A DNA stretch of 64,000 bases from Bradyrhizobium sp. WD16 (lineage in GTDB: Bacteria > Pseudomonadota > Alphaproteobacteria > Rhizobiales > Xanthobacteraceae): NCBI RefSeq assembly GCF_024181725.1, contig NZ_CP028908.1, forward strand, positions 2,542,001-2,606,000, written 5' to 3'. Both the position numbers and the translations under genes were made by a program. Every line of letters starts with the position of its first letter. The first letter of the stretch is position 1. The notes under the pieces are model-generated. The model searched no databases, was not told the DNA's origin, and saw only the letters and a list, made by a program, of their open reading frames with translations. Of the stretch, positions 1 through 64,000 are shown piece after piece.

Positions 1-103
1 TGCGGCCGAGCGCATCGAACAGTGCGACGCTGTCCGTCTGATCGGCCGCGCTCTCCGAATGCACCAGGGGCATGTAGAGGAAGCAGCGAAGGTCGGCCGC
101 CAT
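1..103 (-). pseudogene. DUF924-like protein, partial (fragment at window edge)
   Basis: Reading leftwards from an ATG at 101-103, the frame gives a peptide containing FLYMPLVHSE, ADQ and VALF in the spacing typical of the C-terminal half of DUF924 (TPR-like, function unknown). About 100 N-terminal residues expected for the family are missing: the same frame upstream lies inside the C-terminus of fadD and shows no family similarity. The fragment begins a few bases after the fadD stop. It is either an N-truncated remnant or a short reading frame that continues beyond the window. The family assignment is from remembered motif similarity only. Confidence 0.4.
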
Positions 104-114
104 GCGAGGGTTGC

Positions 115-1806
115 TCAGCCAGCCTGGGCCATCGGCGGCTTCTGGTCGCGCAGTTCGCGGCGCAGGATCTTGCCGACATTGGTCTTGGGCAATTCGGTTC
201 GGAATTCGACCTGCTTTGGCACCTTGTAGTTGGTGAGCTGGGTGTGGGCGAATTTGATGATGTCCTGGGCGGTGAGGTTCGGGTCCTTGCGCACGACGAA
301 GGCCTTGACCGCCTCGGTGGACTTCTCGTCCGGCACGCCCACCACCGCGCATTCCAGCACGCCCGGGTGGCTGGCGATCACCTCTTCCACCTCGTTGGGA
401 TAGACGTTGAAGCCCGAGACCAGGATCATGTCCTTCTTGCGGTCCACGATCTTGGTGTATCCGTCGGCATCCATGATGCCGATGTCGCCGGTGCGGAAGA
501 AGCCGTCCGTGGTCATCACCTTGGCGGTTTCTTCCGGTCGCCGCCAGTAGCCGGCCATCACCTGTGGGCCCTTGGCGCAGATTTCGCCGGCTGTGCCGAG
601 CGGAAGTTCGTTGCCGTCATCGTCGCGGATGGAGATGTAGGTCGAGGGCACCGGCAGGCCGATGGTGCCGGTGAAGTGGTCGATGTCGGCGGGGTTGCAG
701 GTCAGCGTCGGCGAGGTTTCCGACAGACCGTAGCCTTCCGACAGCGGGCAGCCGGTGGTCTTCAGCCACTCTTCTGCGACGGATTTCTGGACCGCCATGC
801 CGCCGCCGATCGAGGTCTTGAGCATCGAGAAGTCGACCTTCTTGAACTCCGGGTGATGCAGCAGCGCGTTGTAGAGGGTGTTGACGGCGGGGAAGTTGTT
901 GACCTTGTACTTCTGCAGCTCCTTGATGAAGCCGCCGATGTCGCGCGGATTGGGGATCAGCAGGTTGACGCCGCCGGCGCGCATGCCGAGCAGGAAACAG
1001 GCGGTCAGCGCGAAGATATGGTAGAGTGGCAGCGCGCAGACCATGAAGAGCTGGTCGACGATCGGTGGTTTGCGCAGCGCCGGCTGCAGCCAGGCGTCGT
1101 TCTGCAGCGTGTTGGCGAGGATGTTGCGATGGAGCAGCGTCGCGCCCTTGGAGGTGCCGGTCGTGCCACCGGTATATTGCAGGAAGGCGACGTCGTCGGG
1201 GCCAAGCGCAGGCTTGGCAAGTTCGAGCTTGCGGCCGGCGGCCAGGGCGTCGTTGAAGGTCACCGCCGTGGGCAGCGAGAAGGCGGGCACCATCTTCTTG
1301 ACCCGCCGCACCACGAAATTGACGATCACGCCCTTGAAGCCGAGCAGATCGCCCATGGTGGCAATGACGACATGGCGGATGTTGGTCCGGGCGATCACCT
1401 TTTCCAGCGTGATCGCGAAATTCTCCAGCAGCACGATCGCCTCGGCCCCGGAATCCTTGAGCTGATGCTCGAGCTCGCGGGGCGTGTAGAGCGGATTGAC
1501 GTTCACCACGGCGCAGCCGGCGCGCAGGATCGCGGCCACCGCGATCGGGTTCTGCAGCACGTTCGGCATCATCACCGCGATGCGGGTCCCCTTGGCGAAA
1601 CCCTTGCTCTGCACGTAGGCGGCAAAGGCCCGCGACATCTCGTCGAGCTCGCCGTAGGTGATCGCCTTGTCCATGCAGATGAAGGCCTTGCGATCCCGGA
1701 ATTTGGCGAAGCTCTCCTCGAGGAGCGCGACCAGCGAGGCATACTGGTTGACGTCGATATCCGCGGGTACGCCAGCAGGATAGTTCTTGAGCCAGATGCG
1801 CTCCAT
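115..1806 (-). CDS. fadD: Long-chain fatty acid--CoA ligase (FadD-type)
   Basis: ATP-dependent acyl-CoA synthetase that activates free fatty acids through an acyl-AMP intermediate, at the cytoplasmic face of the membrane. The 563 aa length is normal for FadD. Visible motifs are the AMP-binding P-loop YTGGTTGTSKG (about 211-221), GYGLSETSP (about 358-366), FRTGD (about 436-440) and the hinge and C-terminal domain with DRKKDMI and VSGFNVYPNEVEE. The ATG at 1806 follows a strong purine-rich ribosome site (AAGGGGG). It stands alone, facing away from the neighbouring carboxypeptidase. The exact chain-length preference cannot be read from the sequence. Confidence 0.9.
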   Translation of the reverse strand: MERIWLKNYPAGVPADIDVNQYASLVALLEESFAKFRDRKAFICMDKAITYGELDEMSRAFAAYVQSKGFAKGTRIAVMMPNVLQNPIAVAAILRAGCAVVNVNPLYTPRELEHQLKDSGAEAIVLLENFAITLEKVIARTNIRHVVIATMGDLLGFKGVIVNFVVRRVKKMVPAFSLPTAVTFNDALAAGRKLELAKPALGPDDVAFLQYTGGTTGTSKGATLLHRNILANTLQNDAWLQPALRKPPIVDQLFMVCALPLYHIFALTACFLLGMRAGGVNLLIPNPRDIGGFIKELQKYKVNNFPAVNTLYNALLHHPEFKKVDFSMLKTSIGGGMAVQKSVAEEWLKTTGCPLSEGYGLSETSPTLTCNPADIDHFTGTIGLPVPSTYISIRDDDGNELPLGTAGEICAKGPQVMAGYWRRPEETAKVMTTDGFFRTGDIGIMDADGYTKIVDRKKDMILVSGFNVYPNEVEEVIASHPGVLECAVVGVPDEKSTEAVKAFVVRKDPNLTAQDIIKFAHTQLTNYKVPKQVEFRTELPKTNVGKILRRELRDQKPPMAQAG

Positions 1807-2009
1807 GGTGCCCCCCTTGTCATTGAATAACCGGCCCGCTCTTGTTGCGCGGGTCCTGCTCGGATTGGTGGGGGAGTATTGGGCGAAGGAGCGCGCGCTG
1901 GCAAGCCGCTACGGCAATTTCCCGCTTCCGGCGGGAGCGATATTTGGCAAGATGGTACAGGTGCTTAGGCTGAGCGTTCCGGGCCGCGCGGGCTCTGGAC
2001 CGCCCCCTC

Positions 2010-3548
2010 TCAGCCCTTGGGCGCGCCGTCCACGGCGCGCTCGGTGACCGGCTTGGGGTCCTTCTTGCTGTCCTTGCGGGCGGCGGGTTTGGCGGCGCCC
2101 TCGGCGTTGGTGCCGGGCTTCACTGCCTTAGGGGCAGGTTTGGCGGCGGGCTTGGCCACCGCTGTCGCGGCGTCCGACTTGGCCTCGGGCTTGGCGGCAG
2201 TCGTCACTGCCGGCCTGACCGCCAGCCTGGTGGCCGATGCCGGCTTGGCGGCCGTCTTGGCATCGGACTTCGTCTCTGACTTGGCTTGCGGCTTTGCTTC
2301 CGGCTTTGCTTCCGACTTGGCTTCCGGCTTGGCGGCGACCTGCTTGGTGTCGCCGGCCGCCTTGGGCTTGGCGGCGTGCGCCTTCCGCGCCTTCGGCTTC
2401 TGGCTTTCGGCTTCCGCGGCATTGGCGGCGATCAGGGCCGTGCCGGTCTTGGTCGGACCGGTGTAGACGATCACCGGCTGCGCCGCCGCGGGGGCCTGCG
2501 CCAGCATCTCCGCCGGCTTGAGCTGTCCCGGCTGCAGCCCCGCGAACAGCGACAAAGAGCTGCCTTCGCCGGATGCGGTGGTGGCGTTGTCGTCATCGGA
2601 TTCCGGCGCCTGCTGGCGCTTGCGGTGCGGGCCGCACATGTCGTCGCGCAGGTTGGGCGGATCGGCATTGACCGGGACCAGCTGGTCCACGGTGCCGAGC
2701 GAGGGCGCCAGCCAGGCGAGGCTGACGCCGGAGAAGCCGCGCTCGAGCAGTTGCGCGGCCTTGTAGGCGCGCATGCTGGACGAAGAGGCGCCGAGCACCA
2801 CCGCGATCAGGCGCTTGTTGTTGCGCGTCGCCGAGGCGACGAGGTTGAAGCCCGACGCGCAGATGAAGCCGGTCTTCATGCCGTCGGCGCCTGGATAGCG
2901 GCCAATCAGGCTGTTGAAGTTGCGGGTGATGCGGCGACCGAATTTGATCGCCGGAATGTGGACGAAATATTCGTATTCCGGCAGGTCGTGCAGGATCGCG
3001 CGGGCGAGGACGGCGAGGTCGCGCGCCGAGCTGACGTGGCCGTCCGCCGGCAATCCGTTCGGATTGACGAAATGGGACTGGGTCATGCCGAGGCGGGCGG
3101 CATTGCGATTCATGTCGTCGGCGAAATCCTCGATCGTGCCGTCGAGCCCTTCGGCCAGTACCACCGCCATGTCGTTGGCCGACTTCACCATCATCATCTT
3201 CATGGCATTGTCGACCGTGACCTGGGTGCCCGGCGGCAAGCCCATCTTGGAGGGAGCCTGCGACGCCGCGGTCGGCGAGACCGTCAGCAGGGTGTCGAGC
3301 GACAGCCTGCCGTCCCTGACCGCCTTGAGCACGACATAGGCCGTCATCAGCTTGGTCACCGATGCCGGATACCAGGGATAGGTGGCGTTTTCGGCGTGCA
3401 GCACCTTGCCGGTATCGGCCTCCACCAGCAGCAGGGATTCGGCATCGGCCTGACGGGCCGTCGACATCACGCCCACGAGCGCGGCGAAGGCGAGGGCCAA
3501 TAGATGTCGGCTGCAAAGCTTGCGGAGCGGAGCGGTCAGGACTTGCAC
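2010..3548 (-). CDS. D-alanyl-D-alanine carboxypeptidase (S11, DacA/DacC-like) with Lys/Ala-rich tail
   Basis: Periplasmic low-molecular-mass penicillin-binding protein that trims the terminal D-Ala of peptidoglycan pentapeptides. An N-terminal signal peptide ends near residue 36. The three S11 motifs are intact: SVTK (S63-K66), SAN (123-125) and KTG (225-227). After the catalytic domain (about 38-270) the protein carries a long low-complexity region rich in Lys, Ala and Pro with repeated KPEAKSEAK-type units, bringing it to 512 aa. The tail may bind the cell wall or membrane, which is inference. The start is GTG at 3548. An alternative internal start would remove part of the signal peptide. 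Confidence 0.88.
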   Translation of the reverse strand: MQVLTAPLRKLCSRHLLALAFAALVGVMSTARQADAESLLLVEADTGKVLHAENATYPWYPASVTKLMTAYVVLKAVRDGRLSLDTLLTVSPTAASQAPSKMGLPPGTQVTVDNAMKMMMVKSANDMAVVLAEGLDGTIEDFADDMNRNAARLGMTQSHFVNPNGLPADGHVSSARDLAVLARAILHDLPEYEYFVHIPAIKFGRRITRNFNSLIGRYPGADGMKTGFICASGFNLVASATRNNKRLIAVVLGASSSSMRAYKAAQLLERGFSGVSLAWLAPSLGTVDQLVPVNADPPNLRDDMCGPHRKRQQAPESDDDNATTASGEGSSLSLFAGLQPGQLKPAEMLAQAPAAAQPVIVYTGPTKTGTALIAANAAEAESQKPKARKAHAAKPKAAGDTKQVAAKPEAKSEAKPEAKPQAKSETKSDAKTAAKPASATRLAVRPAVTTAAKPEAKSDAATAVAKPAAKPAPKAVKPGTNAEGAAKPAARKDSKKDPKPVTERAVDGAPKG

Positions 3549-3769
3549 GTGGCGATTCCGGAAGTTTGAGAGATCATCTGCGACCAGCGGCCGGGTTCTG
3601 CTGTCAGACCGGAAGGTTCTGCGAGGAAGATCGTGGATAGTCCCCGGAGCGGCGAGCGCGCCCCGCGCCAGCCAAATCTATACGGTCTTGCGTTGGCAGA
3701 ACAGTGCCCGGCTGCATCGGCGGCGGGCTCGGAGTCAGGCATGAAAGGGGCCAAATTTCGGCGCTCGCT

Positions 3770-3826
3770 CGTTTCAGCATTGCAGCGCGTTCTTCAAACG
3801 CACCAGATCCAAAACCGCACTAAAAT
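3770..3826 (-). repeat. Type-D intergenic repeat (copy 1)
   Basis: On the minus strand this reads TAGTGCGG...GGATCTG...CGCTGCAATGCTGA. Related text (GTGCGG, GGATCTG, CAGCATTGCAGCG) recurs at 6319-6361, and a shorter part at 41442-41463. Like the other repeat modules it starts with TAGTG. The 3549-3769 stretch before it shows no supported gene. Confidence 0.5.
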
Positions 3827-3836
3827 CATATTGATG

Positions 3837-4073
3837 CTAGTGCCCCTGGTTTCCAACGTTCGTAGAAGCGCCTGCTGCAAAGGAATACGAACGTTGGAAA
3901 CGGGACACTAGTGTCCTGTCTCCGAATTACCGCTTCATTTGCCTCACCCTCGCACGGTCATTCGGAGACATCAGGACACTAGCAAAATCAAAAAGCTAGT
4001 GCGGCTTATGTCTCGCAATTGCCTACAGGGGCTTGCCGCAAAGGGCATAGGCAATTGCGAGGCGCCGCACTAG
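3837..4073. repeat. Composite palindromic cluster 1: modules A-B-spacer-C
   Basis: There are three imperfect palindromes, each bounded by CTAG. Module A (3837-3911) has arms TTTCCAACGTTCG and CGAACGTTGGAAA. Module B (3908-3982) has arms TCTCCGAAT and ATTCGGAGA and shares a CTAG with A. Module C (3996-4073) has arms CTCGCAATTGCCTA and TAGGCAATTGCGAG. A 13-base AT-rich spacer separates B and C and is conserved in other clusters. The terminal CTAG of C provides the TAG stop of the ndvA-like gene (4070-4072). The structure could act as a transcript 3' end, but it has no typical T-run. Confidence 0.9.
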
Positions 4074-5854
4074 CCCCTCATCTGTGCCGGTGCCGCCTTG
4101 TCCTGCAGCATGAACTGGGCGCGGGCGAGATCGGCGAAGTGCCCGCCGCGGGCGATCAGTTCATCGAAAGTTCCACTTTCGATCACCTTGCTGTCGCTGA
4201 AGACCAGGATCCGCGTGGCGTTGCGGATGGTGGAGAGCCGGTGCGCGATGACGAAGGTCGTGCGGCCACGCATGACGGTATCGAGGGCCGTATTGAGGCG
4301 CGCCTCGGTCACCGCGTCGAGCGCGCTGGTCGCCTCGTCGAGGATCAGGATCGGCGGGTTTTTGAGCAGCGCCCGCGCGATCGATAGCCGCTGGCGCTCA
4401 CCGCCGGACAGCATGCGGCCGCGCTCGCCGGCATGGGTGTCGAACTTGTGCTCGGAGCGCTCGATGAAATCCAGCGCCTGGGCCCGGGCGGCGGCCTCGC
4501 GCAGTTCCGCATCGGTGGCGTCGGGCTTGCCGACCCTCAGATTCTCGGCGATCGAGCGGTTGAACAGCAGGGCTTCCTGGAACACGACGCCGATATTTCG
4601 CCGTAGCGCGGTCAAGGTCATGCCGCGAATGTCCATGCCGTCGATGCGGATGATGCCGGATTGCGGATCGAAGGCGCGATGCAGCAGCGCGATGGCGGTG
4701 GACTTGCCGGCCCCGGTCGGTCCGACCAGGGCGATGGTTTCGCCGGGCAGGGCGGTGAAGGAGAGGTCCTGCACCGCGGGCCGCTTGCCGTCATAGGAGA
4801 AGGACACGTCGACGAATTCGACGAGGCCCTGCAGCCGGCCCGGGTCGATGGCGTCCCGATGGTCGCGCACTGCGGGCACCGCGTCGAGCACGCCGTAGAA
4901 CTCCTGCAACCGGGGCGCTTCCAGGAAGATGCTGTTGATGAAGCCCACCACCTGTTCGAGCTTCTGGATCAGCATGGAGGCGAAGGAGACGAACATCACG
5001 ATCTCGCCGATGCTGGCAAGGCCGTCGCCGTGCAGGACGATGCCGACGACGAAGATCGCGAGAATGGTGATGGTGGTGGAAGCCCGCGTCATCACCGCGA
5101 CGACCGCCCACCAGGACAGCACCGGAATCTGCACCGAGAGCAGCTTGTCGGCAACGCTGCGCAGGTCCTGGACCTCGGCCTCGACCCGGACATAGCTTTG
5201 CACCAGTGCGACGTTGCCGAGGGCGTCGGAAGCGCGCGCGGCGAGGTCGCCGAAGTGATCTTCGACCGCGCTCTGCATGCTGTAGGTCTTGCGCACCACC
5301 ATCGTGGTCAGCGCCGTGAAGATGACGCACAGCGCGAACAGCAGGATGGCGAGCCGCCAGTTGAGGTAGAGCGACAGCGGCAGCAGCACCAGCAGCGACA
5401 GGATGGCGGCGAAGTGTTCACGGAAGAAGCCGAGCCAGAGCCGCCACAGCGCATCCGTGCCTTGCAGCATCACCTTCATCAGCCGGCCGGAATGCACGCC
5501 GCTGTGGAAGGTCAGCGGCAATTGCAGGATGTGCTCGAAATAGCTGGTCAGCACGGCCTGGCGCTGGCGATGCGAGAGGCGGTCGGCGTGGAGGGCGACG
5601 ATCACGCCGCAGCCGATGGTGAACAGACCGAATGCCACCCAGGCGCCGAGCATCGGCCATACCCGTGGCGGAGTACCGGCGAGACCACCGCCTTCCGGCA
5701 CGGCGGAGAGCGCATCGATGATGCGGCCGAACAGCACGGGTTCGGCGAACTGCGCCACCGCGAGCAGGAGATTGGCGACGGCCAGTATCCAGCCAAGTCT
5801 GGCCTCGCGGCCGAGTAGTTGCAGCGCGCGGGTGTAGAGGCGGAGAAAAGCCAT
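4070..5854 (-). CDS. ndvA: ABC exporter, ATPase-permease fusion (NdvA/ChvA-like glucan exporter)
   Basis: Inner-membrane half-transporter of 594 aa with an N-terminal transmembrane domain (about 15-300) and a C-terminal ATPase. The ATPase has Walker [10 protein letters not shown] (about 376), signature LSGGERQR, Walker [13 protein letters not shown] and H-loop IAHRLST. The opening ([22 protein letters not shown]) and the region around [12 protein letters not shown] resemble NdvA/ChvA, which export cyclic beta-1,2-glucan to the periplasm. The start is placed at 5854 because NdvA proteins begin there. The frame stays open to 6139, but the extension has no family similarity. The stop codon lies in the CTAG end of a repeat. 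The substrate is inferred from family resemblance only, since no glucan synthase is nearby. Confidence 0.78.
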
Positions 5855-6068
5855 GTCCGGCGGCCCCCAAGCGATTTTGGCCGCGATCTTAGCCGGGCGC
5901 GGCGGCGGGCGATACTGCCGTGGCGCGTTGTCCGCAACGCTGCTTGCTGCCGTGGGGGGAGCGCATCTCTCCGGGACGGTTGAGCGGTCCGATTCGGCAG
6001 GATCGTGCATGAGCCTTGTGCGCGTCGCCGCGGAACCTACATGTTCAAGGGATCGTTGTGATCCGGGC

Positions 6069-6319
6069 GAGTGTCCTGTTTCCGAAATTCGTGAGTTGGT
6101 TGCGGCATCGTCCGGACACGAACTTCGAAAAGCGGGCACTGGTGTCCTGTCTCCGAATTACCGCTCCATTTGCCTCATGCTCGCACGGTCATTCGGAGAC
6201 ATCAGGACACTAGCGAAATCAAAGTGCTAGTGTGGCTTATGTCTCGCAATTGCCTACGAGAGCCTTGCCGCAAAAGCCTTGCCGCAAAGACGGTAGGCAA
6301 TTGCGAGACGCCACACTGG
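6069..6319. repeat. Composite palindromic cluster 2: degenerate A, B, spacer, C
   Basis: It fills most of the gap 5855-6390. A degenerate A-like module lies at 6069-6142 (TGTCCTGTTTCC ... GCGGGCACTGG). It is followed by B (6139-6213), a conserved AT-rich spacer, and C (6227-6319). C carries an internal duplication of AGCCTTGCCGCAAA. The outer CTAG of B on the left and of C on the right have mutated to CTGG, so this cluster looks older than the others. Confidence 0.85.
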
Positions 6320-6361
6320 TGCGGTGGATCTGACGCTCGCATCAGCATTGCAGCGAATTCG
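6319..6361 (+). repeat. Type-D intergenic repeat (copy 2)
   Basis: The stretch 6319-6340 is identical over 22 bases to 41442-41463. It continues with CAGCATTGCAGCG, which is also present in the type-D copy near 3777. It abuts the right end of module C of cluster 2. Confidence 0.6.
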
Positions 6362-6390
6362 TCGTAGACACTGGCGCGAGGAGTTCTCCG

Positions 6391-6750
6391 ATGACCAAGA
6401 CGCGAGGATTGTGGAAGCCCGCCGGCCGCGTCGTCATGCTGGCGCTGATCGGTGCCATGGCGACGACGGCGATCGAGACGCAGCCGGTGCTGGCCGCATC
6501 GACCGCCAGCACCGTGGCGGCGAGCAAGGCCACGGATTTCAGCGCCGCGCGACGGCGCTATGCGCGGCGCTACTATCGCGGCGACGGCGCCGCCGCAGCG
6601 GCCGCCTTCGGCAGTTTCATGGGCCTGATGGGCGGCATCATCGCCGAGCAGCAGCGCCGCGATTATTACGACCGCTATTACGGCTACGGCCCGGGCTACT
6701 ATTACGGGCCACCGCCGGGCTACTACGGGCCGCGCTATTACGGCTGGTGA
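6391..6750 (+). CDS. Secreted Ala- and Tyr/Gly-rich small protein
   Basis: The 119 aa product has an N-terminal signal peptide (hydrophobic stretch about 14-34, cleavage near VLAAS). A short basic segment with RRRYARRYYR follows, then a hydrophobic AAAAAAFGSFMGLMGGIIA segment, and a C-terminus of YYG/GYY/PPGYYG repeats. No catalytic motif is visible. Similar short glycine/tyrosine-rich exported proteins are common in Bradyrhizobium relatives and have no established role. The ATG at 6391 is the first start that includes the signal peptide. It is likely monocistronic. Confidence 0.7.
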   Translation: MTKTRGLWKPAGRVVMLALIGAMATTAIETQPVLAASTASTVAASKATDFSAARRRYARRYYRGDGAAAAAAFGSFMGLMGGIIAEQQRRDYYDRYYGYGPGYYYGPPPGYYGPRYYGW

Positions 6751-6901
6751 GATTACGGCTGGTGAGCGGTTCCGGCCGCGTCCGGTGCTGCCGCGGCGCT
6801 TGCCGGCTGTCGGCGGGCCGAGGCGTTGATCGCGCGCCCGGGCGCTGTCGTCCGGCGCGCCATTAACACCCCTGACATCTGCTTGCTGTAGCGTTGGTGA
6901 A

Positions 6902-7309
6902 ATGAGTGATTCGCTGGAACGACTCTTTGCGGCGGTCATCGAGGCGCGGGATCTTGATCCCGACGTTTCGCGCACCGCGCGCCTGTTGCAGCGTGGGCCG
7001 TCAAAAATGGCCAAGAAGCTCGCCGAGGAGGCGATCGAAGTCGCCCTTGATGCGATCAGCGGTACGCCCGAGGCGGTGGTGCGGGAAAGCGCCGATCTGC
7101 TCTATCATCTCACGGTGTTGTGGGCCGCTGCCGGCGTGAAGCCGGCGGACATCTGGGCCGAAATGACCCGGCGCGAGGAACTGCTCGGAATCGCCGAGAA
7201 GCTCCCCAAAGCCACCGGCAAGGGCGCCAGGCAGGCGCGTCGAGTTGCCGCATCACGTCCGGGCGGCCATGCGGTGGTCGCCATCGGCGGCGGCCGGCTG
7301 GGCAAGTAG
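6902..7309 (+). CDS. hisE: Phosphoribosyl-ATP pyrophosphohydrolase (HisE-like)
   Basis: A MazG-fold enzyme that converts PR-ATP to PR-AMP in histidine biosynthesis. The 135 aa product shows the family core KLAEEAIEVALDA and ESADLLYHLTVLW, with the acidic metal-binding residues in place. The N-terminus LERLFAAVIEAR and the RTARLLQRGPSKMAKK stretch also fit HisE. Unlike the usual arrangement in this group, no other his gene is nearby, and the C-terminal 35 residues are a basic extension after the conserved domain. It may be a second, divergent HisE or a repurposed MazG-like pyrophosphatase. Confidence 0.75.
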   Translation: MSDSLERLFAAVIEARDLDPDVSRTARLLQRGPSKMAKKLAEEAIEVALDAISGTPEAVVRESADLLYHLTVLWAAAGVKPADIWAEMTRREELLGIAEKLPKATGKGARQARRVAASRPGGHAVVAIGGGRLGK

Positions 7310-7421
7310 CGCCGAACCAAAGCGGTTTGCGCCGGCGCGCTTTCGCTTTATACCCACAGCGCCCCGGCCACCCCGGCCTTCTTCAGCCGCATGTCGGCCC
7401 GCAGGACCTCGATCACACCTC

Positions 7422-8003
7422 ATGCTGAGACGTATCTACGACTGGTGCATCATTGCCGCCGACCGGCCCTACGCGCTCTGGATCATCGCCGCGGTGTCCT
7501 TCGCCGAGAGTTCGTTCTTTCCGGTGCCCCCGGACGTGATGCTGATTCCGATGTCGCTGGCGCGGCCGCAACGGGCCTGGCTCTATGCGGTCATCTGCAC
7601 CGTCGCCTCGGTCGCCGGCGGCCTGCTCGGCTATGCGATCGGTGCCGTTCTTTACGATTCCATCGGGCAGTGGTTGATCCAGCTGTATGGCTATGGCGAC
7701 AAGGTCGAGGCCTTCCGGACCGCCTATGCCGAATACGGCGCCTGGATCATCCTGCTGAAGGGGCTGACCCCGATCCCCTACAAGATCGTCACCATCACCT
7801 CGGGCTTTGCCGGCTACAATCTGCCGCTGTTCGTCCTGTTTTCGGTGATCGCGCGCGGCGGCCGGTTCTTCATCGTCGCCATCCTGCTCAATCGCTACGG
7901 CAGCTGGATCAGGTCGCAGATCGAGGCGCGTCTCGGGATGTGGGTGGCGATCGGCGCTGCGGTGCTGGTCGCGGGCTTCATCATCGCCGTTCGTTTGTTC
8001 TGA
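7422..8003 (+). CDS. DedA/YqaA-like inner-membrane protein (VTT domain)
   Basis: The 193 aa polytopic protein has the SNARE-associated/VTT family hallmarks: FAESSFFPVPPDVML near 24-38, GGLLGYAIG near 65-73, and KGLTPIPYKIVTITSGFAGY around 115-134. The family contributes to membrane homeostasis or lipid scrambling, and the specific role of this member is unknown. The ATG at 7422 gives the conserved YqaA N-terminus. The frame is open upstream to 7245, but that part overlaps hisE and looks non-native. Confidence 0.82.
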   Translation: MLRRIYDWCIIAADRPYALWIIAAVSFAESSFFPVPPDVMLIPMSLARPQRAWLYAVICTVASVAGGLLGYAIGAVLYDSIGQWLIQLYGYGDKVEAFRTAYAEYGAWIILLKGLTPIPYKIVTITSGFAGYNLPLFVLFSVIARGGRFFIVAILLNRYGSWIRSQIEARLGMWVAIGAAVLVAGFIIAVRLF

Positions 8004-8122
8004 GGGTTTTCCGTCCGCGCCACCCGGCACGGAATGCGCCATTGCGGTGACCGGGCAAAAGCGGATATCCCTTAATTTCACCCGGCAAGGGCCTTTGCCG
8101 CCTGTGAGGTCATGATCGAACC

Positions 8123-8761
8123 ATGTCGCGCCCGGCCATGACGGATCTGCGCCAGAGCGGGATCTCCGGGGATGTTCCCTCCGCCGGGGCATTGTTGCCC
8201 GCCGTGATTGCGGTCCTGACCCTTGTCGTGACCAATTTCGCAGCGCTGCCGGCCGCCGCTCAGCAGGCCGTCCCGCCCTCCGAACCACCCCCAGTACTCC
8301 GGGCCTTGCCGGATTCCGGTGCCTCGGCCGATCAGACCCGCCCTGATCAAAGTCGCTCCGATCAAGTTGATCCGATGGCGCCGAACCGGCCGGGCTTCAT
8401 CGACGAGGTTGGCAAATGGCTTCACGCGCCGTCGTGGGGACTGCCCTCGGTCAAATCGCCGCAGCAGACGCTCGAGGAATGGAATAAGAGCACCCGCGAG
8501 GCGACCGACAATCTGACGCGAATGTCGCGGCAGCAGGTGGTGAGCGGCCGCGTCAAATGTCCGGTCGCGATCAACGGTGCGCCGGACTGCAAGATCGCGG
8601 CGACGAAGATGTGCACTGACAAGGGCTTCAAGGACGGGCAGAGCCTCGATTCCGATTCCGCCGAAAACTGCCCGGCGGCTGTGCTGCTGTCAGGCGACAA
8701 GCCCAAGCAGCGGCAGGCCTGTATTCTGGAAAATTTCGTCATACGGGCGCTCTGTCAATAA
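8123..8761 (+). CDS. Uncharacterised exported protein
   Basis: The 212 aa product starts with a hydrophobic export signal (about 20-46, ending near AAAQQA). A Pro/Ser/Asp-rich linker follows, then a globular C-terminal part. Cys residues (VKCPVAI, DCKI, KMCTDKG, ENCPAAV, QACILE and the penultimate Cys) suggest periplasmic disulfides. No known enzymatic motif is visible. The ATG at 8138 is an equally possible start. Confidence 0.65.
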   Translation: MSRPAMTDLRQSGISGDVPSAGALLPAVIAVLTLVVTNFAALPAAAQQAVPPSEPPPVLRALPDSGASADQTRPDQSRSDQVDPMAPNRPGFIDEVGKWLHAPSWGLPSVKSPQQTLEEWNKSTREATDNLTRMSRQQVVSGRVKCPVAINGAPDCKIAATKMCTDKGFKDGQSLDSDSAENCPAAVLLSGDKPKQRQACILENFVIRALCQ

Positions 8762-8930
8762 GGCGCGCTTCGAGCGCCTTCCCCCGGATTGCTTTTCCTG
8801 TCCTCCTTCTGGCATCGTGCCGCACCACGAGTAGGCCGCCGGCGCGGCATGGCAGCGCATCGGCGCAAGGTCGCGAATTTGGCGCCTGCTACGCTGCGAT
8901 CGGAACTTCAGGGGAAGGAATTTCTGCACA

Positions 8931-9899
8931 ATGACCATGCCCGCGCTCTTCAAGGGTCGTCTGACGCTGCCGGTGATCGGATCGCCGCTTTTCATCATCT
9001 CCAATCCGGATCTGGTCATCGCCCAGTGCAAGGCCGGCGTGGTCGGCTCGTTTCCGGCGTTGAACGCCCGTCCGGCGGCGCTGCTCGACGAGTGGCTGGC
9101 GCGCATCATCGAGGAACTCGCCGCGTACGACCGCGCGCATCCCGAGCGGCCGTCGGCGCCTTTCGCGGTCAACCAGATCGTCCACAAGTCGAACAACCGG
9201 CTCGATGAGGACATGGCGCTCTGCGAGAAATACAAAGTGCCCATGATCATCACCTCGCTCGGCGCGCGCGAGGAGCTCAACCAGGCCGTGCATGGCTGGG
9301 GCGGCATTACCTTCCACGACGTGATCAACCAGACCTTCGCCCACAAGGCGGTCGAGAAGGGGGCCGACGGTCTGGTGCTGGTTGCCGCGGGCGCCGGCGG
9401 TCATGCCGGGCAGCTTTCGCCCTTCGCCTTCGTGGCCGAGACCCGGAAGTGGTTCAACGGCCCGCTCGCGCTGTCGGGAGCGATCGGCAACGGTCGCGCC
9501 ATCCGCGCCGCCCGGGTCCTCGGTGCCGACTTCGCCTACATTGGTTCTGCCTTCATCGCGACCAGAGAGGCCAATGCGGTCGATGACTACAAGCAGATGA
9601 TCACCTCCTCGAGCGCCTCCGACATCATCTATTCCAATCTCTTCACCGGCGTGCACGGCAATTACCTCAAGCCCTCCATCGTCGCCGCCGGCCTCGATCC
9701 CGACAACCTGCCGGTGTCCGATCCTTCCGCGATGAATTTCGGCACCGATGCCAGCGGCGAGCGCGCCAAGCCCAAGGCCTGGAAGGAGATCTGGGGCAGC
9801 GGCCAGGGCATCGGCAGCATCGATGACGTGGTGCCCGCGGCCGAGCTGATCGCCCGCTTCAGGAAGGAATATGCCGAGGCGATCGACCCGCCGTTGTGA
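8931..9899 (+). CDS. Nitronate monooxygenase family protein (2-nitropropane dioxygenase-like)
   Basis: FMN-dependent TIM-barrel enzyme of 322 aa that oxidises alkyl nitronates. Visible features are the N-terminal PVIGSPLFIISNPDLV, the AGAGGHAG phosphate-binding turn (about 152-160), and LSGAIGNGRAIRAARVLGADFAYIGSAF in the second phosphate-binding region. The family also includes enoyl reductase-like proteins, so the substrate is uncertain. The TGA stop lies 2 bases before the CTAG of a repeat cluster. Confidence 0.82.
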   Translation: MTMPALFKGRLTLPVIGSPLFIISNPDLVIAQCKAGVVGSFPALNARPAALLDEWLARIIEELAAYDRAHPERPSAPFAVNQIVHKSNNRLDEDMALCEKYKVPMIITSLGAREELNQAVHGWGGITFHDVINQTFAHKAVEKGADGLVLVAAGAGGHAGQLSPFAFVAETRKWFNGPLALSGAIGNGRAIRAARVLGADFAYIGSAFIATREANAVDDYKQMITSSSASDIIYSNLFTGVHGNYLKPSIVAAGLDPDNLPVSDPSAMNFGTDASGERAKPKAWKEIWGSGQGIGSIDDVVPAAELIARFRKEYAEAIDPPL

Positions 9900-9901
9900 C
9901 G

Positions 9902-10139
9902 CTAGTGTGGCGTCTCGCAATTGCCTATGCCCTTCGCGGCAAGCCCCAGTAGGCAATTGCGAGACATAAGCCACACTAGCTTTTTGATTTTGCTAGTGTC
10001 CCGATGTCTCCGAATTACCGTGCGAAGGTGAGGCAAATGAAGCGGTAATTCGGAGACAGGACACTAGTGTCCCCTTGTTTCCAACGTTCGTATGAGCGCC
10101 TGCTGCAATGGGATACGAACGTTGGAAACGCCACACTAG
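9902..10139. repeat. Composite palindromic cluster 3: C-spacer-B-A
   Basis: Inverted relative to cluster 1, it holds C (9902-9979), the spacer CTTTTTGATTTTG, B (9993-10067) and A (10064-10139), all with intact CTAG ends. B and A share one CTAG. The cluster fills the gap between two convergent genes. Its right CTAG supplies the TAG stop of the nuclease-like gene on the minus strand (10136-10138). Confidence 0.92.
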
Positions 10140-10885
10140 CGCCGTGTCTCGCGGCAGCTCGCCAGTTCGGCCTCTTCCTTCGAGCAGAACCAGCGATCGC
10201 CGTTTTCCGGGGCCATGGAGATGCGCGCGTACCAGCGGCCGCCGGGCAGGTGATAGATGCAGGTGCCCGAGCGGTTGACGTGGCCCTTGATGGCGCAATC
10301 GGGCGACGGCGGTCTGGAATCCGAGCGGCCGCGCATCAGTGTGACCCGGCTCGCCGGGGTCACGTCGACGCTGCCCAGCACCGGGGCCTGCTTGTTGCGT
10401 CGTCGCCATTCGGGCGGGGCGATGAAGGCGCCGGCCCACAGCCCGGCCTTCTCCGTCTTGGCGGCGGCCTCATCCGCCGCGTAATCATGCGCCACCCGGG
10501 TCACCGCCACCGCCCAGCCGGACCGCACCAGCCACTTGCCGATATCCTCGCCGTCCACGGTGCATTTCGCCACGGTGCGGCCGTAGCTGTCGGCGCGCAG
10601 CGTCTGGCAGCTCCACGGCTTCTTGTCGACATGGCTGGTAAGCTCGTCGCGGGCCGAGAGCCCGCAGGTCCAGCGCGCCCCGGCGGCGTCGAGACACAAT
10701 TGTTCGGGCGAAGGCGCGGCGACGGCCGCCAGGCGGATATGCGTCTTGCCGATCACGACCGACTCGCCGCTGACGATGTGGGGGATGCCGCTGATCTCGG
10801 CGGCGCCGGCCGAGCCGGTCGAAAGACCCGCCAGAACCACGGCCGTCGCGGCGGCGGTCCGTTGCAGCATCGAACTGATCGCCAT
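10136..10885 (-). CDS. Exported thermonuclease-like (SNc fold) protein
   Basis: The 249 aa product has a signal peptide (to about GAAEIS) and a staphylococcal-nuclease-like domain (about 30-165) recognisable from IRLAAVAAPSPEQLC, SYGRTVAKCTVDGEDIGKWLV and the AAKTEKAGLWAGAFIAPPEWR ending. The classical catalytic Arg/Glu set is not clearly conserved, so activity is uncertain. The C-terminal 70 residues contain CAIKGHVN, CIYHLPGGRWYARI and RWFCSKEEAELA. This Cys-rich pattern is typical of a small domain that often follows SNc domains in rhizobial proteins. The start at 10885 is chosen for the signal peptide. The TAG stop is part of a repeat module. Confidence 0.72.
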   Translation of the reverse strand: MAISSMLQRTAAATAVVLAGLSTGSAGAAEISGIPHIVSGESVVIGKTHIRLAAVAAPSPEQLCLDAAGARWTCGLSARDELTSHVDKKPWSCQTLRADSYGRTVAKCTVDGEDIGKWLVRSGWAVAVTRVAHDYAADEAAAKTEKAGLWAGAFIAPPEWRRRNKQAPVLGSVDVTPASRVTLMRGRSDSRPPSPDCAIKGHVNRSGTCIYHLPGGRWYARISMAPENGDRWFCSKEEAELASCRETRR

Positions 10886-11080
10886 CTTGGTTCCCGTCGT
10901 TGAAAACGCTTGCGCCCTGCCGAGCCGGGGGCTCGAAAGCCGATGCCCGTGTCTCCGGCGGCATGAAATCACCCCTGCAACATGCATTGCAGGGGTGGGG
11001 TGGCCGGCGAGTCAAGAGCGGGCGATTCAACAATCGGTGTAGTCGGCCGGCCGGGCGGGCCGTAGCATGCGCATGCGCCG

Positions 11081-11908
11081 TTAAAGCGAGGCGACCATCT
11101 TCTCCATGCCGATGACGCGGGCGAGGCTGATGATCTCGGCTTTCTGGTCGGACCGCATCTGCATCAGGAATGGCAGCGCCGCGGTCTTGAGCCGCTCGAC
11201 TTCCGGCGTCGTGGTGTCGACCGGCACGGTGGCGCCACGGGCCTTGCGATTGGCCTCGTAGATCTGGTGCAGCACCCCGCGCAGCGCCGCCTCGATCTCC
11301 GGCCAGAGCTGCTGCTGGCTCGGGGAGAGCCGCAGCCGCTGCTTCAGCGCGGCGATCTGGTTGTCGTTGAGGAGCACATTGGTCGGCTTCGGCCTGGTCG
11401 CTTTGGTCGTGGCGGCGACCGTCCTCCCGGTATTCTGTTGTTCGATGGTTCGCTTGTCTGCGGGCTGCGTCTCGGCGCTCTGCGGTTTGATGCTCTCGTC
11501 GGGCGCCGTCTGCAGAGCGGCATAGGCCCGCGCCGTGGTTTCGGCGAGGTTCGGCAAGCCCTGGGCCGCGGCTGCCGTGACAACCGGATCTCTCGGCGCC
11601 AGTGCCACGAGCTCCACCGGCAGGCGGTCGCCCTTGCTTTCGGCATTGGCGGCAGGGAATTCCGGAGGGGGCATATCCGCCAGGCGGCGCAGGTCGGAAG
11701 CCTGAGGCGGCTGATGGGTGGCGAGGGTATTGGCGAAGGCGATTGCCCCGGCGCCGATGCCGACGCCGGCGCCGGCAAGGGCCAGAAATCCGAAAACAGC
11801 TCTCAGGCTCACCCCAAACTCCGTCCGACCGACGAACCGTTCACCCTTCGGCGCGTGTGTCTGCCCGAAACGAGGCGAAGGCACACCGGCGCTCTTGGTC
11901 GCAAACAC
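11081..11908 (-). CDS. Membrane-anchored LTXXQ-like protein of unknown function
   Basis: The 275 aa product has one N-terminal transmembrane segment (about 33-57), a long Ala/Pro/Gln-rich linker, and a helical C-terminal domain. That domain has two LTXXQ-like motifs (RLSPSQQQLWPEIEAAL near 192 and MRSDQKAEIISLARVIGM near the end), as in Spy/CpxP-type envelope proteins. No catalytic residues are recognisable. Orthologues in Bradyrhizobium relatives are annotated only as hypothetical, to my knowledge. The gap to 12150 holds no convincing gene. Confidence 0.6.
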   Translation of the reverse strand: MFATKSAGVPSPRFGQTHAPKGERFVGRTEFGVSLRAVFGFLALAGAGVGIGAGAIAFANTLATHQPPQASDLRRLADMPPPEFPAANAESKGDRLPVELVALAPRDPVVTAAAAQGLPNLAETTARAYAALQTAPDESIKPQSAETQPADKRTIEQQNTGRTVAATTKATRPKPTNVLLNDNQIAALKQRLRLSPSQQQLWPEIEAALRGVLHQIYEANRKARGATVPVDTTTPEVERLKTAALPFLMQMRSDQKAEIISLARVIGMEKMVASL

Positions 11909-12150
11909 CCGTTACGAGCGCCTTAACCACGACGGATTGCTAAACTTACAATCGGGAGAAGTTGGGGCGGAGCGGTGCCGGGGCCAAGGCTCCGCAGGGT
12001 TCCAACGAAGACCGGCGCCCGCCGGCGCCGTCTTGATCCGGCGCGGCCGCCTTCCGGGCGGGTCTCGATACCGCCGAGCGCGATCTCGTCGACGCCCTGA
12101 TCGTCGCAGCAATGTTTCACATCCGGCGTCATGACGTCGCGATCCGCGGC

Positions 12151-12495
12151 TCAGGCGAGAGCTTCGTGGCTGTCGGCCGGAACCTGGCCGCGATCGTTCA
12201 GGCCGTAGTCCCGCAGCACTGCCGCGACCCGCAGGCGATAGTCGCGGAAGATCCCGGCGCGGCCGGCGGCCTGGCTGCGGCGATGATCGATCTCATTGCG
12301 CCAGCGCGCGACAGCGTCCTCGTCCCGCCAGAACGAAAGCGAGACGAGCTTGCCCGGCTCGGTCAGGCTCTCGTAGCGTTCCACCGAAATGAAACCATCG
12401 ATCCGGCTCAGTTCCTCGCGCAGCCGGGCGGCATGGGCGAGGTAGTCCTCACGACGGCCGTCGGCGGGCCAGACTTCGAAGATCACGGCGATCAT
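12151..12495 (-). CDS. Antibiotic biosynthesis monooxygenase (ABM) domain protein
   Basis: The 114 aa ferredoxin-like ABM-fold protein begins MIAVIFEVWPADGR and contains IDGFISVERYES, LVSLSFWRDEDAVARWRN and IFRDYRLRVA, the usual order for the family. Members are small oxygenases or heme-degrading-like proteins, and many have no known substrate. It lies 7 bases downstream of the alpha/beta-hydrolase gene on the same strand, so the two are probably co-transcribed. Confidence 0.78.
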   Translation of the reverse strand: MIAVIFEVWPADGRREDYLAHAARLREELSRIDGFISVERYESLTEPGKLVSLSFWRDEDAVARWRNEIDHRRSQAAGRAGIFRDYRLRVAAVLRDYGLNDRGQVPADSHEALA

Positions 12496-12502
12496 GGCTG
12501 CC

Positions 12503-13543
12503 TCACTTTCTGCCCAGAAATGCGTTGGCGGCGCCATAGAGCGCCGCGCGTGCCTGCTCCAGATGCATCAGGTGCGTTCCTTGCGGGATCTTGACGTCGA
12601 TGCTGTCCGGTCCCGAACCGAGACTGGCGCGCAGGGACGCGGCGTCCGCATCAGTGCACAGACTGTCCCATTCGCCGCGCACGATCGCAATCGGCACGGT
12701 CACCGCCGCCGGATTGTAGCCGAGCTTGCCCGACCAGGCCGCCATGATGTCGGCCGCGGGGCCGGTCGGCGTCTTCACCGCGGGCGGTGATCGGGTGAGG
12801 CCGTCCTCGTCGCTGGCGAGATAGGTCGCGTTCCAGGATGGCAAGTCAGCCTCGGCCAGCACGCCGGGATGGCCGGGCGGCACGTCCTCGACGAAGCGAC
12901 GATACTGCTCCTCGAGGGTGATCAGACGCCAAGGCCCGATCGAGGGAACATCGGACAGCGTATGGCGGCGCGCGATCGGTCCGAAGAACACCGCGCGCTC
13001 GACCAGCTCCGGATGACGGGTCAGGAACAGGCCGGTGGCGATGGTGCCCCAGGAATGGGCGATGACCGACAGCCGCGATGCGCCCGTTTCGGCCAGGATG
13101 AAGCGCGCCGCCCGTTCGATCTGGTCCGCGGCCACGGGCGCCCGGCCGAGCGGCGCGCCAGGCGCAGGTGCGTCGCCTGTCATCTCCGGATAGCGCTCGG
13201 AATCGCCATAGCCGGCGAAATCGAGTCCCCAGGCCGAGAAGCCGGCCTCGTTGAGCGCGTCGGCCCAGGAGCGGCCCTCGAAGCGGAACATGATCGAACT
13301 GGCGGAGGGAAAGGTGGCGCCGTGGACATAGAGCACCGGACGGCGCCGGTCGGCGTGGCCCAGCGTTTGTTCCCGCAGGGCGAGGCGCGGCCGCCAGCCC
13401 GCGTCGGACGAGGCCGGCGATCCCGGCAAAGTGTGGGTGATGGTCTGGGCGTGGAGCATCGGCAATCCTGTGGCGACAACGGCGAGGAGCGTGGCAATCA
13501 GGCGCGTCACGTCGGGCTTCCTTCGACTGAAGGCCGACGCCAT
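12503..13543 (-). CDS. Exported alpha/beta hydrolase
   Basis: The 346 aa product has an N-terminal signal segment (about 13-32, ending LHAQT). The core has the oxyanion strand PVLYVHGATFPSA, the nucleophile elbow HSWGT (Ser about 180), an acidic residue around EWDSLC, and the late histidine in QGTHLMHLE. A GTG about 12 codons in would also give a good signal peptide. The fold is clear and the substrate is not. It sits divergently from an ArsR-type regulator 73 bases away, which may control it. Confidence 0.78.
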   Translation of the reverse strand: MASAFSRRKPDVTRLIATLLAVVATGLPMLHAQTITHTLPGSPASSDAGWRPRLALREQTLGHADRRRPVLYVHGATFPSASSIMFRFEGRSWADALNEAGFSAWGLDFAGYGDSERYPEMTGDAPAPGAPLGRAPVAADQIERAARFILAETGASRLSVIAHSWGTIATGLFLTRHPELVERAVFFGPIARRHTLSDVPSIGPWRLITLEEQYRRFVEDVPPGHPGVLAEADLPSWNATYLASDEDGLTRSPPAVKTPTGPAADIMAAWSGKLGYNPAAVTVPIAIVRGEWDSLCTDADAASLRASLGSGPDSIDVKIPQGTHLMHLEQARAALYGAANAFLGRK

Positions 13544-13615
13544 AGCCGCCGAGACCGATGCGACGCTTCGGCCGTTGCCGAAGCGTCGACCGGATTGCTG
13601 TGCTAAAATGAATCC

Positions 13616-14293
13616 ATGCGGGAAGGACCAGACATCGCGGGCGTGGCGGCGCTGCTCGGCGATCCGGCGCGTGCCAGCATCCTCGGCGCGCTGATGGCGG
13701 GCCAGGCTCTCACTGCGGGCGAGCTCGCCACGACCGCCGGCGTGATGCCGCAGACCGCCAGCGGTCACCTGGCGCAATTGCGCGAGGCGGGGCTGATCGC
13801 GGTCGAGCAGCAGGGGCGCCATCGCTACTACCGGCTGGCGGGGGCCGACGTCGCCGCGGCGATCGAGGCGCTGATGGATCTCGCCGCCCAGGCCGGACGG
13901 CGGCGAACCCGGCCCGGGCCGCGGGACCCGCAATTGCGCGCGGCGCGGGTCTGTTACGATCATCTCGCCGGCGCCAAGGGTGTCGATCTGTTCGCCCGTC
14001 TTTGCCGCAACGGCCTCGTCGCCCTCGATGGCGGCGCGATCGATATCACTGCTGCCGGCGCGGTGCGCTTCGAGCGATTCGGCGTCGACGTCGCCGGTCT
14101 GCGTCGCGCCCGCCGTCCGCTCTGTCGTACCTGTCTCGACTGGAGCGAACGCCGGCCGCATCTCGCCGGCGCGCTCGGCGCGGCGCTGCTGTCGCGCCTC
14201 TATGCGCTCGGCTGGGCGCGGCGCATCGACCAGACCCGCGTCATCGCCTTCTCGCCGCGCGGCGAGGCGGAGTTCGCCAGGCTGTTCGGCTGA
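13616..14293 (+). CDS. ArsR-type winged-helix regulator with extended C-terminal domain
   Basis: The 225 aa product has an N-terminal ArsR DNA-binding domain (about 8-85: LLGDPARASILGAL, LTAGELATTAGVMPQTASGHLAQLREAGLI, GRHRYYRLA). The extra C-terminal domain carries the signature RPLCRTCLDWSERRPHLAGALG, whose CRTC pair could bind a metal or sense redox. It is transcribed away from the alpha/beta hydrolase. Members of this longer ArsR group often regulate the divergent gene, which is inference here. Confidence 0.8.
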   Translation: MREGPDIAGVAALLGDPARASILGALMAGQALTAGELATTAGVMPQTASGHLAQLREAGLIAVEQQGRHRYYRLAGADVAAAIEALMDLAAQAGRRRTRPGPRDPQLRAARVCYDHLAGAKGVDLFARLCRNGLVALDGGAIDITAAGAVRFERFGVDVAGLRRARRPLCRTCLDWSERRPHLAGALGAALLSRLYALGWARRIDQTRVIAFSPRGEAEFARLFG

Positions 14294-14355
14294 ACCTCGT
14301 CTGCAGGCATTGACTTAAATCCCGGCGCATTCACGAGGGGCGGCAGGTCCATCGC

Positions 14356-14369
14356 TTGACCTCGATCAA
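14356..14369. promoter_or_regulatory. FNR/FixK-like box upstream of the amidase gene
   Basis: TTGACCTCGATCAA matches the TTGA-N6-TCAA pattern. Its centre is about 70 bases before the ATG at 14433, so a class II position would place transcription start near 14404. Confidence 0.5.
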
Positions 14370-14432
14370 TCAGGCCCGCGTTGTCGTCCTGCTATTGTTC
14401 GCGCGGCCGTTGAAGACATCAGGGGTTCCGCA

Positions 14433-15506
14433 ATGAAACCGCATCGTTCTCCGTTCGCCAAAACCGCTCTGTTGCTGCTCGTTGCCGGTGCGGCGACCGT
14501 GGCGCAGCCGGCGGCGTATGGCTGCACGCGGCTGGTCTATCTCGGTGCTCAGAACAACGTCGTCACCGCGCGGTCGATGGACTGGAATAGCGACATCGCC
14601 ACCAATCTGTGGATCTTTCCGCGCGGCATGTCGCGGAACGGCGAGGCCGGCGCCAATTCGATCCGCTGGACCTCGAAATACGGCAGCGTGATCGCGTCGG
14701 CTTACGACATCTCGACGTCGGATGGCATGAACGAGGCCGGCCTGGTCGCCAATATCCTGTGGCTGACGGAATCGGAATATCCGAAATTCGACGGCTCGAA
14801 GCCGGGCCTGTCGATCGCCGCCTGGGCGCAATATGTCCTCGACAACTTCGCCACCGTCGACGAGGCGGTCGCGGCGCTGGCGCGCGAGCCCTTCACCGTC
14901 GTCACCGCCAAGGTGCCCGGTCAGCAGCTGCTCGCGACGCTGCATCTGTCGCTCTCGGACGCCAGCGGCGACAGCGCCATCATCGAGTATATCGGCGGCA
15001 AGCAGATCATCCATCACGACCGCAAGTACCAGGTGATGACCAATTCGCCGACCTTCGACCAGCAGCTCGCGCTCGATGCCTATTGGCAGGAGATCGGCGG
15101 CACGGTGATGCTGCCGGGCACCAACCGCGCCGCGGATCGCTTCGCGCGGGCCTCCTTCTACGTCAACGCCATCCCCAAGGCGGAAGATCCCGACCGCGCG
15201 CTGGCGAGCGTGTTCGGCGTCATCCGCAACGTCTCGGTGCCCTACGGCATCTCGACGCCGGACCAGCCCAATATCTCGTCGACCCGCTGGCGCAGCGTCG
15301 TCGACCACAAGCGCAAGCTCTATTTCTTCGAATCGGCGCTGACGCCGAACACCTTCTGGGTCGATCTGGCGGCGATCGATTTCTCCGCCGAGAAGGGCAA
15401 GGTGAAAAAGCTCGATCTCGGTCCCGATCAGAGCCGGACCTATTCCGGCGACACCACCGGGGACTTCCGCGAGGCGGCGCCATTCAAATTCGAGGGGCTG
15501 CCGTAG
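14433..15506 (+). CDS. Periplasmic choloylglycine-hydrolase family amidase (linear amide C-N hydrolase)
   Basis: An Ntn-hydrolase of 357 aa. A signal peptide runs to about residue 30. The next residue is Cys31 (YGCTRLVY), the expected N-terminal nucleophile after processing. Further family features are ARSMDWNSD (conserved Arg and Asp), DGMNEAGLVANILWL, VMTNSPTFDQQ and a late Arg in SSTRWRSVVD. Family members cleave bile salts, penicillin V or acyl-homoserine lactones. The periplasmic location is inferred from the signal peptide, and the substrate is not readable. An FNR/FixK-like box lies upstream. Confidence 0.85.
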   Translation: MKPHRSPFAKTALLLLVAGAATVAQPAAYGCTRLVYLGAQNNVVTARSMDWNSDIATNLWIFPRGMSRNGEAGANSIRWTSKYGSVIASAYDISTSDGMNEAGLVANILWLTESEYPKFDGSKPGLSIAAWAQYVLDNFATVDEAVAALAREPFTVVTAKVPGQQLLATLHLSLSDASGDSAIIEYIGGKQIIHHDRKYQVMTNSPTFDQQLALDAYWQEIGGTVMLPGTNRAADRFARASFYVNAIPKAEDPDRALASVFGVIRNVSVPYGISTPDQPNISSTRWRSVVDHKRKLYFFESALTPNTFWVDLAAIDFSAEKGKVKKLDLGPDQSRTYSGDTTGDFREAAPFKFEGLP

Positions 15507-15544
15507 CGCGATCGGCACCCCTGCAGGCGCGGCCGTCAACCGGC

Positions 15545-15561
15545 TTGGACGGAATGTCCAA
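15545..15561. promoter_or_regulatory. Inverted repeat TTGGAC-N5-GTCCAA upstream of the bd-like operon
   Basis: This perfect 6-base inverted repeat lies about 65 bases before the first ATG of the operon (15627) and inside the only intergenic gap in front of it. It is a candidate operator. I cannot assign the regulator. Confidence 0.35.
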
Positions 15562-15626
15562 TCCCGGCATTGGGCTCGAGCCGCTATCTGCCCCTCACGA
15601 ATTATTTCTCTGGGAGGGGCGGGGTG

Positions 15627-16061
15627 ATGGCGCGCGCGAGGAAATGGCTGCAAGGCGTCTCGGACTGGCTTGAGGCAGGAGCTCACCGGGCCACCATCGT
15701 GAATGTGGTCATGCTGTCGGCCATTCTCGCGATCGCCGACAGCGCAGCCCTCTACATGATGGTCGGCGGTGGGATCGTCCTGCTCGCGGGAGGCCGCTTT
15801 TTCCTGGGTGCGGTGGGCCGAACCTATGCCTGCCGCCGTGCGATGAATCCCTATCAGCTCGCGCTCATCTGGATTCCGGGAGGGCTTGCGGTCTGTCTTG
15901 CCGTCGCCGCGCTCGGCCTCGTCACGGCCGATTCGGCGCCCCGGCTCGCCTATGGCCTCGGTGCGCTTCTGTTCGCCGTCGAGAATGCGATGCTGACCCT
16001 GGCGGGGGCGGAACTGTCCGCCGAGCCCGCCCCCGGCACCGCCGTCGGGGAGGCCGCCTGA
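15627..16061 (+). CDS. Small membrane protein, first gene of bd-like operon
   Basis: The 144 aa product has three or four hydrophobic segments (about 23-40, 42-58, 78-98, 108-125) and a short polar C-terminus. No ligand motif is recognisable. The ATG at 15627 follows a strong GGGAGGGG site. Its stop overlaps the ATG of the next gene (TGATG), so it is translationally coupled to the heme-c-containing subunit and is probably an accessory or structural subunit. The function is inferred from context only. Confidence 0.72.
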   Translation: MARARKWLQGVSDWLEAGAHRATIVNVVMLSAILAIADSAALYMMVGGGIVLLAGGRFFLGAVGRTYACRRAMNPYQLALIWIPGGLAVCLAVAALGLVTADSAPRLAYGLGALLFAVENAMLTLAGAELSAEPAPGTAVGEAA

Positions 16062-17551
16062 TGGATTTCCCGGTCTTCCATCTCGATCTCGTCGGCAATC
16101 GCTGGCTGGTTGCGACGATCGCGATCCTGCATGTCCTCGTCAATCACGGCCTCGCCGTCGGCATGATGCCGCTCGTCGCGGCCATGGAATGGTACGGGCA
16201 CAAGAAGCACGACCCGCGCTGGGACGCCCTGGCCTACCGGATCCTGTTCTTCTGCTTCCTCATCACGACGACCGTCGGGGCGCTGACCGGCGTCGGCATC
16301 TGGCTGTCGGTCTCGCTGGTCAATCCCTATTCGATCGCCAGCCTCATCCGGGTCTTCTTCTGGGCGTGGTTCACCGAATGGCTCGTCTTCATCACCGAAG
16401 TCTGCCTGATCCTCGCCTATACACTGACCTGGAAGAAGTGGAGCGCCGGCGGCGCGCGGACGAAGGTGAGGCATATCCGACTCGGCTTCGCGCTGGCGCT
16501 CTTCTCCTGGGTGACGATGGCGATCATCGTCGCGATCCTCGGCTTCATGATGGATCCCGGAAACTGGCTGACCGATCATGCCTTCTGGACCGGAGTGCTC
16601 AACCCCCTTTACCTGCCCCAGCTCGCCTTCCGCACGCCACTCGCCGCGGCCATGGCCGGTGTCGTCGCCATGTTCCTCATCCTCTTCTTTACGAGGAAGA
16701 CGGATGGCTTCCGGCACGAAGCGCTTCGTGCGGTGGGGCTGTGGACCCTCGCCTTCGCGCCGTTCGTGCTGGTCGCGGGCTGGTGGTACTATACGTCCGT
16801 GCCGGTCGTGATGCTCAACAATCTCGGCGTCTCCCTGGCGACGCTCCAGTTCAGCGACTGGCAGGATACCTTTCTCAAGGCCGCCGTGGTCACGGTCGTG
16901 ACGATCCTGATCGTCGTGCAGTTCGCGATTGCGCGACCGAACCTGCTTCCCCGTATCGCCCTCGTCGTCCCCTTCGCCGCCATCCTGTGGATGACCGGCC
17001 ATTTCGAGCGGGTGCGCGAATTCATCCGTAAACCCTACGTCATCGGCAGGTACATGTATGCCAACGGCATCCGCGTGAGTGATTACGCGCTGCTGCAGCG
17101 GGACGGCATTCTCGCTTACGCGGCCTATTCGAACCCGCTGACCGAGGCGGAGACGGTCGGGCTGCCGGAGGGACTGTCGAACGAGGAGCGGGCGGCGCGT
17201 CTCGATCGCATTCAAAAGGGCAAGGATGTCTTCATGGACGCCTGCTCGCGCTGCCACACCGGGCATGGCGTCAACAGCATCACCAGCCACCTGCAGCGGA
17301 TGTTCGGCGATCAGCCCTGGACCCCTGAACTGACGGCCGGCTACATCGAGGGAATGCACGATGCGCAGCCCTACATGCCGCCGTTCCCCGGCAACAAGAA
17401 CGAGTTGCAATTGCTCGGCGCCTATCTCGAGCACCTCCAGCACAACAAGGCGCCGGTCCCGGGCGCGCAGACCGCGGGCATCCTCGTCAATGGCGATGCC
17501 GCGCCACGCGTCGCCGCCTCCGGCAACCGGGAAGAGGCCGCCGCGCGATGA
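16061..17551 (+). CDS. Cytochrome bd-superfamily (CydA-like) subunit with C-terminal cytochrome c domain
   Basis: The 496 aa product has an N-terminal half of about eight transmembrane helices, with a CydA-like opening helix containing His24 and His29, TTTVGALTGVGIW (about 69-81), and a helix with two acidic residues (E106, E113, in TEWLVFITE). After about residue 375 a soluble cytochrome c domain follows. It has a CSRCH heme-binding site (C395, C398, H399) and a likely distal Met439 in YMPPFPG. The bd superfamily transfers quinol electrons to oxygen, and some branches carry a heme-c tail. Whether this one is an oxidase or another quinol-dependent complex cannot be decided from sequence alone. 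Its stop overlaps the next start (ATGA). Confidence 0.7.
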   Translation: MDFPVFHLDLVGNRWLVATIAILHVLVNHGLAVGMMPLVAAMEWYGHKKHDPRWDALAYRILFFCFLITTTVGALTGVGIWLSVSLVNPYSIASLIRVFFWAWFTEWLVFITEVCLILAYTLTWKKWSAGGARTKVRHIRLGFALALFSWVTMAIIVAILGFMMDPGNWLTDHAFWTGVLNPLYLPQLAFRTPLAAAMAGVVAMFLILFFTRKTDGFRHEALRAVGLWTLAFAPFVLVAGWWYYTSVPVVMLNNLGVSLATLQFSDWQDTFLKAAVVTVVTILIVVQFAIARPNLLPRIALVVPFAAILWMTGHFERVREFIRKPYVIGRYMYANGIRVSDYALLQRDGILAYAAYSNPLTEAETVGLPEGLSNEERAARLDRIQKGKDVFMDACSRCHTGHGVNSITSHLQRMFGDQPWTPELTAGYIEGMHDAQPYMPPFPGNKNELQLLGAYLEHLQHNKAPVPGAQTAGILVNGDAAPRVAASGNREEAAAR

Positions 17552-18609
17552 ACCAGATCCCCGTTCCCCGAGACATTCCGCTTCCCCTGCCGGCGCCGGA
17601 ACCGGTGCTGGTCGCCGTGCTGGTCGTCTTCTTCCTCATGCACATCGTCTTCGTGAATTTCATGGTCGGCGGCGCCCTGCTGACGCTCTATTACGAACTG
17701 CGCGGCCTCAAGGAGAAACGCAACGACGATCTCGCCTATGAGATCGCGTCGACGATCACGGCCAATAAATCCATTGCCGTCGTCCTCGGCATCGGCCCGC
17801 TGCTCGCGATCAATACCATCTACACGGTCTACTTCTACACGGCGAATGCGCTGACCGGGGTCTTCTGGATCAGCATCATTCCGCTGGTCGTGCTCGCCTT
17901 CGTGCTGACTTACATCCACAAATATCTCTGGCACCGGATGGCGCGGGCGAAGGGGCTCCACATCGGCATCGCCGTCGTCGTCTGTCTGCTCTTTCTGTTC
18001 ATCCCGCTGATCTTCCTGGCCAACATCAACCTGATGCTGTTCCCGGAGGCGTGGGGAACGGTGAGGGGCTTCTTCGCCGCGCTTGCGCTCCCGAACGTCT
18101 TCCCGCGCTACATCCACTTCGTTCTGGCCTGCCCGGCGATGACCGGCCTGTTCCTGGTCTGGCTGTTCCGCAGGCGGAGCGCGGAAGAGATCGCCGCGAC
18201 CGGGTTCGAGCGTGCCGAACTGATCCGGAAGGGTTACCGCTGGGCGCTGTGGCCGACCATGGCCCAGTTCGTCGTCGGCCCGGCGGCCGTGCTCACGCTG
18301 CCGCACACGCAGGTGGCCATTCATTCCGTCTGGGCGGTCTTCGCCGCGGCAACGCTGATTTCGCTCTGGATGGTGCATCTGATGTTCGTCGAGACGCGGC
18401 GGCCCGCGGCAACCATCGGCAGGAGCTTCGCCCCGATCTGCGCGCTGATGCTCGTCGTCGTCGCGCTGATGGGGGTCGGGCGGCATCTCTATCGCGAAGC
18501 TGCCGTGGCTCCGCATCGTGAGCTGGTTCGCGCCAAGACCCAGGACTACATGCGGAAGGTCGACGAAGCCAACCGCGAAGCGGCGGCCGGAGGAGGCAAG
18601 GCGCGATGA
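17548..18609 (+). CDS. CydA'-like integral membrane partner subunit
   Basis: The 353 aa product has about eight predicted transmembrane helices. The N-terminus (FFLMHIVFVNFMVGGALL, His32, then IASTITANKSIAVVLGIGPLLAINTIY) parallels the first helices of the upstream subunit, so the two look like distant paralogues. That resembles CydA/CydA' pairs of the bd superfamily. There is no CXXCH motif. It overlaps the preceding gene (ATGA) and is overlapped by the small ORF that follows (ATGA), so all four genes are translationally coupled. The paralogy is my reading of motif layout and needs a profile or structure comparison. Confidence 0.62.
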   Translation: MNQIPVPRDIPLPLPAPEPVLVAVLVVFFLMHIVFVNFMVGGALLTLYYELRGLKEKRNDDLAYEIASTITANKSIAVVLGIGPLLAINTIYTVYFYTANALTGVFWISIIPLVVLAFVLTYIHKYLWHRMARAKGLHIGIAVVVCLLFLFIPLIFLANINLMLFPEAWGTVRGFFAALALPNVFPRYIHFVLACPAMTGLFLVWLFRRRSAEEIAATGFERAELIRKGYRWALWPTMAQFVVGPAAVLTLPHTQVAIHSVWAVFAAATLISLWMVHLMFVETRRPAATIGRSFAPICALMLVVVALMGVGRHLYREAAVAPHRELVRAKTQDYMRKVDEANREAAAGGGKAR

Positions 18610-18743
18610 TCCCCGGATCGTTGGACACCGGCGAGCCTCTGGACATCGCGGGCCTCTTTCGTCATTTCAGGCTTCGGATGCGGCGCCATCTATGGTCCCG
18701 GATCGCCGTTCTGGTGTTCGGCGGGAGGGCGCGGCATCGCTAG
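18606..18743 (+). CDS. Small ORF at the end of the bd-like operon
   Basis: The 45 aa frame starts with an ATGA overlap on the preceding stop, exactly like the upstream junctions. It ends at a TAG (18741-18743) formed at the edge of repeat module B. The peptide is basic (FRLRMRRHLW, then RIAVLVFGGRARHR) with a short hydrophobic stretch. Canonical bd oxidases have tiny extra subunits such as CydX, so a small subunit is possible. Truncation of a longer gene by the repeat is also possible. Confidence 0.4.
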   Translation: MIPGSLDTGEPLDIAGLFRHFRLRMRRHLWSRIAVLVFGGRARHR

Positions 18744-18814
18744 TGTCCCGTCTCAGAATTACCGCTTCGTTTGCCTCGCGCTCGCACGGTAATTCGGAGA
18801 CATAGGGACACTAG
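18740..18814. repeat. Solitary palindromic module B
   Basis: Module B is bounded by CTAG at both ends, with arms TCTCAGAATTACCG and CGGTAATTCGGAGA. It lies between the bd-like operon and the RegB-like gene. It is the only B copy without the neighbouring spacer and C module. Confidence 0.88.
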
Positions 18815-18869
18815 ACAGGCCGCCTCGCCGCGCCGTGCGATGCGGGGAGGAAGGAAGAAGCGGGGACGG

Positions 18870-20144
18870 GTGCGAGATACGACCAACAAGACCAATCTCC
18901 GGCTGCTCATTCAGTTGCGCTGGCTGGCGGTGGGAGGCCAGGTGGCGACGATCCTGTTCGTCCACTATCGGCTCGGCATCGACCTGCCGCTGGCGCAGAT
19001 GGTTGCCGTCGTCGCCTTCCTCGTCGGGCTGAACGCCGTCAGTCTTCTGCGTCATCGCAAGCAGGATGCCGTCACCAATTCGGAGCTCTTCCTCGAGCTG
19101 CTGCTCGATGTCGCGGCTCTCACCGTCCAGTTCTATCTCAGCGGCGGAGCGTCGAACCCGTTCATTTCCCTCTACCTCCTCCAGGTCATTCTCGGCGCGG
19201 TGCTTCTCGACGTCTGGTCGGCCTGGGCCCTCGTCATGATCACGAGCGGCTGCTTCGTCTGGTTGACGACGAGCTACCGCGAGATCGCCATTCCGCATGC
19301 GCATCGAGGCGACCTGTTCAACCTGCATATCCAGGGAATGCTGATCTGTTTCGTGCTGGCCGCGGGTCTGCTGGTGTTCTTCGTCACGCGAATCCAGCGC
19401 AATCTGCGGGCCCGTGACGCGCATCTGGCGGAGCTGCGCCAGCAGGCGGCCGAGGAGGATCACATCGTTCGCATGGGGTTGCTGGCGTCCGGCGCCGCCC
19501 ACGAGCTCGGCACGCCGCTTGCGACCCTCTCGGTCATCGTCAACGACTGGCAGCGGATGCCGTCCTTCACGGCCGATCCGGAAATCGCCCAGGACATGGC
19601 GGAGCTGCAGAGCCAGCTGGAGCGATGCAAGGCGATCGTCTCCGGCATTCTGATGTCGTCGGGCGAGGCGCGGGGCGAAGGCACGGTCAGGACGAGCGTC
19701 AGGACGTTTCTCGACGAACTGGTCGGCGATTGGCGCGCCAGCCGCTCGCCGTCGGGATTGGACTACAAGAACCTGTTCGCTCCCGACGAGACGATCGTCT
19801 CGGACGCGGCCCTGAAGCAGGTCATCGTCAACGTTTTCGACAACGCTCTGGAGGCGTCGCCGAACTGGGTTGGAATCGCCGTCGGTCGGCAGGTCGACAA
19901 GCTCGTCATCGTCGTCAGCGATACCGGCCCCGGCTTCACGGAGGACATGCTCGCCGGGTTCGGCCGGCCCTATCGTTCGAGCAAGGGGCGTCCCGGCGGC
20001 GGCCTCGGCCTCTTTCTCGTCGTCAACGTCGTCCGCAAGCTCGGGGGGACGGTCAGGGCCGACAACGGCGCCGCCGGCGGCGCCTGGGTGACGCTGACCC
20101 TGCCGCTTGCGGCGTTGTCGCTCGGGGGAGACCATGAAGGTTAG
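18870..20144 (+). CDS. regB: RegB/PrrB-like redox sensor histidine kinase
   Basis: Membrane histidine kinase of 424 aa. It has six transmembrane helices (about 10-165) and a quinone-site motif GGASNPF between helices 3 and 4. A short linker with an EEDHIVRMGLLASG segment leads to the H-box AAHELGTPLATLS. A Cys in QLERCKAI corresponds to the redox-active cysteine of RegB. ATPase motifs follow: NVFDNALEAS (N box), DTGPGF, and GGGLGLFLV. The GTG at 18870 is preferred: the upstream in-frame ATG at 18840 adds only a basic segment. RegB usually controls respiration and photosynthesis genes. Its position after the bd-like operon suggests a dedicated copy. Confidence 0.85.
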   Translation: MRDTTNKTNLRLLIQLRWLAVGGQVATILFVHYRLGIDLPLAQMVAVVAFLVGLNAVSLLRHRKQDAVTNSELFLELLLDVAALTVQFYLSGGASNPFISLYLLQVILGAVLLDVWSAWALVMITSGCFVWLTTSYREIAIPHAHRGDLFNLHIQGMLICFVLAAGLLVFFVTRIQRNLRARDAHLAELRQQAAEEDHIVRMGLLASGAAHELGTPLATLSVIVNDWQRMPSFTADPEIAQDMAELQSQLERCKAIVSGILMSSGEARGEGTVRTSVRTFLDELVGDWRASRSPSGLDYKNLFAPDETIVSDAALKQVIVNVFDNALEASPNWVGIAVGRQVDKLVIVVSDTGPGFTEDMLAGFGRPYRSSKGRPGGGLGLFLVVNVVRKLGGTVRADNGAAGGAWVTLTLPLAALSLGGDHEG

Positions 20145-20667
20145 GAGGTCGATCCTGATCGTCGAGGATGACGCATCCTTCGCGCGCGCGCTGCGCCGCT
20201 CGTTCGAGCGTCGGAATTATGAGGTCCATCTCTGCGACGGTCTTGATGGCGTCAGGACCCTGCTAAAGACCGTGTCGCCGGAATATGCCGTGGTCGATCT
20301 GAAGCTCGCAACCGGCTCCGGGCTTGAATGCGTCAAGACGCTCCACGGCCACGACCGCCGGACGAGGATCGTGGTTCTCACCGGCTTCGCCAGCATCGCC
20401 ACCGCGGTGGAGGCGATCAAGCTGGGGGCCTGTCACTACCTTCCGAAGCCCTCCAACACCGACGATATCGAGGCGGCCTTCGGCAAGGCGGAAGGCGATG
20501 CGTCGGTCCCGGTGACCGCCCGCGCCACCTCGATCAAGAATCTCGAATGGGAGCGGATTCACGAAACGCTGGTGGAGACGCAGTTCAACATCTCCGAGAC
20601 CGCGCGGCGTCTCGGCATGCACCGCCGAACGCTCGCCCGCAAGCTCGAGAAGCGGCGGGTGACGTGA
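20134..20667 (+). CDS. regA: RegA/PrrA/ActR-like response regulator
   Basis: The 177 aa product has a receiver domain with ILIVEDD, the phosphoacceptor Asp in YAVVDLKLA, the T in VVLTGFASIATAVEA and the K in YLPKPSN. A Fis-type helix-turn-helix follows at the C-terminus (FNISETARRLGMHRRTLARKLEKR), very close to the RegA family signature. The gene overlaps the 3' end of the kinase gene by 11 bases, so the two are co-translated. It probably regulates the bd-like operon directly upstream, which is inference from synteny. Confidence 0.88.
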   Translation: MKVRRSILIVEDDASFARALRRSFERRNYEVHLCDGLDGVRTLLKTVSPEYAVVDLKLATGSGLECVKTLHGHDRRTRIVVLTGFASIATAVEAIKLGACHYLPKPSNTDDIEAAFGKAEGDASVPVTARATSIKNLEWERIHETLVETQFNISETARRLGMHRRTLARKLEKRRVT

Positions 20668-20704
20668 GCGCCGTCGTCGGTGCGTTGTGTGGGAGCGGGA
20701 GTAA

Positions 20705-20730
20705 TGGTGCCCTGGCAGGGATCGAACTGC
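20705..20730 (-). other. tRNA 3'-end-like sequence, candidate attachment-site remnant
   Basis: It matches the last 25 bases of the tRNA-Leu at 35072-35156 with a few differences, including the terminal CACCA. The rest of a tRNA is absent, and the T-arm does not fold well here. It lies 37 bases after the regA stop, where core genes end and accessory sequence begins. Confidence 0.4.
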
Positions 20731-20952
20731 TACGAAAAATGCCGTAAAATAGGGCTTTTTACGAACCACTCCGGGCGCGTACTCTCAGTGTTACTCGCGC
20801 AATTTTGGTCTCAAGTCCGGGCTGGTTCGGTTCAAATTCTATCCGCGATCGCCCGGATTCGCTGATGGCCTGCAGGAACTCAAGGGATGTCTTCCTCGTT
20901 GCGGATCGGCGCCATCACGGAGGGCCTTCGTTGTCGCCGTGTCCAAGCCGAC

Positions 20953-21188
20953 CTAGATTTCGATGACCCGGCGCAAGGCGTCAAGCTGTGTGCGGTAACG
21001 GCGCACAACGCGATCGAAGAGGTCGGGCACGCTTCGCCCGTGACCGAAACTACCAGCACATATTTCAGCTTCGGCGACCGCGTGTCGTTGTGCCGCTCGA
21101 AACGCACATTGTAGTGGATGTCGAAGATTGGCGCGTTGAGCGAACGCGCGCGAGGCGCGAAAAAGAAATCGTCGTTGATCTGGCGTGA
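20953..21188 (-). pseudogene. Small uncharacterised gene with a frameshift
   Basis: A frame beginning MSRQINDDFFFAPRARS continues through HYNVRFERHNDTRSP and YVLVVSVTGE. It then loses sense, while the next frame carries on with VPDLFDRVVRRYRTQLDALR and stops at 20953. The join would give a protein of about 78 residues. I do not recognise the family. The rest of the gap 20668-21271 shows no supported gene apart from the tRNA-like remnant. Confidence 0.35.
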
Positions 21189-21271
21189 CACGGCGCTGGC
21201 CCTCGCGCTTTTCTATTTCTCGCCCGGTTGGGCGGGTCCGAGGGCCTGTCGAAGCCGGGAGCGCTCGGCAG

Positions 21272-22795
21272 TCAGCGGCGACTCACCATGAATGAGCGGA
21301 AGTGGACGACATTCGCCGGCGCCGGTTTGCCGTCCTTAATCCAGTGTTTCGCAGCCATCCGGACGTATACCTCGGAATTCATCGAAGCATTGACGAGGCA
21401 GCCGCACCCCATCCAGTCGGGGTTGTTCTCATCGCAATAGAAGGATGCCCAGGCGACCCCGCGCCGCACCAACCGGAGAATGCCCTTTCGAGCATCGGGG
21501 TTACCGACATCGCGCCCATAGAAATTGTACACGTTCTGGCGGCCTTCTGTCAGGATCGTGCTCCCTCGACTGCAGATCGCGCGGAAGCCGTCGTCTTCGT
21601 CTCGCTCGGTGCCCACGTATGGCGAGCCGCCGTGCACGTCGAAGGCCGGATGATCCGGTTGCCGGCCCTCTCCTGGCTTGTTTTGAAAGGCCCCTGGATT
21701 AACATTGATGGCACAGAGTTCCAGCGTCGTTCCCTGGGCCGGTTTGCTGACGTCGAACTCGACTTGCACTTCGAAATCGCCACGCACCGGCCACGCCAAC
21801 ACGAGGCCGGCCCCCGAATAGCTGCCCCCCTGACACACCTCCACGCGAAATCCGTCCAGCGTGCAACTCCATGTCGTGTCTGGGTTCGACCGCGAGTATC
21901 CTGCCACCCAGTGCTGCCTGTCGAGGCAGCCTTCGCGGAGCGAATCGGCAAAAAGCTCCCCCCGCAGTGGCGGGCATACCGCCGTGTTCATTAGATCCGA
22001 GCATCCTATGCCCCACACTGAGGGAAGCGTCTGCAATCTTGCGAGGGTTGCGGAAGTCGTGCGCTGGTCCCGCCCCGGCACCACCACGAGATCGCCTGCC
22101 CCAGGGAACGAGGTATTCCCAACTGGCGCCGAAGGAGCCCCGCGGATTGCGGCCAACGCTTCGTCGTACGAGACCAATACCGGCATCCCCCCTGCTAGGG
22201 CTCGGTCACGGACGTCCGGCAGATTGCCGCCCGACGGACATATGAGGACCGGAGTGGCATGCGGGCAACGGGTACGCACCTCCGCCACCCCTGCCTCGTC
22301 AGTCGCCACCCCAAAATTGGGCGCGAGGTCGAACTGATCCGTCAGCTTGGCCAGCCGATCGAGCGCAGTCTGCCTGGCGTTTCCGGGCGCGATGTCCAGC
22401 CGCGCGATCACGGGCATTACTCCCTCGAGCTGCAACAACACCTCGAAAACAGTTGCCAGCGAGGTTACTGGCTGGCGACCGTGCCGAATCCAGGGGGTGT
22501 CCTGGCCGGCGACCACCGACTCCCCCTGTTCAAACCGGCCCTGAAAGCCGAGCCCCGCGTCCAAGGCCTTGATCTCTTCCAAGCTCAGGTCTCCCAAGGC
22601 TTGGTGCACTCCCATTCGCTGGAGGGCACGCGCTCCGCCGGCTACGAGTTCGCCGTCCTTGGTTATCCCGAGGTCCAAGAGCAGGAGATCGGCCCCCAGC
22701 GTGTAAGCCGCAAGAAACCCATCAAGGATGCCTTCGGGCACGCGGTCTGGCAGGCCGTTGCATGCCACGCGCTTGGGTAGTCTGATCGGCTGCAT
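21272..22795 (-). CDS. GDPD-fold-like protein with C-terminal lectin-like domain (paralogue 2)
   Basis: The 507 aa product (from ATG 22795) is homologous over its length to the gene just upstream. The N-terminal half resembles the glycerophosphodiester phosphodiesterase barrel (PEGILDGFLAAYTLGADLLLLDLGITKDGELV), but the catalytic HRG, ExD and HD positions are not conserved. The C-terminal 200 residues (LEWCRG-type break, then EVQVEFDVSK, FDVHGGSPYVGTERDEDDGFRA, ASMNSEVYVRMAAKHW) look like a concanavalin/jelly-roll sugar-binding fold. There is no signal peptide. The start at 22795 aligns with that of the paralogue and lies 21 bases after its stop. The function is unknown. Confidence 0.65.
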   Translation of the reverse strand: MQPIRLPKRVACNGLPDRVPEGILDGFLAAYTLGADLLLLDLGITKDGELVAGGARALQRMGVHQALGDLSLEEIKALDAGLGFQGRFEQGESVVAGQDTPWIRHGRQPVTSLATVFEVLLQLEGVMPVIARLDIAPGNARQTALDRLAKLTDQFDLAPNFGVATDEAGVAEVRTRCPHATPVLICPSGGNLPDVRDRALAGGMPVLVSYDEALAAIRGAPSAPVGNTSFPGAGDLVVVPGRDQRTTSATLARLQTLPSVWGIGCSDLMNTAVCPPLRGELFADSLREGCLDRQHWVAGYSRSNPDTTWSCTLDGFRVEVCQGGSYSGAGLVLAWPVRGDFEVQVEFDVSKPAQGTTLELCAINVNPGAFQNKPGEGRQPDHPAFDVHGGSPYVGTERDEDDGFRAICSRGSTILTEGRQNVYNFYGRDVGNPDARKGILRLVRRGVAWASFYCDENNPDWMGCGCLVNASMNSEVYVRMAAKHWIKDGKPAPANVVHFRSFMVSRR

Positions 22796-22815
22796 AGGTT
22801 TTGCCCTGCTGTTTG

Positions 22816-24384
22816 TCAGTCGCACCGGCGCCAAGTGGTGGCGCGGAAGTGTTGGTATGTGCTGCGGTTAGCGAACAGAGGATCGCGCTGTTCCGCCTTG
22901 GGGTAATGCTTGGATGCCAGTCTCACATATACCCGCTCATTCATTGAGGCGCATTCGACGAAGCCCACGCTTACCCATTGGGGATTCTGTTCATCCTGGT
23001 AATAGCCCGAGAAGAGATGGCCGCGCCGCTCCAGCATGAACCGGCCCCGCAAGCTGTCACCGTGGCCAACGTCGGGACAGTAAACGTTTCCGTACCACTC
23101 GATCAGCCCGTCGGGGCCGTCGTTATGCATGATTCGGAAGCCATCCCTTTCCTCGCGCTCCATGGACACATAGGGCGCCATCCCGTGTGTGTCGAAAATG
23201 GGGTTCTCCATGTGAGCCCGGGGATTGGGCACGTTACCTTCCTGATGGAAGCGGTCGAAGACAGTGATGTTGGTGACCGCAAGGACCATCATGTTAGCGG
23301 TCTGGGGGTTCTCAAAGGTGAAGTCCACCTGGAGCTGGAACGGATCGGGCACGGAGATCACGGAAACAACGCCCGCGCTGGCGTAGTGGCTTCCCCGCAC
23401 GACGTCTACGAATAGTCCGTTGTTCTGGCGCACTGTCGCTTCGCTCGAGGTCCGGTTGTCGTACACGTTCTGGATGAGGTTCTGCAGGCCGGCCCCGAAG
23501 ATGTTGTAACCGGCGCGCCGGGCGATTAGCGAACTCTGGAGCTCGTGGCCCGACGAAATGCCGGCAATCCACTTCTCGCGATCAATATGGTTTCCGACGA
23601 ACTCGTCAGAAAAGACCTCGCAGCGGCCGCGAAGAGCGTCCGCCAGCGACAGGACGGAGCGCGCCGCCACAGCGCACGGGATCGCGGCGACGTCTTCGGG
23701 CGGGTTATCGCCGCACGCAATTATGACTTCGACTCCGCTACCGGTCGCCTTGACGGCGAGTTCCCGGGCAGCAGGTCCGTCACTCGCAAAGAGGTATCGG
23801 ATAGCGTTGCCGCGGCACCACTCCAACAAATCCGGCGAGAGATTGTCGCCAGTCGCAACGAGTCCCGCCGGTGAACCCTGCTTGGCGAGAAGTCGAGTGG
23901 ACTCCCGGTCACCGCTCACCAGTACGAATCTCGTCTCTCCGAAACGTTCCGCAATGGCTTGTACCTTTGCCACGGCCGTTTTCCAGGATGCGGCATCCGG
24001 CGCCGTCACTTCCACGAACCAGCCGGTCAGCCGACCGAGCCGCCTCCACAGCTCCTCTAGGGTTGCCATCCTAGCTTTGGGAATTACCCCGCCCTTGCGG
24101 TTGGTGGTTCCTGACCATGGGAGATCCCCGCCGGGCTTGAAGTGCGCTCCTACGGAAAGCCCCCGTAGTGTCGCCAGCGGATTCGCGTGCACTGGTCCGG
24201 ATCCAGTCGTCGTGGCGGAGAGGTCTGGGTGACCGAACAGCACCGGCACCCCGTCCTGGCTCATCTGGACCTGGATCCATTGCCAGTCCGCGCCGGCCGT
24301 ATAGGCGGCGACGCAAGCCTCCAGCGTGTGCTCAGGGACATGCGCGGAGTTGCCGCCCATGGCAACGATCGGAATTCTGTTCAT
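22816..24384 (-). CDS. GDPD-fold-like protein with C-terminal lectin-like domain (paralogue 1)
   Basis: The 522 aa product has an N-terminal GDPD-like barrel (VPEHTLEACVAAYTAGADWQWIQVQMSQDGVPVLFGHPDL). The usual HRG reads MGG and the metal-binding ExD reads QVQ, so phosphodiesterase activity looks lost. The C-terminal domain (IFDTHGMAPYVSMEREERDGFRI, LFSGYYQDEQNPQWVSVGF, NERVYVRLASKHY) matches that of the next gene and suggests a ConA-like binding module. It lies 9 bases after the nucleosidase-like gene, so one operon is likely. The protein is cytoplasmic, as no export signal is seen. Confidence 0.65.
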   Translation of the reverse strand: MNRIPIVAMGGNSAHVPEHTLEACVAAYTAGADWQWIQVQMSQDGVPVLFGHPDLSATTTGSGPVHANPLATLRGLSVGAHFKPGGDLPWSGTTNRKGGVIPKARMATLEELWRRLGRLTGWFVEVTAPDAASWKTAVAKVQAIAERFGETRFVLVSGDRESTRLLAKQGSPAGLVATGDNLSPDLLEWCRGNAIRYLFASDGPAARELAVKATGSGVEVIIACGDNPPEDVAAIPCAVAARSVLSLADALRGRCEVFSDEFVGNHIDREKWIAGISSGHELQSSLIARRAGYNIFGAGLQNLIQNVYDNRTSSEATVRQNNGLFVDVVRGSHYASAGVVSVISVPDPFQLQVDFTFENPQTANMMVLAVTNITVFDRFHQEGNVPNPRAHMENPIFDTHGMAPYVSMEREERDGFRIMHNDGPDGLIEWYGNVYCPDVGHGDSLRGRFMLERRGHLFSGYYQDEQNPQWVSVGFVECASMNERVYVRLASKHYPKAEQRDPLFANRSTYQHFRATTWRRCD

Positions 24385-24393
24385 GTTCGCCTT

Positions 24394-26843
24394 TCAATAT
24401 AGAGTAGTGCACGCCGTCATCGCGGCATTGAATGCTGCGGTCCAATTGAAATGGTCGTGCAGATACCTTCCCCAGGACGCACGGACCGATTCGTCTTCGG
24501 AGCAGAGAACGGGCATCGAGACGCCGCGAATGAAGGCACAGTCCAGGTTTCGTGCTTGGCAGTGGCGGGCGACCGCGGCGTCGCTGGTCTCGATCAGCGA
24601 GCCGAGCTGGTCGAGTCCGCTCGCTGGTGTGGCCGTCATCACCAAAGACATGCCAAAGAGTCCCATGCTGATCCGACGTGGCGCGGTGATCACCGAAGGT
24701 GCAACGACGACCGTGGGGATCGGATCGGGGGGGCGGTACCCGTCGGCGGGAACACTTGGGAAACTCCCCGACGGCGCCAAGAGGGCTGGCCACGGCTTAC
24801 GGATCATGCGGCCGGCGGCCTTCGCGAGCGCAGACTTCGGCGGCGTCCACGCGGAGCCGAACGAAAGCCCATTGTCCTCCTCTCCATCCAGTTCGCCCGT
24901 GAGCAGGAAGATCGCTTGGTTCGCGATCACCACCGATCCGGGGGAAAGGTCCTCCCGAGTCGCATGACCCGTCCCCACAGACAGCACAAGGCTGGGTTTG
25001 ACCTCCTCGGAAATGCGCCCCAACAGCTTGGCCATTGGCGCAGCCGAGCCGTCCTGGAGCAACGACGCTCGCGCGTCATAGAGGAGGACAGTCCGGGTGC
25101 CGATACGCACACGCCGGAAGCGCCCGCAGCCGTCTCCATTTCTCTCCGTTAGCGGCAGTACGGGGTCCCGCTCTTCCTTCTGGAGCAAACGGCGGAGCGA
25201 GCGTTGCTGCGTCAGCATCGGCATGCCGCGGATATCCACGCTCCACTGGTGTGGCCATTCCGCCTCGTCTTGGATTCCTCCACCGAACACGTTTTGAATG
25301 GCGCGCCATGTGGTGGCGTCCCAGCTCAAGACCGCCACGTCCGCTGCCGGCAGCGGATCAAACGTGTCACGGGATTTGGTCCGGCTATTTGGATTACCGT
25401 ACTTCCTCGCTAACGCCAGCGCCTTGCTCGGGGCCGGCGCAGGCAGTGACTCTGGGGCGGCATCCTCACCCCACTGGATGCTTACCGGAGGAGGAGGGGG
25501 TTGATTGTCTACCGGCTCGCGCGATGGTAGCGGCAGGGTGTCCACCTTGGCGTGGCTCCCGGCAAGCGCCGAGAGGCCCGCGCGCGTTTCGGCCGCCAAG
25601 AGCGCCCAGATTGCCACCGCACCGTTCATGCTGGTGTTTACGCCTACCTCATAATAGGTGCTGGTGGCGAATAAGGACTGAATGGGGCGAGCCATCTGGC
25701 CGTTGATTACCGGATCGGAGACGTTGCGCACGAAGCCGAACGGCACTCCGGCTTGGTCGCAGGCCAAGGCCACGGCCGCGTCTCCCATTTCCACCGCCGC
25801 CCCGTACTTATCGAGCTGATTAACGGTCGTTCCGAACTCGAAGAAGTCCGTGGTGAGGATCGGGAGCGACGAAATCCGCATCACGCAGTGGTCTCTGCTC
25901 GAGGGCGGCGCGGGCCGTGCGCCCCCAGCGGGCATCACGCCAACATACTGAGGCGTCGGCGCGGTGAGCGGGGCCTCGTAGAGCAGCGGCATATTCCCTG
26001 CTGTCTCCGCATTGACTTGATACCGGTCCGACGGTTTCCATGCCGACGTGTACAGGGTGTGGTTGAACGCAGCATCCTCGAACTCGTCCCCGAGGTGGAA
26101 CGCTGCTGCATTTGACACCACCACGTCCCCAACTCGGTCGTCCGGCGACACCCCCCTGCCGTGCCCACCGACAAGATCAGTTGAGCATGCGATTCCGTGA
26201 TGATCTGACGAACAAGGTTCAGCAGCGGCAACTGACGCCCGTCGGTGTTAAGGTGGAGCTGAGAGTGGAAAAGGAGAACTGTCAGTTCGCCAATCCGGGT
26301 GCGAATAAAATTGCCCAGCACACCCTCACCCCCATGCCCCTGGCCCGGGCGTTGAAGGTTCAACGAAGGGGCCCCGAGACTCGAGATATCCTCCTTCTGG
26401 ATAAGCTGGTGAAGCCGCAATGTCGGCCAATAGCGGTACATGTCGCGGCAGTAATTGAACGACGCCTTTTGCGCGACCGTGCTCGCTGCTGCCTCCCTGT
26501 TGCGCGGGGCGAGGACTCGGGAAAGTCCATCCCATTCGTTCGCCGTCCAGGTAATGACCACGACGTCCGCTTCGGGCAGCGGCGCCGACAGGGGCCAGGT
26601 GATCACGGACTCCGGCATCGTTTGCGGACGAAGGGCGTTGGGAAAATCGAACTTGCGCGCGCCCGGCTTGGGATTCCCCTGCTGAATTACATCCGAAGCA
26701 GCGCGAAGAACTGAAGCGTCACCCTCCGGCGGGGAGGCTCGCTGCATGCCGGCTAGAGCTCTTCCCCATCCATAGGCATCTCGCCCGGGTACTCTGCCAA
26801 TGTTTTTTGTCATTTGCTCGGCTGCTTTCTGTGAAGGGTCCAC
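24394..26843 (-). pseudogene. Tandem nucleoside-phosphorylase/nucleosidase-like protein, frameshifted
   Basis: Two overlapping frames join at a run of six G (26151-26156, minus strand). The first runs from GTG 26843 (or ATG 26813) to QLILSVGTAGG. The second continues with SPDDRVGDVVVSNAAA to 24394. A -1 slip or one extra G would give one protein of about 815 aa with two MTA/SAH-nucleosidase-like domains. Domain 1 keeps the expected late motif AAVEMGDAAVA and a likely catalytic Asp in NVSDPV. Domain 2 has ETSDAAVA, but Met replaces that Asp (GVSMPV), so it is probably inactive. A Pro-rich linker separates the domains. It heads the operon with the two GDPD-like genes. Confidence 0.6.
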
Positions 26844-26963
26844 CGCATCTCATATGATGAGCGCGGTGCCGCCCAACCGCGCTTTGCGCCCCTGTACCGA
26901 TCCCCGGCGCGGAATGAATTCTTTGTAGCTCGCCATTAAGTTGCATTTGTGCGCGCCAAGACC

Positions 26964-26977
26964 TTGATTCAAATCAA
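26964..26977. promoter_or_regulatory. FNR-like box in the island
   Basis: TTGATTCAAATCAA fits the FNR consensus TTGAT-N4-ATCAA exactly. It lies between the nucleosidase-like operon (start 26843, leftward) and the truncated rightward ORF starting at 27042. The spacing fits activation of the rightward ORF best (predicted start near 27012). Confidence 0.45.
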
Positions 26978-27041
26978 ACCGGTTCTTGCAGGCCTTTGAG
27001 GTGCAACCCATCCGGTGTTCGCACACCAATAGGTTTGGGGA

Positions 27042-27294
27042 GTGTTCGAGGCGGAGCGGCCGAAGCCTGTTCCTGCTGCTAGCCGGCTCGACGGCTCCAT
27101 CTGGTGTTGGCTTCCAGACACCTACAATGGGCGACGAGCCTTGGCGAAGGCGATTGGTGTATGGCCAGAATCGAACGGGGCGCAGCGATCGATCGTTCGA
27201 AACTGGCGGTCAGCCTCAGCCTACCCCAGCTTCCGGACAGAGTTGAAATCAATCGCGAAAACAACCCACCTTATAGGATCAATAACTTCCGGCA
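27042..27294 (+). pseudogene. Uncharacterised ORF truncated by IS256
   Basis: The frame starts at GTG 27042 just after an in-frame TAG. It encodes about 84 residues with native-looking composition (SIWCWLPDTYNG, RRALAKAIGVWPESNGAQRS, SIVRNWRSASAYPSFRTELK) before running into the left inverted repeat of the IS256-family element. I do not recognise the family. The remaining 3' part is not found next to the other end of the element. Confidence 0.4.
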
Positions 27295-28590
27295 GGTCAC
27301 CGCCGCTTTCCGGCGGGTCGGAAGGCATCAGCCTGCCACGGCGGGCAAGCCGACGACGGGATTATCGCTCAAGGGCGCGATGGTTTCCAGTGTCATGTAG
27401 CGGGCGCGCTGGACCGTCCATTCATCGTTCCGCTCGAGCAGGATCGCGCCGACTAGGCGAACGATGGCGTCTTCGTTGGGGAAGATGCCGACGACCTCGG
27501 TCCGCCGCTTGATCTCGCCGTTGAGGCGTTCGATCGGGTTGGTCGAGTGCAGCTTGGCGTGGTGAGGAGCCGGGAAGCTCATGTAGGCCAGCACATTGGT
27601 CTCGGCCTCGTCGAGGAAGCCTGCAAGCTTGGGCAACTTGGGGCGGAGCTGGTCGGCTACCTTCCGCCACTGCGCTCGTGCAGCCTCGGCATCGTCCTGG
27701 GCAAACGCGGTGGCGATGAAGGCGGAGACGACGCGGCGGCCGCTCTTGCCGGCGTGCGCCAGGACGTTGCGCATGAAGTGCACCCGGCAGCGCTGCCAGG
27801 AGGCGTTGAGCACTTTGGCGACGGTCGCCTTGATGCCCTCGTGGGCATCCGAGATTACCAGCTTGACGCCGCGAAGCCCGCGGCGAGCGAGCTTGCGCAG
27901 GAACGCGGTCCAGAACGTCTCGGCCTCCGAGGGACCGATGTCCATGCCGAGCACTTCACGCCGGCCGTCGCTGTTGACGCCGACCGCGATGATCACCGCG
28001 ACCGAGACGATCCGGCCATTCTGGCGCACCTTCACGTAGGTGGCGTCGATCCACAGATACGGCCAGTCGCCCTCGATCGGGCGGCCGAGGAACGCCTTCA
28101 CCTTGTCGTCGATCTCGCCACACAGCCGGCTCACCTGGCTCTTGGAGATGCCGGTCATGCCCATCGCCTGCACCAGATCGTCCACCGAACGGGTCGAGAC
28201 GCCCTGCACGTAGGCCTCCTGCACCACGGCGGTGAGCGCCTTCTCGGCCATGCGGCGCGGCTCGAGGAAGCCAGGGAAGTAGGAGCCCTTGCGTAGCTTG
28301 GGGATGCGCAATTCGACCGCGCCGGCGCGGGTCTCCCAGGTGCGGTCACGGTAGCCGTTGCGCTGGGCAAGGCGCTCGGCGTTCTTCTCGCCGTAGGCCG
28401 CTCCGGTCAGCCCGGCGACCTCCAGCTCCATCAATCGCTGGGCGGCAAAGCCGATCATCTCGCGCAGCAGGTCGGCATCGGGGGCCTTCTCCACGAGCGC
28501 GCGAAGGTTCATCATCTCGTCGGTCATCGGTGGTTCCTCGAATCAGGTTGGTGTCAGCAACCCGACCCTACCGGCGAATCGCCGGTGACC
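27295..28590 (-). mobile_element. IS256-family insertion sequence, complete
   Basis: Terminal inverted repeats begin GGTCACCG and extend about 27 bases on each side: 27295-27321 on the left, and the reverse complement of 28562-28590 on the right, both containing GGGTCGG internally. They flank one intact transposase gene. The 8 bases outside each end (TTCCGGCA and ACCGCAAG) do not match, so no target duplication is visible. Flanking DNA was probably rearranged after insertion. Confidence 0.8.
27328..28527 (-). CDS. IS256-family transposase (mutator type)
   Basis: Full-length 399 aa DDE transposase. Catalytic landmarks are WIDATYVKV (first Asp), [11 protein letters not shown] (second Asp) and [15 protein letters not shown] (Glu), with the family C/H-rich segment [13 protein letters not shown] between the second and third. 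No frameshift or stop is present, so it may be active. Confidence 0.93.
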
Positions 28591-28593
28591 ACC

Positions 28594-28650
28594 GCAAGGC
28601 CGTCCGCCCGCTACGGCGCTATTTGAGGGCGCGCAGGCGGACGGCTTTGC
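28594..28650. repeat. 15-base inverted repeat just outside IS256
   Basis: GCAAGGCCGTCCGCC (28594-28608) and GGCGGACGGCTTTGC (28636-28650) pair with one mismatch around a 27-base loop. It lies 3 bases from the IS256 end and overlaps the tRNA-like fragment that follows. Confidence 0.6.
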
Positions 28651-28678
28651 TCTACCGAGCTACACCACCACCGGGGAC
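28644..28678 (-). other. tRNA 5'-half-like fragment
   Basis: On the minus strand, GGTGTAGCTCGGTAGAGC matches the D-arm and its flanks in a typical tRNA, preceded by an acceptor-like GTCCCCGG. The anticodon and T-arm portions do not follow: the sequence runs into the inverted repeat and IS256. It could be a broken tRNA or a tRNA-derived attachment-site scar. Confidence 0.35.
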
Positions 28679-28731
28679 ACGACCGTTCGGATCCGATTCG
28701 AGTTCAGCTGCAATGCCAGAAACTATCCCGG

Positions 28732-29052
28732 TCAATTCCGCGTGATTCGCCGCATGGCGATTGCCCGCGGGCTGATGCCGGACGCGAAGTCGCGAAATAT
28801 GCGCCGGATACCGTCGGTCTGAGCGGGGTCGATCTCCCGGTCGCCTCGGAAACGATCGCCTCGTTCATCCAGCTTCTTGATGACGCAGTAGCCGTAAGAC
28901 AGCCGCCGCCGGACTTGCCGCCTCCACCCTGCCGCGCAGACCTCGATGCGTCTTCGCAGCCAGATCCTTCAGGAAGAGAGTATTCATCGTCCCCTTCAGG
29001 CCGACGTGCAACTCGGTGATCTCGTCGAAATCTCTGGCTTTGAAATCTCCGC
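28732..29052 (-). pseudogene. Large serine recombinase remnant
   Basis: Minus-strand text reads ELHVGLKGTMNTLFLKDLAAKTHRGLRGRVEA. After two single-base deletions it continues with GGGLSYGYCVIKKL and PAQTDGIRRIFRDFASGISPRAIAM, then stops at 28732. This is the characteristic segment linking the catalytic and recombinase domains of large serine recombinases. The N-terminal catalytic part and the C-terminus are missing. It is a second, older integration module inside the island. Confidence 0.7.
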
Positions 29053-29629
29053 TGGTTACATCTCGTGCGAACGGGGCTTCGTGGCGAAGTTCAAGGATCG
29101 GCCGCAATGCTCGCCGAGCTTCGTCTCGTTCCTGATCGCAAATTTCACGGTCGAAGACTTCTTCGGTCGCATCGATGCCGGCGAGACGGTCGACGCGATC
29201 GCGGAATCGAAGGGATATCTGCGCGCGCGCGTCTGAAGGCAGTCGGCCGGCGCCGACCTACCGAACACGCCGGCGCGGCCCGACGAGGATCGTCGTTCGC
29301 GGGCGTCGTCGCGACGGTCGCATTGTGACGTCATGTGGCCGCCTTCGCAAAATCGAGCTTTCGGTGCGCGAGCCGGTCAGACCCCGACATACGAGTTCGT
29401 TCGATCGGCGTTCACGGTCGGACATCATAGCGCCGCGCTTTACAGCCGCCAGCCCGTCGGACTAACTTGGAGTTGCATTGCGCTTGACCTCTGCTGGTAT
29501 GATACGCTCCCGCAACTCAATTGGTCTGTCGCTATGCTCCAGTCGTTGGGTTAAGCAAGTTCTAGTTCTCAATCGGACGTCGGAGAACCAATTGTTCTTG
29601 TTCCGCCACCTCGCTGCAAGCAAGACGCC
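29053..29629. other. Intergenic stretch without a supported gene
   Basis: Open frames here are short and lack family similarity. The plus-strand frame 28946-29236 ends with ANFTVEDFFGRIDAGETVDAI, weakly reminiscent of a DUF433-type antitoxin, but half of it overlaps the recombinase remnant. I see no convincing promoter or RNA gene. Confidence 0.4.
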
Positions 29630-29725
29630 ATGATCGAGGATATTGTCCAAGACGACGGGCTTGGGACTTTCGCCGGGTATAGACGCCTGGTCGGAGACTT
29701 GCTGGAGGCGACGGCCATCTCATGA
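29630..29725 (+). CDS. Short ORF leading the small-protein cluster
   Basis: The 31-residue frame (MIEDIVQDDGLGTFAGYRR to TAIS) overlaps the next start by ATGA, which suggests translational coupling. The frame is open upstream to a TAA near 29555 but has no other ATG. It may be the tail of a longer broken gene. The function is unknown. Confidence 0.35.
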   Translation: MIEDIVQDDGLGTFAGYRRLVGDLLEATAIS

Positions 29726-29967
29726 AGGGACGAAGCGGAATCAAAAAGGCTGATGCGGAAAAAGCTATCCGCGCTCTGGTCACGCAATGGGTGAACGAAA
29801 CCGGTTTCGATCATCGTACGGGTGAAATGCCGAGCTTCTCGGCGTTCAAATCGTGGCTCCGCGCGAACAGATATGACGGCTATCTGAACTTCCGGTCTGC
29901 GATGGGTCCGGACGCAGACGCCGAATTTTGGTTTGACCAAGAACTCAAGCAGACATGGAGAAATTGA
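29722..29967 (+). CDS. Small uncharacterised protein (81 aa)
   Basis: Basic N-terminus (MKGRSGIKKADAEKAIR), then VTQWVNETGF, PSFSAFKSWLRANRYDGYLNFRS and an acidic/aromatic tail AEFWFDQELKQTW. No domain is recognised. It is coupled to the preceding short ORF (ATGA) and lies 1 base before the next start (29969), so three to four genes form a tight operon. Confidence 0.55.
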   Translation: MKGRSGIKKADAEKAIRALVTQWVNETGFDHRTGEMPSFSAFKSWLRANRYDGYLNFRSAMGPDADAEFWFDQELKQTWRN

Positions 29968-29968
29968 G

Positions 29969-30553
29969 ATGACGGGTCTTTTTGCGGAAGATCCCTGTAC
30001 TGTCGTGGCGCCAGACGGCAGTCTGAGAGTTACGCGAAAGGCCCTTTTTGCCGGCCGTGATCTGATCGTTGTCGCCGCCACCCCGGATGCCATGATCTTG
30101 CCCGGTGACGAAATCCGTCGCGAATTGCCGAACGGTACCGAAGAAGTTTTCGAGGTGATCGATCCTGTCTTTTACAAGACCGGTTTGACCGGGAAGGGTC
30201 CGCACTATCAGGTCAAGGTGAGACGGAAGGGCGCGTACGCGGCCCACACCGGCGGGAACTACACGATTCATGTCAGCGGCTCGAACCCTAGGGTAAACAT
30301 TCATTCTCAGGATCATTCGGTAAACGTTGCGGCGGACTCGGTGTTCGGCGATGTCGCCTCCGCGCTGAAGGACGGGGTCGGTGATCCTCGAAAGCTGGAA
30401 GAGATCCTGGCGTCGGTCGAGTCCATGAAGCGGGAGCGTGGCGGAGCCGGATACATCAAAGCGTACCAGCATTTCGTTTCGGTCTGCGCCGATCATATAG
30501 GCCTAGTGACTCCGTTCCTGCCCGCTCTCACTAGCATGTTAGGCGGAGGCTAA
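29969..30553 (+). CDS. Uncharacterised island protein with NIHSQDHSVNV motif
   Basis: The 194 aa product appears to have an N-terminal beta-rich domain with RRELPNGTEEVFEVIDPVFY, close to phage head-tail or baseplate small proteins in style (inference only). A Gly/Asn-rich hinge YTIHVSGSNPRVNIHSQDHSVNV follows, then a helical C-terminus ending KAYQHFVSVCADHIGLVTPFLPALTSML. From memory, the hinge plus the final helical block recurs in many unannotated bacterial proteins. I cannot assign a function. ATG 29969 is chosen because it follows the previous stop directly. Confidence 0.55.
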   Translation: MTGLFAEDPCTVVAPDGSLRVTRKALFAGRDLIVVAATPDAMILPGDEIRRELPNGTEEVFEVIDPVFYKTGLTGKGPHYQVKVRRKGAYAAHTGGNYTIHVSGSNPRVNIHSQDHSVNVAADSVFGDVASALKDGVGDPRKLEEILASVESMKRERGGAGYIKAYQHFVSVCADHIGLVTPFLPALTSMLGGG

Positions 30554-30555
30554 CC

Positions 30556-30939
30556 GTGGACCTCAAGACGTTCGTATCGCAAAGCCTCACTCAGATTCTC
30601 GATGGAATTCGGGACGCGCAGAAGCGGCCTGGCGGAGAGAACGTGGCAGCCGAGGGATATATCGGCAGCGAAGGAAATCTCATGTCGGGCGGCACGAGTG
30701 GATTTTTCACCCGTGTCGACTTCGACGTCCTGGTTCTCGCCGAGACGAAGGATGGCAAGCCCAGCGTAACGGTCGGTGATACCCACATCGTCGAGAATGC
30801 CTCGAGCACCGATCAAAAGGCCAGCCGGGTCAGGTTTGCCGTCCACGTGCGTCTCCCCCAAGGAGGTGATGCGATAAATCGGTCAACTGGCATATACAGA
30901 GCCGAAGCCGAGTACGACCCCTACAACGACGAGGTCTGA
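30556..30939 (+). CDS. Uncharacterised protein, DLKxFVSQSLTQI family
   Basis: The 127 aa product opens with an amphipathic helix (LKTFVSQSLTQILDGIRDAQ). A Gly-rich stretch follows, then a beta-strand region (VDFDVLVLAETKDG, RVRFAVHVRLP). This layout is widespread among short proteins of unknown role. The start (GTG) lies 2 bases after the preceding stop. It is the last gene of the cluster and is followed by a hairpin. Confidence 0.55.
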   Translation: MDLKTFVSQSLTQILDGIRDAQKRPGGENVAAEGYIGSEGNLMSGGTSGFFTRVDFDVLVLAETKDGKPSVTVGDTHIVENASSTDQKASRVRFAVHVRLPQGGDAINRSTGIYRAEAEYDPYNDEV

Positions 30940-30954
30940 ACCGGCGGAGGCCTA

Positions 30955-31004
30955 TCGTCCTGAGACGTGCGGCCAAGTCTCAAGACGACAGGACGACCGC
31001 ACGT
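30955..31004 (+). terminator. Nested inverted repeats after the small-protein cluster
   Basis: TCGTCCTGAGAC (30955-30966) pairs with GTCTCAAGACGA (30977-30988) with one mismatch. An outer CGTGCGG/CCGCACG pair also exists. There is no T-run, so this is a transcript-end or regulatory hairpin rather than a textbook terminator. Confidence 0.4.
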
Positions 31005-31715
31005 GCTTCTCGATGCATGTCGACAGAATGGCCGCATGGCGAAACGTCGAATAACGGGCGGACGTCGTTTGACGGGCGCGGATTCTGTCATTAGGCCAAG
31101 GTGAAAAATCGAGTTGAGAAAATGGGCATTCGTGGAGCGAACTCTCCCGCAGTCGGGGCGTCAAGATACGTCAAATTCAGCTGGGCTGGGGCATCCCACG
31201 TTCCCGCTGTAGGCCAGCTGGATTATGTGCCAAAGAGCGGAGCGTTCCGAATGTATCGGGAAGGCACCTTCAGCAAGGAGCACACGATTGCTTTCCCCGC
31301 GCAGAAGAAAAAAGTGCGCCTGAAACCTCTCGGATGCTGCGCCTATTGCGGTCGCAGCCAAGATGAACATGGGAAGCCGCTCGTACTTACTAGCGAGCAC
31401 ATCATTGCCGAAGCGCTCGGCTGCGGCATCGAAGTTCCAGAAGCCAGCTGCTCGGATTGTCAACGCGTGACGTCCGAGTTCGAGAGCTCGGTCACGGAGG
31501 AGATGTTCGCCCCTGTGCGGCGGAGTTTCTCTCTTAAGGGTAAGAGCGGCATTCTGCAGAAGCAGAATTTTCCTTTGGATGTCGGGACGACGGTTACGAA
31601 CTTGGTGATGCTCGCCGAACAGCATCACCCGACGCTCTTGACCTTACCCCAACTCTATCCGGCGGCCCGATATAGCGTCCGGCCAATGTACACAAATGGA
31701 CTTTTCAACATTCTA

Positions 31716-32961
31716 GTCGCTCGCTTCAAATAATTTGAAAGGATGGAGAATTTGTGATTCGATTCGATCGTCTCGACGCGAGCGCCGGAGAGGATCATGG
31801 CTGCGACGGAAATTTCGGTAAAGAAGTATGTTGTGCGGCTGAGCGGCGAGGAACGCGAACAGCTTGAAACGCTGATACGGAAGGGCAAGAGCGCAGCTCA
31901 AAAGCTGCTGAAGGCGCGAATATTGTTGAAGGCCGATGTCTCGGAAGCCGGCGAAGGTTGGAGTGACAGCCGGATCATTAAGGCGTTCGATACAAGCGTT
32001 TCCATGGTTTACCGAGTGCGGAAGCAACTGGTGGAAGAAGGCTTCGAGGCGGTATTGAGCCGTAAGCAGCGCGCAACACCGGGGGTTGCGCGGATTTTTG
32101 ACGGTGAGAAGGAAGCCAAACTGATTGCCCTGGCTTGTTCCGAACCTCCCAAGGGACGCGCACGCTGGACCCTGCGGCTACTGGAGCAAAAAGTCGTAGA
32201 ACTCCATATTGTTGATCGTGCCAGCGACTCGACGATCGGGCGGGCACTAAAAAAAACACTCTCCAGCCCCATCGCCGACAGTGCTGGGTCATCCCGCCGA
32301 AAGCCAATAGTGCGTTCGTAGCCGCCATGGAGGACGTGCTGGCCGTCTACACCCGGCCACGCGATCCCGACTACCCGCTGGTTTGCCTGGACGAGAGCTC
32401 AAAGCAACTCCTCGCCGAGACGCGCATGCCGATTCCGATGAAGCGTGGGCGCCCGGCTCGTTGCGATTACGAGTACAAACGCAACGGCACCGCCAATCTC
32501 TTCATGATGTTTGCTCCGCTCGAAGGCTGGCGCCATGTCAAAGTCACCGATCGCCATACCGCCGTGGATTATGCTCACGTCCTGAAGGACTTGGCCGATG
32601 TCCACTTCGCCGGCGCCAAGACCATCGTTCTGATCCAGGACAATCTCAACATCCACAGCAAGGCGTCACTCTATGAAGCCTTTCCGGCCCCTGAGGCCAG
32701 GCGGCTGGTCGAGCGCTTTGAATGGCATTACACACCAAAGCACGGCAGTTGGCTTGATCTCGCCGAGTCCGAACTCGGCGTCCTATCGTCCCAATGCCTC
32801 GATCGACGGATTCCCGACAAACAGACCCTCGCCGAGGAAATCGCCGCCTGGGAGAAAGACCGCAATGCCAACCACACCAAGGCAAACTGGCACTTCACAA
32901 CTCCCGATGCTCGCATCAAACTCAAGCACCTTTACCCTTCAATCTGAATGAATCGGGCGAC
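31716..32961 (+). mobile_element. IS630-family insertion sequence, complete, with TA target duplication
   Basis: The ends are GTCGCTCGCTTCA on the left and, reverse-complemented, GTCGCCCGATTCA on the right. TTGAAAGG and TTGAAGGG lie further in. The element is flanked by TA on both sides (31714-31715, 32962-32963) within a CTAG target. IS630 elements are known to prefer TA in CTAG. Removing the element restores the host reading frame exactly, which confirms both ends. Confidence 0.92.
31797..32947 (+). CDS. IS630-family transposase in two frames (-1 programmed frameshift)
   Basis: The first frame (31797-32321) has the helix-turn-helix region (SDSRIIKAFDTSVSMVYRVRKQL). Near codon 150 it meets a run of eight A (32249-32256). 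A -1 shift there continues as NTLQPHRRQCW into the second frame, which carries the DDE residues: LVCLDESSKQ, IVLIQDNLNIHSKA and LDLAESELGVLS. A-rich slippery sites of this kind are usual for the family. All catalytic residues are present, so the element may be functional. Confidence 0.85.
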
Positions 32962-33426
32962 TAGCTTACAACGTCAATTGCCGAAAGAACGATCTCGACA
33001 AATATGGCATCGACGTATTCGCGACCCAGACAATCGACACGGCCCGCTTGTGTCAGATGGTGGCGAAAATTGCCCACGTCGCCTGCCTGAGCGTTCATGG
33101 ATATGGTTCGTTCAAGCCGCTTGTAGCTGGTTTTGTTCGCGGTCCACTGCCTCCCAAGACACCGTCGACAAAGCATTACAATTTTGTCGGTCGAATATGG
33201 CAGCCATCCGATGGAACAAGTCCTAACCTTCACGAGGTCGACGTCGGGAAGATAAGCTGGGCCGGAGAAACCCTCATTGGCGCACGGGTCAGGCTGTTCG
33301 CTTCGTACGGAATGCCAAGCTACCATGTCGCGGTCGGCATATAGCCGGATCTACGACGTTTTGGCGGACTAGCATTCGCAGGGGTCTATGGGCTCGGCGG
33401 ATCCGGCATCTTCGATGATGCCCTTC

Positions 33427-34698
33427 TTGACCTTGCCCCCGGGGCTTAATCCAGTTTTGAGTTCGTTCTGGCCCAAACGAGGACCAGAGCATGAAGCGCA
33501 GCCGTTTTTCTGAAGAGCAGATCATCGGGATCTTGAAGGAGCACGAGGCCGGCGTGCCGGTCGCCGATCTATGCCGCAAGCATGGCGTCAGTGATGCCAG
33601 CATCTACAAGTGGAAGGCGAAGTTCGGCGGGATGGAGGTATCGGAGGCCAAGCGGCTGAAGACGCTGGAGGACGAGAACGCCCGGCTGAAGCGGCTCCTG
33701 CGGACGTCATGCTGGATAATGTGGCGCTCAAGGATCTCCTGGGAAAGAAGTGGTGACGCCCGCGCGGACGCGGAAAGCTGTCGCCCACCTCGTGGACGCC
33801 TACGGGATGAGCGAACGGCGGGCGTGTAAAAGCCATCGGCTGCTGCCGCATGACCGTGAGATACTAGGCGACCGGGGCGGACCACGCCGCCTTGCGCCAA
33901 CGCATGAGGGCGATCGCCCAGGAGCGCCGCCGGTTCGGCTATCGGCGGCTGCATGTTCTGCTCAAGCGGGAGGGCATGTGATCAACCACAAGAAGCTGGT
34001 CCGGCTCTACCGGGAAGAGAAGCTGGCGGTGCGTCGCCGTGGCGGCCGCAAGCGGGCGATCGGGACCCGGGCGCCGATGATGGTGCCGATGGCTCCCAAC
34101 CATCGGTGGTCGCTCGACTTCGTGTCCGATCAGCTCACCGACGGCCGCCGCTTCCGAATCCTGACAGTGGTCGACGACTGCACCCGCGAATGCCTGGCGC
34201 TGGTGGCCGAAACCTCGCTCTCGGGTGTCCGGGTGGCCCCGCAATTGGATCGGCTGATGCTCGAGCGCGGTAGACCCAGGATGATCGTCAGCGACAACGG
34301 CACCGAACTGACCAGCAACGCCATCCTGACACGGGCTGATCAGAGCGGGGTCGCCTGGCACTACATCGCTCCGGGCCAGCCGATCCAGAACGGCTCCATC
34401 GAGAGCTTCAACGGCCAGCTCCGGGATGAACTGCTCAACGAGACGCAGTTCACCTCGCTGGCCCAGGCCCGGGTCGCTCTCGGCTGCTGGCGCGCCGACT
34501 ACAACCGCATACGGCCCCGCTCGCAACTCGGATGGAAGACCCCGTACGAGTTCGCCTCGACCCGTGATCCGCGTCGGGATCCGGCGCTGCGCTATGCCGA
34601 AGGCTCCGCGCCAACTCCCGCCGCTCGCACCGCCCAACAGGGCAATCTCAACAGCTGGAACGAACTCAGGACTGGATAAAAGTTGGGGGCAAGGTCAA
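33427..34698 (+). mobile_element. IS3-family insertion sequence, decayed
   Basis: Inverted repeats TTGACCTTGCCCCC are found at 33427-33440 and, inverted, at 34685-34698. They extend further as CTTAATCCAGT / TTTATCCAGTC and GAGTTCGTTC. No target duplication is seen (TTC versus CGC). It cuts the integrase remnant that starts at tRNA-Leu, and its other side lies next to the HNH pseudogene. Confidence 0.85.
33491..34679 (+). pseudogene. IS3-family transposase orfAB with frameshifts
   Basis: OrfA starts MKRSRFSEEQIIGILKEHEA and keeps its helix-turn-helix (ADLCRKHGVSDASIYKWKA). It loses one base near 33700, so the expected ending [17 protein letters not shown] is read in another frame. OrfB has an extra A near 33826, a stop in the original frame (TAC TAG), and a compensating loss near 33968. 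The D, D and E residues ([32 protein letters not shown]) remain. The element is unlikely to make its normal fusion transposase. Confidence 0.82.
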
Positions 34699-34894
34699 CG
34701 CGCGTCCACCAGCGAGACGATCGGATAGGGGCCGATGGCGAGCAGCTTCTGCTTGCCGTCGTAGCGATAGCGAAGCGCCATAGCTTCGATCCGGTCGTGG
34801 TGATGAGCATGAACAGCCCGCCATCAACGGAGCGTTTGTAGTCCATTTCGGCAGGCTTCAGGTGCCGGAAATAGGTGTCGGTCATGGTCGGCAT
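34699..34894 (-). pseudogene. P4-type tyrosine integrase, N-terminal remnant
   Basis: The minus-strand start MPTMTDTYFRHLKPAEM, followed by GGLFMLITTTGSKLWRF, is the DUF4102 N-terminal domain of P4-like integrases. One base is lost after WR, and the true continuation (YRYDGKQKLLAIGPYPIVSLVDAR) lies in the next frame. The gene is then cut by the IS3-family element, so the catalytic domain is gone. Its 5' end faces tRNA-Leu, the standard arrangement for tRNA-borne islands. The stretch 34895-35071 has no other gene. Confidence 0.8.
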
Positions 34895-35071
34895 AGGTTC
34901 GATTCCACCCCAAAGTCGCGATACCAGCACCCCAGCAAGCTACCGGCGAGGATACCAACTGACGGGGCGGATACCAGCAAATCGGGACGTACAGCCGCGG
35001 CGCACAATCGGCGGCTTTGCCTTGATTTTAAGGGAGAAACGGACGTCGGCGAATAAAGGCGAACGCTTGAA

Positions 35072-35156
35072 TGGTGCCCCTGGCCGGAATCGAACCAGCA
35101 CTCCTTGCGGAACTCGATTTTGAGTCGAGCGCGTCTACCAGTTCCGCCACAGGGGC
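35072..35156 (-). tRNA. tRNA-Leu (anticodon CAA)
   Basis: The 85-base gene has an encoded CCA. The acceptor stem is GCCCCTG/CAGGGGC. The anticodon stem CTCGA/TCGAG has loop CTCAAAA, giving anticodon CAA for UUG codons. A short variable arm and T-arm with GGTTCGATTCC follow. The 3' end is the junction with the genomic island. Confidence 0.95.
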
Positions 35157-35385
35157 CCCCGCTGCCCCAGGCCGCTGGCGCGGCCGGGTGCGAAGCGGCC
35201 GGGACTATAGCGGCCCGCCGGGACGGGTCAACTGCAGCGGTGGCAATTGCCCGGGATGACCGGTGGCCATGACCGCGCCCATGCGCCCTTGAGGGAAAGC
35301 CCCGCCCACCGCTTCGTGAAGGCGCTGCGTCTCGACAGGCCGTCTTCGGCGGGGTAGGGACGCCGGCAGTCTCGAGGACCTTGCC

Positions 35386-35949
35386 GTGAGCGTCGACAGC
35401 ACCGCCAAATCCCGCGTCTCGCCCCCTCCGGCCGCCATCGCCGCCGCCGGCCCTGGCGCCGCATCGGCGGCGTGGGGTGTCGCCGCCGTCGGCGCCGCGA
35501 CCATCGCCGGCGCCTGGTTCTTTCAGCTCGTGCTCGACATCCTGCCCTGTCCGCTCTGCCTCGAGCAGCGCTACGCCTATTATCTTGCCATTCCGCTCGC
35601 AGTGGTGACCGCCATCGCCGCCCGGCGCGGCGCGCCCCGCCCCTGGATCGCCATGGGGCTGGCCGTGGTGGCGCTCGCCATGCTCGCCAACACCGTGCTC
35701 GGCTCCTACCACGCCGGGGTCGAATGGGGCTTCTGGCCGGGGCCGACCGAATGTACCGGTCCGATCAACGACCTCGGCACCGCCGGCAGCATGCTCGAGC
35801 GCCTCGACAGCGTGAAGGTGATCCGCTGCGACGAGGTGCAGTGGCGTTTTCTCGGCCTCTCGCTCGCCGGCTACAACGTGCTGATCTCGCTCGCCATGGC
35901 GGCTTTGGCCGGCCTCGGCCTGCGCGGCCTTGCGCGCGCGGCGGCCTGA
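35386..35949 (+). CDS. dsbB: Disulfide bond formation protein B (DsbB)
   Basis: Inner-membrane protein of 187 aa that reoxidises DsbA with quinone. It has four transmembrane helices, the first periplasmic pair CPLC (C55, C58) after helix 1, and a second periplasmic loop with YHAGVEWGFWPGPTECTG and IRCDEVQW that supplies the second Cys pair. GTG 35386 is the annotated start, and the N-terminal 28 residues are low-complexity. It is probably monocistronic. Confidence 0.88.
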   Translation: MSVDSTAKSRVSPPPAAIAAAGPGAASAAWGVAAVGAATIAGAWFFQLVLDILPCPLCLEQRYAYYLAIPLAVVTAIAARRGAPRPWIAMGLAVVALAMLANTVLGSYHAGVEWGFWPGPTECTGPINDLGTAGSMLERLDSVKVIRCDEVQWRFLGLSLAGYNVLISLAMAALAGLGLRGLARAAA

Positions 35950-35993
35950 TCTGATCGGCCGCGCCGGACCGCGCGCAGCCCGGCCAAGCCTTC

Positions 35994-37142
35994 CTAATCG
36001 TCGATCTCCTCGTCGGTGCGTCCGAACAGATGGACGATGCCGGGCGTGGCGATGGAGACGAACAGGAAGCGCGAAAGGTGGTGGGCACTGACGAAGATCG
36101 GGTCGATGTGCAGCGTGAGCGCCAGCGCCAGCATGGCATCCATGGCGCCGGGCGAGAACGACACGATGACGTCGCTCAAGCGCGCGTGGGTCACCAGCAC
36201 CACCACGCCGACGAATACGGCCGAGATCGTGATCGCCACGGCGAAGGAGCCGAACGCCGCCGCGATATGGCTCAGCAGCGTCCGGCCGGAGATTCGCGCG
36301 AACCGCGTGCCGATCAGGGTGCCGATACCGATCAGGGCGGCGAAATAGGCCGGCAGCGGCAGGCCGCCCTCGATCATGCCGGCACCGTGCAGCAGGCCCG
36401 AGCCGAGCATGCCGCCGAACATCCAGGCGGCCGGGAATTTCAGCTTGTGCAGGCTGACGGCGGCGAGCAGCGCCGCAGCGGCGAGTTCTGCCAGTTCGAG
36501 CGGCGACGCGGCGGGGCCGCGGCCGGAAAAGCCGGCATGGGGCGCCAACCCGATCAGGCTCAGCAGCATCGGCAGTGCCGCGGTGAGGATGATCACCCGC
36601 ATCGTCTGCACCACGGCGATGCCGGCAACGTCGGCCTTGCACTCGGTGGCGAGGGAGATGATCTGCGATAGCGCGCCAGGGGTGCCGGCGAGGAAGGCCG
36701 ACATGCGGTCCCAACCGTGGAAGCGCCGCAGGTAGTAGCTGCTGGCGAAGGTCGCGCCGAAGGTCGAGATCGCGAGGATGCCGATGCTGAAAGGGTAATG
36801 CACCAGATTGTGCAGCATCTGCGGCGAAATCATCGAGCCCAGCGAGATGCCAAGGGTCATCAGGATGACGTGGGCCAGCGGTAGCGGCAGCCCGAGCGGC
36901 CGTCCCAGCGTGCCCATGGCGCCGACGGCGATCATGGCGCCGGAAATCAGTCCGCCCGGCAGGTTGGCCCACCAGAAGACGAGGCCGCCGGCGATGCCGA
37001 TGGCGAGCGTTTCGATCAGGGTGAGCGTCGTGGCGCGGCTGGGCAGGCGGATCGGCAAGAACAACTGTCCGAAGGGCGGGACGAAGGAGATCGGGATCGG
37101 GAAAGCGCGGCCGGTTATGACAATGACCAGGCAGCGGCGCAA
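35994..37142 (-). CDS. AbrB-family integral membrane transporter
   Basis: The 382 aa product has about ten transmembrane helices in two repeats, as expected for the AbrB/ammonia-monooxygenase-regulator family of putative transporters. Characteristic pieces are GLPLPLAHVILMTLGISLGS, AFLAGTPGALSQIISLATE, FPAAWMFGGMLGSGLLHG and FSPGAMDAMLALALTLHIDPIFVSAHH. The substrate is unknown. The likely native start may be internal, because the first 35 residues are atypical. It is convergent with dsbB. Confidence 0.8.
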   Translation of the reverse strand: MRRCLVIVITGRAFPIPISFVPPFGQLFLPIRLPSRATTLTLIETLAIGIAGGLVFWWANLPGGLISGAMIAVGAMGTLGRPLGLPLPLAHVILMTLGISLGSMISPQMLHNLVHYPFSIGILAISTFGATFASSYYLRRFHGWDRMSAFLAGTPGALSQIISLATECKADVAGIAVVQTMRVIILTAALPMLLSLIGLAPHAGFSGRGPAASPLELAELAAAALLAAVSLHKLKFPAAWMFGGMLGSGLLHGAGMIEGGLPLPAYFAALIGIGTLIGTRFARISGRTLLSHIAAAFGSFAVAITISAVFVGVVVLVTHARLSDVIVSFSPGAMDAMLALALTLHIDPIFVSAHHLSRFLFVSIATPGIVHLFGRTDEEIDD

Positions 37143-37278
37143 TCGCAGACCGCCGCATGGCCGGCAGCGCGTCCCTCATGGCTGCAGGTCCGCGGTTCAA
37201 GGCGACGAAAAAGGGACGGCCGCACGGGCCGTCCCTATCGCACTGCAAAACCAGTGTACCGCTTCGGGCGAGCGCCGC

Positions 37279-37599
37279 TTACTTCTTCGTGCCGTCGCTC
37301 TTCGTGGCGTCGCCCTTCTTGGCGTCGCGCTTGCACTTGGCGCGGAATTTCTGGCGCTCCTTGCCGTGCAGGCCTTTGGCATCGGCCTCGGTCGAGCATT
37401 CCTTGGATTCGGCCGACATTTCCGGCTTGGCTTTCGCCGTCTTCGCCGCGGGCGCGGTTTTGGCGGCCGCGGGTGGGGGGGCGGGGGTCGTCGTCGGCGC
37501 CGGAGCCGGGGTCTGGGCGAAAGCCGTCCCGGTCAGCAACAGCGCGGCGAGCGTGGCGACGGCGGCATGGGACGTGATCGTCCTGAAGGCAAAGGTCAT
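37279..37599 (-). CDS. PsiF-repeat-like small exported protein
   Basis: The 106 aa product has a signal peptide (to about FAQTP), an Ala/Pro-rich linker, and one PsiF-type unit (ESKECSTEADAKGLHGKERQKFRAKCKRD) with two Cys, followed by a Lys-rich tail. The PsiF family is phosphate-starvation-associated in E. coli, but the molecular role is unknown. It is divergent from the next gene, leaving a 210-base shared upstream region. Confidence 0.75.
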   Translation of the reverse strand: MTFAFRTITSHAAVATLAALLLTGTAFAQTPAPAPTTTPAPPPAAAKTAPAAKTAKAKPEMSAESKECSTEADAKGLHGKERQKFRAKCKRDAKKGDATKSDGTKK

Positions 37600-37809
37600 G
37601 GGCAGAACCTCATGGTTCAGCCGACGTGGTGTCGGCGGGATGCAAACAGTTGGCCCGCCCGCATGAACTGAAGATGAATGAACCGGCAGGGAGTGCCGGG
37701 CGACGCCGATGATTTTGTTTCATGGCGGCGCGTCGCCGCCTCCACATTTGCGCAAATCGGGTTAGGATGGCCGCCGATCTGGTGGGTCGATTTCGCTATG
37801 GAGGATTTC

Positions 37810-38301
37810 ATGACCGTCTATCTCAGGTTGTCGAAGGCGCAGTTGTCCGGCGTGCTGCTGGCCGGCCTTGTCTGCGGCGTCGCCCTGCCGGCGCAGGCGC
37901 TGACGATGCAGGAATGCAGTGCCAAGTATAAGGCCGCCAAGGACGCCGGCACGCTCGGCGACCAGAAATGGAATGATTTCCGCAAGAGCCAGTGCGGTGG
38001 CGACGCTCAGCCGGCCGCGGCCACCACGGCCCCGAAGGCCGACGCGGCGGCGAAGAGCGATGCACCGAAGGAAGACAAGGCTGCGAAGTCGGCTGCGGCG
38101 CCCGCCGCGCCCGCCGGACCGGCGGTCTTCCCGACCGCGGTGTCGCCGAAATATTCCAGCGAGACCGCGGGCAGGGCTCGCCTGCACACCTGCCTCGATC
38201 AGTACAAGGCCAACAAGGACAAGAACGAGAATGGCGGGCTGAAGTGGATCCAGAAGGGCGGCGGCTATTACAGCGAATGCAGCAAGCGCCTGAAGGGCTG
38301 A
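37810..38301 (+). CDS. Exported Ala/Lys-rich protein with Cys motifs
   Basis: The 163 aa product has a signal peptide (cleavage about ALPAQAL). Two similar blocks, TMQECSAKYKAAKDAGTLGDQKWNDFRKSQC near the mature N-terminus and LHTCLDQYKANKDKNENGGLKW near the C-terminus, flank an Ala/Lys linker. The start is fixed by GGAGG 5 bases before ATG 37810. The blocks are related in style to the neighbouring PsiF-like protein. The function is unknown. Confidence 0.7.
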   Translation: MTVYLRLSKAQLSGVLLAGLVCGVALPAQALTMQECSAKYKAAKDAGTLGDQKWNDFRKSQCGGDAQPAAATTAPKADAAAKSDAPKEDKAAKSAAAPAAPAGPAVFPTAVSPKYSSETAGRARLHTCLDQYKANKDKNENGGLKWIQKGGGYYSECSKRLKG

Positions 38302-38336
38302 GGGCGGCTCGGGCTCGGACTCGTCTCGGCCGGGCG

Positions 38337-38460
38337 ACCCAGTACGCCGTGACACCTGCCGTCTTTGAAAGGCGTCTATCGCCGTGCATCACTTCGGCGA
38401 CACGGAATACTGGATCCCCCGCTTGAAGCGGGGGACGACAGTCTTTGGCGGGGCACGGGC
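38337..38460 (-). repeat. Type-E intergenic palindrome (copy 1)
   Basis: It contains CCCCCGC-TTGAA-GCGGGGG (about 38416-38434) next to TACTGGAT and GACGACAG. It shares a layout of about 100 bases (GACAG/hairpin/CCAGTA, TCCGTG, GCACGGCG, GACGCCT, GGCGTAC) with 45186-45291. The rest of the gap 38302-38538 shows no gene. Confidence 0.65.
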
Positions 38461-38538
38461 GGCTTGGCGGGCGCGCCGGCGCATGGCATGGCATGGCGGA
38501 CGCCTGAACAACGCGATCTTCGCCGTAAGGAGCCCACC

Positions 38539-38916
38539 ATGATCGCCAGCCTTGGCCTGATCCTGATCTGCCAGCTTGTCGGCGAGGTCTGCGTCCGTGG
38601 TGCCGGTGTGCCGATCCCCGGGCCGGTGGTCGGTTTCGTGCTGTTGATGCTGCTGCTCATGGCGCGTGACCAGATTCCCCTGGTCGCCCGCGGCCCCTTG
38701 ACCGGCGGCGCGGTCGAGACCACAGCGAAAGGTCTGCTGCGGCATCTGTCGCTGATGTTCGTGCCGGCCGGCGTCGGTGTCGTGCAGAAGCTCGATCTGA
38801 TCGCGAGCCACGGCTTCGCCGTTTTCGCCGCGCTGGCGCTGTCGGTGATCATCACCATGGTGGTGACGGTGGCGAGCTTCGTCGTCGCTGGCCGCTGGCT
38901 GGCGCCCCGCGGCTGA
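38539..38916 (+). CDS. lrgA: LrgA/CidA-family membrane protein
   Basis: The 125 aa product has four transmembrane helices, with the family signature LVGEVCVRGAGVPIPGPVVGF and the LLRHLSLMFVPAGVGV motif. LrgA/CidA proteins act with LrgB/CidB in holin-like control of murein hydrolysis or in small-metabolite export. The ATG 38539 after GGAGC is the first that retains the conserved N-terminus. The next gene, lrgB, starts 12 bases after the stop. Confidence 0.87.
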   Translation: MIASLGLILICQLVGEVCVRGAGVPIPGPVVGFVLLMLLLMARDQIPLVARGPLTGGAVETTAKGLLRHLSLMFVPAGVGVVQKLDLIASHGFAVFAALALSVIITMVVTVASFVVAGRWLAPRG

Positions 38917-38928
38917 TCCGGACGCGCC

Positions 38929-39651
38929 ATGACCGCCAATCCCTTCGCCCTCTGGGTCTATCTCTCGCAGACGCCGCTGCTCTGGCTGTCGGTGACGCTC
39001 GCCGTCTATGCGGTGGCCGACGCGGTCTCGCTCGCCACCCGGCGGCATCCCCTGGCCAATCCGGTCCTGCATTCGATCTGGGTGATCGGCGGTTTTCTCG
39101 TCGTCACCGCGACGCCCTATGCGGTCTATTTCAGCGGTGCCCAGTTCGTGCATTTCCTGCTCGGCCCGGCGACCGTGGCGCTGGCGGTGCCGCTCTACGA
39201 GAATCGTGCCGTGGTGTTCCGTGCGCTGCTGCCGATGCTGGTTGCGCTCCTGGCGGGTTCGATCACCGCGGTGGCCTCGGTGGTCATCCTTGCGCAAGCC
39301 TTCGGCCTGCCGCGCGAGATCCTGCTGTCGCTGGCGCCGAAATCGGTCACCGCGGGCGTTGCCATGGGCATCAGCGAACAGCTCGGCGCCGATCCCGCGC
39401 TGACCGCGGTGGCCGTCATCCTCACCGGGATCATGGGGGCGATCGTGGTGACGCCATTGATGAATCGCATGGGCATCACCGATTTCCGCGCCCGCGGTTT
39501 CGCCGCCGGCCTCGCCTCCCACGGCATCGGCACCGCGCGGGCGTTCCAGGTGGACGAGGTCGCCGGCGTGTTCGCCGGCATCGCCATGAGTCTCAACGCG
39601 CTGGTGACATCGCTGCTGGTGCCGGTCGCGATCACGCTGCTGCTGAAGTAA
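38929..39651 (+). CDS. lrgB: LrgB/CidB-family membrane protein
   Basis: The 240 aa polytopic protein has the LrgB features FLLGPATVALAVPLYENR, SLAPKSVTAGVAMGISEQLG, and RGFAAGLASHGIGTARAF. It is the partner of the upstream LrgA-like gene. Together they probably form a membrane export or pore system. It is convergent with the nitrile hydratase operon, with only 9 bases between stops. Confidence 0.9.
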   Translation: MTANPFALWVYLSQTPLLWLSVTLAVYAVADAVSLATRRHPLANPVLHSIWVIGGFLVVTATPYAVYFSGAQFVHFLLGPATVALAVPLYENRAVVFRALLPMLVALLAGSITAVASVVILAQAFGLPREILLSLAPKSVTAGVAMGISEQLGADPALTAVAVILTGIMGAIVVTPLMNRMGITDFRARGFAAGLASHGIGTARAFQVDEVAGVFAGIAMSLNALVTSLLVPVAITLLLK

Positions 39652-39660
39652 GGCGGCGTT

Positions 39661-40041
39661 TCAAGCGAAATCCTGCGGCTGCAGCACGATCGGCCGGCCA
39701 TGCGGCGTGCGCTCGCAGGCGCGGTCCCAGGCCTGCACCGTGCGCTCCAGGGTCTCGGCACTGGCGACGCCCTTCTCGGCGACCAGGGTCTCCAGCGTCG
39801 CGAGCCAGTGGTGGTAATAGGTGTCGCCGCTGTCGGGATCGCCTTCGGCCTGGGCAAGCCTGATCCGCCGCGCCAGCGCCGCCGCCCATTCCGGCCAGGT
39901 GAACAGGCCGCGCTCGTGCAGCGCCAGCGCCATGGCGAACGCCTGCGCCTCCCAGGGCTCGCGAAACACCGGTCCGTCGGCGTCGCGCGGCAGGCCGGGC
40001 AGGGCGTTGGCAGCGGCGGTCGCCGGGGCGGTGCGGGTCAT
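39661..40041 (-). CDS. Nitrile hydratase activator (accessory protein, beta-like N-domain)
   Basis: The 126 aa product resembles the N-terminal region of nitrile hydratase beta subunits (REPWEAQAFAMALALHERGLFTWPEWAAAL, DSGDTYYHHWLATLETLV). In cobalt enzymes this accessory protein escorts the alpha subunit so that cobalt is inserted and the Cys ligands are oxidised. Its ATG overlaps the beta stop (ATGA). The start at 40041 excludes the spurious upstream frame. Confidence 0.85.
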   Translation of the reverse strand: MTRTAPATAAANALPGLPRDADGPVFREPWEAQAFAMALALHERGLFTWPEWAAALARRIRLAQAEGDPDSGDTYYHHWLATLETLVAEKGVASAETLERTVQAWDRACERTPHGRPIVLQPQDFA

Positions 40042-40742
40042 GCCATTGCCTCCAGATAGCTCTCCCAGGCGTCGACCGAGACGATGCTGTTCGGCGCAGC
40101 GTTGTCGCCAAACAACTCGCTGCCGGCGAAGCGCACGGTGTAGAGCCATTGCGGCGCCTCGCCGTGGCCTGCGGCATTGCTGTCGGGAAAGACGTGGCAG
40201 CCATGGATGCGTTCGATGACGCCGACATGGCCGCGGGCATAGGCCGGCAGGCGGGTGTGGACCACCGGCATCTCGCCGCGGGTGCGCACCCGATCGCCGA
40301 TGGAAAAGCGCGCCGGTGCTGATGCCGGGCGCTCGCTCGGTCCGCCCTGACGCAGCATGGCGTCGACGCCGTCTGCCGCCAGCACAGGCCGTTGCAGCGG
40401 CGGCGTCACCGCATGACCGGCGGCGAGATCGCCCGCCGTGATGAGCCCGCGCTCGTCCATCAGGCGCTCCAGCCCGGCGAGCCAGATCTCGTAATAGCTC
40501 AGGCTCAGATACTCGGCGTCGGGCCGGTTCTCGCGCGCCGAGCGCGACATGTCGATATTCCAGCCGCCGGGCCGCGCCATGGCGAGGGTGAGAGCGAAGG
40601 CGCGCCGCTCCCAGTCGGCGTGAAACAGCGGCTCGTTCGCTTCCGGGATCACCGGGCCGTCGAACGTGCCGGCCAGCTTCTTGCTGGCCAGATTCTTGCC
40701 GACCAGATTCTTGCCTCCCATGTCGTGGGCGCCGTCCATCAT
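40038..40742 (-). CDS. nthB: Nitrile hydratase beta subunit
   Basis: The 234 aa product has the family N-terminus GAHDMGG, then [20 protein letters not shown] and [13 protein letters not shown]. The C-terminal SH3-like domain has [21 protein letters not shown] and [14 protein letters not shown]. An unusual run of [16 protein letters not shown] sits right after the N-terminal motif. It pairs with alpha to form the enzyme that hydrates nitriles to amides. It overlaps alpha (ATGA) and the activator (ATGA). Confidence 0.92.
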
Positions 40743-41359
40743 GCCGCTCCCGGTTGCGGCGGCAGGCCGGTGCCGATCATGCTGTCGCGGGTGACGAGCT
40801 CCGCAAGGGCTTCCTCGCTCAGGCCCTCGGTGCCGGCGGGCCGTTGCGGCAGCACCAGATAACGGATCTCGGCGGTGGAATCCCACACCCGGATGGTGAC
40901 GTCGTCCGCCAGGGTCACGCCGAAGTCGCGCAGTACGCCGCGCGGATCGGACACCGCCCGCGAGCGATAGGGCGCCGACTTGTACCAGACCGGCGGCAGG
41001 CCGAGCACCGGCCACGGGTAGCAGGAGCACAGGGTGCAGACCACCATGTTGTGAACCTGCGGGGTGTTCTCGACCACGACGAGATGTTCGCCCTGGCGCC
41101 CGGCATAACCGAGCTCGCCGATTGCGGTGGTGCCGTTTTCCAGCAGCCGGGCCTTGTAGGCCGGATCGCTCCAGGCCCGCGCCACCACGCGTGCGCCGTT
41201 GCGTGGTCCGACCTTGATCTCATAGGTCTCGATCAGGCGGTCGAGCGCGGCGGGATCGACATAGCCCTTTTCGGTGAGGATGGTCTCGAGGGCGCGCACC
41301 CGCAACTCGGTGTCCGAGAGGTGCGAATGGTCGTGGTCGTGTTCGTGGGACGTGCTCAT
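40739..41359 (-). CDS. nthA: Nitrile hydratase alpha subunit, cobalt type
   Basis: The 206 aa catalytic subunit carries the metal claw [14 protein letters not shown] (about 108-121). Thr between the first Cys pair marks the Co type (Fe enzymes have Ser). The His/Asp-rich N-terminus (HEHDHDHSH) is common in this branch. The remaining family motifs [19 protein letters not shown] and [15 protein letters not shown] are intact. It is the first gene of the operon alpha-beta-activator. No amidase lies next to it in the window. Confidence 0.95.
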
Positions 41360-41441
41360 AGGCCAAGCATAGGCGAGCGGGTGGCGGGGAGTCGAGAGTC
41401 GGACCTGCCGGGGTGTTGGTTCCCTTGGCTTGACGTTCCTC

Positions 41442-41498
41442 GTGCGGTGGATCTGACGCTCGCTGCGAAGAGATACGAACGTTAGAACCGGGACACTA
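41442..41498. repeat. Hybrid repeat: type-D start joined to half of module A
   Basis: A 22-base stretch identical to 6319-6340 is followed by the right half of module A (GATACGAACGTTAGAACCGGGACACTA). The edge gives the TAG stop of the acyl-CoA ligase (41496-41498). The outer base is mutated, so CTAG is not complete. Confidence 0.7.
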
Positions 41499-43010
41499 CT
41501 CCACCGTCGCCGGCCGCGGCCGCAGCTGGAAGGCGCGGCCCTCGGCGATCCAGCGCTTGCGTTCGTCGCGCAGCAGCGTGCGGCGGGTCTTGCCGGCGTC
41601 GTCGCGCAGGCTCACCGGCGTGATCTCGTAGCTCTCCGGATGCTTGTTGCGGCTGAGCAGGTCCGACAGCACCGCGGCCATGCCGTCGACCACCTCCTCC
41701 GCGTCGGCCCCCTCGTTGATCTCGATGATGGCATGGATGCGATTGCCGAGTTCGGCGTCGGGCAGGCCGACGACGATCGCCGAGCGCACGTCGGGATGGG
41801 CCATGACCGCGGCTTCGACTTCGGCGGGATAGATGTTGGCGCCGCCCCGCAGGATCATGTCGCTGAGGCGGTCGCCGAGATAGAGATAGCCGTCGGCGTC
41901 GAGGCGGCCGATATCGCCGATGGATTCCCAGCCGTCGGGCCGCCGCTTCGGTTCGGCGCCGAGATAATGATAGCTGGTGCCGGCGCCGTCGGCGGGCAGG
42001 AAATAGACCTCGCCGGTTTCGCCGGGCGCGACCTCCTTGCCGTCCTCACCGATGATCCGCAAGGCGCAGGCGGCGGGATCGGGCTTGCCGACCGAGCCGC
42101 GATGGGCGAGCCATTCGCTGCCGCTGATCACGGTGCGGCCCTGGCGCTCGGTGCCGCCATAGAGTTCCCAGACCGTTTCCGGCCCGAGCCAGTCGATCCA
42201 TTTCTCCTTGAGCCAGGCCGGCATCGGCGCCGCCATGTGGAACACGGTCTTGAGGCTGGAGACGTCGTAGCGGTTGCGCACTTCCTCGGGCAGCGACCAG
42301 ATCCGGTGCATCATGGTCGGCACGAAATTCACCCATTCGAGGCGATGGGCGTCGATCAGGCGCAAGGTCTCCTCGGCGTCGAACTTCGTCATGCCGGTGA
42401 CGCTGCCGCCGGCGAACAGGGCGAAATGCGACACGATGAACGGCGCGTTGTGATAGAGCGGCCCGGGATTGAGCAGCCTGACGCCGGGCTGCATGCTCAG
42501 CGGCGGCGCGGCGGCGGTGTCGGTGACCGCGGGCTGGTGATCGAGAATGATCTTCGGCCGCCCGGTCGAGCCGCCGCTGGTCATGGCCTTCCAGTAGCGC
42601 GCCAGCGGCCGGTCCAGCGGCTCGTCCGACACCCCCTCGGGAACGAAATTCTGCGGAACGGATTTCGGCGCGTTCCAGTCCGCCTCGCCGCCGACCACCA
42701 GCGCCGGCTTGAGGATTTCGAGGATGGCGGCAACCTCGCCGCGCGGCAGTCGGTGCGACAGCGAGGTTGGCGTCGCCCCGAGTTTCCACACCGCGAAACT
42801 CGTCTCATAGAAGGCGTTGCTGTTGGGCAGGCCGATGGCGACGAAATCGCCCGCCTTGACGCCGAGGTCGGCGAAGGCGCGGGCGCGGCGATTGGCGGCG
42901 CGTTCCAGTTCCTCCCAGGTGAGGCTGGCGGCGCCGTGGCGGACCGCGACGGTGTCCCTCGGCTTGCGCTCGGCATACCAGCGCGGCACCTCGGCCAATG
43001 GAATCAGCAT
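41496..43010 (-). CDS. Acyl-CoA synthetase (AMP-forming)
   Basis: ANL-superfamily ligase of 504 aa from ATG 43010. Motifs are [14 protein letters not shown] (P-loop variant), [49 protein letters not shown] (hinge and C-terminal domain), and a late catalytic Lys in [11 protein letters not shown]. It looks like bile-acid or aromatic/short-branched acid CoA ligases, but the substrate is not decidable. It is adjacent to the nitrile hydratase operon on the same strand but separated by 136 bases. Its stop comes from a repeat edge. Confidence 0.82.
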
Positions 43011-43270
43011 GCATTTCCCCAGTATGATTGCTCGGCCGCTTGCTGCGGCGCGTTCCTTTTCTTTTGAACCAGGCGGGCCGATCCGTCCACCACTGCCGGC
43101 GCCGCATCCGCATGCGAGGCAGGAGCGGGTCGTCAACTTGGCCGTTGACGGACGGTATGCCGCTCGGCGAAAAACAGGACCGTCACCAACACGCCATCAC
43201 CGATGCTCAAAGATCGTTGCGCCGCGGCCGCTGGTCGGCCGTCGTCGATTTGTCCGAGGATGAAACAAGC

Positions 43271-45166
43271 ATGACCACCGCCACCGCCCCCGAGAGCCGC
43301 GCCTTCGAGGCCGATGTCGCCAAACTGCTGCGCCTGCTGGTGCACTCGGTCTATTCCGATCGCGACGTCTTCCTGCGCGAACTGATTTCCAACGCCGCCG
43401 ATGCCTGCGAGAAGTTGCGCTACGAGGCGATCGCCGATCCGTCGCTGCTCGGCGACGATCCGCAGCCGCGCATCACCGTGCGCATCGACGCCGAGGCCGG
43501 CCGCCTCACCATCGAGGACAACGGCTTCGGCATGGATCACGACGATCTCGTCGCCTCGCTCGGCACCATCGCCAATTCCGGCACCAAGGCCTTCATGGAG
43601 CGGATCGAGGCCGCCAAGGGTGAGGGTCCCGAGGCGGCGAGCGCCCAACTCATCGGCCAGTTCGGTGTCGGGTTCTATTCCGCCTTCATGGTCGCCGACC
43701 TCGTCGACGTCGTCAGCCGCCGCGCCGGCACCGATCAGGCCTGGCTATGGTCGTCGGACGGCCAGGGCGGCTATACGGTGGCGCCGGCGGAAGGGGACGA
43801 CGCGCCGCTGCGCGGCACCCGCGTGATCCTGCATCTCATCGAGGACGCCAAGACCTATCTCGACCGTTTGACGCTCGAGCGCATCATCAAGACCCGTTCC
43901 GGGCACGTGCCGGTGCCGATCGCGATCGTGGAGAAGCCGGGTGCCGAGGCGGCCGAGGTCGGCAGTGGCGCCGCGCTGTGGACGCGATCCAGGTCGGAGA
44001 TCACGGCGCAGGAATATACCGATTTCTATCACTCGTTTGCCGGGCAGTTCGACGAGCCGGCCCTGACCATCCATGCCCGTGCCGAGGGCCGACACGAATA
44101 CACCATGCTGCTGTTCGTGCCCGGCATGAAGCCGTTCGACCTGTTCGATCCGGATCGCAAGGGGCGCATCAAGCTTTACGTCAAACGGGTCTTCGTCACC
44201 GACGACGCCGAGATCGCGCCCCGCTATCTGCGCTTCGTGCGTGGCCTCGTCGATTCCGCCGACCTGCCGCTCAACGTCTCGCGCGAGATGATCCAGGGGT
44301 CGCCGATCCTGACCGCGATCAAGAAGGGCGTCTCCAGCCGCATCCTCTCCGAGCTGGAGAAGCTGGCGAAGTCGGACGTCGCCGCCTACGACAAGATCTG
44401 GTCGACCTTCGGCGCGGTGATCAAGGAAGGGCTCTACGAGGATTTCGAGCGGCGGCCGCAGCTGCTCGACCTCGCCCGCTTCACCACCACCACGTCGGGC
44501 GACGGTTGGCGGACGCTGAAGGACTATGTCGGTTCGCTCAAGCCGAACCAGACCGCGATCTATTACATCGCCGGCGATGACGCGGCGCGGCTCGCCGCCT
44601 CGCCGCATCTCGAAGGCTTCCGTGCCCGTGGCATCGAGGTGCTGCTGCTCAGCGACCAGGTCGACAGCTTCTGGGTGTCGGCGGGGCTCGATTACGAAGG
44701 CAAGCCGTTCAAGTCGGTGACCCAGGGCGCCGCAGAACTCGATCTGATCCCGCTGCCCGAGGCGGCCCCGCCACAGGACGCCGAGACCAGCGAGCGCATC
44801 GCGGGTTTCGTCGCCTTCGTCAAGGAGACCCTGGGCGAGGCGATTTCAGATGCCCGCGCGTCCGAGCGGCTGACCAGCAGCGCGGTATGCCTCGTCGCCC
44901 CCGACAGCGGCATGGACCGCCAGCTCGAGAAGATCCTCGCCGGCGCGGGGCGGATCGGCGCCGGCGCCAAGCCGGTGCTGGAAATCAATCCGCGCCACGA
45001 CCTCGTCGTGGCCCTCGCGGCGGGCGGCACCGACGACAAAGAGGCGCGCGAAGACGCGGTGCGGCTGCTGTTCGACGAGGCGAAGATCCTCGACGGCGAG
45101 CCGATCGCCGATGCCCAGGCCTTCGCCGAGCGGCTCGGCCGGGTGATCCGGCGTGGGTTGGGGTGA
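43271..45166 (+). CDS. htpG: Molecular chaperone HtpG (Hsp90)
   Basis: The 631 aa product has a GHKL ATPase domain at the N-terminus (LFLRELISNAADACEKLRY-type motif, IEDNGFGMDHDDL, LGTIANSGTKAF, GQFGVGFYSAFMVAD), a middle domain (LYVKRVFVTDD, LRFVRGLVDSADLPLNVSREMIQ) and a C-terminal dimerisation domain. ATG 43271 gives the normal Hsp90 N-terminus. It is divergent from the acyl-CoA ligase. It helps fold client proteins under stress. Confidence 0.97.
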   Translation: MTTATAPESRAFEADVAKLLRLLVHSVYSDRDVFLRELISNAADACEKLRYEAIADPSLLGDDPQPRITVRIDAEAGRLTIEDNGFGMDHDDLVASLGTIANSGTKAFMERIEAAKGEGPEAASAQLIGQFGVGFYSAFMVADLVDVVSRRAGTDQAWLWSSDGQGGYTVAPAEGDDAPLRGTRVILHLIEDAKTYLDRLTLERIIKTRSGHVPVPIAIVEKPGAEAAEVGSGAALWTRSRSEITAQEYTDFYHSFAGQFDEPALTIHARAEGRHEYTMLLFVPGMKPFDLFDPDRKGRIKLYVKRVFVTDDAEIAPRYLRFVRGLVDSADLPLNVSREMIQGSPILTAIKKGVSSRILSELEKLAKSDVAAYDKIWSTFGAVIKEGLYEDFERRPQLLDLARFTTTTSGDGWRTLKDYVGSLKPNQTAIYYIAGDDAARLAASPHLEGFRARGIEVLLLSDQVDSFWVSAGLDYEGKPFKSVTQGAAELDLIPLPEAAPPQDAETSERIAGFVAFVKETLGEAISDARASERLTSSAVCLVAPDSGMDRQLEKILAGAGRIGAGAKPVLEINPRHDLVVALAAGGTDDKEAREDAVRLLFDEAKILDGEPIADAQAFAERLGRVIRRGLG

Positions 45167-45185
45167 ACGGCGCGGGGCCGAAACA

Positions 45186-45291
45186 CATTCTGCTGTCGCC
45201 GCCCGCGAAAGCGGGCGGCCCAGTAATCCGTGCCGGCGAGAACAGGCACGGCGACTGACGCCTGCGATGTCCCGGCGTACCGTTTTCAGCC
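45186..45291 (+). repeat. Type-E intergenic palindrome (copy 2) after htpG
   Basis: A perfect hairpin GCCGCCCGC-GAAA-GCGGGCGGC (45198-45219) lies 31 bases after the htpG stop and sits inside the about 100-base repeat shared with 38337-38460. It may serve as a terminator, although no T-run follows. The remaining gap to 45379 has no gene. Confidence 0.65.
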
Positions 45292-45379
45292 TCTGACGAA
45301 ATCTACGAGCCGGCTGCGGATCAGATGTGTGCATCTCGTAGGGGCAAGCCGGGCGATGACGGCGGAGAGTGGGCCGCGC

Positions 45380-45598
45380 TCAGCCCGCCTTCGACGCCTC
45401 GAAGGCGCAGCCGGACTTGAATCCGAGCTTGCCGAAGATCATCGCCGCCGGGCAGAAGCCGGTGAAGGCGGCCTGGAGCATGTTGGCGCCGATGAAGGCG
45501 GTGAACCACAGCCAATAGGGGCTGACGTAGACGGTGAGCGCGAGGCTGAGCAGGATCATCACGCCGGCGAAGGCGAGAACGGCGCGGTCGACATTCAT
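45380..45598 (-). CDS. DUF2892 (YgaP-like) inner-membrane protein
   Basis: The 72 aa product has two transmembrane helices and the family ending FTGFCPAAMIFGKLGFKSGCAF. DUF2892 proteins often accompany rhodanese or sulfide-handling genes. ATG 45598 follows AAGGAG. It is the last gene of the SQR-thioredoxin cluster, so a role in sulfur transfer or membrane sulfide chemistry is likely (inference). Confidence 0.8.
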   Translation of the reverse strand: MNVDRAVLAFAGVMILLSLALTVYVSPYWLWFTAFIGANMLQAAFTGFCPAAMIFGKLGFKSGCAFEASKAG

Positions 45599-45654
45599 GG
45601 TGGTCTCCTTGTTGTGCATGCGTGTGAATTGGAAGTTTGTGAACTGGAAGCCGG

Positions 45655-46101
45655 TCACGCCGCCTGGCCGAGCTCGCGGCGCGTCCAGGCGATGATGTTG
45701 CGGGCGTCCATGGCGCCGGCGTTGCGGGCGATCAGCTCGCCGTGCTGGAACAGCAGCAGCGCCGGAATGCCGGAGACCCCGAGCGCCGCGCTCGTCGGTT
45801 GGTGATCGTCGGCATTGAGTTTGAGCAGCCGGACCGACGGCTCGAGCTGGGTGGCGGCGGCGTCGAACATCGGCGCCATGGCGCGGCATGGACCGCACCA
45901 CGGCGCCCAGACATCCACCAGCACCGGGATGTCGTTGGCGCGGCGGTGCTTGTCGAGTGCGGCGCCGTCCACCGCGGCGGGATGGCCGGAGAACAGCGGC
46001 CGGTGGCAGGCGCCGCATCGTGCGGCGCCTGCCGGCTTGTCCTGCGGCAGGCGGTTGGTGGCGGTGCAATGGGGGCAGACGATGTTGACCGTGGTGCTCA
46101 T
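45655..46101 (-). CDS. trxC: Thioredoxin TrxC (thioredoxin 2-like)
   Basis: The 148 aa product has an N-terminal zinc ribbon (CPHC ... CGAC) followed by a thioredoxin domain with active site WCGPC and the cis-Pro segment GVSGIPALLLF. TrxC reduces protein disulfides and can also reduce persulfides. Its ATG shares a base with the sqr stop (TGATG), so it is coupled to SQR. This suggests it handles persulfide products of sulfide oxidation. Confidence 0.88.
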   Translation of the reverse strand: MSTTVNIVCPHCTATNRLPQDKPAGAARCGACHRPLFSGHPAAVDGAALDKHRRANDIPVLVDVWAPWCGPCRAMAPMFDAAATQLEPSVRLLKLNADDHQPTSAALGVSGIPALLLFQHGELIARNAGAMDARNIIAWTRRELGQAA

Positions 46102-47378
46102 CAGCTTGCCTGTTTGATCTTTCGGATCCCCAGTTTCTCGAGAACGAAGCGCTCGTAGAACGGCTCGCTTTCGCCGAGCCGGATCTTGCGCAGGAAGAAT
46201 TTCTCGAAAGCGACCTTGGCGTAATGCACCCAGGCGCCCTTCGACGACCAGTTGACGTTGCGCGGCGGTATTTCCGGCTGGGCGACGAAGGCGATGCCGC
46301 TGTCGCCGAAGTCGGCGAGACAGACCGCGTTCCAGGTGGCCTGGGCCGTCGCCGTCTCGCCGCGCAGCAGGGCGACGATGTTGATCGCGGTGGCGGTCAC
46401 CATCGATTCGATCATGAAGCCGGTCTTGGGCACGCCGGTGGGGACCGGCGTCACCGTCACCGGCGGGATTGCGACGCCGACGCCGACAGCGAAGATATTG
46501 GGGAAGGCGGGGTTGCGCTGGGTCTTGTCGGTGAGGATGAAGCCGCGTGGATTGGTCAGGCCCTCGATGCCGCGCACCGCCGTGACGCCGCGGAAGGCCG
46601 GCAGCATCATGGAATAGGCGAACGGCAGTTCATGGGTGCGGACCACCGCGCCGTCGTCGCCGACTTCCTCGACCGTCATCTTGCCGGCCTCGACCGTCTT
46701 CACCTTGGCATTGGTGATCCATTTGATGTGGCGGTCGCGCATCTCGCTTTCGAGCAGGCCCTTGGTGTCGCCGACGCCGTCGAGGCCGAGGTGGCCGACA
46801 TAGGGTTCGGACGTGACGAAGGTCATCGGCACGCGGTCGCGGATCCGGCGCTTGCGCAGCTCGGTATCGAGGATGAAGGCGAATTCATAGGCCGGTCCGA
46901 AGCATGAAGCGCCCTGTGCCGCGCCGACGATGATCGGGCCGGGGTTTTCGACGAAGCGTTCGAAGGCGGCCCTGGCCTTGAGCGCATGATCGACGTGGCA
47001 GACCGACTGGGTGTGGCCGTCGGGGCCAAGCCCCGGCACCTCGTCGAAGGCGAGCTCGGGGCCGGTGGCGATGACGAGGTAGTCGTAATCGATGCTGCTG
47101 CCGTCCTCGAGCTCGATGCGGTTTTCGGCGGGATGAGCCCGCCGCGCACCCTGGGTGAAATGACGGATGCCCTTGCGGCGCATGACCTCGTCGAGATCGA
47201 TCTCGATGTCGGACTTCTCGCGCCAGCCGACCGCGACCCAGGGATTGGACGGAACAAAGTGATAGCGGCTGCCCTGGCCGATGACGCTCAGGCGGTCGCC
47301 CTTGCGTAGCTTGGGTGCGAGTTCATATGCCATCAGGGTGCCGCTCAGCCCGGCGCCGAGAACCACGATTTCCGCCAT
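46101..47378 (-). CDS. sqr: Sulfide:quinone oxidoreductase (SQR)
   Basis: The 425 aa flavoprotein is membrane-associated and oxidises sulfide with quinone. It has an N-terminal FAD site VVLGAGLSG. The three catalytic Cys of the classic SQR are present: C127 (SVCHVDHA), C159 (ASCFGPAYEF) and C353 (NAVCLADFGD). Further matches are SEPYVGHLGLDGVGD, PPVTVTPVPTGVPKTGFMIESM and the amphipathic C-terminal region WVHYAKVAFEKFFLRK. It is the first gene of a cluster with TrxC and DUF2892, and divergent from an SqrR/BigR-like repressor. Confidence 0.9.
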   Translation of the reverse strand: MAEIVVLGAGLSGTLMAYELAPKLRKGDRLSVIGQGSRYHFVPSNPWVAVGWREKSDIEIDLDEVMRRKGIRHFTQGARRAHPAENRIELEDGSSIDYDYLVIATGPELAFDEVPGLGPDGHTQSVCHVDHALKARAAFERFVENPGPIIVGAAQGASCFGPAYEFAFILDTELRKRRIRDRVPMTFVTSEPYVGHLGLDGVGDTKGLLESEMRDRHIKWITNAKVKTVEAGKMTVEEVGDDGAVVRTHELPFAYSMMLPAFRGVTAVRGIEGLTNPRGFILTDKTQRNPAFPNIFAVGVGVAIPPVTVTPVPTGVPKTGFMIESMVTATAINIVALLRGETATAQATWNAVCLADFGDSGIAFVAQPEIPPRNVNWSSKGAWVHYAKVAFEKFFLRKIRLGESEPFYERFVLEKLGIRKIKQAS

Positions 47379-47459
47379 GACGTTCTCCCGTTGTTGGGCG
47401 TCGGCCGCTCCGCGGTTTGCCGCGGATCTCGCGCCGTCGCCGTGATTATCGGTTGACTA

Positions 47460-47481
47460 TATATTCGAACATTCGTATATA
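47460..47481. promoter_or_regulatory. Palindromic operator between sqr and the ArsR repressor
   Basis: TATATTCGAA-CA-TTCGTATATA is an inverted repeat with one mismatch, in an AT-rich island of otherwise GC-rich text. It overlaps a TTGACT (-35-like) at 47453-47458 and lies 7 bases before the repressor ATG. The layout suits binding by the ArsR protein and control of both divergent operons. Confidence 0.65.
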
Positions 47482-47488
47482 CGCAAGT

Positions 47489-47842
47489 ATGAAAATAGAT
47501 CCGTCCGAGATGAACTCAGCCGCCGGGGCGGCCAGCGATCTGCTCAAGGCCATGGCCAACCCCCATCGCCTGATGATCCTGTGCCAGCTCGTCGACGACG
47601 AGCATTCGGTCGGCGACCTCGCCGCCTTTCTCGGCATCCGCGATTCCACCGTGTCGCAGCATCTGGCGATCCTTCGCCGCGACGGCCTCGTCGACGCGCG
47701 GCGCGACGGTCAGACCGTCTGGTATTCAATTGCCAGCGCGCCGGCCCGGGAACTCGTCGAGGTGCTCTATCGCAGCTATTGCGCGCCAAAGAACGCCTGC
47801 CGGCCGACTTCAGCATCGCGCAGCAGCAAGGCGAGGCGTTGA
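47489..47842 (+). CDS. BigR/SqrR-like persulfide-sensing ArsR repressor
   Basis: The 117 aa winged-helix protein has AMANPHRLMILCQL, VGDLAAFLGIRDSTVSQHLAILRRDGLV and DGQTVWYSI. It has Cys at positions 32 and 98, a spacing of 66 residues, identical to the redox pair of SqrR and BigR. These proteins derepress sulfide-oxidation genes when persulfides link the two Cys. ATG 47489 is chosen because it follows the operator and gives the family length. An earlier in-frame start would read through the operator. Confidence 0.85.
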   Translation: MKIDPSEMNSAAGAASDLLKAMANPHRLMILCQLVDDEHSVGDLAAFLGIRDSTVSQHLAILRRDGLVDARRDGQTVWYSIASAPARELVEVLYRSYCAPKNACRPTSASRSSKARR

Positions 47843-47916
47843 GAGAGATCAAGGTCGCGCCATCGCGCGCGGCTCATGCGTAACCGACCACGGTCCTGCC
47901 ATCCGGGAACTTGCCA

Positions 47917-48924
47917 ATGTTCATTCGCCCCCACGTCATCGTCGCCGTGACCACGATCGTCGCCGCGCTCGCAGCAGTGCAGCCGGTGGGCGCCGCGGAT
48001 ACGATGACCGTCCAGGCCGCGCCGCTGCGCGATGAAAAGGCGGTGTTCGCCACCATCGAAACCCGCCGCAGCGTTCCGGCGCGCACCCGCATCGGTGGCA
48101 CCATCGCGGCGCTGGCGGTGAAGGAGGGTGATCACGTCGACCTCGGCCAGGTCATCGCCACCGTCGGTGACGACAAGCTGGCGCTGCAGATGAAGTCGCT
48201 GGATGCCCAGATCGCCGGGCTGGACGCGCAGCTGTCCCAGGCTCAGATCGATCTCACCCGCAACGAGGAACTGTTCGCCAAGAACATCGTGGCGCGCACC
48301 AGCCTCGATTCGGCCAAGACCGCCTTCAATGTCGCCAGCAATGCGCTGCGCTCCCGCACCGCCGAGCGCAGCGTCATCGCCCAGCAGCTCACCGAGGGCA
48401 ATGTGCTGGCGCCTGCCGCCGGCCGGGTGCTGAAAGTGCCCTTCACCGTCGGCACCGTGGTGATGGCCGGCGATGTGGTCGGCCAGATCGCCGAGCAGAA
48501 TTTCGTGCTGCGGCTGCGCATTCCCGAAAGCCAGGCGCGCGGCCTCAAGGCGGGGGAGCGGATTCGCATCGACGCCGCCGAGCTCGGCGGCGAGGGGCCG
48601 CGCTTCGGCACCGTCACCCTGGTCTATCCGCAGATCGAGGAGGGCCGCGTCGTCGCCGACGCCAAGGTAGACGGCCTCGGCGACTATTTCGTCAGCGAGC
48701 GCATCCGGGTGTGGATCGCCGCCGGCGAACGCACCGCCTTCGTGATTCCGGCGCGCGCCATCGAAACCCGCTTCGGCATCGATTACGTGCGGCTGCGCGC
48801 CAACGGCAACGACATCGAGGTGCCGGTCCAGCGCGGCCGTCCGGCACCCCGGCCGGACCTTCCCGACGGCATTGAAATCCTTTCCGGCCTCAAGGGCGGC
48901 GACGTTCTGGTGGTGCGGCAATGA
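47917..48924 (+). CDS. RND efflux membrane-fusion protein
   Basis: Periplasmic adaptor of 335 aa. It has a signal/anchor segment (about 5-28) and a barrel-sandwich hybrid split around a helical hairpin (IGGTIAALAVKEGDHVDLGQVIATV ... VLAPAAGRVLKVPFTVGTVV). The beta-barrel region ends with RFGIDYVRLRANGNDIEVPV. It lies 74 bases after the persulfide-sensor gene. Its stop overlaps the RND pump start (ATGA). No outer-membrane partner is in the window. Confidence 0.88.
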   Translation: MFIRPHVIVAVTTIVAALAAVQPVGAADTMTVQAAPLRDEKAVFATIETRRSVPARTRIGGTIAALAVKEGDHVDLGQVIATVGDDKLALQMKSLDAQIAGLDAQLSQAQIDLTRNEELFAKNIVARTSLDSAKTAFNVASNALRSRTAERSVIAQQLTEGNVLAPAAGRVLKVPFTVGTVVMAGDVVGQIAEQNFVLRLRIPESQARGLKAGERIRIDAAELGGEGPRFGTVTLVYPQIEEGRVVADAKVDGLGDYFVSERIRVWIAAGERTAFVIPARAIETRFGIDYVRLRANGNDIEVPVQRGRPAPRPDLPDGIEILSGLKGGDVLVVRQ

Positions 48925-51900
48925 ATCTCGGTTTTTCCGGTCGCCTGACCAAGGCGACCATCCGCTCGCCGCTCACGCCGCTGTTCCTGCTGGCGGCGCT
49001 CGCCGCCGGACTGGTGGCGCTGATGACGATCCCGCGCGAGGAAGAGCCGCAGATCAGCGTGCCGATGGTCGACATCAGCGTGCGCGCCGACGGCCTGAAG
49101 GCGCCCGACGCGGTCGAACTGGTGACGAAGCCGCTCGAGGCCGTGGTCAAGGCCATCGACGGCGTCGAGCATGTCTACAGCCAGACCCAGGACGACCAGG
49201 TCATGGTCACGGCGCGCTTCCTGGTCGGCACCAAGGCCGACGACGCGATCCTGCGCGTGCATGAGAAGATTCGCGCCAACATCAACCGCATCCCCGTCGG
49301 GATTCCCGACCCGACGATCGTCGGCCGCGGCATCAACGACGTCGCCATCCTGGTGGTGACGCTGACGCCGCAGCCGCAGGCCGCGGCGCGCTATACCGAC
49401 AAGGACCTCTATGAGCTCGCCGAGAAACTCCGCTCCGAGCTGATCAAGGAGGACGATGTCGGTCTCACTTATCTTTCCGGCGGCGATGCCCAGCAGATCC
49501 GGGTCGAGCCCGATCCGGAGAAGCTGTCGCTCTACGGCGTCACGCTGCAGCAGCTTCTCGCCAAGGTGCGCGACGCCAACCGCTCGTTCCAGTCCGGCCG
49601 GGTGCGCGACGCCGGTATCACCCGCGGCGTCGTCGCCGGCCAGACCCTGACCGGCGTGCCGGATATCGGCCTGTTGCTGGTGACGACCCGGGACAACCGT
49701 CCGGTCTATGTCCGCGATGTCGCCAAGGTGGTGCTCGGCCCGAGTCCGCTCGAGCACCGGGTGTGGAACCTGACACGCCAGGACGGCGCCGAGGGCGCGC
49801 CGACCCCGGCGGTGAGCGTCGCCGTCGCCAAGCGCGCCGGCGCCAATGCTGTCGTCGTCGCGCACGCCCTGCGCAGCCGCCTCGCGAAGATGCAGGGGCG
49901 CCTCATTCCCGCCGACGTCACCGCCACGGTCACCCGCGATTATGGCGAGACCGCCAACGACAAGGCCGATGAACTCCTGTTCCATCTCGGGCTCGCCACC
50001 GTCTCCATCGTCGTGCTGATCGCCCTCGCCATCGGCTGGCGCGAGGCGGTGGTGACGCTGGTGGTCATTCCGACCACCATCCTGCTGACCATGTTCGCCG
50101 CCCGGGTGATGGGCTACACGATCAACCGCGTCAGCCTGTTCGCGCTGATCTTCTCCATCGGCATCCTGGTCGACGATGCCATCGTCGTGGTCGAAAATAT
50201 CGCCCGGCACTGGAGCAAACGCGACGGCCGCGACGGCAAACAGGCGGCCATCGAGGCGGTGGCCGAAGTCGGCAATCCGACCGTCGTGGCGACCTTGACG
50301 GTGGTTGCGGCGCTGCTGCCGATGCTCTTCGTATCGGGACTGATGGGTCCCTACATGGCGCCGATTCCGGCCAATGCGTCGGCGGCCATGGTGTTCTCCT
50401 TCTTCGTCGCCATGGTGATTGCGCCATGGCTGATGCTCAAGCTGCAGCCGCGCCAGCCGGCGACCGTGGTCGCCGGCGGCCACGATCATCACGGCGAGGG
50501 ACGCCTCGGCGCGATCTATCGCAAGGTGGCGGCGCCGGTGATCGCCACCAGGCGTTCTGCATGGATCTTCCTGATCTGCGTCGGAGTGGCGACGCTGCTG
50601 GTGATGGTGCTGTTCTACACTCGCAGCGTCACCGTCAAATTGCTGCCCTTCGACAACAAGTCGGAGATCGCCGTCACTGTCGACCTGCCCGAGGGCGCCA
50701 GCCTGGAGGATACCGAGCGCGTGCTGTTCGCCGCCGCGAATGTGGCGCGTGCCATGCCGGAGGTGACCTCGGTCCAGGCCTATGCCGGCACCGCCGCACC
50801 GTTCAACTTCAACGGCCTGGTGCGGCACTCCTATGTGCGCGAACAGCCGGAAATGGGCGAATTGCAGGTCAACCTGACGCCGCGCGGCGAGCGCAAGCGC
50901 GCCAGCCATCGCATCGCCCTCGAATTGCGCGAGAAGCTGAAAGCCGTGGCGATGCCGCCGGGCACCTCGCTCAAGGTGGTCGAGGTGCCGCCGGGGCCGC
51001 CGGTGATGGCGACGCTGCTCGCCGAAATCTACGGCCCGGACTCCAAGACGCGCCGTGCGGTGATGAATGAGGTGAAGTCGATCTTCACCAAGGTGCCCTA
51101 TATCGTCGACATCGATGACTCGGTCGGCCAGCCGCGGCCCCGGCTGCGCCTGTCGATCGACCAGGACAAGCTCGAATATTTCGGGGTCGAGCAGAGCGAC
51201 GTCTACGACACCATCCAGATGCTGTTCGGCGGATTGACGGTCGGCTACTCCCATCGCGGCGAGGACCGCAATCCGATCGCCATCACGGTGCGGTTGCCCA
51301 AGAGCGGGCTCGCCTGGTCCGAGGCGCTGGCCTCGACCCCGGTGCCGGCCAACGCGCTGCCGGGGGCCAAGACGGTGGTCGAGCTCGGCCAGGTCGTGCG
51401 CGCCACCACCGAGACGGGCTCGCCGTTGATTTACCGTCGCGACGGCCGCTTCGCCGACATGGTGACGGCCGAACTCGCCGGCGCCTTCGAGGCCCCGGTC
51501 TACGGCATGCTCGATGTGGCGAAGCTGATCGATGCCCATGACTGGCGCGATCTGCCCAAGCCGGCGATCGGCTTCCATGGCCAGCCTGCCGACGAATCCA
51601 GGCCGACGCTGCTCTGGGACGGGGAGTGGGAGATCACTTACGTGACCTTCCGCGACATGGGCGCCGCTTTTGCGGTGGCGATCATCGGCATCTATATCCT
51701 GGTGGTGGCCCAGTTCGGCAGCTTCCTGCTGCCGCTGGTGATCCTGACGCCGATCCCCTTGACCCTGATCGGCATCCTGATCGGTCACTGGCTGTTCGGG
51801 GCGCCGTTCACCGCCACCTCGATGATCGGCTTCATCGCGCTTGCCGGCATCATCGTCCGCAACTCCATCCTGCTGGTCGACTTCATCCGGCATTCGGGCA

Positions 51901-52148
51901 GCGCGGGCAGTCTGCGCGCGCGGCTTCTGGAAGCCGGCGCGGTTCGCTTCAAGCCGATCCTCTTGACGGCGCTGGCCGCGATGATCGGCGCGGCGACCAT
52001 TCTGGTCGATCCGATCTTCCAGGGGCTGGCGATTTCGCTGCTGTTCGGCCTCGCCTCATCGACGCTGCTCACTGTGCTGGTGATCCCGGCGATCTATGTG
52101 GCGCTGCGCGACGACGGTGTGCCGCTCGGCAAGCAGGGCCTCCCGTAA
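48921..52148 (+). CDS. RND-family efflux transporter
   Basis: Proton-driven inner-membrane pump of 1075 aa with twelve transmembrane helices and two large periplasmic loops. Visible family pieces are REEEPQISVPMVDISV, IFSIGILVDDAIVVVENIARHW (helix 4 acidic pair), and in the second half MIGFIALAGIIVRNSILLVDFI. It is part of the operon with the SqrR-like repressor and adaptor. The substrate is unknown. The context suggests a sulfur-related compound or general stress export. Confidence 0.9.
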   Translation: MNLGFSGRLTKATIRSPLTPLFLLAALAAGLVALMTIPREEEPQISVPMVDISVRADGLKAPDAVELVTKPLEAVVKAIDGVEHVYSQTQDDQVMVTARFLVGTKADDAILRVHEKIRANINRIPVGIPDPTIVGRGINDVAILVVTLTPQPQAAARYTDKDLYELAEKLRSELIKEDDVGLTYLSGGDAQQIRVEPDPEKLSLYGVTLQQLLAKVRDANRSFQSGRVRDAGITRGVVAGQTLTGVPDIGLLLVTTRDNRPVYVRDVAKVVLGPSPLEHRVWNLTRQDGAEGAPTPAVSVAVAKRAGANAVVVAHALRSRLAKMQGRLIPADVTATVTRDYGETANDKADELLFHLGLATVSIVVLIALAIGWREAVVTLVVIPTTILLTMFAARVMGYTINRVSLFALIFSIGILVDDAIVVVENIARHWSKRDGRDGKQAAIEAVAEVGNPTVVATLTVVAALLPMLFVSGLMGPYMAPIPANASAAMVFSFFVAMVIAPWLMLKLQPRQPATVVAGGHDHHGEGRLGAIYRKVAAPVIATRRSAWIFLICVGVATLLVMVLFYTRSVTVKLLPFDNKSEIAVTVDLPEGASLEDTERVLFAAANVARAMPEVTSVQAYAGTAAPFNFNGLVRHSYVREQPEMGELQVNLTPRGERKRASHRIALELREKLKAVAMPPGTSLKVVEVPPGPPVMATLLAEIYGPDSKTRRAVMNEVKSIFTKVPYIVDIDDSVGQPRPRLRLSIDQDKLEYFGVEQSDVYDTIQMLFGGLTVGYSHRGEDRNPIAITVRLPKSGLAWSEALASTPVPANALPGAKTVVELGQVVRATTETGSPLIYRRDGRFADMVTAELAGAFEAPVYGMLDVAKLIDAHDWRDLPKPAIGFHGQPADESRPTLLWDGEWEITYVTFRDMGAAFAVAIIGIYILVVAQFGSFLLPLVILTPIPLTLIGILIGHWLFGAPFTATSMIGFIALAGIIVRNSILLVDFIRHSGSAGSLRARLLEAGAVRFKPILLTALAAMIGAATILVDPIFQGLAISLLFGLASSTLLTVLVIPAIYVALRDDGVPLGKQGLP

Positions 52149-52168
52149 ACCGCCGGCTGCGGCCGAGT

Positions 52169-53203
52169 TTACGCTGTGAAGTCGAGGGCGACGCGGCCCT
52201 CGATCTTGCCGGCCTTGAGCCTCGCGAAGATGTCGTTGATGTCCTTGAGCGGGGCTTTGGCGACGGTTGCGTGGACCTTGCCGTCGGCGGCGAAGGCGAG
52301 CGCCTCGTCGAGGTCGCGGCGCGTGCCGACGATCGAGCCGCGCACCGTGATGCGCTTGAGCACGACGTCGAAGATCGGCGTCTGGAAGCTGCCCGGCGGC
52401 AGGCCGACCAGGCTGACGGTGCCGCGACGGCGCACCACCTGCAGCGCCTGGGAAAAGGCCGGCGGCGAAACGGCGGTGACCAGGACGCCATGGGCGCCGC
52501 CGCCGGTCGCAGCCACAACCTGGGCCACGGCATCGTCGGCGCGGGCATCGACTGCGAGATCCGCGCCCGCCGATCTGGCCAGCGCCAGCTTGTCGGCAGC
52601 AACGTCGAGCGCGACGACATGCAGGCCCATGGCCTTGGCATATTGGACGGCGACATGGCCGAGGCCGCCGATCCCGGAGATCGCCACCCATTCGCCCGGC
52701 CGGGCTTCGGTCTCCTTCAAGCCCTTGTAGGTCGTGACGCCGGCGCAAAGAATCGGGGCGGCGAGGGCGAAGTCGAGGCTGGCCGGCAGGCGCGCGGTAA
52801 AGGCGGCCGAGGCGATGACATATTCGGCGAAGCCGCCGTTGCAGCTGTAGCCGGTGTTGTGCTGGTGCTCGCACAACGTTTCCCATCCGGTCTCGCAATA
52901 TTCGCAGCGCAGACAGGCGTCGTGGAGCCAGGCGACGCCCACCCGGTCGCCCGGCTTGAAGCCGGTGACGCCGGGTCCGAGGTCGGCCACCACGCCGGCG
53001 ACCTCGTGACCGGGAATGAACGGCAACGCCGGCTTGACCGGCCAATCGCCGTCGGCGGCGTGCAGGTCGGTGTGGCAGACGCCGCAGGCCATGACCTTGA
53101 CCAGAATTTCACCCGGTCCGGGGACCGGACGCTCCACGTCTTCAATCGCCAGTGGTTTGCCGAACTGGTGTACTACCGCAGCCTTCATCATTGCTCGCGC
53201 CAT
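52169..53203 (-). CDS. adhP: Zinc-dependent alcohol dehydrogenase (AdhP-like)
   Basis: Medium-chain dehydrogenase of 344 aa. The catalytic zinc ligands are in [16 protein letters not shown] and GHEVAGVV, with another Cys in [10 protein letters not shown]. Structural zinc Cys are in [15 protein letters not shown], and the NAD-binding turn is [11 protein letters not shown]. The start at 53203 follows GGAGAAG; MKAAVV could begin 12-15 bases later. An FNR-type box lies 54-67 bases upstream, so low-oxygen induction is likely. Confidence 0.9.
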
Positions 53204-53256
53204 GCCACTTCTCCCTGTATTCCGGGCGCATCCTACGATTGCAGGCCTGCGTGGGC

Positions 53257-53270
53257 TTGATGCGGATCAA
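53257..53270. promoter_or_regulatory. FNR-type box upstream of adhP
   Basis: TTGATGCGGATCAA is a perfect TTGAT-N4-ATCAA site in the gap between adhP (leftward) and the DUF1993 gene (rightward). It is 54 bases from the adhP start, which fits activation of adhP. Confidence 0.65.
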
Positions 53271-53439
53271 CGGGGCGTGCGACATTCGACATGTCGCTGG
53301 TTTGAATGCTGGTCGCGACCCTTTCAATTTGCCCGTGAATTGCTGCTTCCATGACAATGCGCTGCTCGTTTCGGGCAGCGAAGCTCGGAAGAGTGACGCG
53401 GCGGACGACCGGCAACGATTCGCTGATGGGGAATCCAAA

Positions 53440-53967
53440 ATGACGATCGCGCCTATTGCGCGTACTCTCGAGATATTCTCGTCTCGGTTGCAGACGCTCT
53501 GTCGCCTCCTCACGCTGGCCGAGACCCAGTGGCGGGAAAAGGGCTGGCACGTCGAAATGCTGCGCGGCGTGCGGCTCGCCGACATGTATCCGCTCACCCA
53601 TCAGGTCGTCTTCACCTGCAACCAGCCCAATGAATTCGTCAGCTGGTGCGTCGGCGGCGAAGCGCCGAAGGTCGATCCGGCGGCACTGGCCTTCACCGAA
53701 GCCAAGCCCTATGTGCAGGCGACGCTCGGCCGTCTCGAGGAAGCGGCCCCCGGGATGAACGATGGCCTGCTCGACCGCGACAAGCGCATCGATCTGACCA
53801 ACGGCATGTTCGTGGTGCTGTCAGGCCGCGACTACGTGGACGATTGGCTGCTGCCGAACTTCTATTTTCATCTCGTGACAGCCTACAACCTGTTGAGGGG
53901 CGAGGGCGTCGTCATGGGCAAGGCCGACTATATGTCGCATCTGCAGGATCGTGTGCAGCGCGCCTGA
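53440..53967 (+). CDS. DUF1993 family protein
   Basis: The 175 aa helical protein (DinB-like bundle) has RLADMYPLTHQVVFTCNQ, a long helix with EAKPYVQATLGRLEEA, and PNFYFHLVTAYNLLRGEGV near the end, the standard DUF1993 order. The start is set by the MTIAPI opening. The biochemical role of this family is unknown. Confidence 0.8.
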   Translation: MTIAPIARTLEIFSSRLQTLCRLLTLAETQWREKGWHVEMLRGVRLADMYPLTHQVVFTCNQPNEFVSWCVGGEAPKVDPAALAFTEAKPYVQATLGRLEEAAPGMNDGLLDRDKRIDLTNGMFVVLSGRDYVDDWLLPNFYFHLVTAYNLLRGEGVVMGKADYMSHLQDRVQRA

Positions 53968-54003
53968 ACGGCGGTTTCTCGGCCGCCAAGGGATCCGGCC
54001 GCC

Positions 54004-54017
54004 TTGCGTTGTGTCAA
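54004..54017. promoter_or_regulatory. FixK-like box upstream of the universal stress protein
   Basis: TTGCGTTGTGTCAA matches the TTGC-N6-TCAA form of FixK sites. Its centre is about 62 bases before ATG 54073. Confidence 0.45.
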
Positions 54018-54072
54018 TCCGCTGGGGGCTGAGCGGCGACAGACTTTGTCGCGCAGCGATCCGGAGGGAACC

Positions 54073-54939
54073 ATGGCCGCCAGCAGAAGCGCGACCGCGA
54101 GCAAGCCCCGTCTTGCCAGCCTGATGGTCTATGTGGAAGCGGACGGCGTGCCGGAACAGCGCGTCGGGATCGCCGCGGCAATCGCCCAGCGGTTCGGCGC
54201 GGTGCTGACCGGTTTCGCCGCCCGGGCGCTGCCGCCGCCGTTCGTCGCAGAGGGCGTGATCATTGAGGATGCCGGGCCGGCGGAGCGCGAAGCGCTGCGC
54301 CATCGCCTTGCAGCCAGGGAGAGCTGGTTCCGGGGCGCCGTCGGGCCTGCAGTCGGAGCGGTGAGCTGGCAATCGGCGCTGGCGCCGCCGACCGAAGCCC
54401 TGGTCGAGGCGGCGCGCGGCGCTGATCTGGTGCTGCTCGGGGTCCAGGATTCCCGCGCCGCACTGGGCGCCGATCCCTACACCCTGCTCGACGTCGGCGA
54501 GGTCTTGCTGCGGCTCGGCCGGCCGGCGCTGCTGGTGCCGCCGGACGTCGGGCCGTGGCACGGCGATCATGCGGTGGTCGCCTGGAAGGATGCGCGGGAA
54601 GCCCGGCGTGCGGTCGCCGACAGCCTGCCGCTGCTCGCCCAGTCACGCCGGGTCTCGGTCGTGGAGATCGCCGCGGCGGGAGAGGAGAGCCATGCGCGGC
54701 GCCGGGTCGAGGATGTCGCTCGCTATCTGGCCCGCCACACCATTGCCGCCGATCCCAAGGTGATCGTCCATCGCGGCCAGTCCGATGTGGAGCACCTGGT
54801 CGATTACGCGGTCAATGCGGGAGGCGACCTCATCGTCGCGGGGGCCTATGGTCACAGCCGGCTCGGAGAATGGATCTTCGGCGGCATGACGCGCCATCTC
54901 GTGGCCGCCAGCCCGCTGTGCTGCCTGCTGTCGCATTGA
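54073..54939 (+). CDS. Universal stress protein (UspA family), tandem-type
   Basis: The 288 aa product has two Usp-like halves. The second half retains HAVVAWKDAREARRAV and GGDLIVAGAYGHSRLGEWIFGGMTRHL, the nucleotide-binding G-2x-G-9x-G pattern. The first half is more degenerate (ADLVLLGVQDSRAALGAD). GGAGGG precedes ATG 54073. Regulation by a FixK-like box upstream is likely, as is common for usp genes in this group. Confidence 0.85.
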   Translation: MAASRSATASKPRLASLMVYVEADGVPEQRVGIAAAIAQRFGAVLTGFAARALPPPFVAEGVIIEDAGPAEREALRHRLAARESWFRGAVGPAVGAVSWQSALAPPTEALVEAARGADLVLLGVQDSRAALGADPYTLLDVGEVLLRLGRPALLVPPDVGPWHGDHAVVAWKDAREARRAVADSLPLLAQSRRVSVVEIAAAGEESHARRRVEDVARYLARHTIAADPKVIVHRGQSDVEHLVDYAVNAGGDLIVAGAYGHSRLGEWIFGGMTRHLVAASPLCCLLSH

Positions 54940-54955
54940 TTGGAAGCGCCTGTCG

Positions 54956-56209
54956 TCACGGCATGAGCCGGGAGCCATAGGCGCCGGCCCAGGCCGCGAG
55001 GATCACCAGCACCAGCCCGGGAATGACCCGCAGCGCGAAGCTGCGCCCCCCGGCCGCAGCGGCGACGGCGATCTTGCTCAGCGTGTTGCTCGACAACGCG
55101 GCGAGGATCGGGGCAACGGCGTCCGCTGCGGTCATCTTCTGCGCGGCGGCAAGCGAAGCGACGGAGGCTGCGGTGGCATGGGTGTCGGCGAAACCGGCCA
55201 GCAATGCGCCGACGAGGATGCCGGCGGCGCCGAAGGTTTCGCGCAGGGCTGCCGAGGCGAGCAGCACCGCCGTGAGGACGGCGGCGAAGGCCAGGGCTGC
55301 CGTCAGACTGAATGCCGCCTCCGTGGACCGCTCCTCCGGGGCCGGGCTGCGGATCGCCCTCCAGGTGAAGGCCAATCCGTAGAGCGTCGCGGTGATGCCG
55401 GCGGCCATCAGCGCCGGCGCAAGGTCGCTCAGCACCGGACGGCTCACCGCCGCCAATACGGCCGCCATCTGGATGACCGTGGCGACGGTCGAAAGCACCG
55501 CGCCGGCGACCGCGGCGCCGTGCTGCTTGGGATCACGCGCGGCCCGCCCGGCCATGGCGCCGATGGTGGCGATGCTGGAGACGAAGCCCGAGGCGAAGCC
55601 GGCAAGGGGGAGGCCGAAACGTGCGCCAAGCAGGCGGGTGGCGATGTGGCCGAGAGCGCTGATGGCCATCACCAGCACGACGATCGTCCACACCCCATGC
55701 GGGTTGACGGCGCCATAGGGCCCGGTCGCCCGGTCGGGCAGCAGCGGCAGGACCACCAGCGCCGCGGCGGCGAAGATGATGAGGTCATTGAGTTCGCGCG
55801 CCGTCATGACGCGGCGGACGAAATGGTGCAGCGGCGCGCGGGCGGCCAGGAGGCCGGCGAGGATGACGCCGAGCCCGGCCGCGAGCGTCGGATTCTGCAG
55901 CGCGAGGCCGCCGAGCAGGACCGTGAGCACCAGCGCCATCTCGCTGGTCAATCCCGGGTCGTCGTCGCGGAAGCGCAGATAGGCGGCGGCGGCGAACACG
56001 ACCACGCCGGCGGTGGTCACCGCCAGCAGCTGCACGCCGCCGGCGGCGACGCTGATGCCGCCCGCCAGTGCGGTGATGGCATAGGTTCGCAGCCCCGCCG
56101 CGGCGCGCTGCGGGCCTTCGCCCTTGCGGCGTTCGCGCTCGAGCCCGATCAGGAGGCCGATGCCGAGCGCTACCGCGAGCTTGACGATCACGCTGTCGGC
56201 GACGTCCAT
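54956..56209 (-). CDS. MgtC/SapB-DUF4010 integral membrane protein
   Basis: The 417 aa product has an N-terminal MgtC domain (LAVALGIGLLIGLERERR, LRTYAITALAGG, FRDDDPGLTSEMALVLTVLLGG) fused to DUF4010 (LNDLIIFAAAALVVLPLLP, GLPLAGFASGFVSSIATIGAM, FADTHATAASVASLAA). MgtC domains are linked to magnesium stress and acid survival. A GTG three bases upstream is an alternative start. Confidence 0.85.
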   Translation of the reverse strand: MDVADSVIVKLAVALGIGLLIGLERERRKGEGPQRAAAGLRTYAITALAGGISVAAGGVQLLAVTTAGVVVFAAAAYLRFRDDDPGLTSEMALVLTVLLGGLALQNPTLAAGLGVILAGLLAARAPLHHFVRRVMTARELNDLIIFAAAALVVLPLLPDRATGPYGAVNPHGVWTIVVLVMAISALGHIATRLLGARFGLPLAGFASGFVSSIATIGAMAGRAARDPKQHGAAVAGAVLSTVATVIQMAAVLAAVSRPVLSDLAPALMAAGITATLYGLAFTWRAIRSPAPEERSTEAAFSLTAALAFAAVLTAVLLASAALRETFGAAGILVGALLAGFADTHATAASVASLAAAQKMTAADAVAPILAALSSNTLSKIAVAAAAGGRSFALRVIPGLVLVILAAWAGAYGSRLMP

Positions 56210-56282
56210 CACCTACTCGAATGGCGCTTCTTCACCGCGCCGCATCCGATGCGGCGACGGCATCATAGCTCTTTCGCGGCGG

Positions 56283-56858
56283 TCAGGAAGCGTTGCCTGC
56301 GCCAGGCAGCATCTTCACCAGCGTGCGATCCTTGAAGACGATGTGGTGAACCAGCGCCGCCGCGGCATGCAGCCCGGCCAGGGCCAGCAAGCTGTGGGCG
56401 AGCAGTTCGTGCACTTCCTTGACATTGTGGGCAAAGGTCCGGTCGGGCGCCCACGGCGAGGCGATCTCGGCGAGGCCGAACAGCGGCAGGCTGCCGCCCC
56501 GGGCGAACTGAACGACGATGCCGACGACCGGCACCGCGATCAGCAGCGCGTAGAGTCCGAGGTGGGCCAGTTTGGCGCCGAGCCCGACGATGCCGGCGAA
56601 GGACCAGTCGCCGAACAGGGTCGATTCCGCAGGCGGCGAGGGGTCGACGGCGCGCCAGGCGAGGCGGATCACCGTCAGCACCAGCACCAGCGAGCCGGCC
56701 GTCAGATGGACGAACAGCCCGGCGTCGCGAGGCGCGCCCTTCGGCAGGATGTCGCCGCCGATACCCAGGACCCAGGCGAGAACCACCAGCAGCACCGTCA
56801 TCCAGTGCAATGACTGGACGATGACGCCGTATCTGTTCGCGGAATTGAAGATTTGCAT
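56283..56858 (-). CDS. Cytochrome b561-family protein
   Basis: Four-helix di-heme membrane cytochrome of 191 aa. Likely heme ligands are His in VQSLHWMTVLL, LFVHLTAGSLVL, KEVHELLAHSLLALAG and LVHHIVFKDRTL. These proteins shuttle electrons between quinol and periplasmic acceptors. An FNR/FixK-like box lies 36-49 bases upstream. The ATG 56858 is used because the conserved N-terminus begins there. Confidence 0.88.
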   Translation of the reverse strand: MQIFNSANRYGVIVQSLHWMTVLLVVLAWVLGIGGDILPKGAPRDAGLFVHLTAGSLVLVLTVIRLAWRAVDPSPPAESTLFGDWSFAGIVGLGAKLAHLGLYALLIAVPVVGIVVQFARGGSLPLFGLAEIASPWAPDRTFAHNVKEVHELLAHSLLALAGLHAAAALVHHIVFKDRTLVKMLPGAGNAS

Positions 56859-56893
56859 GATCTGACCCAAACAAACAAACTGCTGGTGCTGCG

Positions 56894-56907
56894 TTGATCT
56901 AGCTCAA
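56894..56907. promoter_or_regulatory. FNR/FixK-like box between b561 and the ABC operon
   Basis: TTGATCTAGCTCAA fits TTGA-N6-TCAA. It is positioned to drive the rightward ABC genes (predicted start near 56942) or the b561 gene. Confidence 0.5.
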
Positions 56908-56982
56908 TTCGGCCGGGCATCTGCGCGGCTTGAACACGATCGCAACCTCGCGATTCGTCATTTTGGTTCAGGTGAGGCTCAG

Positions 56983-57705
56983 GTGCAACCGCAACCCGCC
57001 ACGACCAAGGTCTTCGAAGCCCGCGGCCTGAGCAAGAGCTACCTCATGGGTAAGCTGGAGGTCTGGGCGCTGCGTGATCTCGATCTCGACATCTTCGAGG
57101 GTGAGTTCGTGGTGCTGCTCGGTCCCTCGGGATCGGGGAAGTCGACCTTGCTCAACATCCTCGGTGGGCTCGATGCGCCGACCGGCGGCCTCGCGAGGTT
57201 TCGCGACCATGATCTCACCGGCGCCAGCGAGGCCGAACTCACCCGCTACCGGCGCGAGCATGTCGGATTCGTCTTCCAGTTCTACAACCTGATCCCGAGT
57301 CTCACGGTGCTGGAAAACGTCGCGCTGATCGGCGAGATCGCCGACAATCCGTTCGATCCGCGGGAAGCGCTGGCATTGGTCGACATGTCGGACCGGCTCG
57401 ATCATTTTCCTTCCCAGATCTCCGGCGGGGAGCAGCAACGGGTGGCGGTGGCCCGTGCCATCGCCAAGCGGCCCGATGTCCTGCTCTGCGACGAACCTAC
57501 CGGCGCCCTCGATTACGAGACCGGCAAACTGGTGCTCGGCGCGATCGCCCGTGCCAACCGTGAGCTTGGTACCACCGCCGTGGTGATTACCCACAACGCC
57601 GCCATTGCCGGCATGGCCGACCGTGTGCTGCGGCTGCGGAGCGGCCGCATCACCGATGTCGAGCGCAACGCGCGGCGGCTTGCTCCCGAGGAGCTGAGCT
57701 GGTGA
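56983..57705 (+). CDS. ABC transporter ATPase (LolD/MacB type)
   Basis: The 240 aa ATPase has Walker [10 protein letters not shown] (about 47-55), Q-loop [13 protein letters not shown], signature [14 protein letters not shown], Walker [13 protein letters not shown] and H-loop VITHN. The start is GTG 56983. Its stop overlaps the permease start (GTGA). It is likely the engine of a membrane-protein or lipid/small-molecule export system together with the next two genes. Confidence 0.92.
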
Positions 57706-60065
57706 GTCTGCTACACCGCAAGCTGCTTCGCGACCTCGTGGCCATGCGGGGCCAGGTCTTCACCATTGCCCTGCTCGTCGCGGCCGGGCTCGCGGTCTTC
57801 GTGTCGTCGCTGTCGACCTATGACAGCCTGCTGGCCGCACGGTCGGATTATTACCAGCGCGGTCGCTTTCCCCAGGTGTTTGCCACGGTCAAGCGCGCCC
57901 CGCTCACTCTGGCGCCGCGTATTGCCGAAATCACTGGGGTCGCAACCGTTCTGCCCCGAATCGTCCACGACGTCATCGTCGATCTTCCCGAGGCCGATGT
58001 GCCTGTGTCGGCGCGGATGGTGTCGCTCACCAATGGCGGTGACGAACTGCTCAGTCGGCTGCACCTGCGGTCCGGCGTCGCGCCGCAGACCGGCGAAACC
58101 CGCCTCGTGGCGGTCAATGAGGCCTTCGCCGAGGCCACCGGCATCGGTGCCGGGCGCGAGCTGCGCATCCTCCTCAACGGCCGGGTTCAGAGCTTCGGTG
58201 TCAGCGGCGTCGCGCTTTCGCCGGAATTCGTCTACGCCGTCAAGACCGGACTCCTGATTCCGGATGATCGCCATTTCGCCGTGGTGTGGGTCGATCGCCG
58301 GGCGGCGGAGGCCGCCTTCGCCATGGAGGGAGCGTTCAACGACGTCGTGCTGTCGCTGGCGCCCGGGGCCGACGAGAACGAGGTGATCGCGGCGCTCGAC
58401 CGCCTGCTCGCGCCCTATGGCGGCACCGGCGCGGTGGCGCGACGGGACCAGTCCTCGCACCGCTTCCTCGAGGACGAACTGCGCCAGCAGAAAGTGATGG
58501 CACTGACCATTCCCCTGGTGTTTTTCGGCGTCGCCGCCTTCCTTCTCAATGTGGTGCTCGGCCGGCTGGTCGCGGTCCAGCGCGAACAGATCGCTGCGCT
58601 CAAGGCCCTCGGATTTCCGACCGCGCCGATCGCCATCCATTATCTGCTGTTCGCCGGCCTCCTGGTCGCCTTCGGTTCCGTGCTCGGCCTGTTCGCCGGC
58701 GATGGCTTCGGCCGTGCCATGGTTTACAGCTATCAGGGCTTCTTTCGCTTCCCGAGCCTCGCCTTCACCATGGATTGGCGCGCCGCGGCGCTTGGTGTTC
58801 TTCTGAGCATGGCGGCCGCGGCAAGCGGAACCATGGCTGCGGTCCGTAGCGTGGTCACGCTGGCGCCCGCCGTCGCCATGCGCACCGCGGTGCCGCTGCG
58901 TTTTCGCCGCAGCTTCCTGGAGGCGTGGCTGCCGACGGCGCAGATCGCGCCATCGCGCCTGATGGTGCTGCGCAATCTGTTCGGCAGACCGCTGCGCGCA
59001 GCGGCGACGACGTCGGGGGTCGCCCTTGCGGTGCCGATGGTGGTGCTCGGGCTGTTCTGGCGCGACGCCATCGATCACATGACCATGGTGCAGTTCGGTC
59101 TTGTCGAGCGCGGCAACGCGACGCTCAGTTTTACCCAGGCGGTCGACGATCGGGTGATCGGCAATCTCGCCCGCGAACCCGGCGTTCTCGCCGTTGAAGG
59201 GCAGCGGGATGTCCCGGTTCGGCTGCGGGCCGGACCACGCTCCTATCTCACGGCGGTGATCGGGCTCGCGCCCGATGCCGAACTGCGGCGCCCGCGGAAC
59301 GTTGCCTTGCAGCCGATCAATGTGATGCCCGAGGGGCTGACGTTGGCGAGGCCGCTCGCCGAACGCCTTGCCGTTCGCGTCGGCGATCTCGTCACCGTCG
59401 AGACGCTCGAGGGGCGCCGCCGCTGGCGCGACGTCGAGGTCGCGGCGCTGACCGAGGAGATGCTCGGCATGAATGCCTACATGGACCTCGCGGCGCTCGA
59501 CTACCTCACCGCCGAGGACCGCACGGTCTCGGCGGCCTCGCTGCTGATCGAGGGGGGAGCGGTCGCCGAATTCGGCCGACGACTCAAGACGCTGCCGGTC
59601 GTCGCTGCGGTCGCGATGAAAGCCGGCACCATCGCGTCCTTTCTCGACAAGATCGCGGGGATCGTGCTGGTCAGCGCTGCGGTGCTCACGGGTTTCGCTG
59701 TGATCATCGCTTTCGGCGTCGTCTATAACGGTGTGCGGATCGGGCTGCAGGAACGGGCCTGGCAGCTGGCCAGCCTGCGCGTCCTGGGCTTCACCCGCGG
59801 CGAGGTGTCGAGCTTGCTGTTTTCGGAAACCGTCGTGGAAGTCGTCATCGGCTTGCCGCTGGGGCTTTGGCTGTCGGGCGTGATCGTCAGGCTGATCGCG
59901 CGGCTGCATTCCGGCGAGACCTTTCAGATTCCTCCGGTCATCAGTCCGCAGACCCTCGCCGTGGCGGCGATGGTGGTTGCCGCGGCGGCAGGCGTCAGCG
60001 TGTTACTCGTACGAAGGCGGATCGACCAGCTGGATCTGGTCGCCGTCCTCAAGAGCAGGGACTAG
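57702..60065 (+). CDS. FtsX-type ABC permease
   Basis: The 787 aa permease has two FtsX cores: [27 protein letters not shown] near 265 and [26 protein letters not shown] near 650. The periplasmic parts are long, and about eight transmembrane helices are present. It is paired with the upstream ATPase. The TAG stop (60063-60065) is formed at the edge of repeat cluster 6. Confidence 0.88.
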
Positions 60066-60285
60066 TGTGGCGTCTCGCAATTGCCTACCGCCTTTGCGGC
60101 CAGTCTGTCCTAGGCAATTGCGAGACATAAGCCACACTAGCACTTTGATTTTGCTAGTGTCCTGATGTCTCCGAATTACCGTGCGAGAGTGAGGCAAATG
60201 AAGCGGTAATTCGGAGACAGGACACTAGTTTGGTAAAGCAGCCTGCTGCAAAGGAATACGAACGTTGGAAACGGGACACTTGGCG
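60062..60285. repeat. Composite palindromic cluster 6: C-spacer-B-partial A
   Basis: It holds C (60062-60140), the spacer CACTTTGATTTTG, B (60154-60228) and an incomplete A whose left arm is replaced by TTTGGTAAAGCAG and whose right CTAG has become CTTG. It separates the FtsX-type permease from the HlyD-type gene. The left edge supplies the permease stop, and the right edge comes within a few bases of the next ATG. Confidence 0.92.
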
Positions 60286-61485
60286 ATGCGCATGTCGTGG
60301 ACCGGCGTCGTCGGAGTGGGCATCGCCATCGCCGCCGTCGCGGCCGTGATCTGGGCCCTGCGCCCCCAGCCGGTTAAGGTGGAGACCGCGCGGGCGACCA
60401 GGGGACGCTTCATCGCCACGGTCAACGAGGACGGCAAGACGCGGGTGCGCGAGCGCTACGTGGTGGCGGCGCCGCTGGCGGGGGGCATGGCTCGGATCGG
60501 CCTCAAGGTCGGAGACCGGCTTCGGGATGGCGACAGGGTGACGACGATCACCCCTTCGCCGGTTCCGCTGCTCGATGCGAGGAGCCGTCGCGAAGCCGAT
60601 GAGCGCCTCGGCGCCGCCGAGGCGACGCGGGAGCGCACCCAGGCGGCGGTGCAGAGGGCCGACGCCCAACTCGCCCAGGCGCGGACCGATCTCGATCGGA
60701 CACGGGATCTCGCTGCGCGGGGCGTGGCGACGACGCAGGCGCTCGAGCGTGCCGAACTCGCTCTGAGGGTTGCTGATCGCGACGCACGTGCCGCCCAGTT
60801 TCAGGATCACGCCGCCGAGCACGAGGTCAGCCAGGCGCGGGCGCTGCTCGGCCGCTACGACCGGGGCGGCGATGCTGCGGCGGGACGATGGGACGTCACC
60901 GCTCCGGTCGCCGGGGCGGTCCTCAAGGTCTTCCAGGAAAGCGAGACCATCGTCTCCCCCGGCACGCCGCTTCTGGAGATCGGCGATCCCTCCGACCTCG
61001 AGATCGTGATCGACGTCCTCAGCAGCGAGGCGGTCGAGATCAGTCCCGGTGCGCAGGTGACGATCGAGGCCTGGGGTGGGCCGCAGCCGCTCGCGGGGCG
61101 CGTTCGCCGCATCGAACCGGCCGGTTTCACCAAGATCTCGACCCTCGGCGTCGAGGAGCAGCGTGTCAATGTCATCATCGACGTGACGTCGTCCGCGGAG
61201 GCGCGCGGCGGGCTCGGTGACGGCTATCGGGTCGAGGCGCGGATCACGGTGTTCGAAAAGGACGATGCGCTGATCGTGCCGGTGGGTGCGCTGTTCCGAA
61301 CAGGGCCGCAGTGGCAGGTCTATCTGGTTCAGGGCGGCCGTGTCGAATTGCGCAATGTCGAACTCGTCCGCCGTTCCGGCCGGTTCGCGGCGATCGCGGC
61401 GGGCCTCGACGAGGGTGACGAGGTGGTGGTCTATCCCGGCGATCGGGTGCGGCCTGGCAGCGCGGTGGCGCGCCTGCGGGATTGA
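60286..61485 (+). CDS. HlyD/DevB-type membrane-fusion protein
   Basis: Adaptor of 399 aa with an N-terminal anchor (about 5-27). A barrel-sandwich hybrid (RYVVAAPLAGGMARIGLKVGDRLRDGD and VTAPVAGAVLKVFQESETIVSPG) is split by a coiled coil (about 105-195, Ala/Gln/Arg-rich). A beta-barrel follows, with a C-terminal GDEVVVYPGDRVRPG. It probably works with the ATPase-permease pair upstream. The start codon lies directly against a truncated repeat module, and no clear ribosome site is visible; ATG 60292 is an alternative. Confidence 0.85.
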   Translation: MRMSWTGVVGVGIAIAAVAAVIWALRPQPVKVETARATRGRFIATVNEDGKTRVRERYVVAAPLAGGMARIGLKVGDRLRDGDRVTTITPSPVPLLDARSRREADERLGAAEATRERTQAAVQRADAQLAQARTDLDRTRDLAARGVATTQALERAELALRVADRDARAAQFQDHAAEHEVSQARALLGRYDRGGDAAAGRWDVTAPVAGAVLKVFQESETIVSPGTPLLEIGDPSDLEIVIDVLSSEAVEISPGAQVTIEAWGGPQPLAGRVRRIEPAGFTKISTLGVEEQRVNVIIDVTSSAEARGGLGDGYRVEARITVFEKDDALIVPVGALFRTGPQWQVYLVQGGRVELRNVELVRRSGRFAAIAAGLDEGDEVVVYPGDRVRPGSAVARLRD

Positions 61486-61494
61486 CCGCGAGGA

Positions 61495-62553
61495 TCAGCC
61501 GGCCGGGGATCGGCCGGCGACGGCTGCTCGCCGCCCTTGAATGTCGAGCAGGGTCAGTGACAGCGCGACGATCAGCGGGCCGAGCACCGCGCCGGTGGCG
61601 CCGAGCAGGATCACACCGCCGACGACGGCGGTGAAGGACAGCACGGTGTGCATCATCAGTCGGTTGCCGACCAGCACCGGATAGACGATGTTGTCCACCA
61701 GTCCGACCACCAGCATGCCCCAGGCGGTCAGCACGGCCGCGCTCCAGTAGTTTCCGCTCAGCGCCATGAAGGCAGCGGTGGGAACCCAGACCACGAAGGC
61801 GCCGAGGAATGGCACAACCGCCAGCAGTCCCATGAGGACGCCCCAGAACACCGGTGCCGGCAGGCCGAGCCACCAGAACATCAGGCCGCCGAGGCCGCCT
61901 TGCAGCGTCGCCATCGCGACGGTGCCGAAGGCGGTGGCGAAGATCGTATCGACGGTGCGGCCGCGCAGCTGGTCGAGTTCCGCCGTGGACAGCGGCAGGA
62001 TCGCCGCCGCCGAGGCGATCATCCGTTCGCCGTCCCGCAGGAAATAGAACAGGAAGTAGAACGTCAGCAGCAGATTGAGCACGCCCGAAAACGATGCGCG
62101 TACGATCGAGCCGCTCCAGGCCGTCAGTGTCGAGCTCAGCCCCCGCACGAGATCGGGCAGATCGACGCGCTCCTGCAGCCACTGCAGGGCGGGCGCGAGG
62201 CGCGAATGGCTGTTCAGGGCACGACGCCATGCATCGGCGTCGATCATCGGCCCGATCACGCCGGCGCCGCGCACCGCCTCGTTGAGCAGCGTACCGGTCA
62301 CGGCGATCGCCGGCACGACGACGATGCCGGCGATGATCAGCACGGTCGCAGCGGCGGAGGCGGTCGGCCACCTCAAGCGCCGGCGCAGCATCCGCTCGAA
62401 ACCGGTGAACAGGACGGCCAGCGTTCCCGCCCAGACAAGCGCAGGCAGGAAGGGGGTGGCGAGCAGATAACACAGAATGGCGCCGGCGGCGATCGCGGCG
62501 GCAAAGACCAGATCCTGCAAGCGCCAGCTTGCGGCGGTGAATGCTGTCGTCAA
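61495..62553 (-). CDS. AI-2E-family transporter (PerM-like)
   Basis: The 352 aa polytopic protein has the family features LVWAGTLAVLFTGFERMLRRR, FYFLFYFLRDGERM, FGTVAMATLQGGLGGLMFWWLGLPAPVFWGVLMGLLAVVPFLGAFVVWVP-like repeats (shown in part) and NIVYPVLVGNR. Some members export autoinducer-2 and others are Na/H antiporters, so the substrate is open. It is convergent with the HlyD-type gene. Confidence 0.87.
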   Translation of the reverse strand: MTTAFTAASWRLQDLVFAAAIAAGAILCYLLATPFLPALVWAGTLAVLFTGFERMLRRRLRWPTASAAATVLIIAGIVVVPAIAVTGTLLNEAVRGAGVIGPMIDADAWRRALNSHSRLAPALQWLQERVDLPDLVRGLSSTLTAWSGSIVRASFSGVLNLLLTFYFLFYFLRDGERMIASAAAILPLSTAELDQLRGRTVDTIFATAFGTVAMATLQGGLGGLMFWWLGLPAPVFWGVLMGLLAVVPFLGAFVVWVPTAAFMALSGNYWSAAVLTAWGMLVVGLVDNIVYPVLVGNRLMMHTVLSFTAVVGGVILLGATGAVLGPLIVALSLTLLDIQGRRAAVAGRSPAG

Positions 62554-62609
62554 TCAAACATCCCCGCTTCGGCCTCGGTGCTCACGTGATCCACATTCGG
62601 CCGCTGCGA

Positions 62610-63080
62610 TCACCAGCGCCAGCCGCGACGTGCCGGGCCGAGACCATCGAGGCGGGCGCGCTGTGTCGGCGCCAGCGCGTCGTAGAATGCTTCGTAACTC
62701 GGCCGGATGACGCGCAGCGCTTCGGTCAGTGCGACAACTCGCCGCTCCATCACGGCAAGCTGATCCGTGGTGGTGGCGATGTCGCCGTTGCGGCAGGCAT
62801 CGGCGATGATGTGGCGTGCCTCGGCCGAGCGCCCGGCGAGATCGCGCAGCAGTGCCGCCTGGGCATCGGTCGGTTTGATCTGGCGCGTCAGCCAATCGAT
62901 TCGCCAATCGTAGAGCCCGATCGCCAGCGGCGAGCAGAGCCGGTCGGTGCCGGTCGGGCCGGCGCTGCCGATCCCCCTGAGCGAACCGGGGATGAGGACG
63001 GTCTGTGCCAGGGACGGGGTCGCCGCCATCAGGACGGCGGCGGTCAGGGCGACGCCGAATGCGCGAAGCAGTGTTGACAT
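62610..63080 (-). CDS. Spy/CpxP-like exported protein (LTXXQ)
   Basis: The 156 aa product has a signal peptide (to about SLAQT) and LTXXQ-type helices (KPTDAQAALLRDLAGRSAEA near 80 and LAPTQRARLDGL near the end). Such proteins are periplasmic chaperones or metal-stress sensors. The ATG at 63080 gives the signal peptide. It shares a 265-base upstream gap with the P-type ATPase, with a FixK-like box in the middle. Confidence 0.75.
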   Translation of the reverse strand: MSTLLRAFGVALTAAVLMAATPSLAQTVLIPGSLRGIGSAGPTGTDRLCSPLAIGLYDWRIDWLTRQIKPTDAQAALLRDLAGRSAEARHIIADACRNGDIATTTDQLAVMERRVVALTEALRVIRPSYEAFYDALAPTQRARLDGLGPARRGWRW

Positions 63081-63203
63081 TGCAGGAACCTCCCGTCGGC
63101 GCAAAGACCCTGTCGCCGAAATTCGTCGAGCCGGTCGTCCACCCTCTCGACCCGAATTTCGGCGACGAACGAGCACTGCTGTCACGGCCGAGAGCAGCCA
63201 CCA

Positions 63204-63217
63204 TTGACGCATGTCAA
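63204..63217. promoter_or_regulatory. FixK-like palindrome between Spy-like gene and P-type ATPase
   Basis: TTGACGCATGTCAA is a perfect palindrome of the TTGA-N6-TCAA form, about equidistant (124 and 129 bases) from the two divergent starts. Confidence 0.45.
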
Positions 63218-63345
63218 GTTGCGGCATCTTCCGAAGTTTGGTGAGTGCTCGCCGGCTTTGCCGTTCGCGATTAGACTGGCGACGCCCGTCGCGGGGCCAA
63301 GCGGACGCCCCGCGACAGGACGGGAAATTTCTGCGGGAATGCTTC

Positions 63346-64000
63346 ATGACTGCCGTGGCCCATCGCGACCATCCCGGACTGAGCGTGGCCGAGGCCGCGG
63401 CGCGGCTCGCCGCCGAGGGCGCCAATGAATTGCCGAGTCCCGATCGCCGCACCCCGCTGCGGATCGCGATCGAGGTGCTCCGGGAGCCGATGCTCGCATT
63501 GCTGCTCTGCGGCGGTGTCATCTACATGGCGCTGGGCGATATCCAGGAGGCGATCATCCTGCTCGTCTTCGCCATGCTGTCGATCGGCATCACCATCGTG
63601 CAGGAGACCCGCACCGAACGCGTGCTCGAGGCGCTGCGGGACCTGTCGAGCCCGCGCGCCCTGGTGATCCGCGACGGGCAGCGGCGGCGGATCGCCGGCC
63701 GGGAGGTGGTGCGCGGCGACGCCGTCGTTCTCGCCGAGGGAGATCGCGTCCCCGCCGATGCCATTCTCCGACGCGGTTCCGACCTGCAATGCGATGAATC
63801 CCTCCTGACCGGGGAATCGGTTCCGGTCCGCAAGCTCGCGGCCGTCGGCCCAGAGGCGAGCGCCGGCCGTCCCGGCGGCGACGACCTGCCCGGCGTCTTC
63901 GCGGGCTCGCTGGTGGTGCGCGGCAGCGGGGTCGCGGAGGTGACGGCGACCGGCCCGCGCAGCGAGATCGGCAAGATCGGCCAGTCGCTGCGCAGCATCG
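63346..64000 (+). CDS. P-type ATPase, calcium/cation type, partial
   Basis: The first 218 residues of a P-type ATPase that runs off the window. The N-terminal cation-ATPase domain (LSVAEAAARLAAEGANELP), helices 1 and 2, and the actuator domain with DESLLTGESVPVRK are present. The phosphorylation motif DKTGT lies beyond the end. The layout (short N-terminus, TGESVPV) fits P2-type Ca2+ or related pumps. Metal specificity is not visible here. Confidence 0.88.
   Translation, partial: MTAVAHRDHPGLSVAEAAARLAAEGANELPSPDRRTPLRIAIEVLREPMLALLLCGGVIYMALGDIQEAIILLVFAMLSIGITIVQETRTERVLEALRDLSSPRALVIRDGQRRRIAGREVVRGDAVVLAEGDRVPADAILRRGSDLQCDESLLTGESVPVRKLAAVGPEASAGRPGGDDLPGVFAGSLVVRGSGVAEVTATGPRSEIGKIGQSLRSI

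Follow-up and report, generated by a model that had tools for sequence, protein, structure and literature searches.

The window, a stretch of 64,000 nucleotides from Bradyrhizobium sp. WD16 (NZ_CP028908.1), contained four overlapping open reading frames (ORFs), a repeat element and a two-component regulatory pair. The features were assigned as follows:

15627-16061, + strand: p1, hydrophobic protein, 144 aa
16061-17551, + strand: A, CydA-like subunit with a C-terminal cytochrome c domain, 496 aa
17548-18609, + strand: B, second CydA-like paralogue, 353 aa
18606-18743, + strand: t4, probable truncated remnant of a small protein of 53-59 aa; 45 aa
18740-18814, + strand: inverted-repeat (MITE-like) element of ~75 bp, containing the t4 stop codon
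~18840-20144, + strand: RegB/PrrB/ActS-like histidine kinase with a GGASNPF motif; start uncertain (18840 or 18870)
20134-20667, + strand: RegA/PrrA/ActR-like response regulator without the RegA-type cysteine

All four ORFs reported in the initial annotation between 15627 and 18743 were present, and p1 and A, A and B, and B and t4 overlapped by 1, 4 and 4 bases, respectively. The end of the cluster at 18743 was not upheld, as the RegB-like kinase and the RegA-like regulator come next. In relatives, whose genes were called by an in-house script, A was followed by B in 38 loci with both genes readable (own window counted), and the ATGA overlap between B and the small ORF was also recurrent in alphaproteobacterial relatives, which indicates that the arrangement is more than chance. 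The gene set is rare among bacteria. Relatives were found across several phyla, and the family was present in Xanthobacter tagetidis, Ancylobacter lacus, Chelatococcus asaccharovorans, and Kaistia terrae; L040, L043, and L044 were short or weak matches and were excluded as members. Plasmid records label A and B merely as “c-type cytochrome”, “cytochrome c” or “hypothetical protein”.

The A protein contained 8 long predicted helices followed by a cytochrome c domain, with CSRCH at residues 395-399, Met439, and a PF13442 match at residues 383-456. The heme c tail proposed for A is supported, and its motif is kept across the family: CxxCH was present in 38 of 39 A sequences (plasmid copies not counted), and only at L019 is the heme c part encoded apart from the rest, by an overlapping ORF of its own. 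Taken by itself, the heme c domain resembled cbb3 subunit III in Pfam and NCBIfam. Kinship of A and B with heme-copper oxidases was considered and rejected, as the transmembrane part gave no such Pfam or NCBIfam match.

PF01654 matched none of the 36 A sequences; of the 38 B sequences it matched 5, with a best value of 1.4e-9, and window B was not one of these five. Since neither window protein carried this annotation, family profiles and predicted folds were compared. The A family profile matched 5doq_A with E=1.6e-11, and a Foldseek search with the AlphaFold2 model of A (pLDDT 80.1) gave bd subunit I chains for all of the top nine hits. Against bd structures, the A model aligned with Z 28.1 over 308 residues at 3.2 A and the B model with Z 25.7 over 305 residues at 3.5 A; ten bd oxidase entries topped both lists, and alternative complex III chains came next (Z ~19 and ~17, respectively). 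L041, L042, B of L023, and the plasmid copies were outside the structure models. Comparison of A with B by hhalign gave a probability of 99.3%, while the weak scores of A (7%) and B (3%) against a CydA alignment are probably due to its very small size (three sequences). Profile, predicted-structure, and residue evidence thus agree on the bd-like fold that had been proposed for both proteins: structure prediction placed them in the CydA fold and not in an unrelated one, and A and B are paralogues that, in these models, both share the fold of cytochrome bd CydA.

Ligand positions were read from an alignment of 36 A sequences, which leaves out those of L017 (two pieces), L019 (split heme c), and L027 (long extension), as well as the plasmid copies. 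The columns of E. coli H19, E107, E445, and R448 were His, Glu, Glu, and Arg in 36/36 A, and E. coli E99, which corresponds to Glu106 of A via the 5doq alignment, was likewise invariant (36/36). The putative di-heme ligands of window A are His24, Glu106, Glu113, and Glu320, a set invariant in the alphaproteobacterial and non-alphaproteobacterial groups alike; the A of a Thermus plasmid has Asp at the Glu113 (E. coli E107) position. The positions of the quinol-loop residues K252 and E257 were gaps in all 36 A and all 38 B sequences, plasmid copies again not counted. For heme b558, the column of H186 was never His in A, where Phe/Arg occupy 190/191, and M393 has no conserved Met counterpart in A. 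The heme-ligand check therefore showed the di-heme ligand positions kept in A and the b558 ligands absent from it. With the quinol loop and b558 ligands missing and a cytochrome c domain added, electron entry should be at heme c. The initial annotation had called the electron acceptor unknown; with the O2-site di-heme ligands kept in A, the question turns more on the donor.

Window B has neither heme c nor the glutamate ligands, and it keeps His32 and His190; of the di-heme ligand positions, only that of H19 is retained. His190, the equivalent of H186, was found in 38/38 B sequences, but without the b558 Met. B is not uniform across the family, since both heme c and the counterpart of H186 are missing from the B proteins of the Thermus and Methylosinus copies. 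The contig of L024 carries no B. The p1 protein showed several membrane-like stretches in its hydropathy and had no match in Pfam or NCBIfam up to E=1 and no relative among solved structures (single match at E=0.12). In 15 of the 16 alphaproteobacterial loci, a relative of p1 sits next to A; blastp found such relatives only in the main alphaproteobacterial clade, with none in L016 or the non-alphaproteobacterial loci.

A small protein of 53-59 aa with a modestly hydrophobic C-terminal stretch was encoded in 8 of 16 main-clade alphaproteobacterial relatives (L004, L007, L009, L010, L014, L015, L017, and L019), and the long form was also present on an Agrobacterium plasmid. Window t4 is without this hydrophobic part, and its TAG stop is located inside the inverted-repeat element, which has the end arms CTAGTGTCCC/GGGACACTAG. 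The central 72 bp of the repeat gave 57 listed genome matches, 5 of which were weak opposite-strand readings of listed copies, leaving ~52 copies in the genome. Judged from its sequence, t4 is probably a remnant of the 53-59 aa protein; the tiny fourth ORF exists as annotated, and here it looks broken rather than like a functional fourth subunit.

The best family for the kinase was NF033792 (E=2.7e-67, 227 bits versus a curated cut-off of 350) and for the regulator NF033791 (E=6.5e-48, 163 bits versus a curated cut-off of 250); the main RegB of the genome lies at another place and scored 591 bits. The pair is like RegB/RegA (PrrBA, ActSR) in its GGxxNPF kinase motif and Fis-type regulator and unlike it in falling below the cut-offs and in the regulator position equivalent to Cys156, which is not Cys. 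In Rhodobacter RegA, Cys156 is the site of copper and O2 action. The RegB-like kinase followed the genes in 15 of 16 main-clade alphaproteobacterial relatives, with GGxxNPF in every one (one kinase is truncated by the contig end), and was also near the genes in L022, L024, L027, and L034. For the remaining 16 of the 20 non-alphaproteobacterial members, some on short contigs, no such kinase was observed nearby. RegB is described as a sensor of the quinone pool (PMC9147068).

The WD16 genome encodes bc1, three heme-copper oxidases, and two canonical CydA. Alternative complex III was rejected as a donor in this genome, as ActD was not found. The sole PCuAC of the genome lies ~2 Mb from the window genes, and the tested copper gene sets gave no match in the window or in 6 of the 16 main-clade alphaproteobacterial loci, some on short contigs. 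PCuAC, SCO, CopC-CopD or MbnP were present in the other 10 of 16. PCuAC was found in 6 of 16 loci against 0.075 genes expected, an expectation that takes its density from one order and concerns related, non-independent loci and a test set chosen after the neighbours were inspected. Methanobactin genes were near the distant Methylosinus plasmid copy, whose A is 27-29% identical to window A. A local heme-copper oxidase subunit I gene as the explanation for these copper chaperones was rejected: a scan of the window and 38 loci at E 1e-5 found no COX1-like gene; as a control, the three queries recovered their own loci and the two related ones among them found each other. Among the matches listed, titles and abstract openings held no description of the gene set with copper, in a search mostly outside subscription journals.

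Outside the Alphaproteobacteria, alternative complex III-like genes adjoined 5 of 20 loci, in a neighbour profile scan covering 131 of 140 called genes. By eye, no ORF near the L055 genes resembled alternative complex III, and ORFs there resembled a catalase and a TonB receptor. That G124 and G228 might be iron oxidisers is a guess. Overall, the bd-like fold with a heme c tail stands from the initial annotation, the fourth ORF looks like a remnant, and the emphasis moves from acceptor to donor; the RegB/RegA pair and, in relatives, the copper and alternative complex III neighbours had been overlooked.

The OR-N class of the bd superfamily is known from phylogeny. The window genes have the OR-N/CydAA' trait of two CydA paralogues encoded together with no quinol site. 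The suggested likeness to CydAA'-type or cytochrome c-linked bd branches is reasonable, and the putative enzyme of the window is probably of OR-N type, the comparison with OR-N being by description. OR-N enzymes are described as having no quinol site, with cytochrome c proposed as donor (PMC10839748), and OR-N5 as lying beside alternative complex III in Nitrospirales (PMC12342949). Shared with these are the CydA-like sequence, the missing quinol site, the proposed donor cytochrome c, and the alternative complex III-like genes beside some non-alphaproteobacterial loci; unlike OR-N5, the main alphaproteobacterial clade lacks a heme c on B and has the extra p1 and the RegB/RegA-like pair, and the WD16 genome is without ActD. 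Canonical cytochrome bd (CydAB/X, qOR) shares the CydA fold, the di-heme ligand positions, and, in relatives, a small companion protein, and it differs in its quinol loop (absent from A and B), its b558 ligands (absent from A), its lack of the added heme c domain, and its partner subunit, which here is a CydA paralogue. The bd-like oxidase of Nitrospira and Nitrospina, with 14 predicted helices of which three replace the Q-loop (PMC3578206), is similar in its partial CydA similarity and absent quinol residues, whereas A and B each have 8 long helices.

On the basis of the predicted fold, the homology, the conserved ligands, the missing quinol loop and b558 ligands, the heme c motif, and the gene neighbourhoods, we lean slightly towards A-B being a cytochrome c-fed, copper-free bd-type O2 reductase that is RegBA-controlled and, in the alphaproteobacterial branch, copper-sparing. 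We infer that A and B would pair as a heterodimeric O2 reductase of the bd superfamily, B being a structural paralogue that would stand in for CydB. In this genome, bc1 would deliver electrons through a soluble cytochrome c to the terminal heme c of A, whereas some other phyla may use alternative complex III for this step; from heme c the electrons would pass to the di-heme site of A for O2 reduction. The adjacent RegB/RegA-like system would control A-B by reading the quinone pool. In Alphaproteobacteria, such an enzyme would probably let cytochrome c oxidation continue where too little copper is available to supply heme-copper oxidases. The copper-handling neighbours in relatives suggest an O2-using enzyme for copper scarcity, and cydAB of Bordetella is described as required under copper limitation (PMC12914433). 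The two canonical bd oxidases of the genome could already work without copper, which speaks against a need for copper sparing. The fuller proposal, that heme c replaces b558 as the entry and that this RegB/RegA-controlled, copper-sparing oxidase is tied to copper acquisition, including the methanobactin locus, is offered tentatively and at somewhat below even confidence.

The strongest competitor of the preferred reading, which we hold to be doubtful though far from negligible, is that the copper link is incidental and A-B a generic low-O2 alternative oxidase that shares mobile or respiratory islands with copper genes. The window and six alphaproteobacterial loci without tested copper neighbours fit this, as do a family copy on a conjugative plasmid and the fact that RegB/RegA chiefly reads redox and O2; it accounts less well for differing copper gene sets that recur across genera and for methanobactin genes beside so distant a member.

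An unlikely alternative concerns the donor: A-B could still be a quinol oxidase with an unrecognised quinol site in A, B or p1, and heme c only a relay or sensor. The archaeal CydAA' of Murali et al. 2021 reportedly oxidises quinol without a recognisable quinol site, and a quinone-sensing RegB would be in keeping with such an enzyme. All bd enzymes characterised as of 2021 were quinol oxidases, going by a review of that year (PMC8509429). The loss of the quinol-loop residues from every aligned A and B, the missing b558 ligands of A, and the near-universal retention of heme c argue for cytochrome c instead.

Reduction of NO, or detoxification of O2, NO or peroxide, in place of respiration is considered quite improbable. 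The linkage to alternative complex III favours a place in a respiratory chain, and no NO-related family was among the neighbour families listed (25 of 96 and 25 of 159), against which stand the catalase-like ORF near the L055 member and the NO and O2 defence also served by canonical bd enzymes (PMC10839748). It is very improbable that A-B serves the adjacent RegB-like kinase by sensing redox state or relaying a signal. The tight linkage of this divergent kinase in the main clade and its presence near the genes at four further loci speak for such a role; against it, no such kinase was seen near most non-alphaproteobacterial members, some on short contigs, and the di-heme ligands of A are invariant in both groups.

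For the preferred reading, a cytochrome c-fed bd-type O2 reductase, the O2-site ligands kept in A, its own cytochrome c, and its occurrence in named strains make the donor question testable. According to the 2021 review, a bd enzyme with a donor other than quinol was yet to be obtained (PMC8509429); going by that source, A-B would, if the reading is true, be the first bd-family enzyme shown with a non-quinol donor. If the copper link is true, it would show how bacteria run a cytochrome c respiratory branch without copper.

The four overlapping reading frames described in the initial annotation were real, with overlaps of 1, 4 and 4 bases. The cluster and its surroundings comprised the following features:

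14433-15506, gene of the choloylglycine hydrolase family (PF02275, 1.7e-46), immediately 5' of the cluster
15627-16061, plus strand, p1, a hydrophobic protein of 144 aa
16061-17551, plus strand, A, a CydA-like protein of 496 aa
17548-18609, plus strand, B, a second CydA-like protein of 353 aa
18606-18743, plus strand, t4, 45 aa
18740-18814, MITE-like inverted repeat, about 75 bp long, holding the t4 stop codon
about 18840-20144, plus strand, RegB-like kinase, 3' of the four ORFs
20134-20667, plus strand, RegA-like regulator, following the kinase

Profile comparison with Pfam and NCBIfam placed p1 in no known family, and B gave no family match below E=0.07. The heme c tail claimed for the CydA-like subunit was located in A, with CSRCH at residues 395-399 inside a C-terminal cytochrome c domain (PF13442, residues 383-456). 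Further along, 21272-24384 held two adjoining minus-strand genes of about 520 aa each, whose C-terminal parts looked alike by eye.

B was indeed a paralogue of A (hhalign probability 99.3%, E=2e-20). PF01654 was matched by 5 of 38 B-family members and by none of 36 A sequences. AlphaFold2 models (pLDDT 80.1 for A and 89.5 for B) each had eight long helices, and the nine best Foldseek matches of either protein were all bd oxidase chains, subunit I as judged by chain and length. Profile and structure comparison with the bd superfamily, proposed earlier as a check, showed both proteins to be CydA-like: the A profile matched Geobacillus CydA (5doq_A, E=1.6e-11), and VIA-align gave the predicted models Z scores of 28.1 (A) and 25.7 (B), well ahead of the next group, alternative complex III chains, which reached about 19 and 17, respectively.

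One scan of genome contigs returned 37 family loci. Sixteen formed one alphaproteobacterial group (L004-L019, L011 being titled only Proteobacteria), 20 were other full-length matches (L020-L039, from Planctomycetota, Zixiibacteriota, Bacteroidota, Myxococcota, Bdellovibrionota, Verrucomicrobiota, Bacillota, KSB1 and Sericytochromatia), and one (L040) was a short match. Among the 40 genomes searched as relatives, the family was found only in the window's own, and among 398 genomes of the phylum in five, the window's own included, two of the other four matches being strong (E ~1e-88) and two weak. A conjugative plasmid of Agrobacterium tumefaciens carried a copy with 83% identity, arranged as a small-protein gene, A, B, a gene for a 58-aa protein, and then the kinase and regulator genes; its first gene was shorter than p1. 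Given these counts and the plasmid copy, the family is uncommon and unevenly distributed, and one of its copies is mobile. Two Thermus thermophilus plasmids (L057 and L059) had a distant A-B pair adjoining genes for a metal ABC transporter substrate-binding protein and a GTP-binding protein.

When 36 A, 38 B and 3 CydA sequences were aligned together, E. coli H19, E107, E445 and R448 corresponded to H24, E113, E320 and R323 of the window's A, kept in 36/36 A. E99 fell one residue off; its Geobacillus homologue, E101, paired in the 5doq alignment with the invariant E106 of A, and the spacings E106-E113 (A) and E101-E108 (Geobacillus) were both seven residues. E. coli has an inserted Leu101 (available part of PMC6853902). 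The Q-loop residues were gapped in every A and B, the H186 column held Phe190/Arg191 in the window's A, and M393 had no conserved counterpart in A. As for the heme ligands, also proposed as a check, the alignments indicate that A keeps the di-heme set and lacks the heme b558 set, since the H24, E106, E113 and E320 positions are kept and those of H186 and M393 are not. The last long helix of A bears E320 at the end that in CydA faces the periplasm, and the heme c domain starts about 60 residues beyond; Met439, invariant in A, is likely the second axial ligand of that heme. B kept the H19 and H186 positions (38/38 each) and had Ala at that of E107. The distant Methylosinus and Thermus plasmid A kept H24, E106, E320, R323, CxxCH and Met439, with Asp at the E113 position in Thermus, and their B had lost the H186 equivalent.

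CxxCH was present in 38 of 39 A sequences. In L019 (Novosphingobium colocasiae, 8001-9472), the heme c part had an ORF of its own (109 aa), which shared 4 bases with that of the membrane part; this is either a natural gene split or a sequence error or frameshift. A planctomycete A (L027:3997-6081, 694 aa) was extended further and contained two CxxCH motifs. B carried heme c in 19 of the 20 complete non-alphaproteobacterial sequences (exception L037; the L023 B, cut by a contig end, falls outside the 20) and in 0/17 of the main alphaproteobacterial clade, the window's B included. Outside these counts, the plasmid-borne B of Agrobacterium, of Methylosinus and of one Thermus plasmid also had none, so heme c in B is not tied to phylum alone. 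As the 15 alphaproteobacterial A placed in the tree formed one clade (support 100/100), a single loss can explain its absence there.

The WD16 genome encoded bc1, three heme-copper oxidases and two canonical CydA; ActD was not found in it. A-B adjoined alternative complex III-like genes in 5/20 non-alphaproteobacterial loci (L029, L035, L036, L038 and L039), recognised from clustering of NrfD-type and large Fer4 proteins, from ActD in L038 and from two further genes. OR-N5 bd-like enzymes of Nitrospirales lie directly downstream of alternative complex III (available part of PMC12342949), which makes OR-N5 the likeliest class for A-B, by likeness of neighbourhood. The departure from standard CydAB noted initially was borne out in the missing Q-loop, in the b558 ligands missing from A and in B being a CydA paralogue.

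A 53-59 aa peptide followed B in 8 of 16 main-clade relatives (L004, L007, L009, L010, L014, L015, L017 and L019) and on the Agrobacterium plasmid. It was shifted or shortened in L008 and L018, and none was found in L005, L006, L011, L012, L013 or L016. Across 19 residues its C-terminal stretch averaged 1.0-1.5 in the three tested, a modest hydrophobicity that makes a single membrane helix likely, though not certain; t4 reached only 0.32. The inverted-repeat element containing the t4 stop codon may have helped end this gene. At least 57 genomic matches were listed, five being weak opposite-strand readings of listed copies. About 52 copies, 86-100% identical across 72 bp, were spread through the genome, and several of them stood in tandem with a spacing of about 162 bp.

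A kinase of RegB type bearing GGxxNPF lay downstream in 15/16 main-clade loci (absent in L016, cut in L011) and on the Agrobacterium and Methylosinus plasmids; L022, L024, L027 and L034 also had one close to the genes (L022 and L034 by profile only). All ten proteins scanned scored under curated cut-offs, and the cluster kinase reached 227 bits against 591 for the main RegB elsewhere in the WD16 genome. In Rhodobacter, copper and O2 dimerise RegA via Cys156 (available part of PMC9147068). The main RegA of WD16 had Cys at this position; nine cluster RegA-like sequences found by pattern (window, seven loci and one plasmid) did not.

Of the 132 genes called around the 16 alphaproteobacterial loci, 6 matched PCuAC and 6 MauG-type peroxidases (25 of 96 families listed); of 131 non-alphaproteobacterial neighbours, 4 matched SCO. 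With single-sequence phmmer, matches to PCuAC, SCO, CopC-CopD or MbnP were obtained in 10/16 alphaproteobacterial loci (L004, L005, L007, L010, L012, L013, L014, L016, L018 and L019) and none in the window. Across the window's order (101 genomes), PCuAC density was 0.30 per Mb, which gives 0.075 expected in 250 kb against 6/16 loci observed; most of the six PCuAC loci belong to other orders. The nominal P is ~1e-10 (3e-7 at fourfold density), but both values treat the loci as independent although they are related, and the test was chosen after the data were seen. In Methylosinus sp. C49, a plasmid carried A and B, then a small c-type cytochrome and a kinase and regulator resembling RegB and RegA; next, on the opposite strand, came a TauD-type gene and the methanobactin genes mbnF, mbnM, mbnC and mbnB. 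No COX1-like gene was found in the 38 loci and window scanned. Copper-free CydAB is needed by Bordetella when copper is limiting (available part of PMC12914433).

OR-N enzymes as a class are already known from phylogeny. The literature searched, at title and abstract level with subscription journals mostly absent, held no description of the alphaproteobacterial gene layout and copper linkage. On the best reading, A-B would be a bd-type reductase fed by cytochrome c, with O2 as the putative acceptor. Homology, predicted fold, ligand conservation and gene surroundings are observed, while the donor, the acceptor, the control and the part played in copper shortage are inferred. RegB would detect reduction of the quinone pool, for example on failure of the heme-copper oxidases, and RegA would then switch on the copper-free A-B enzyme.
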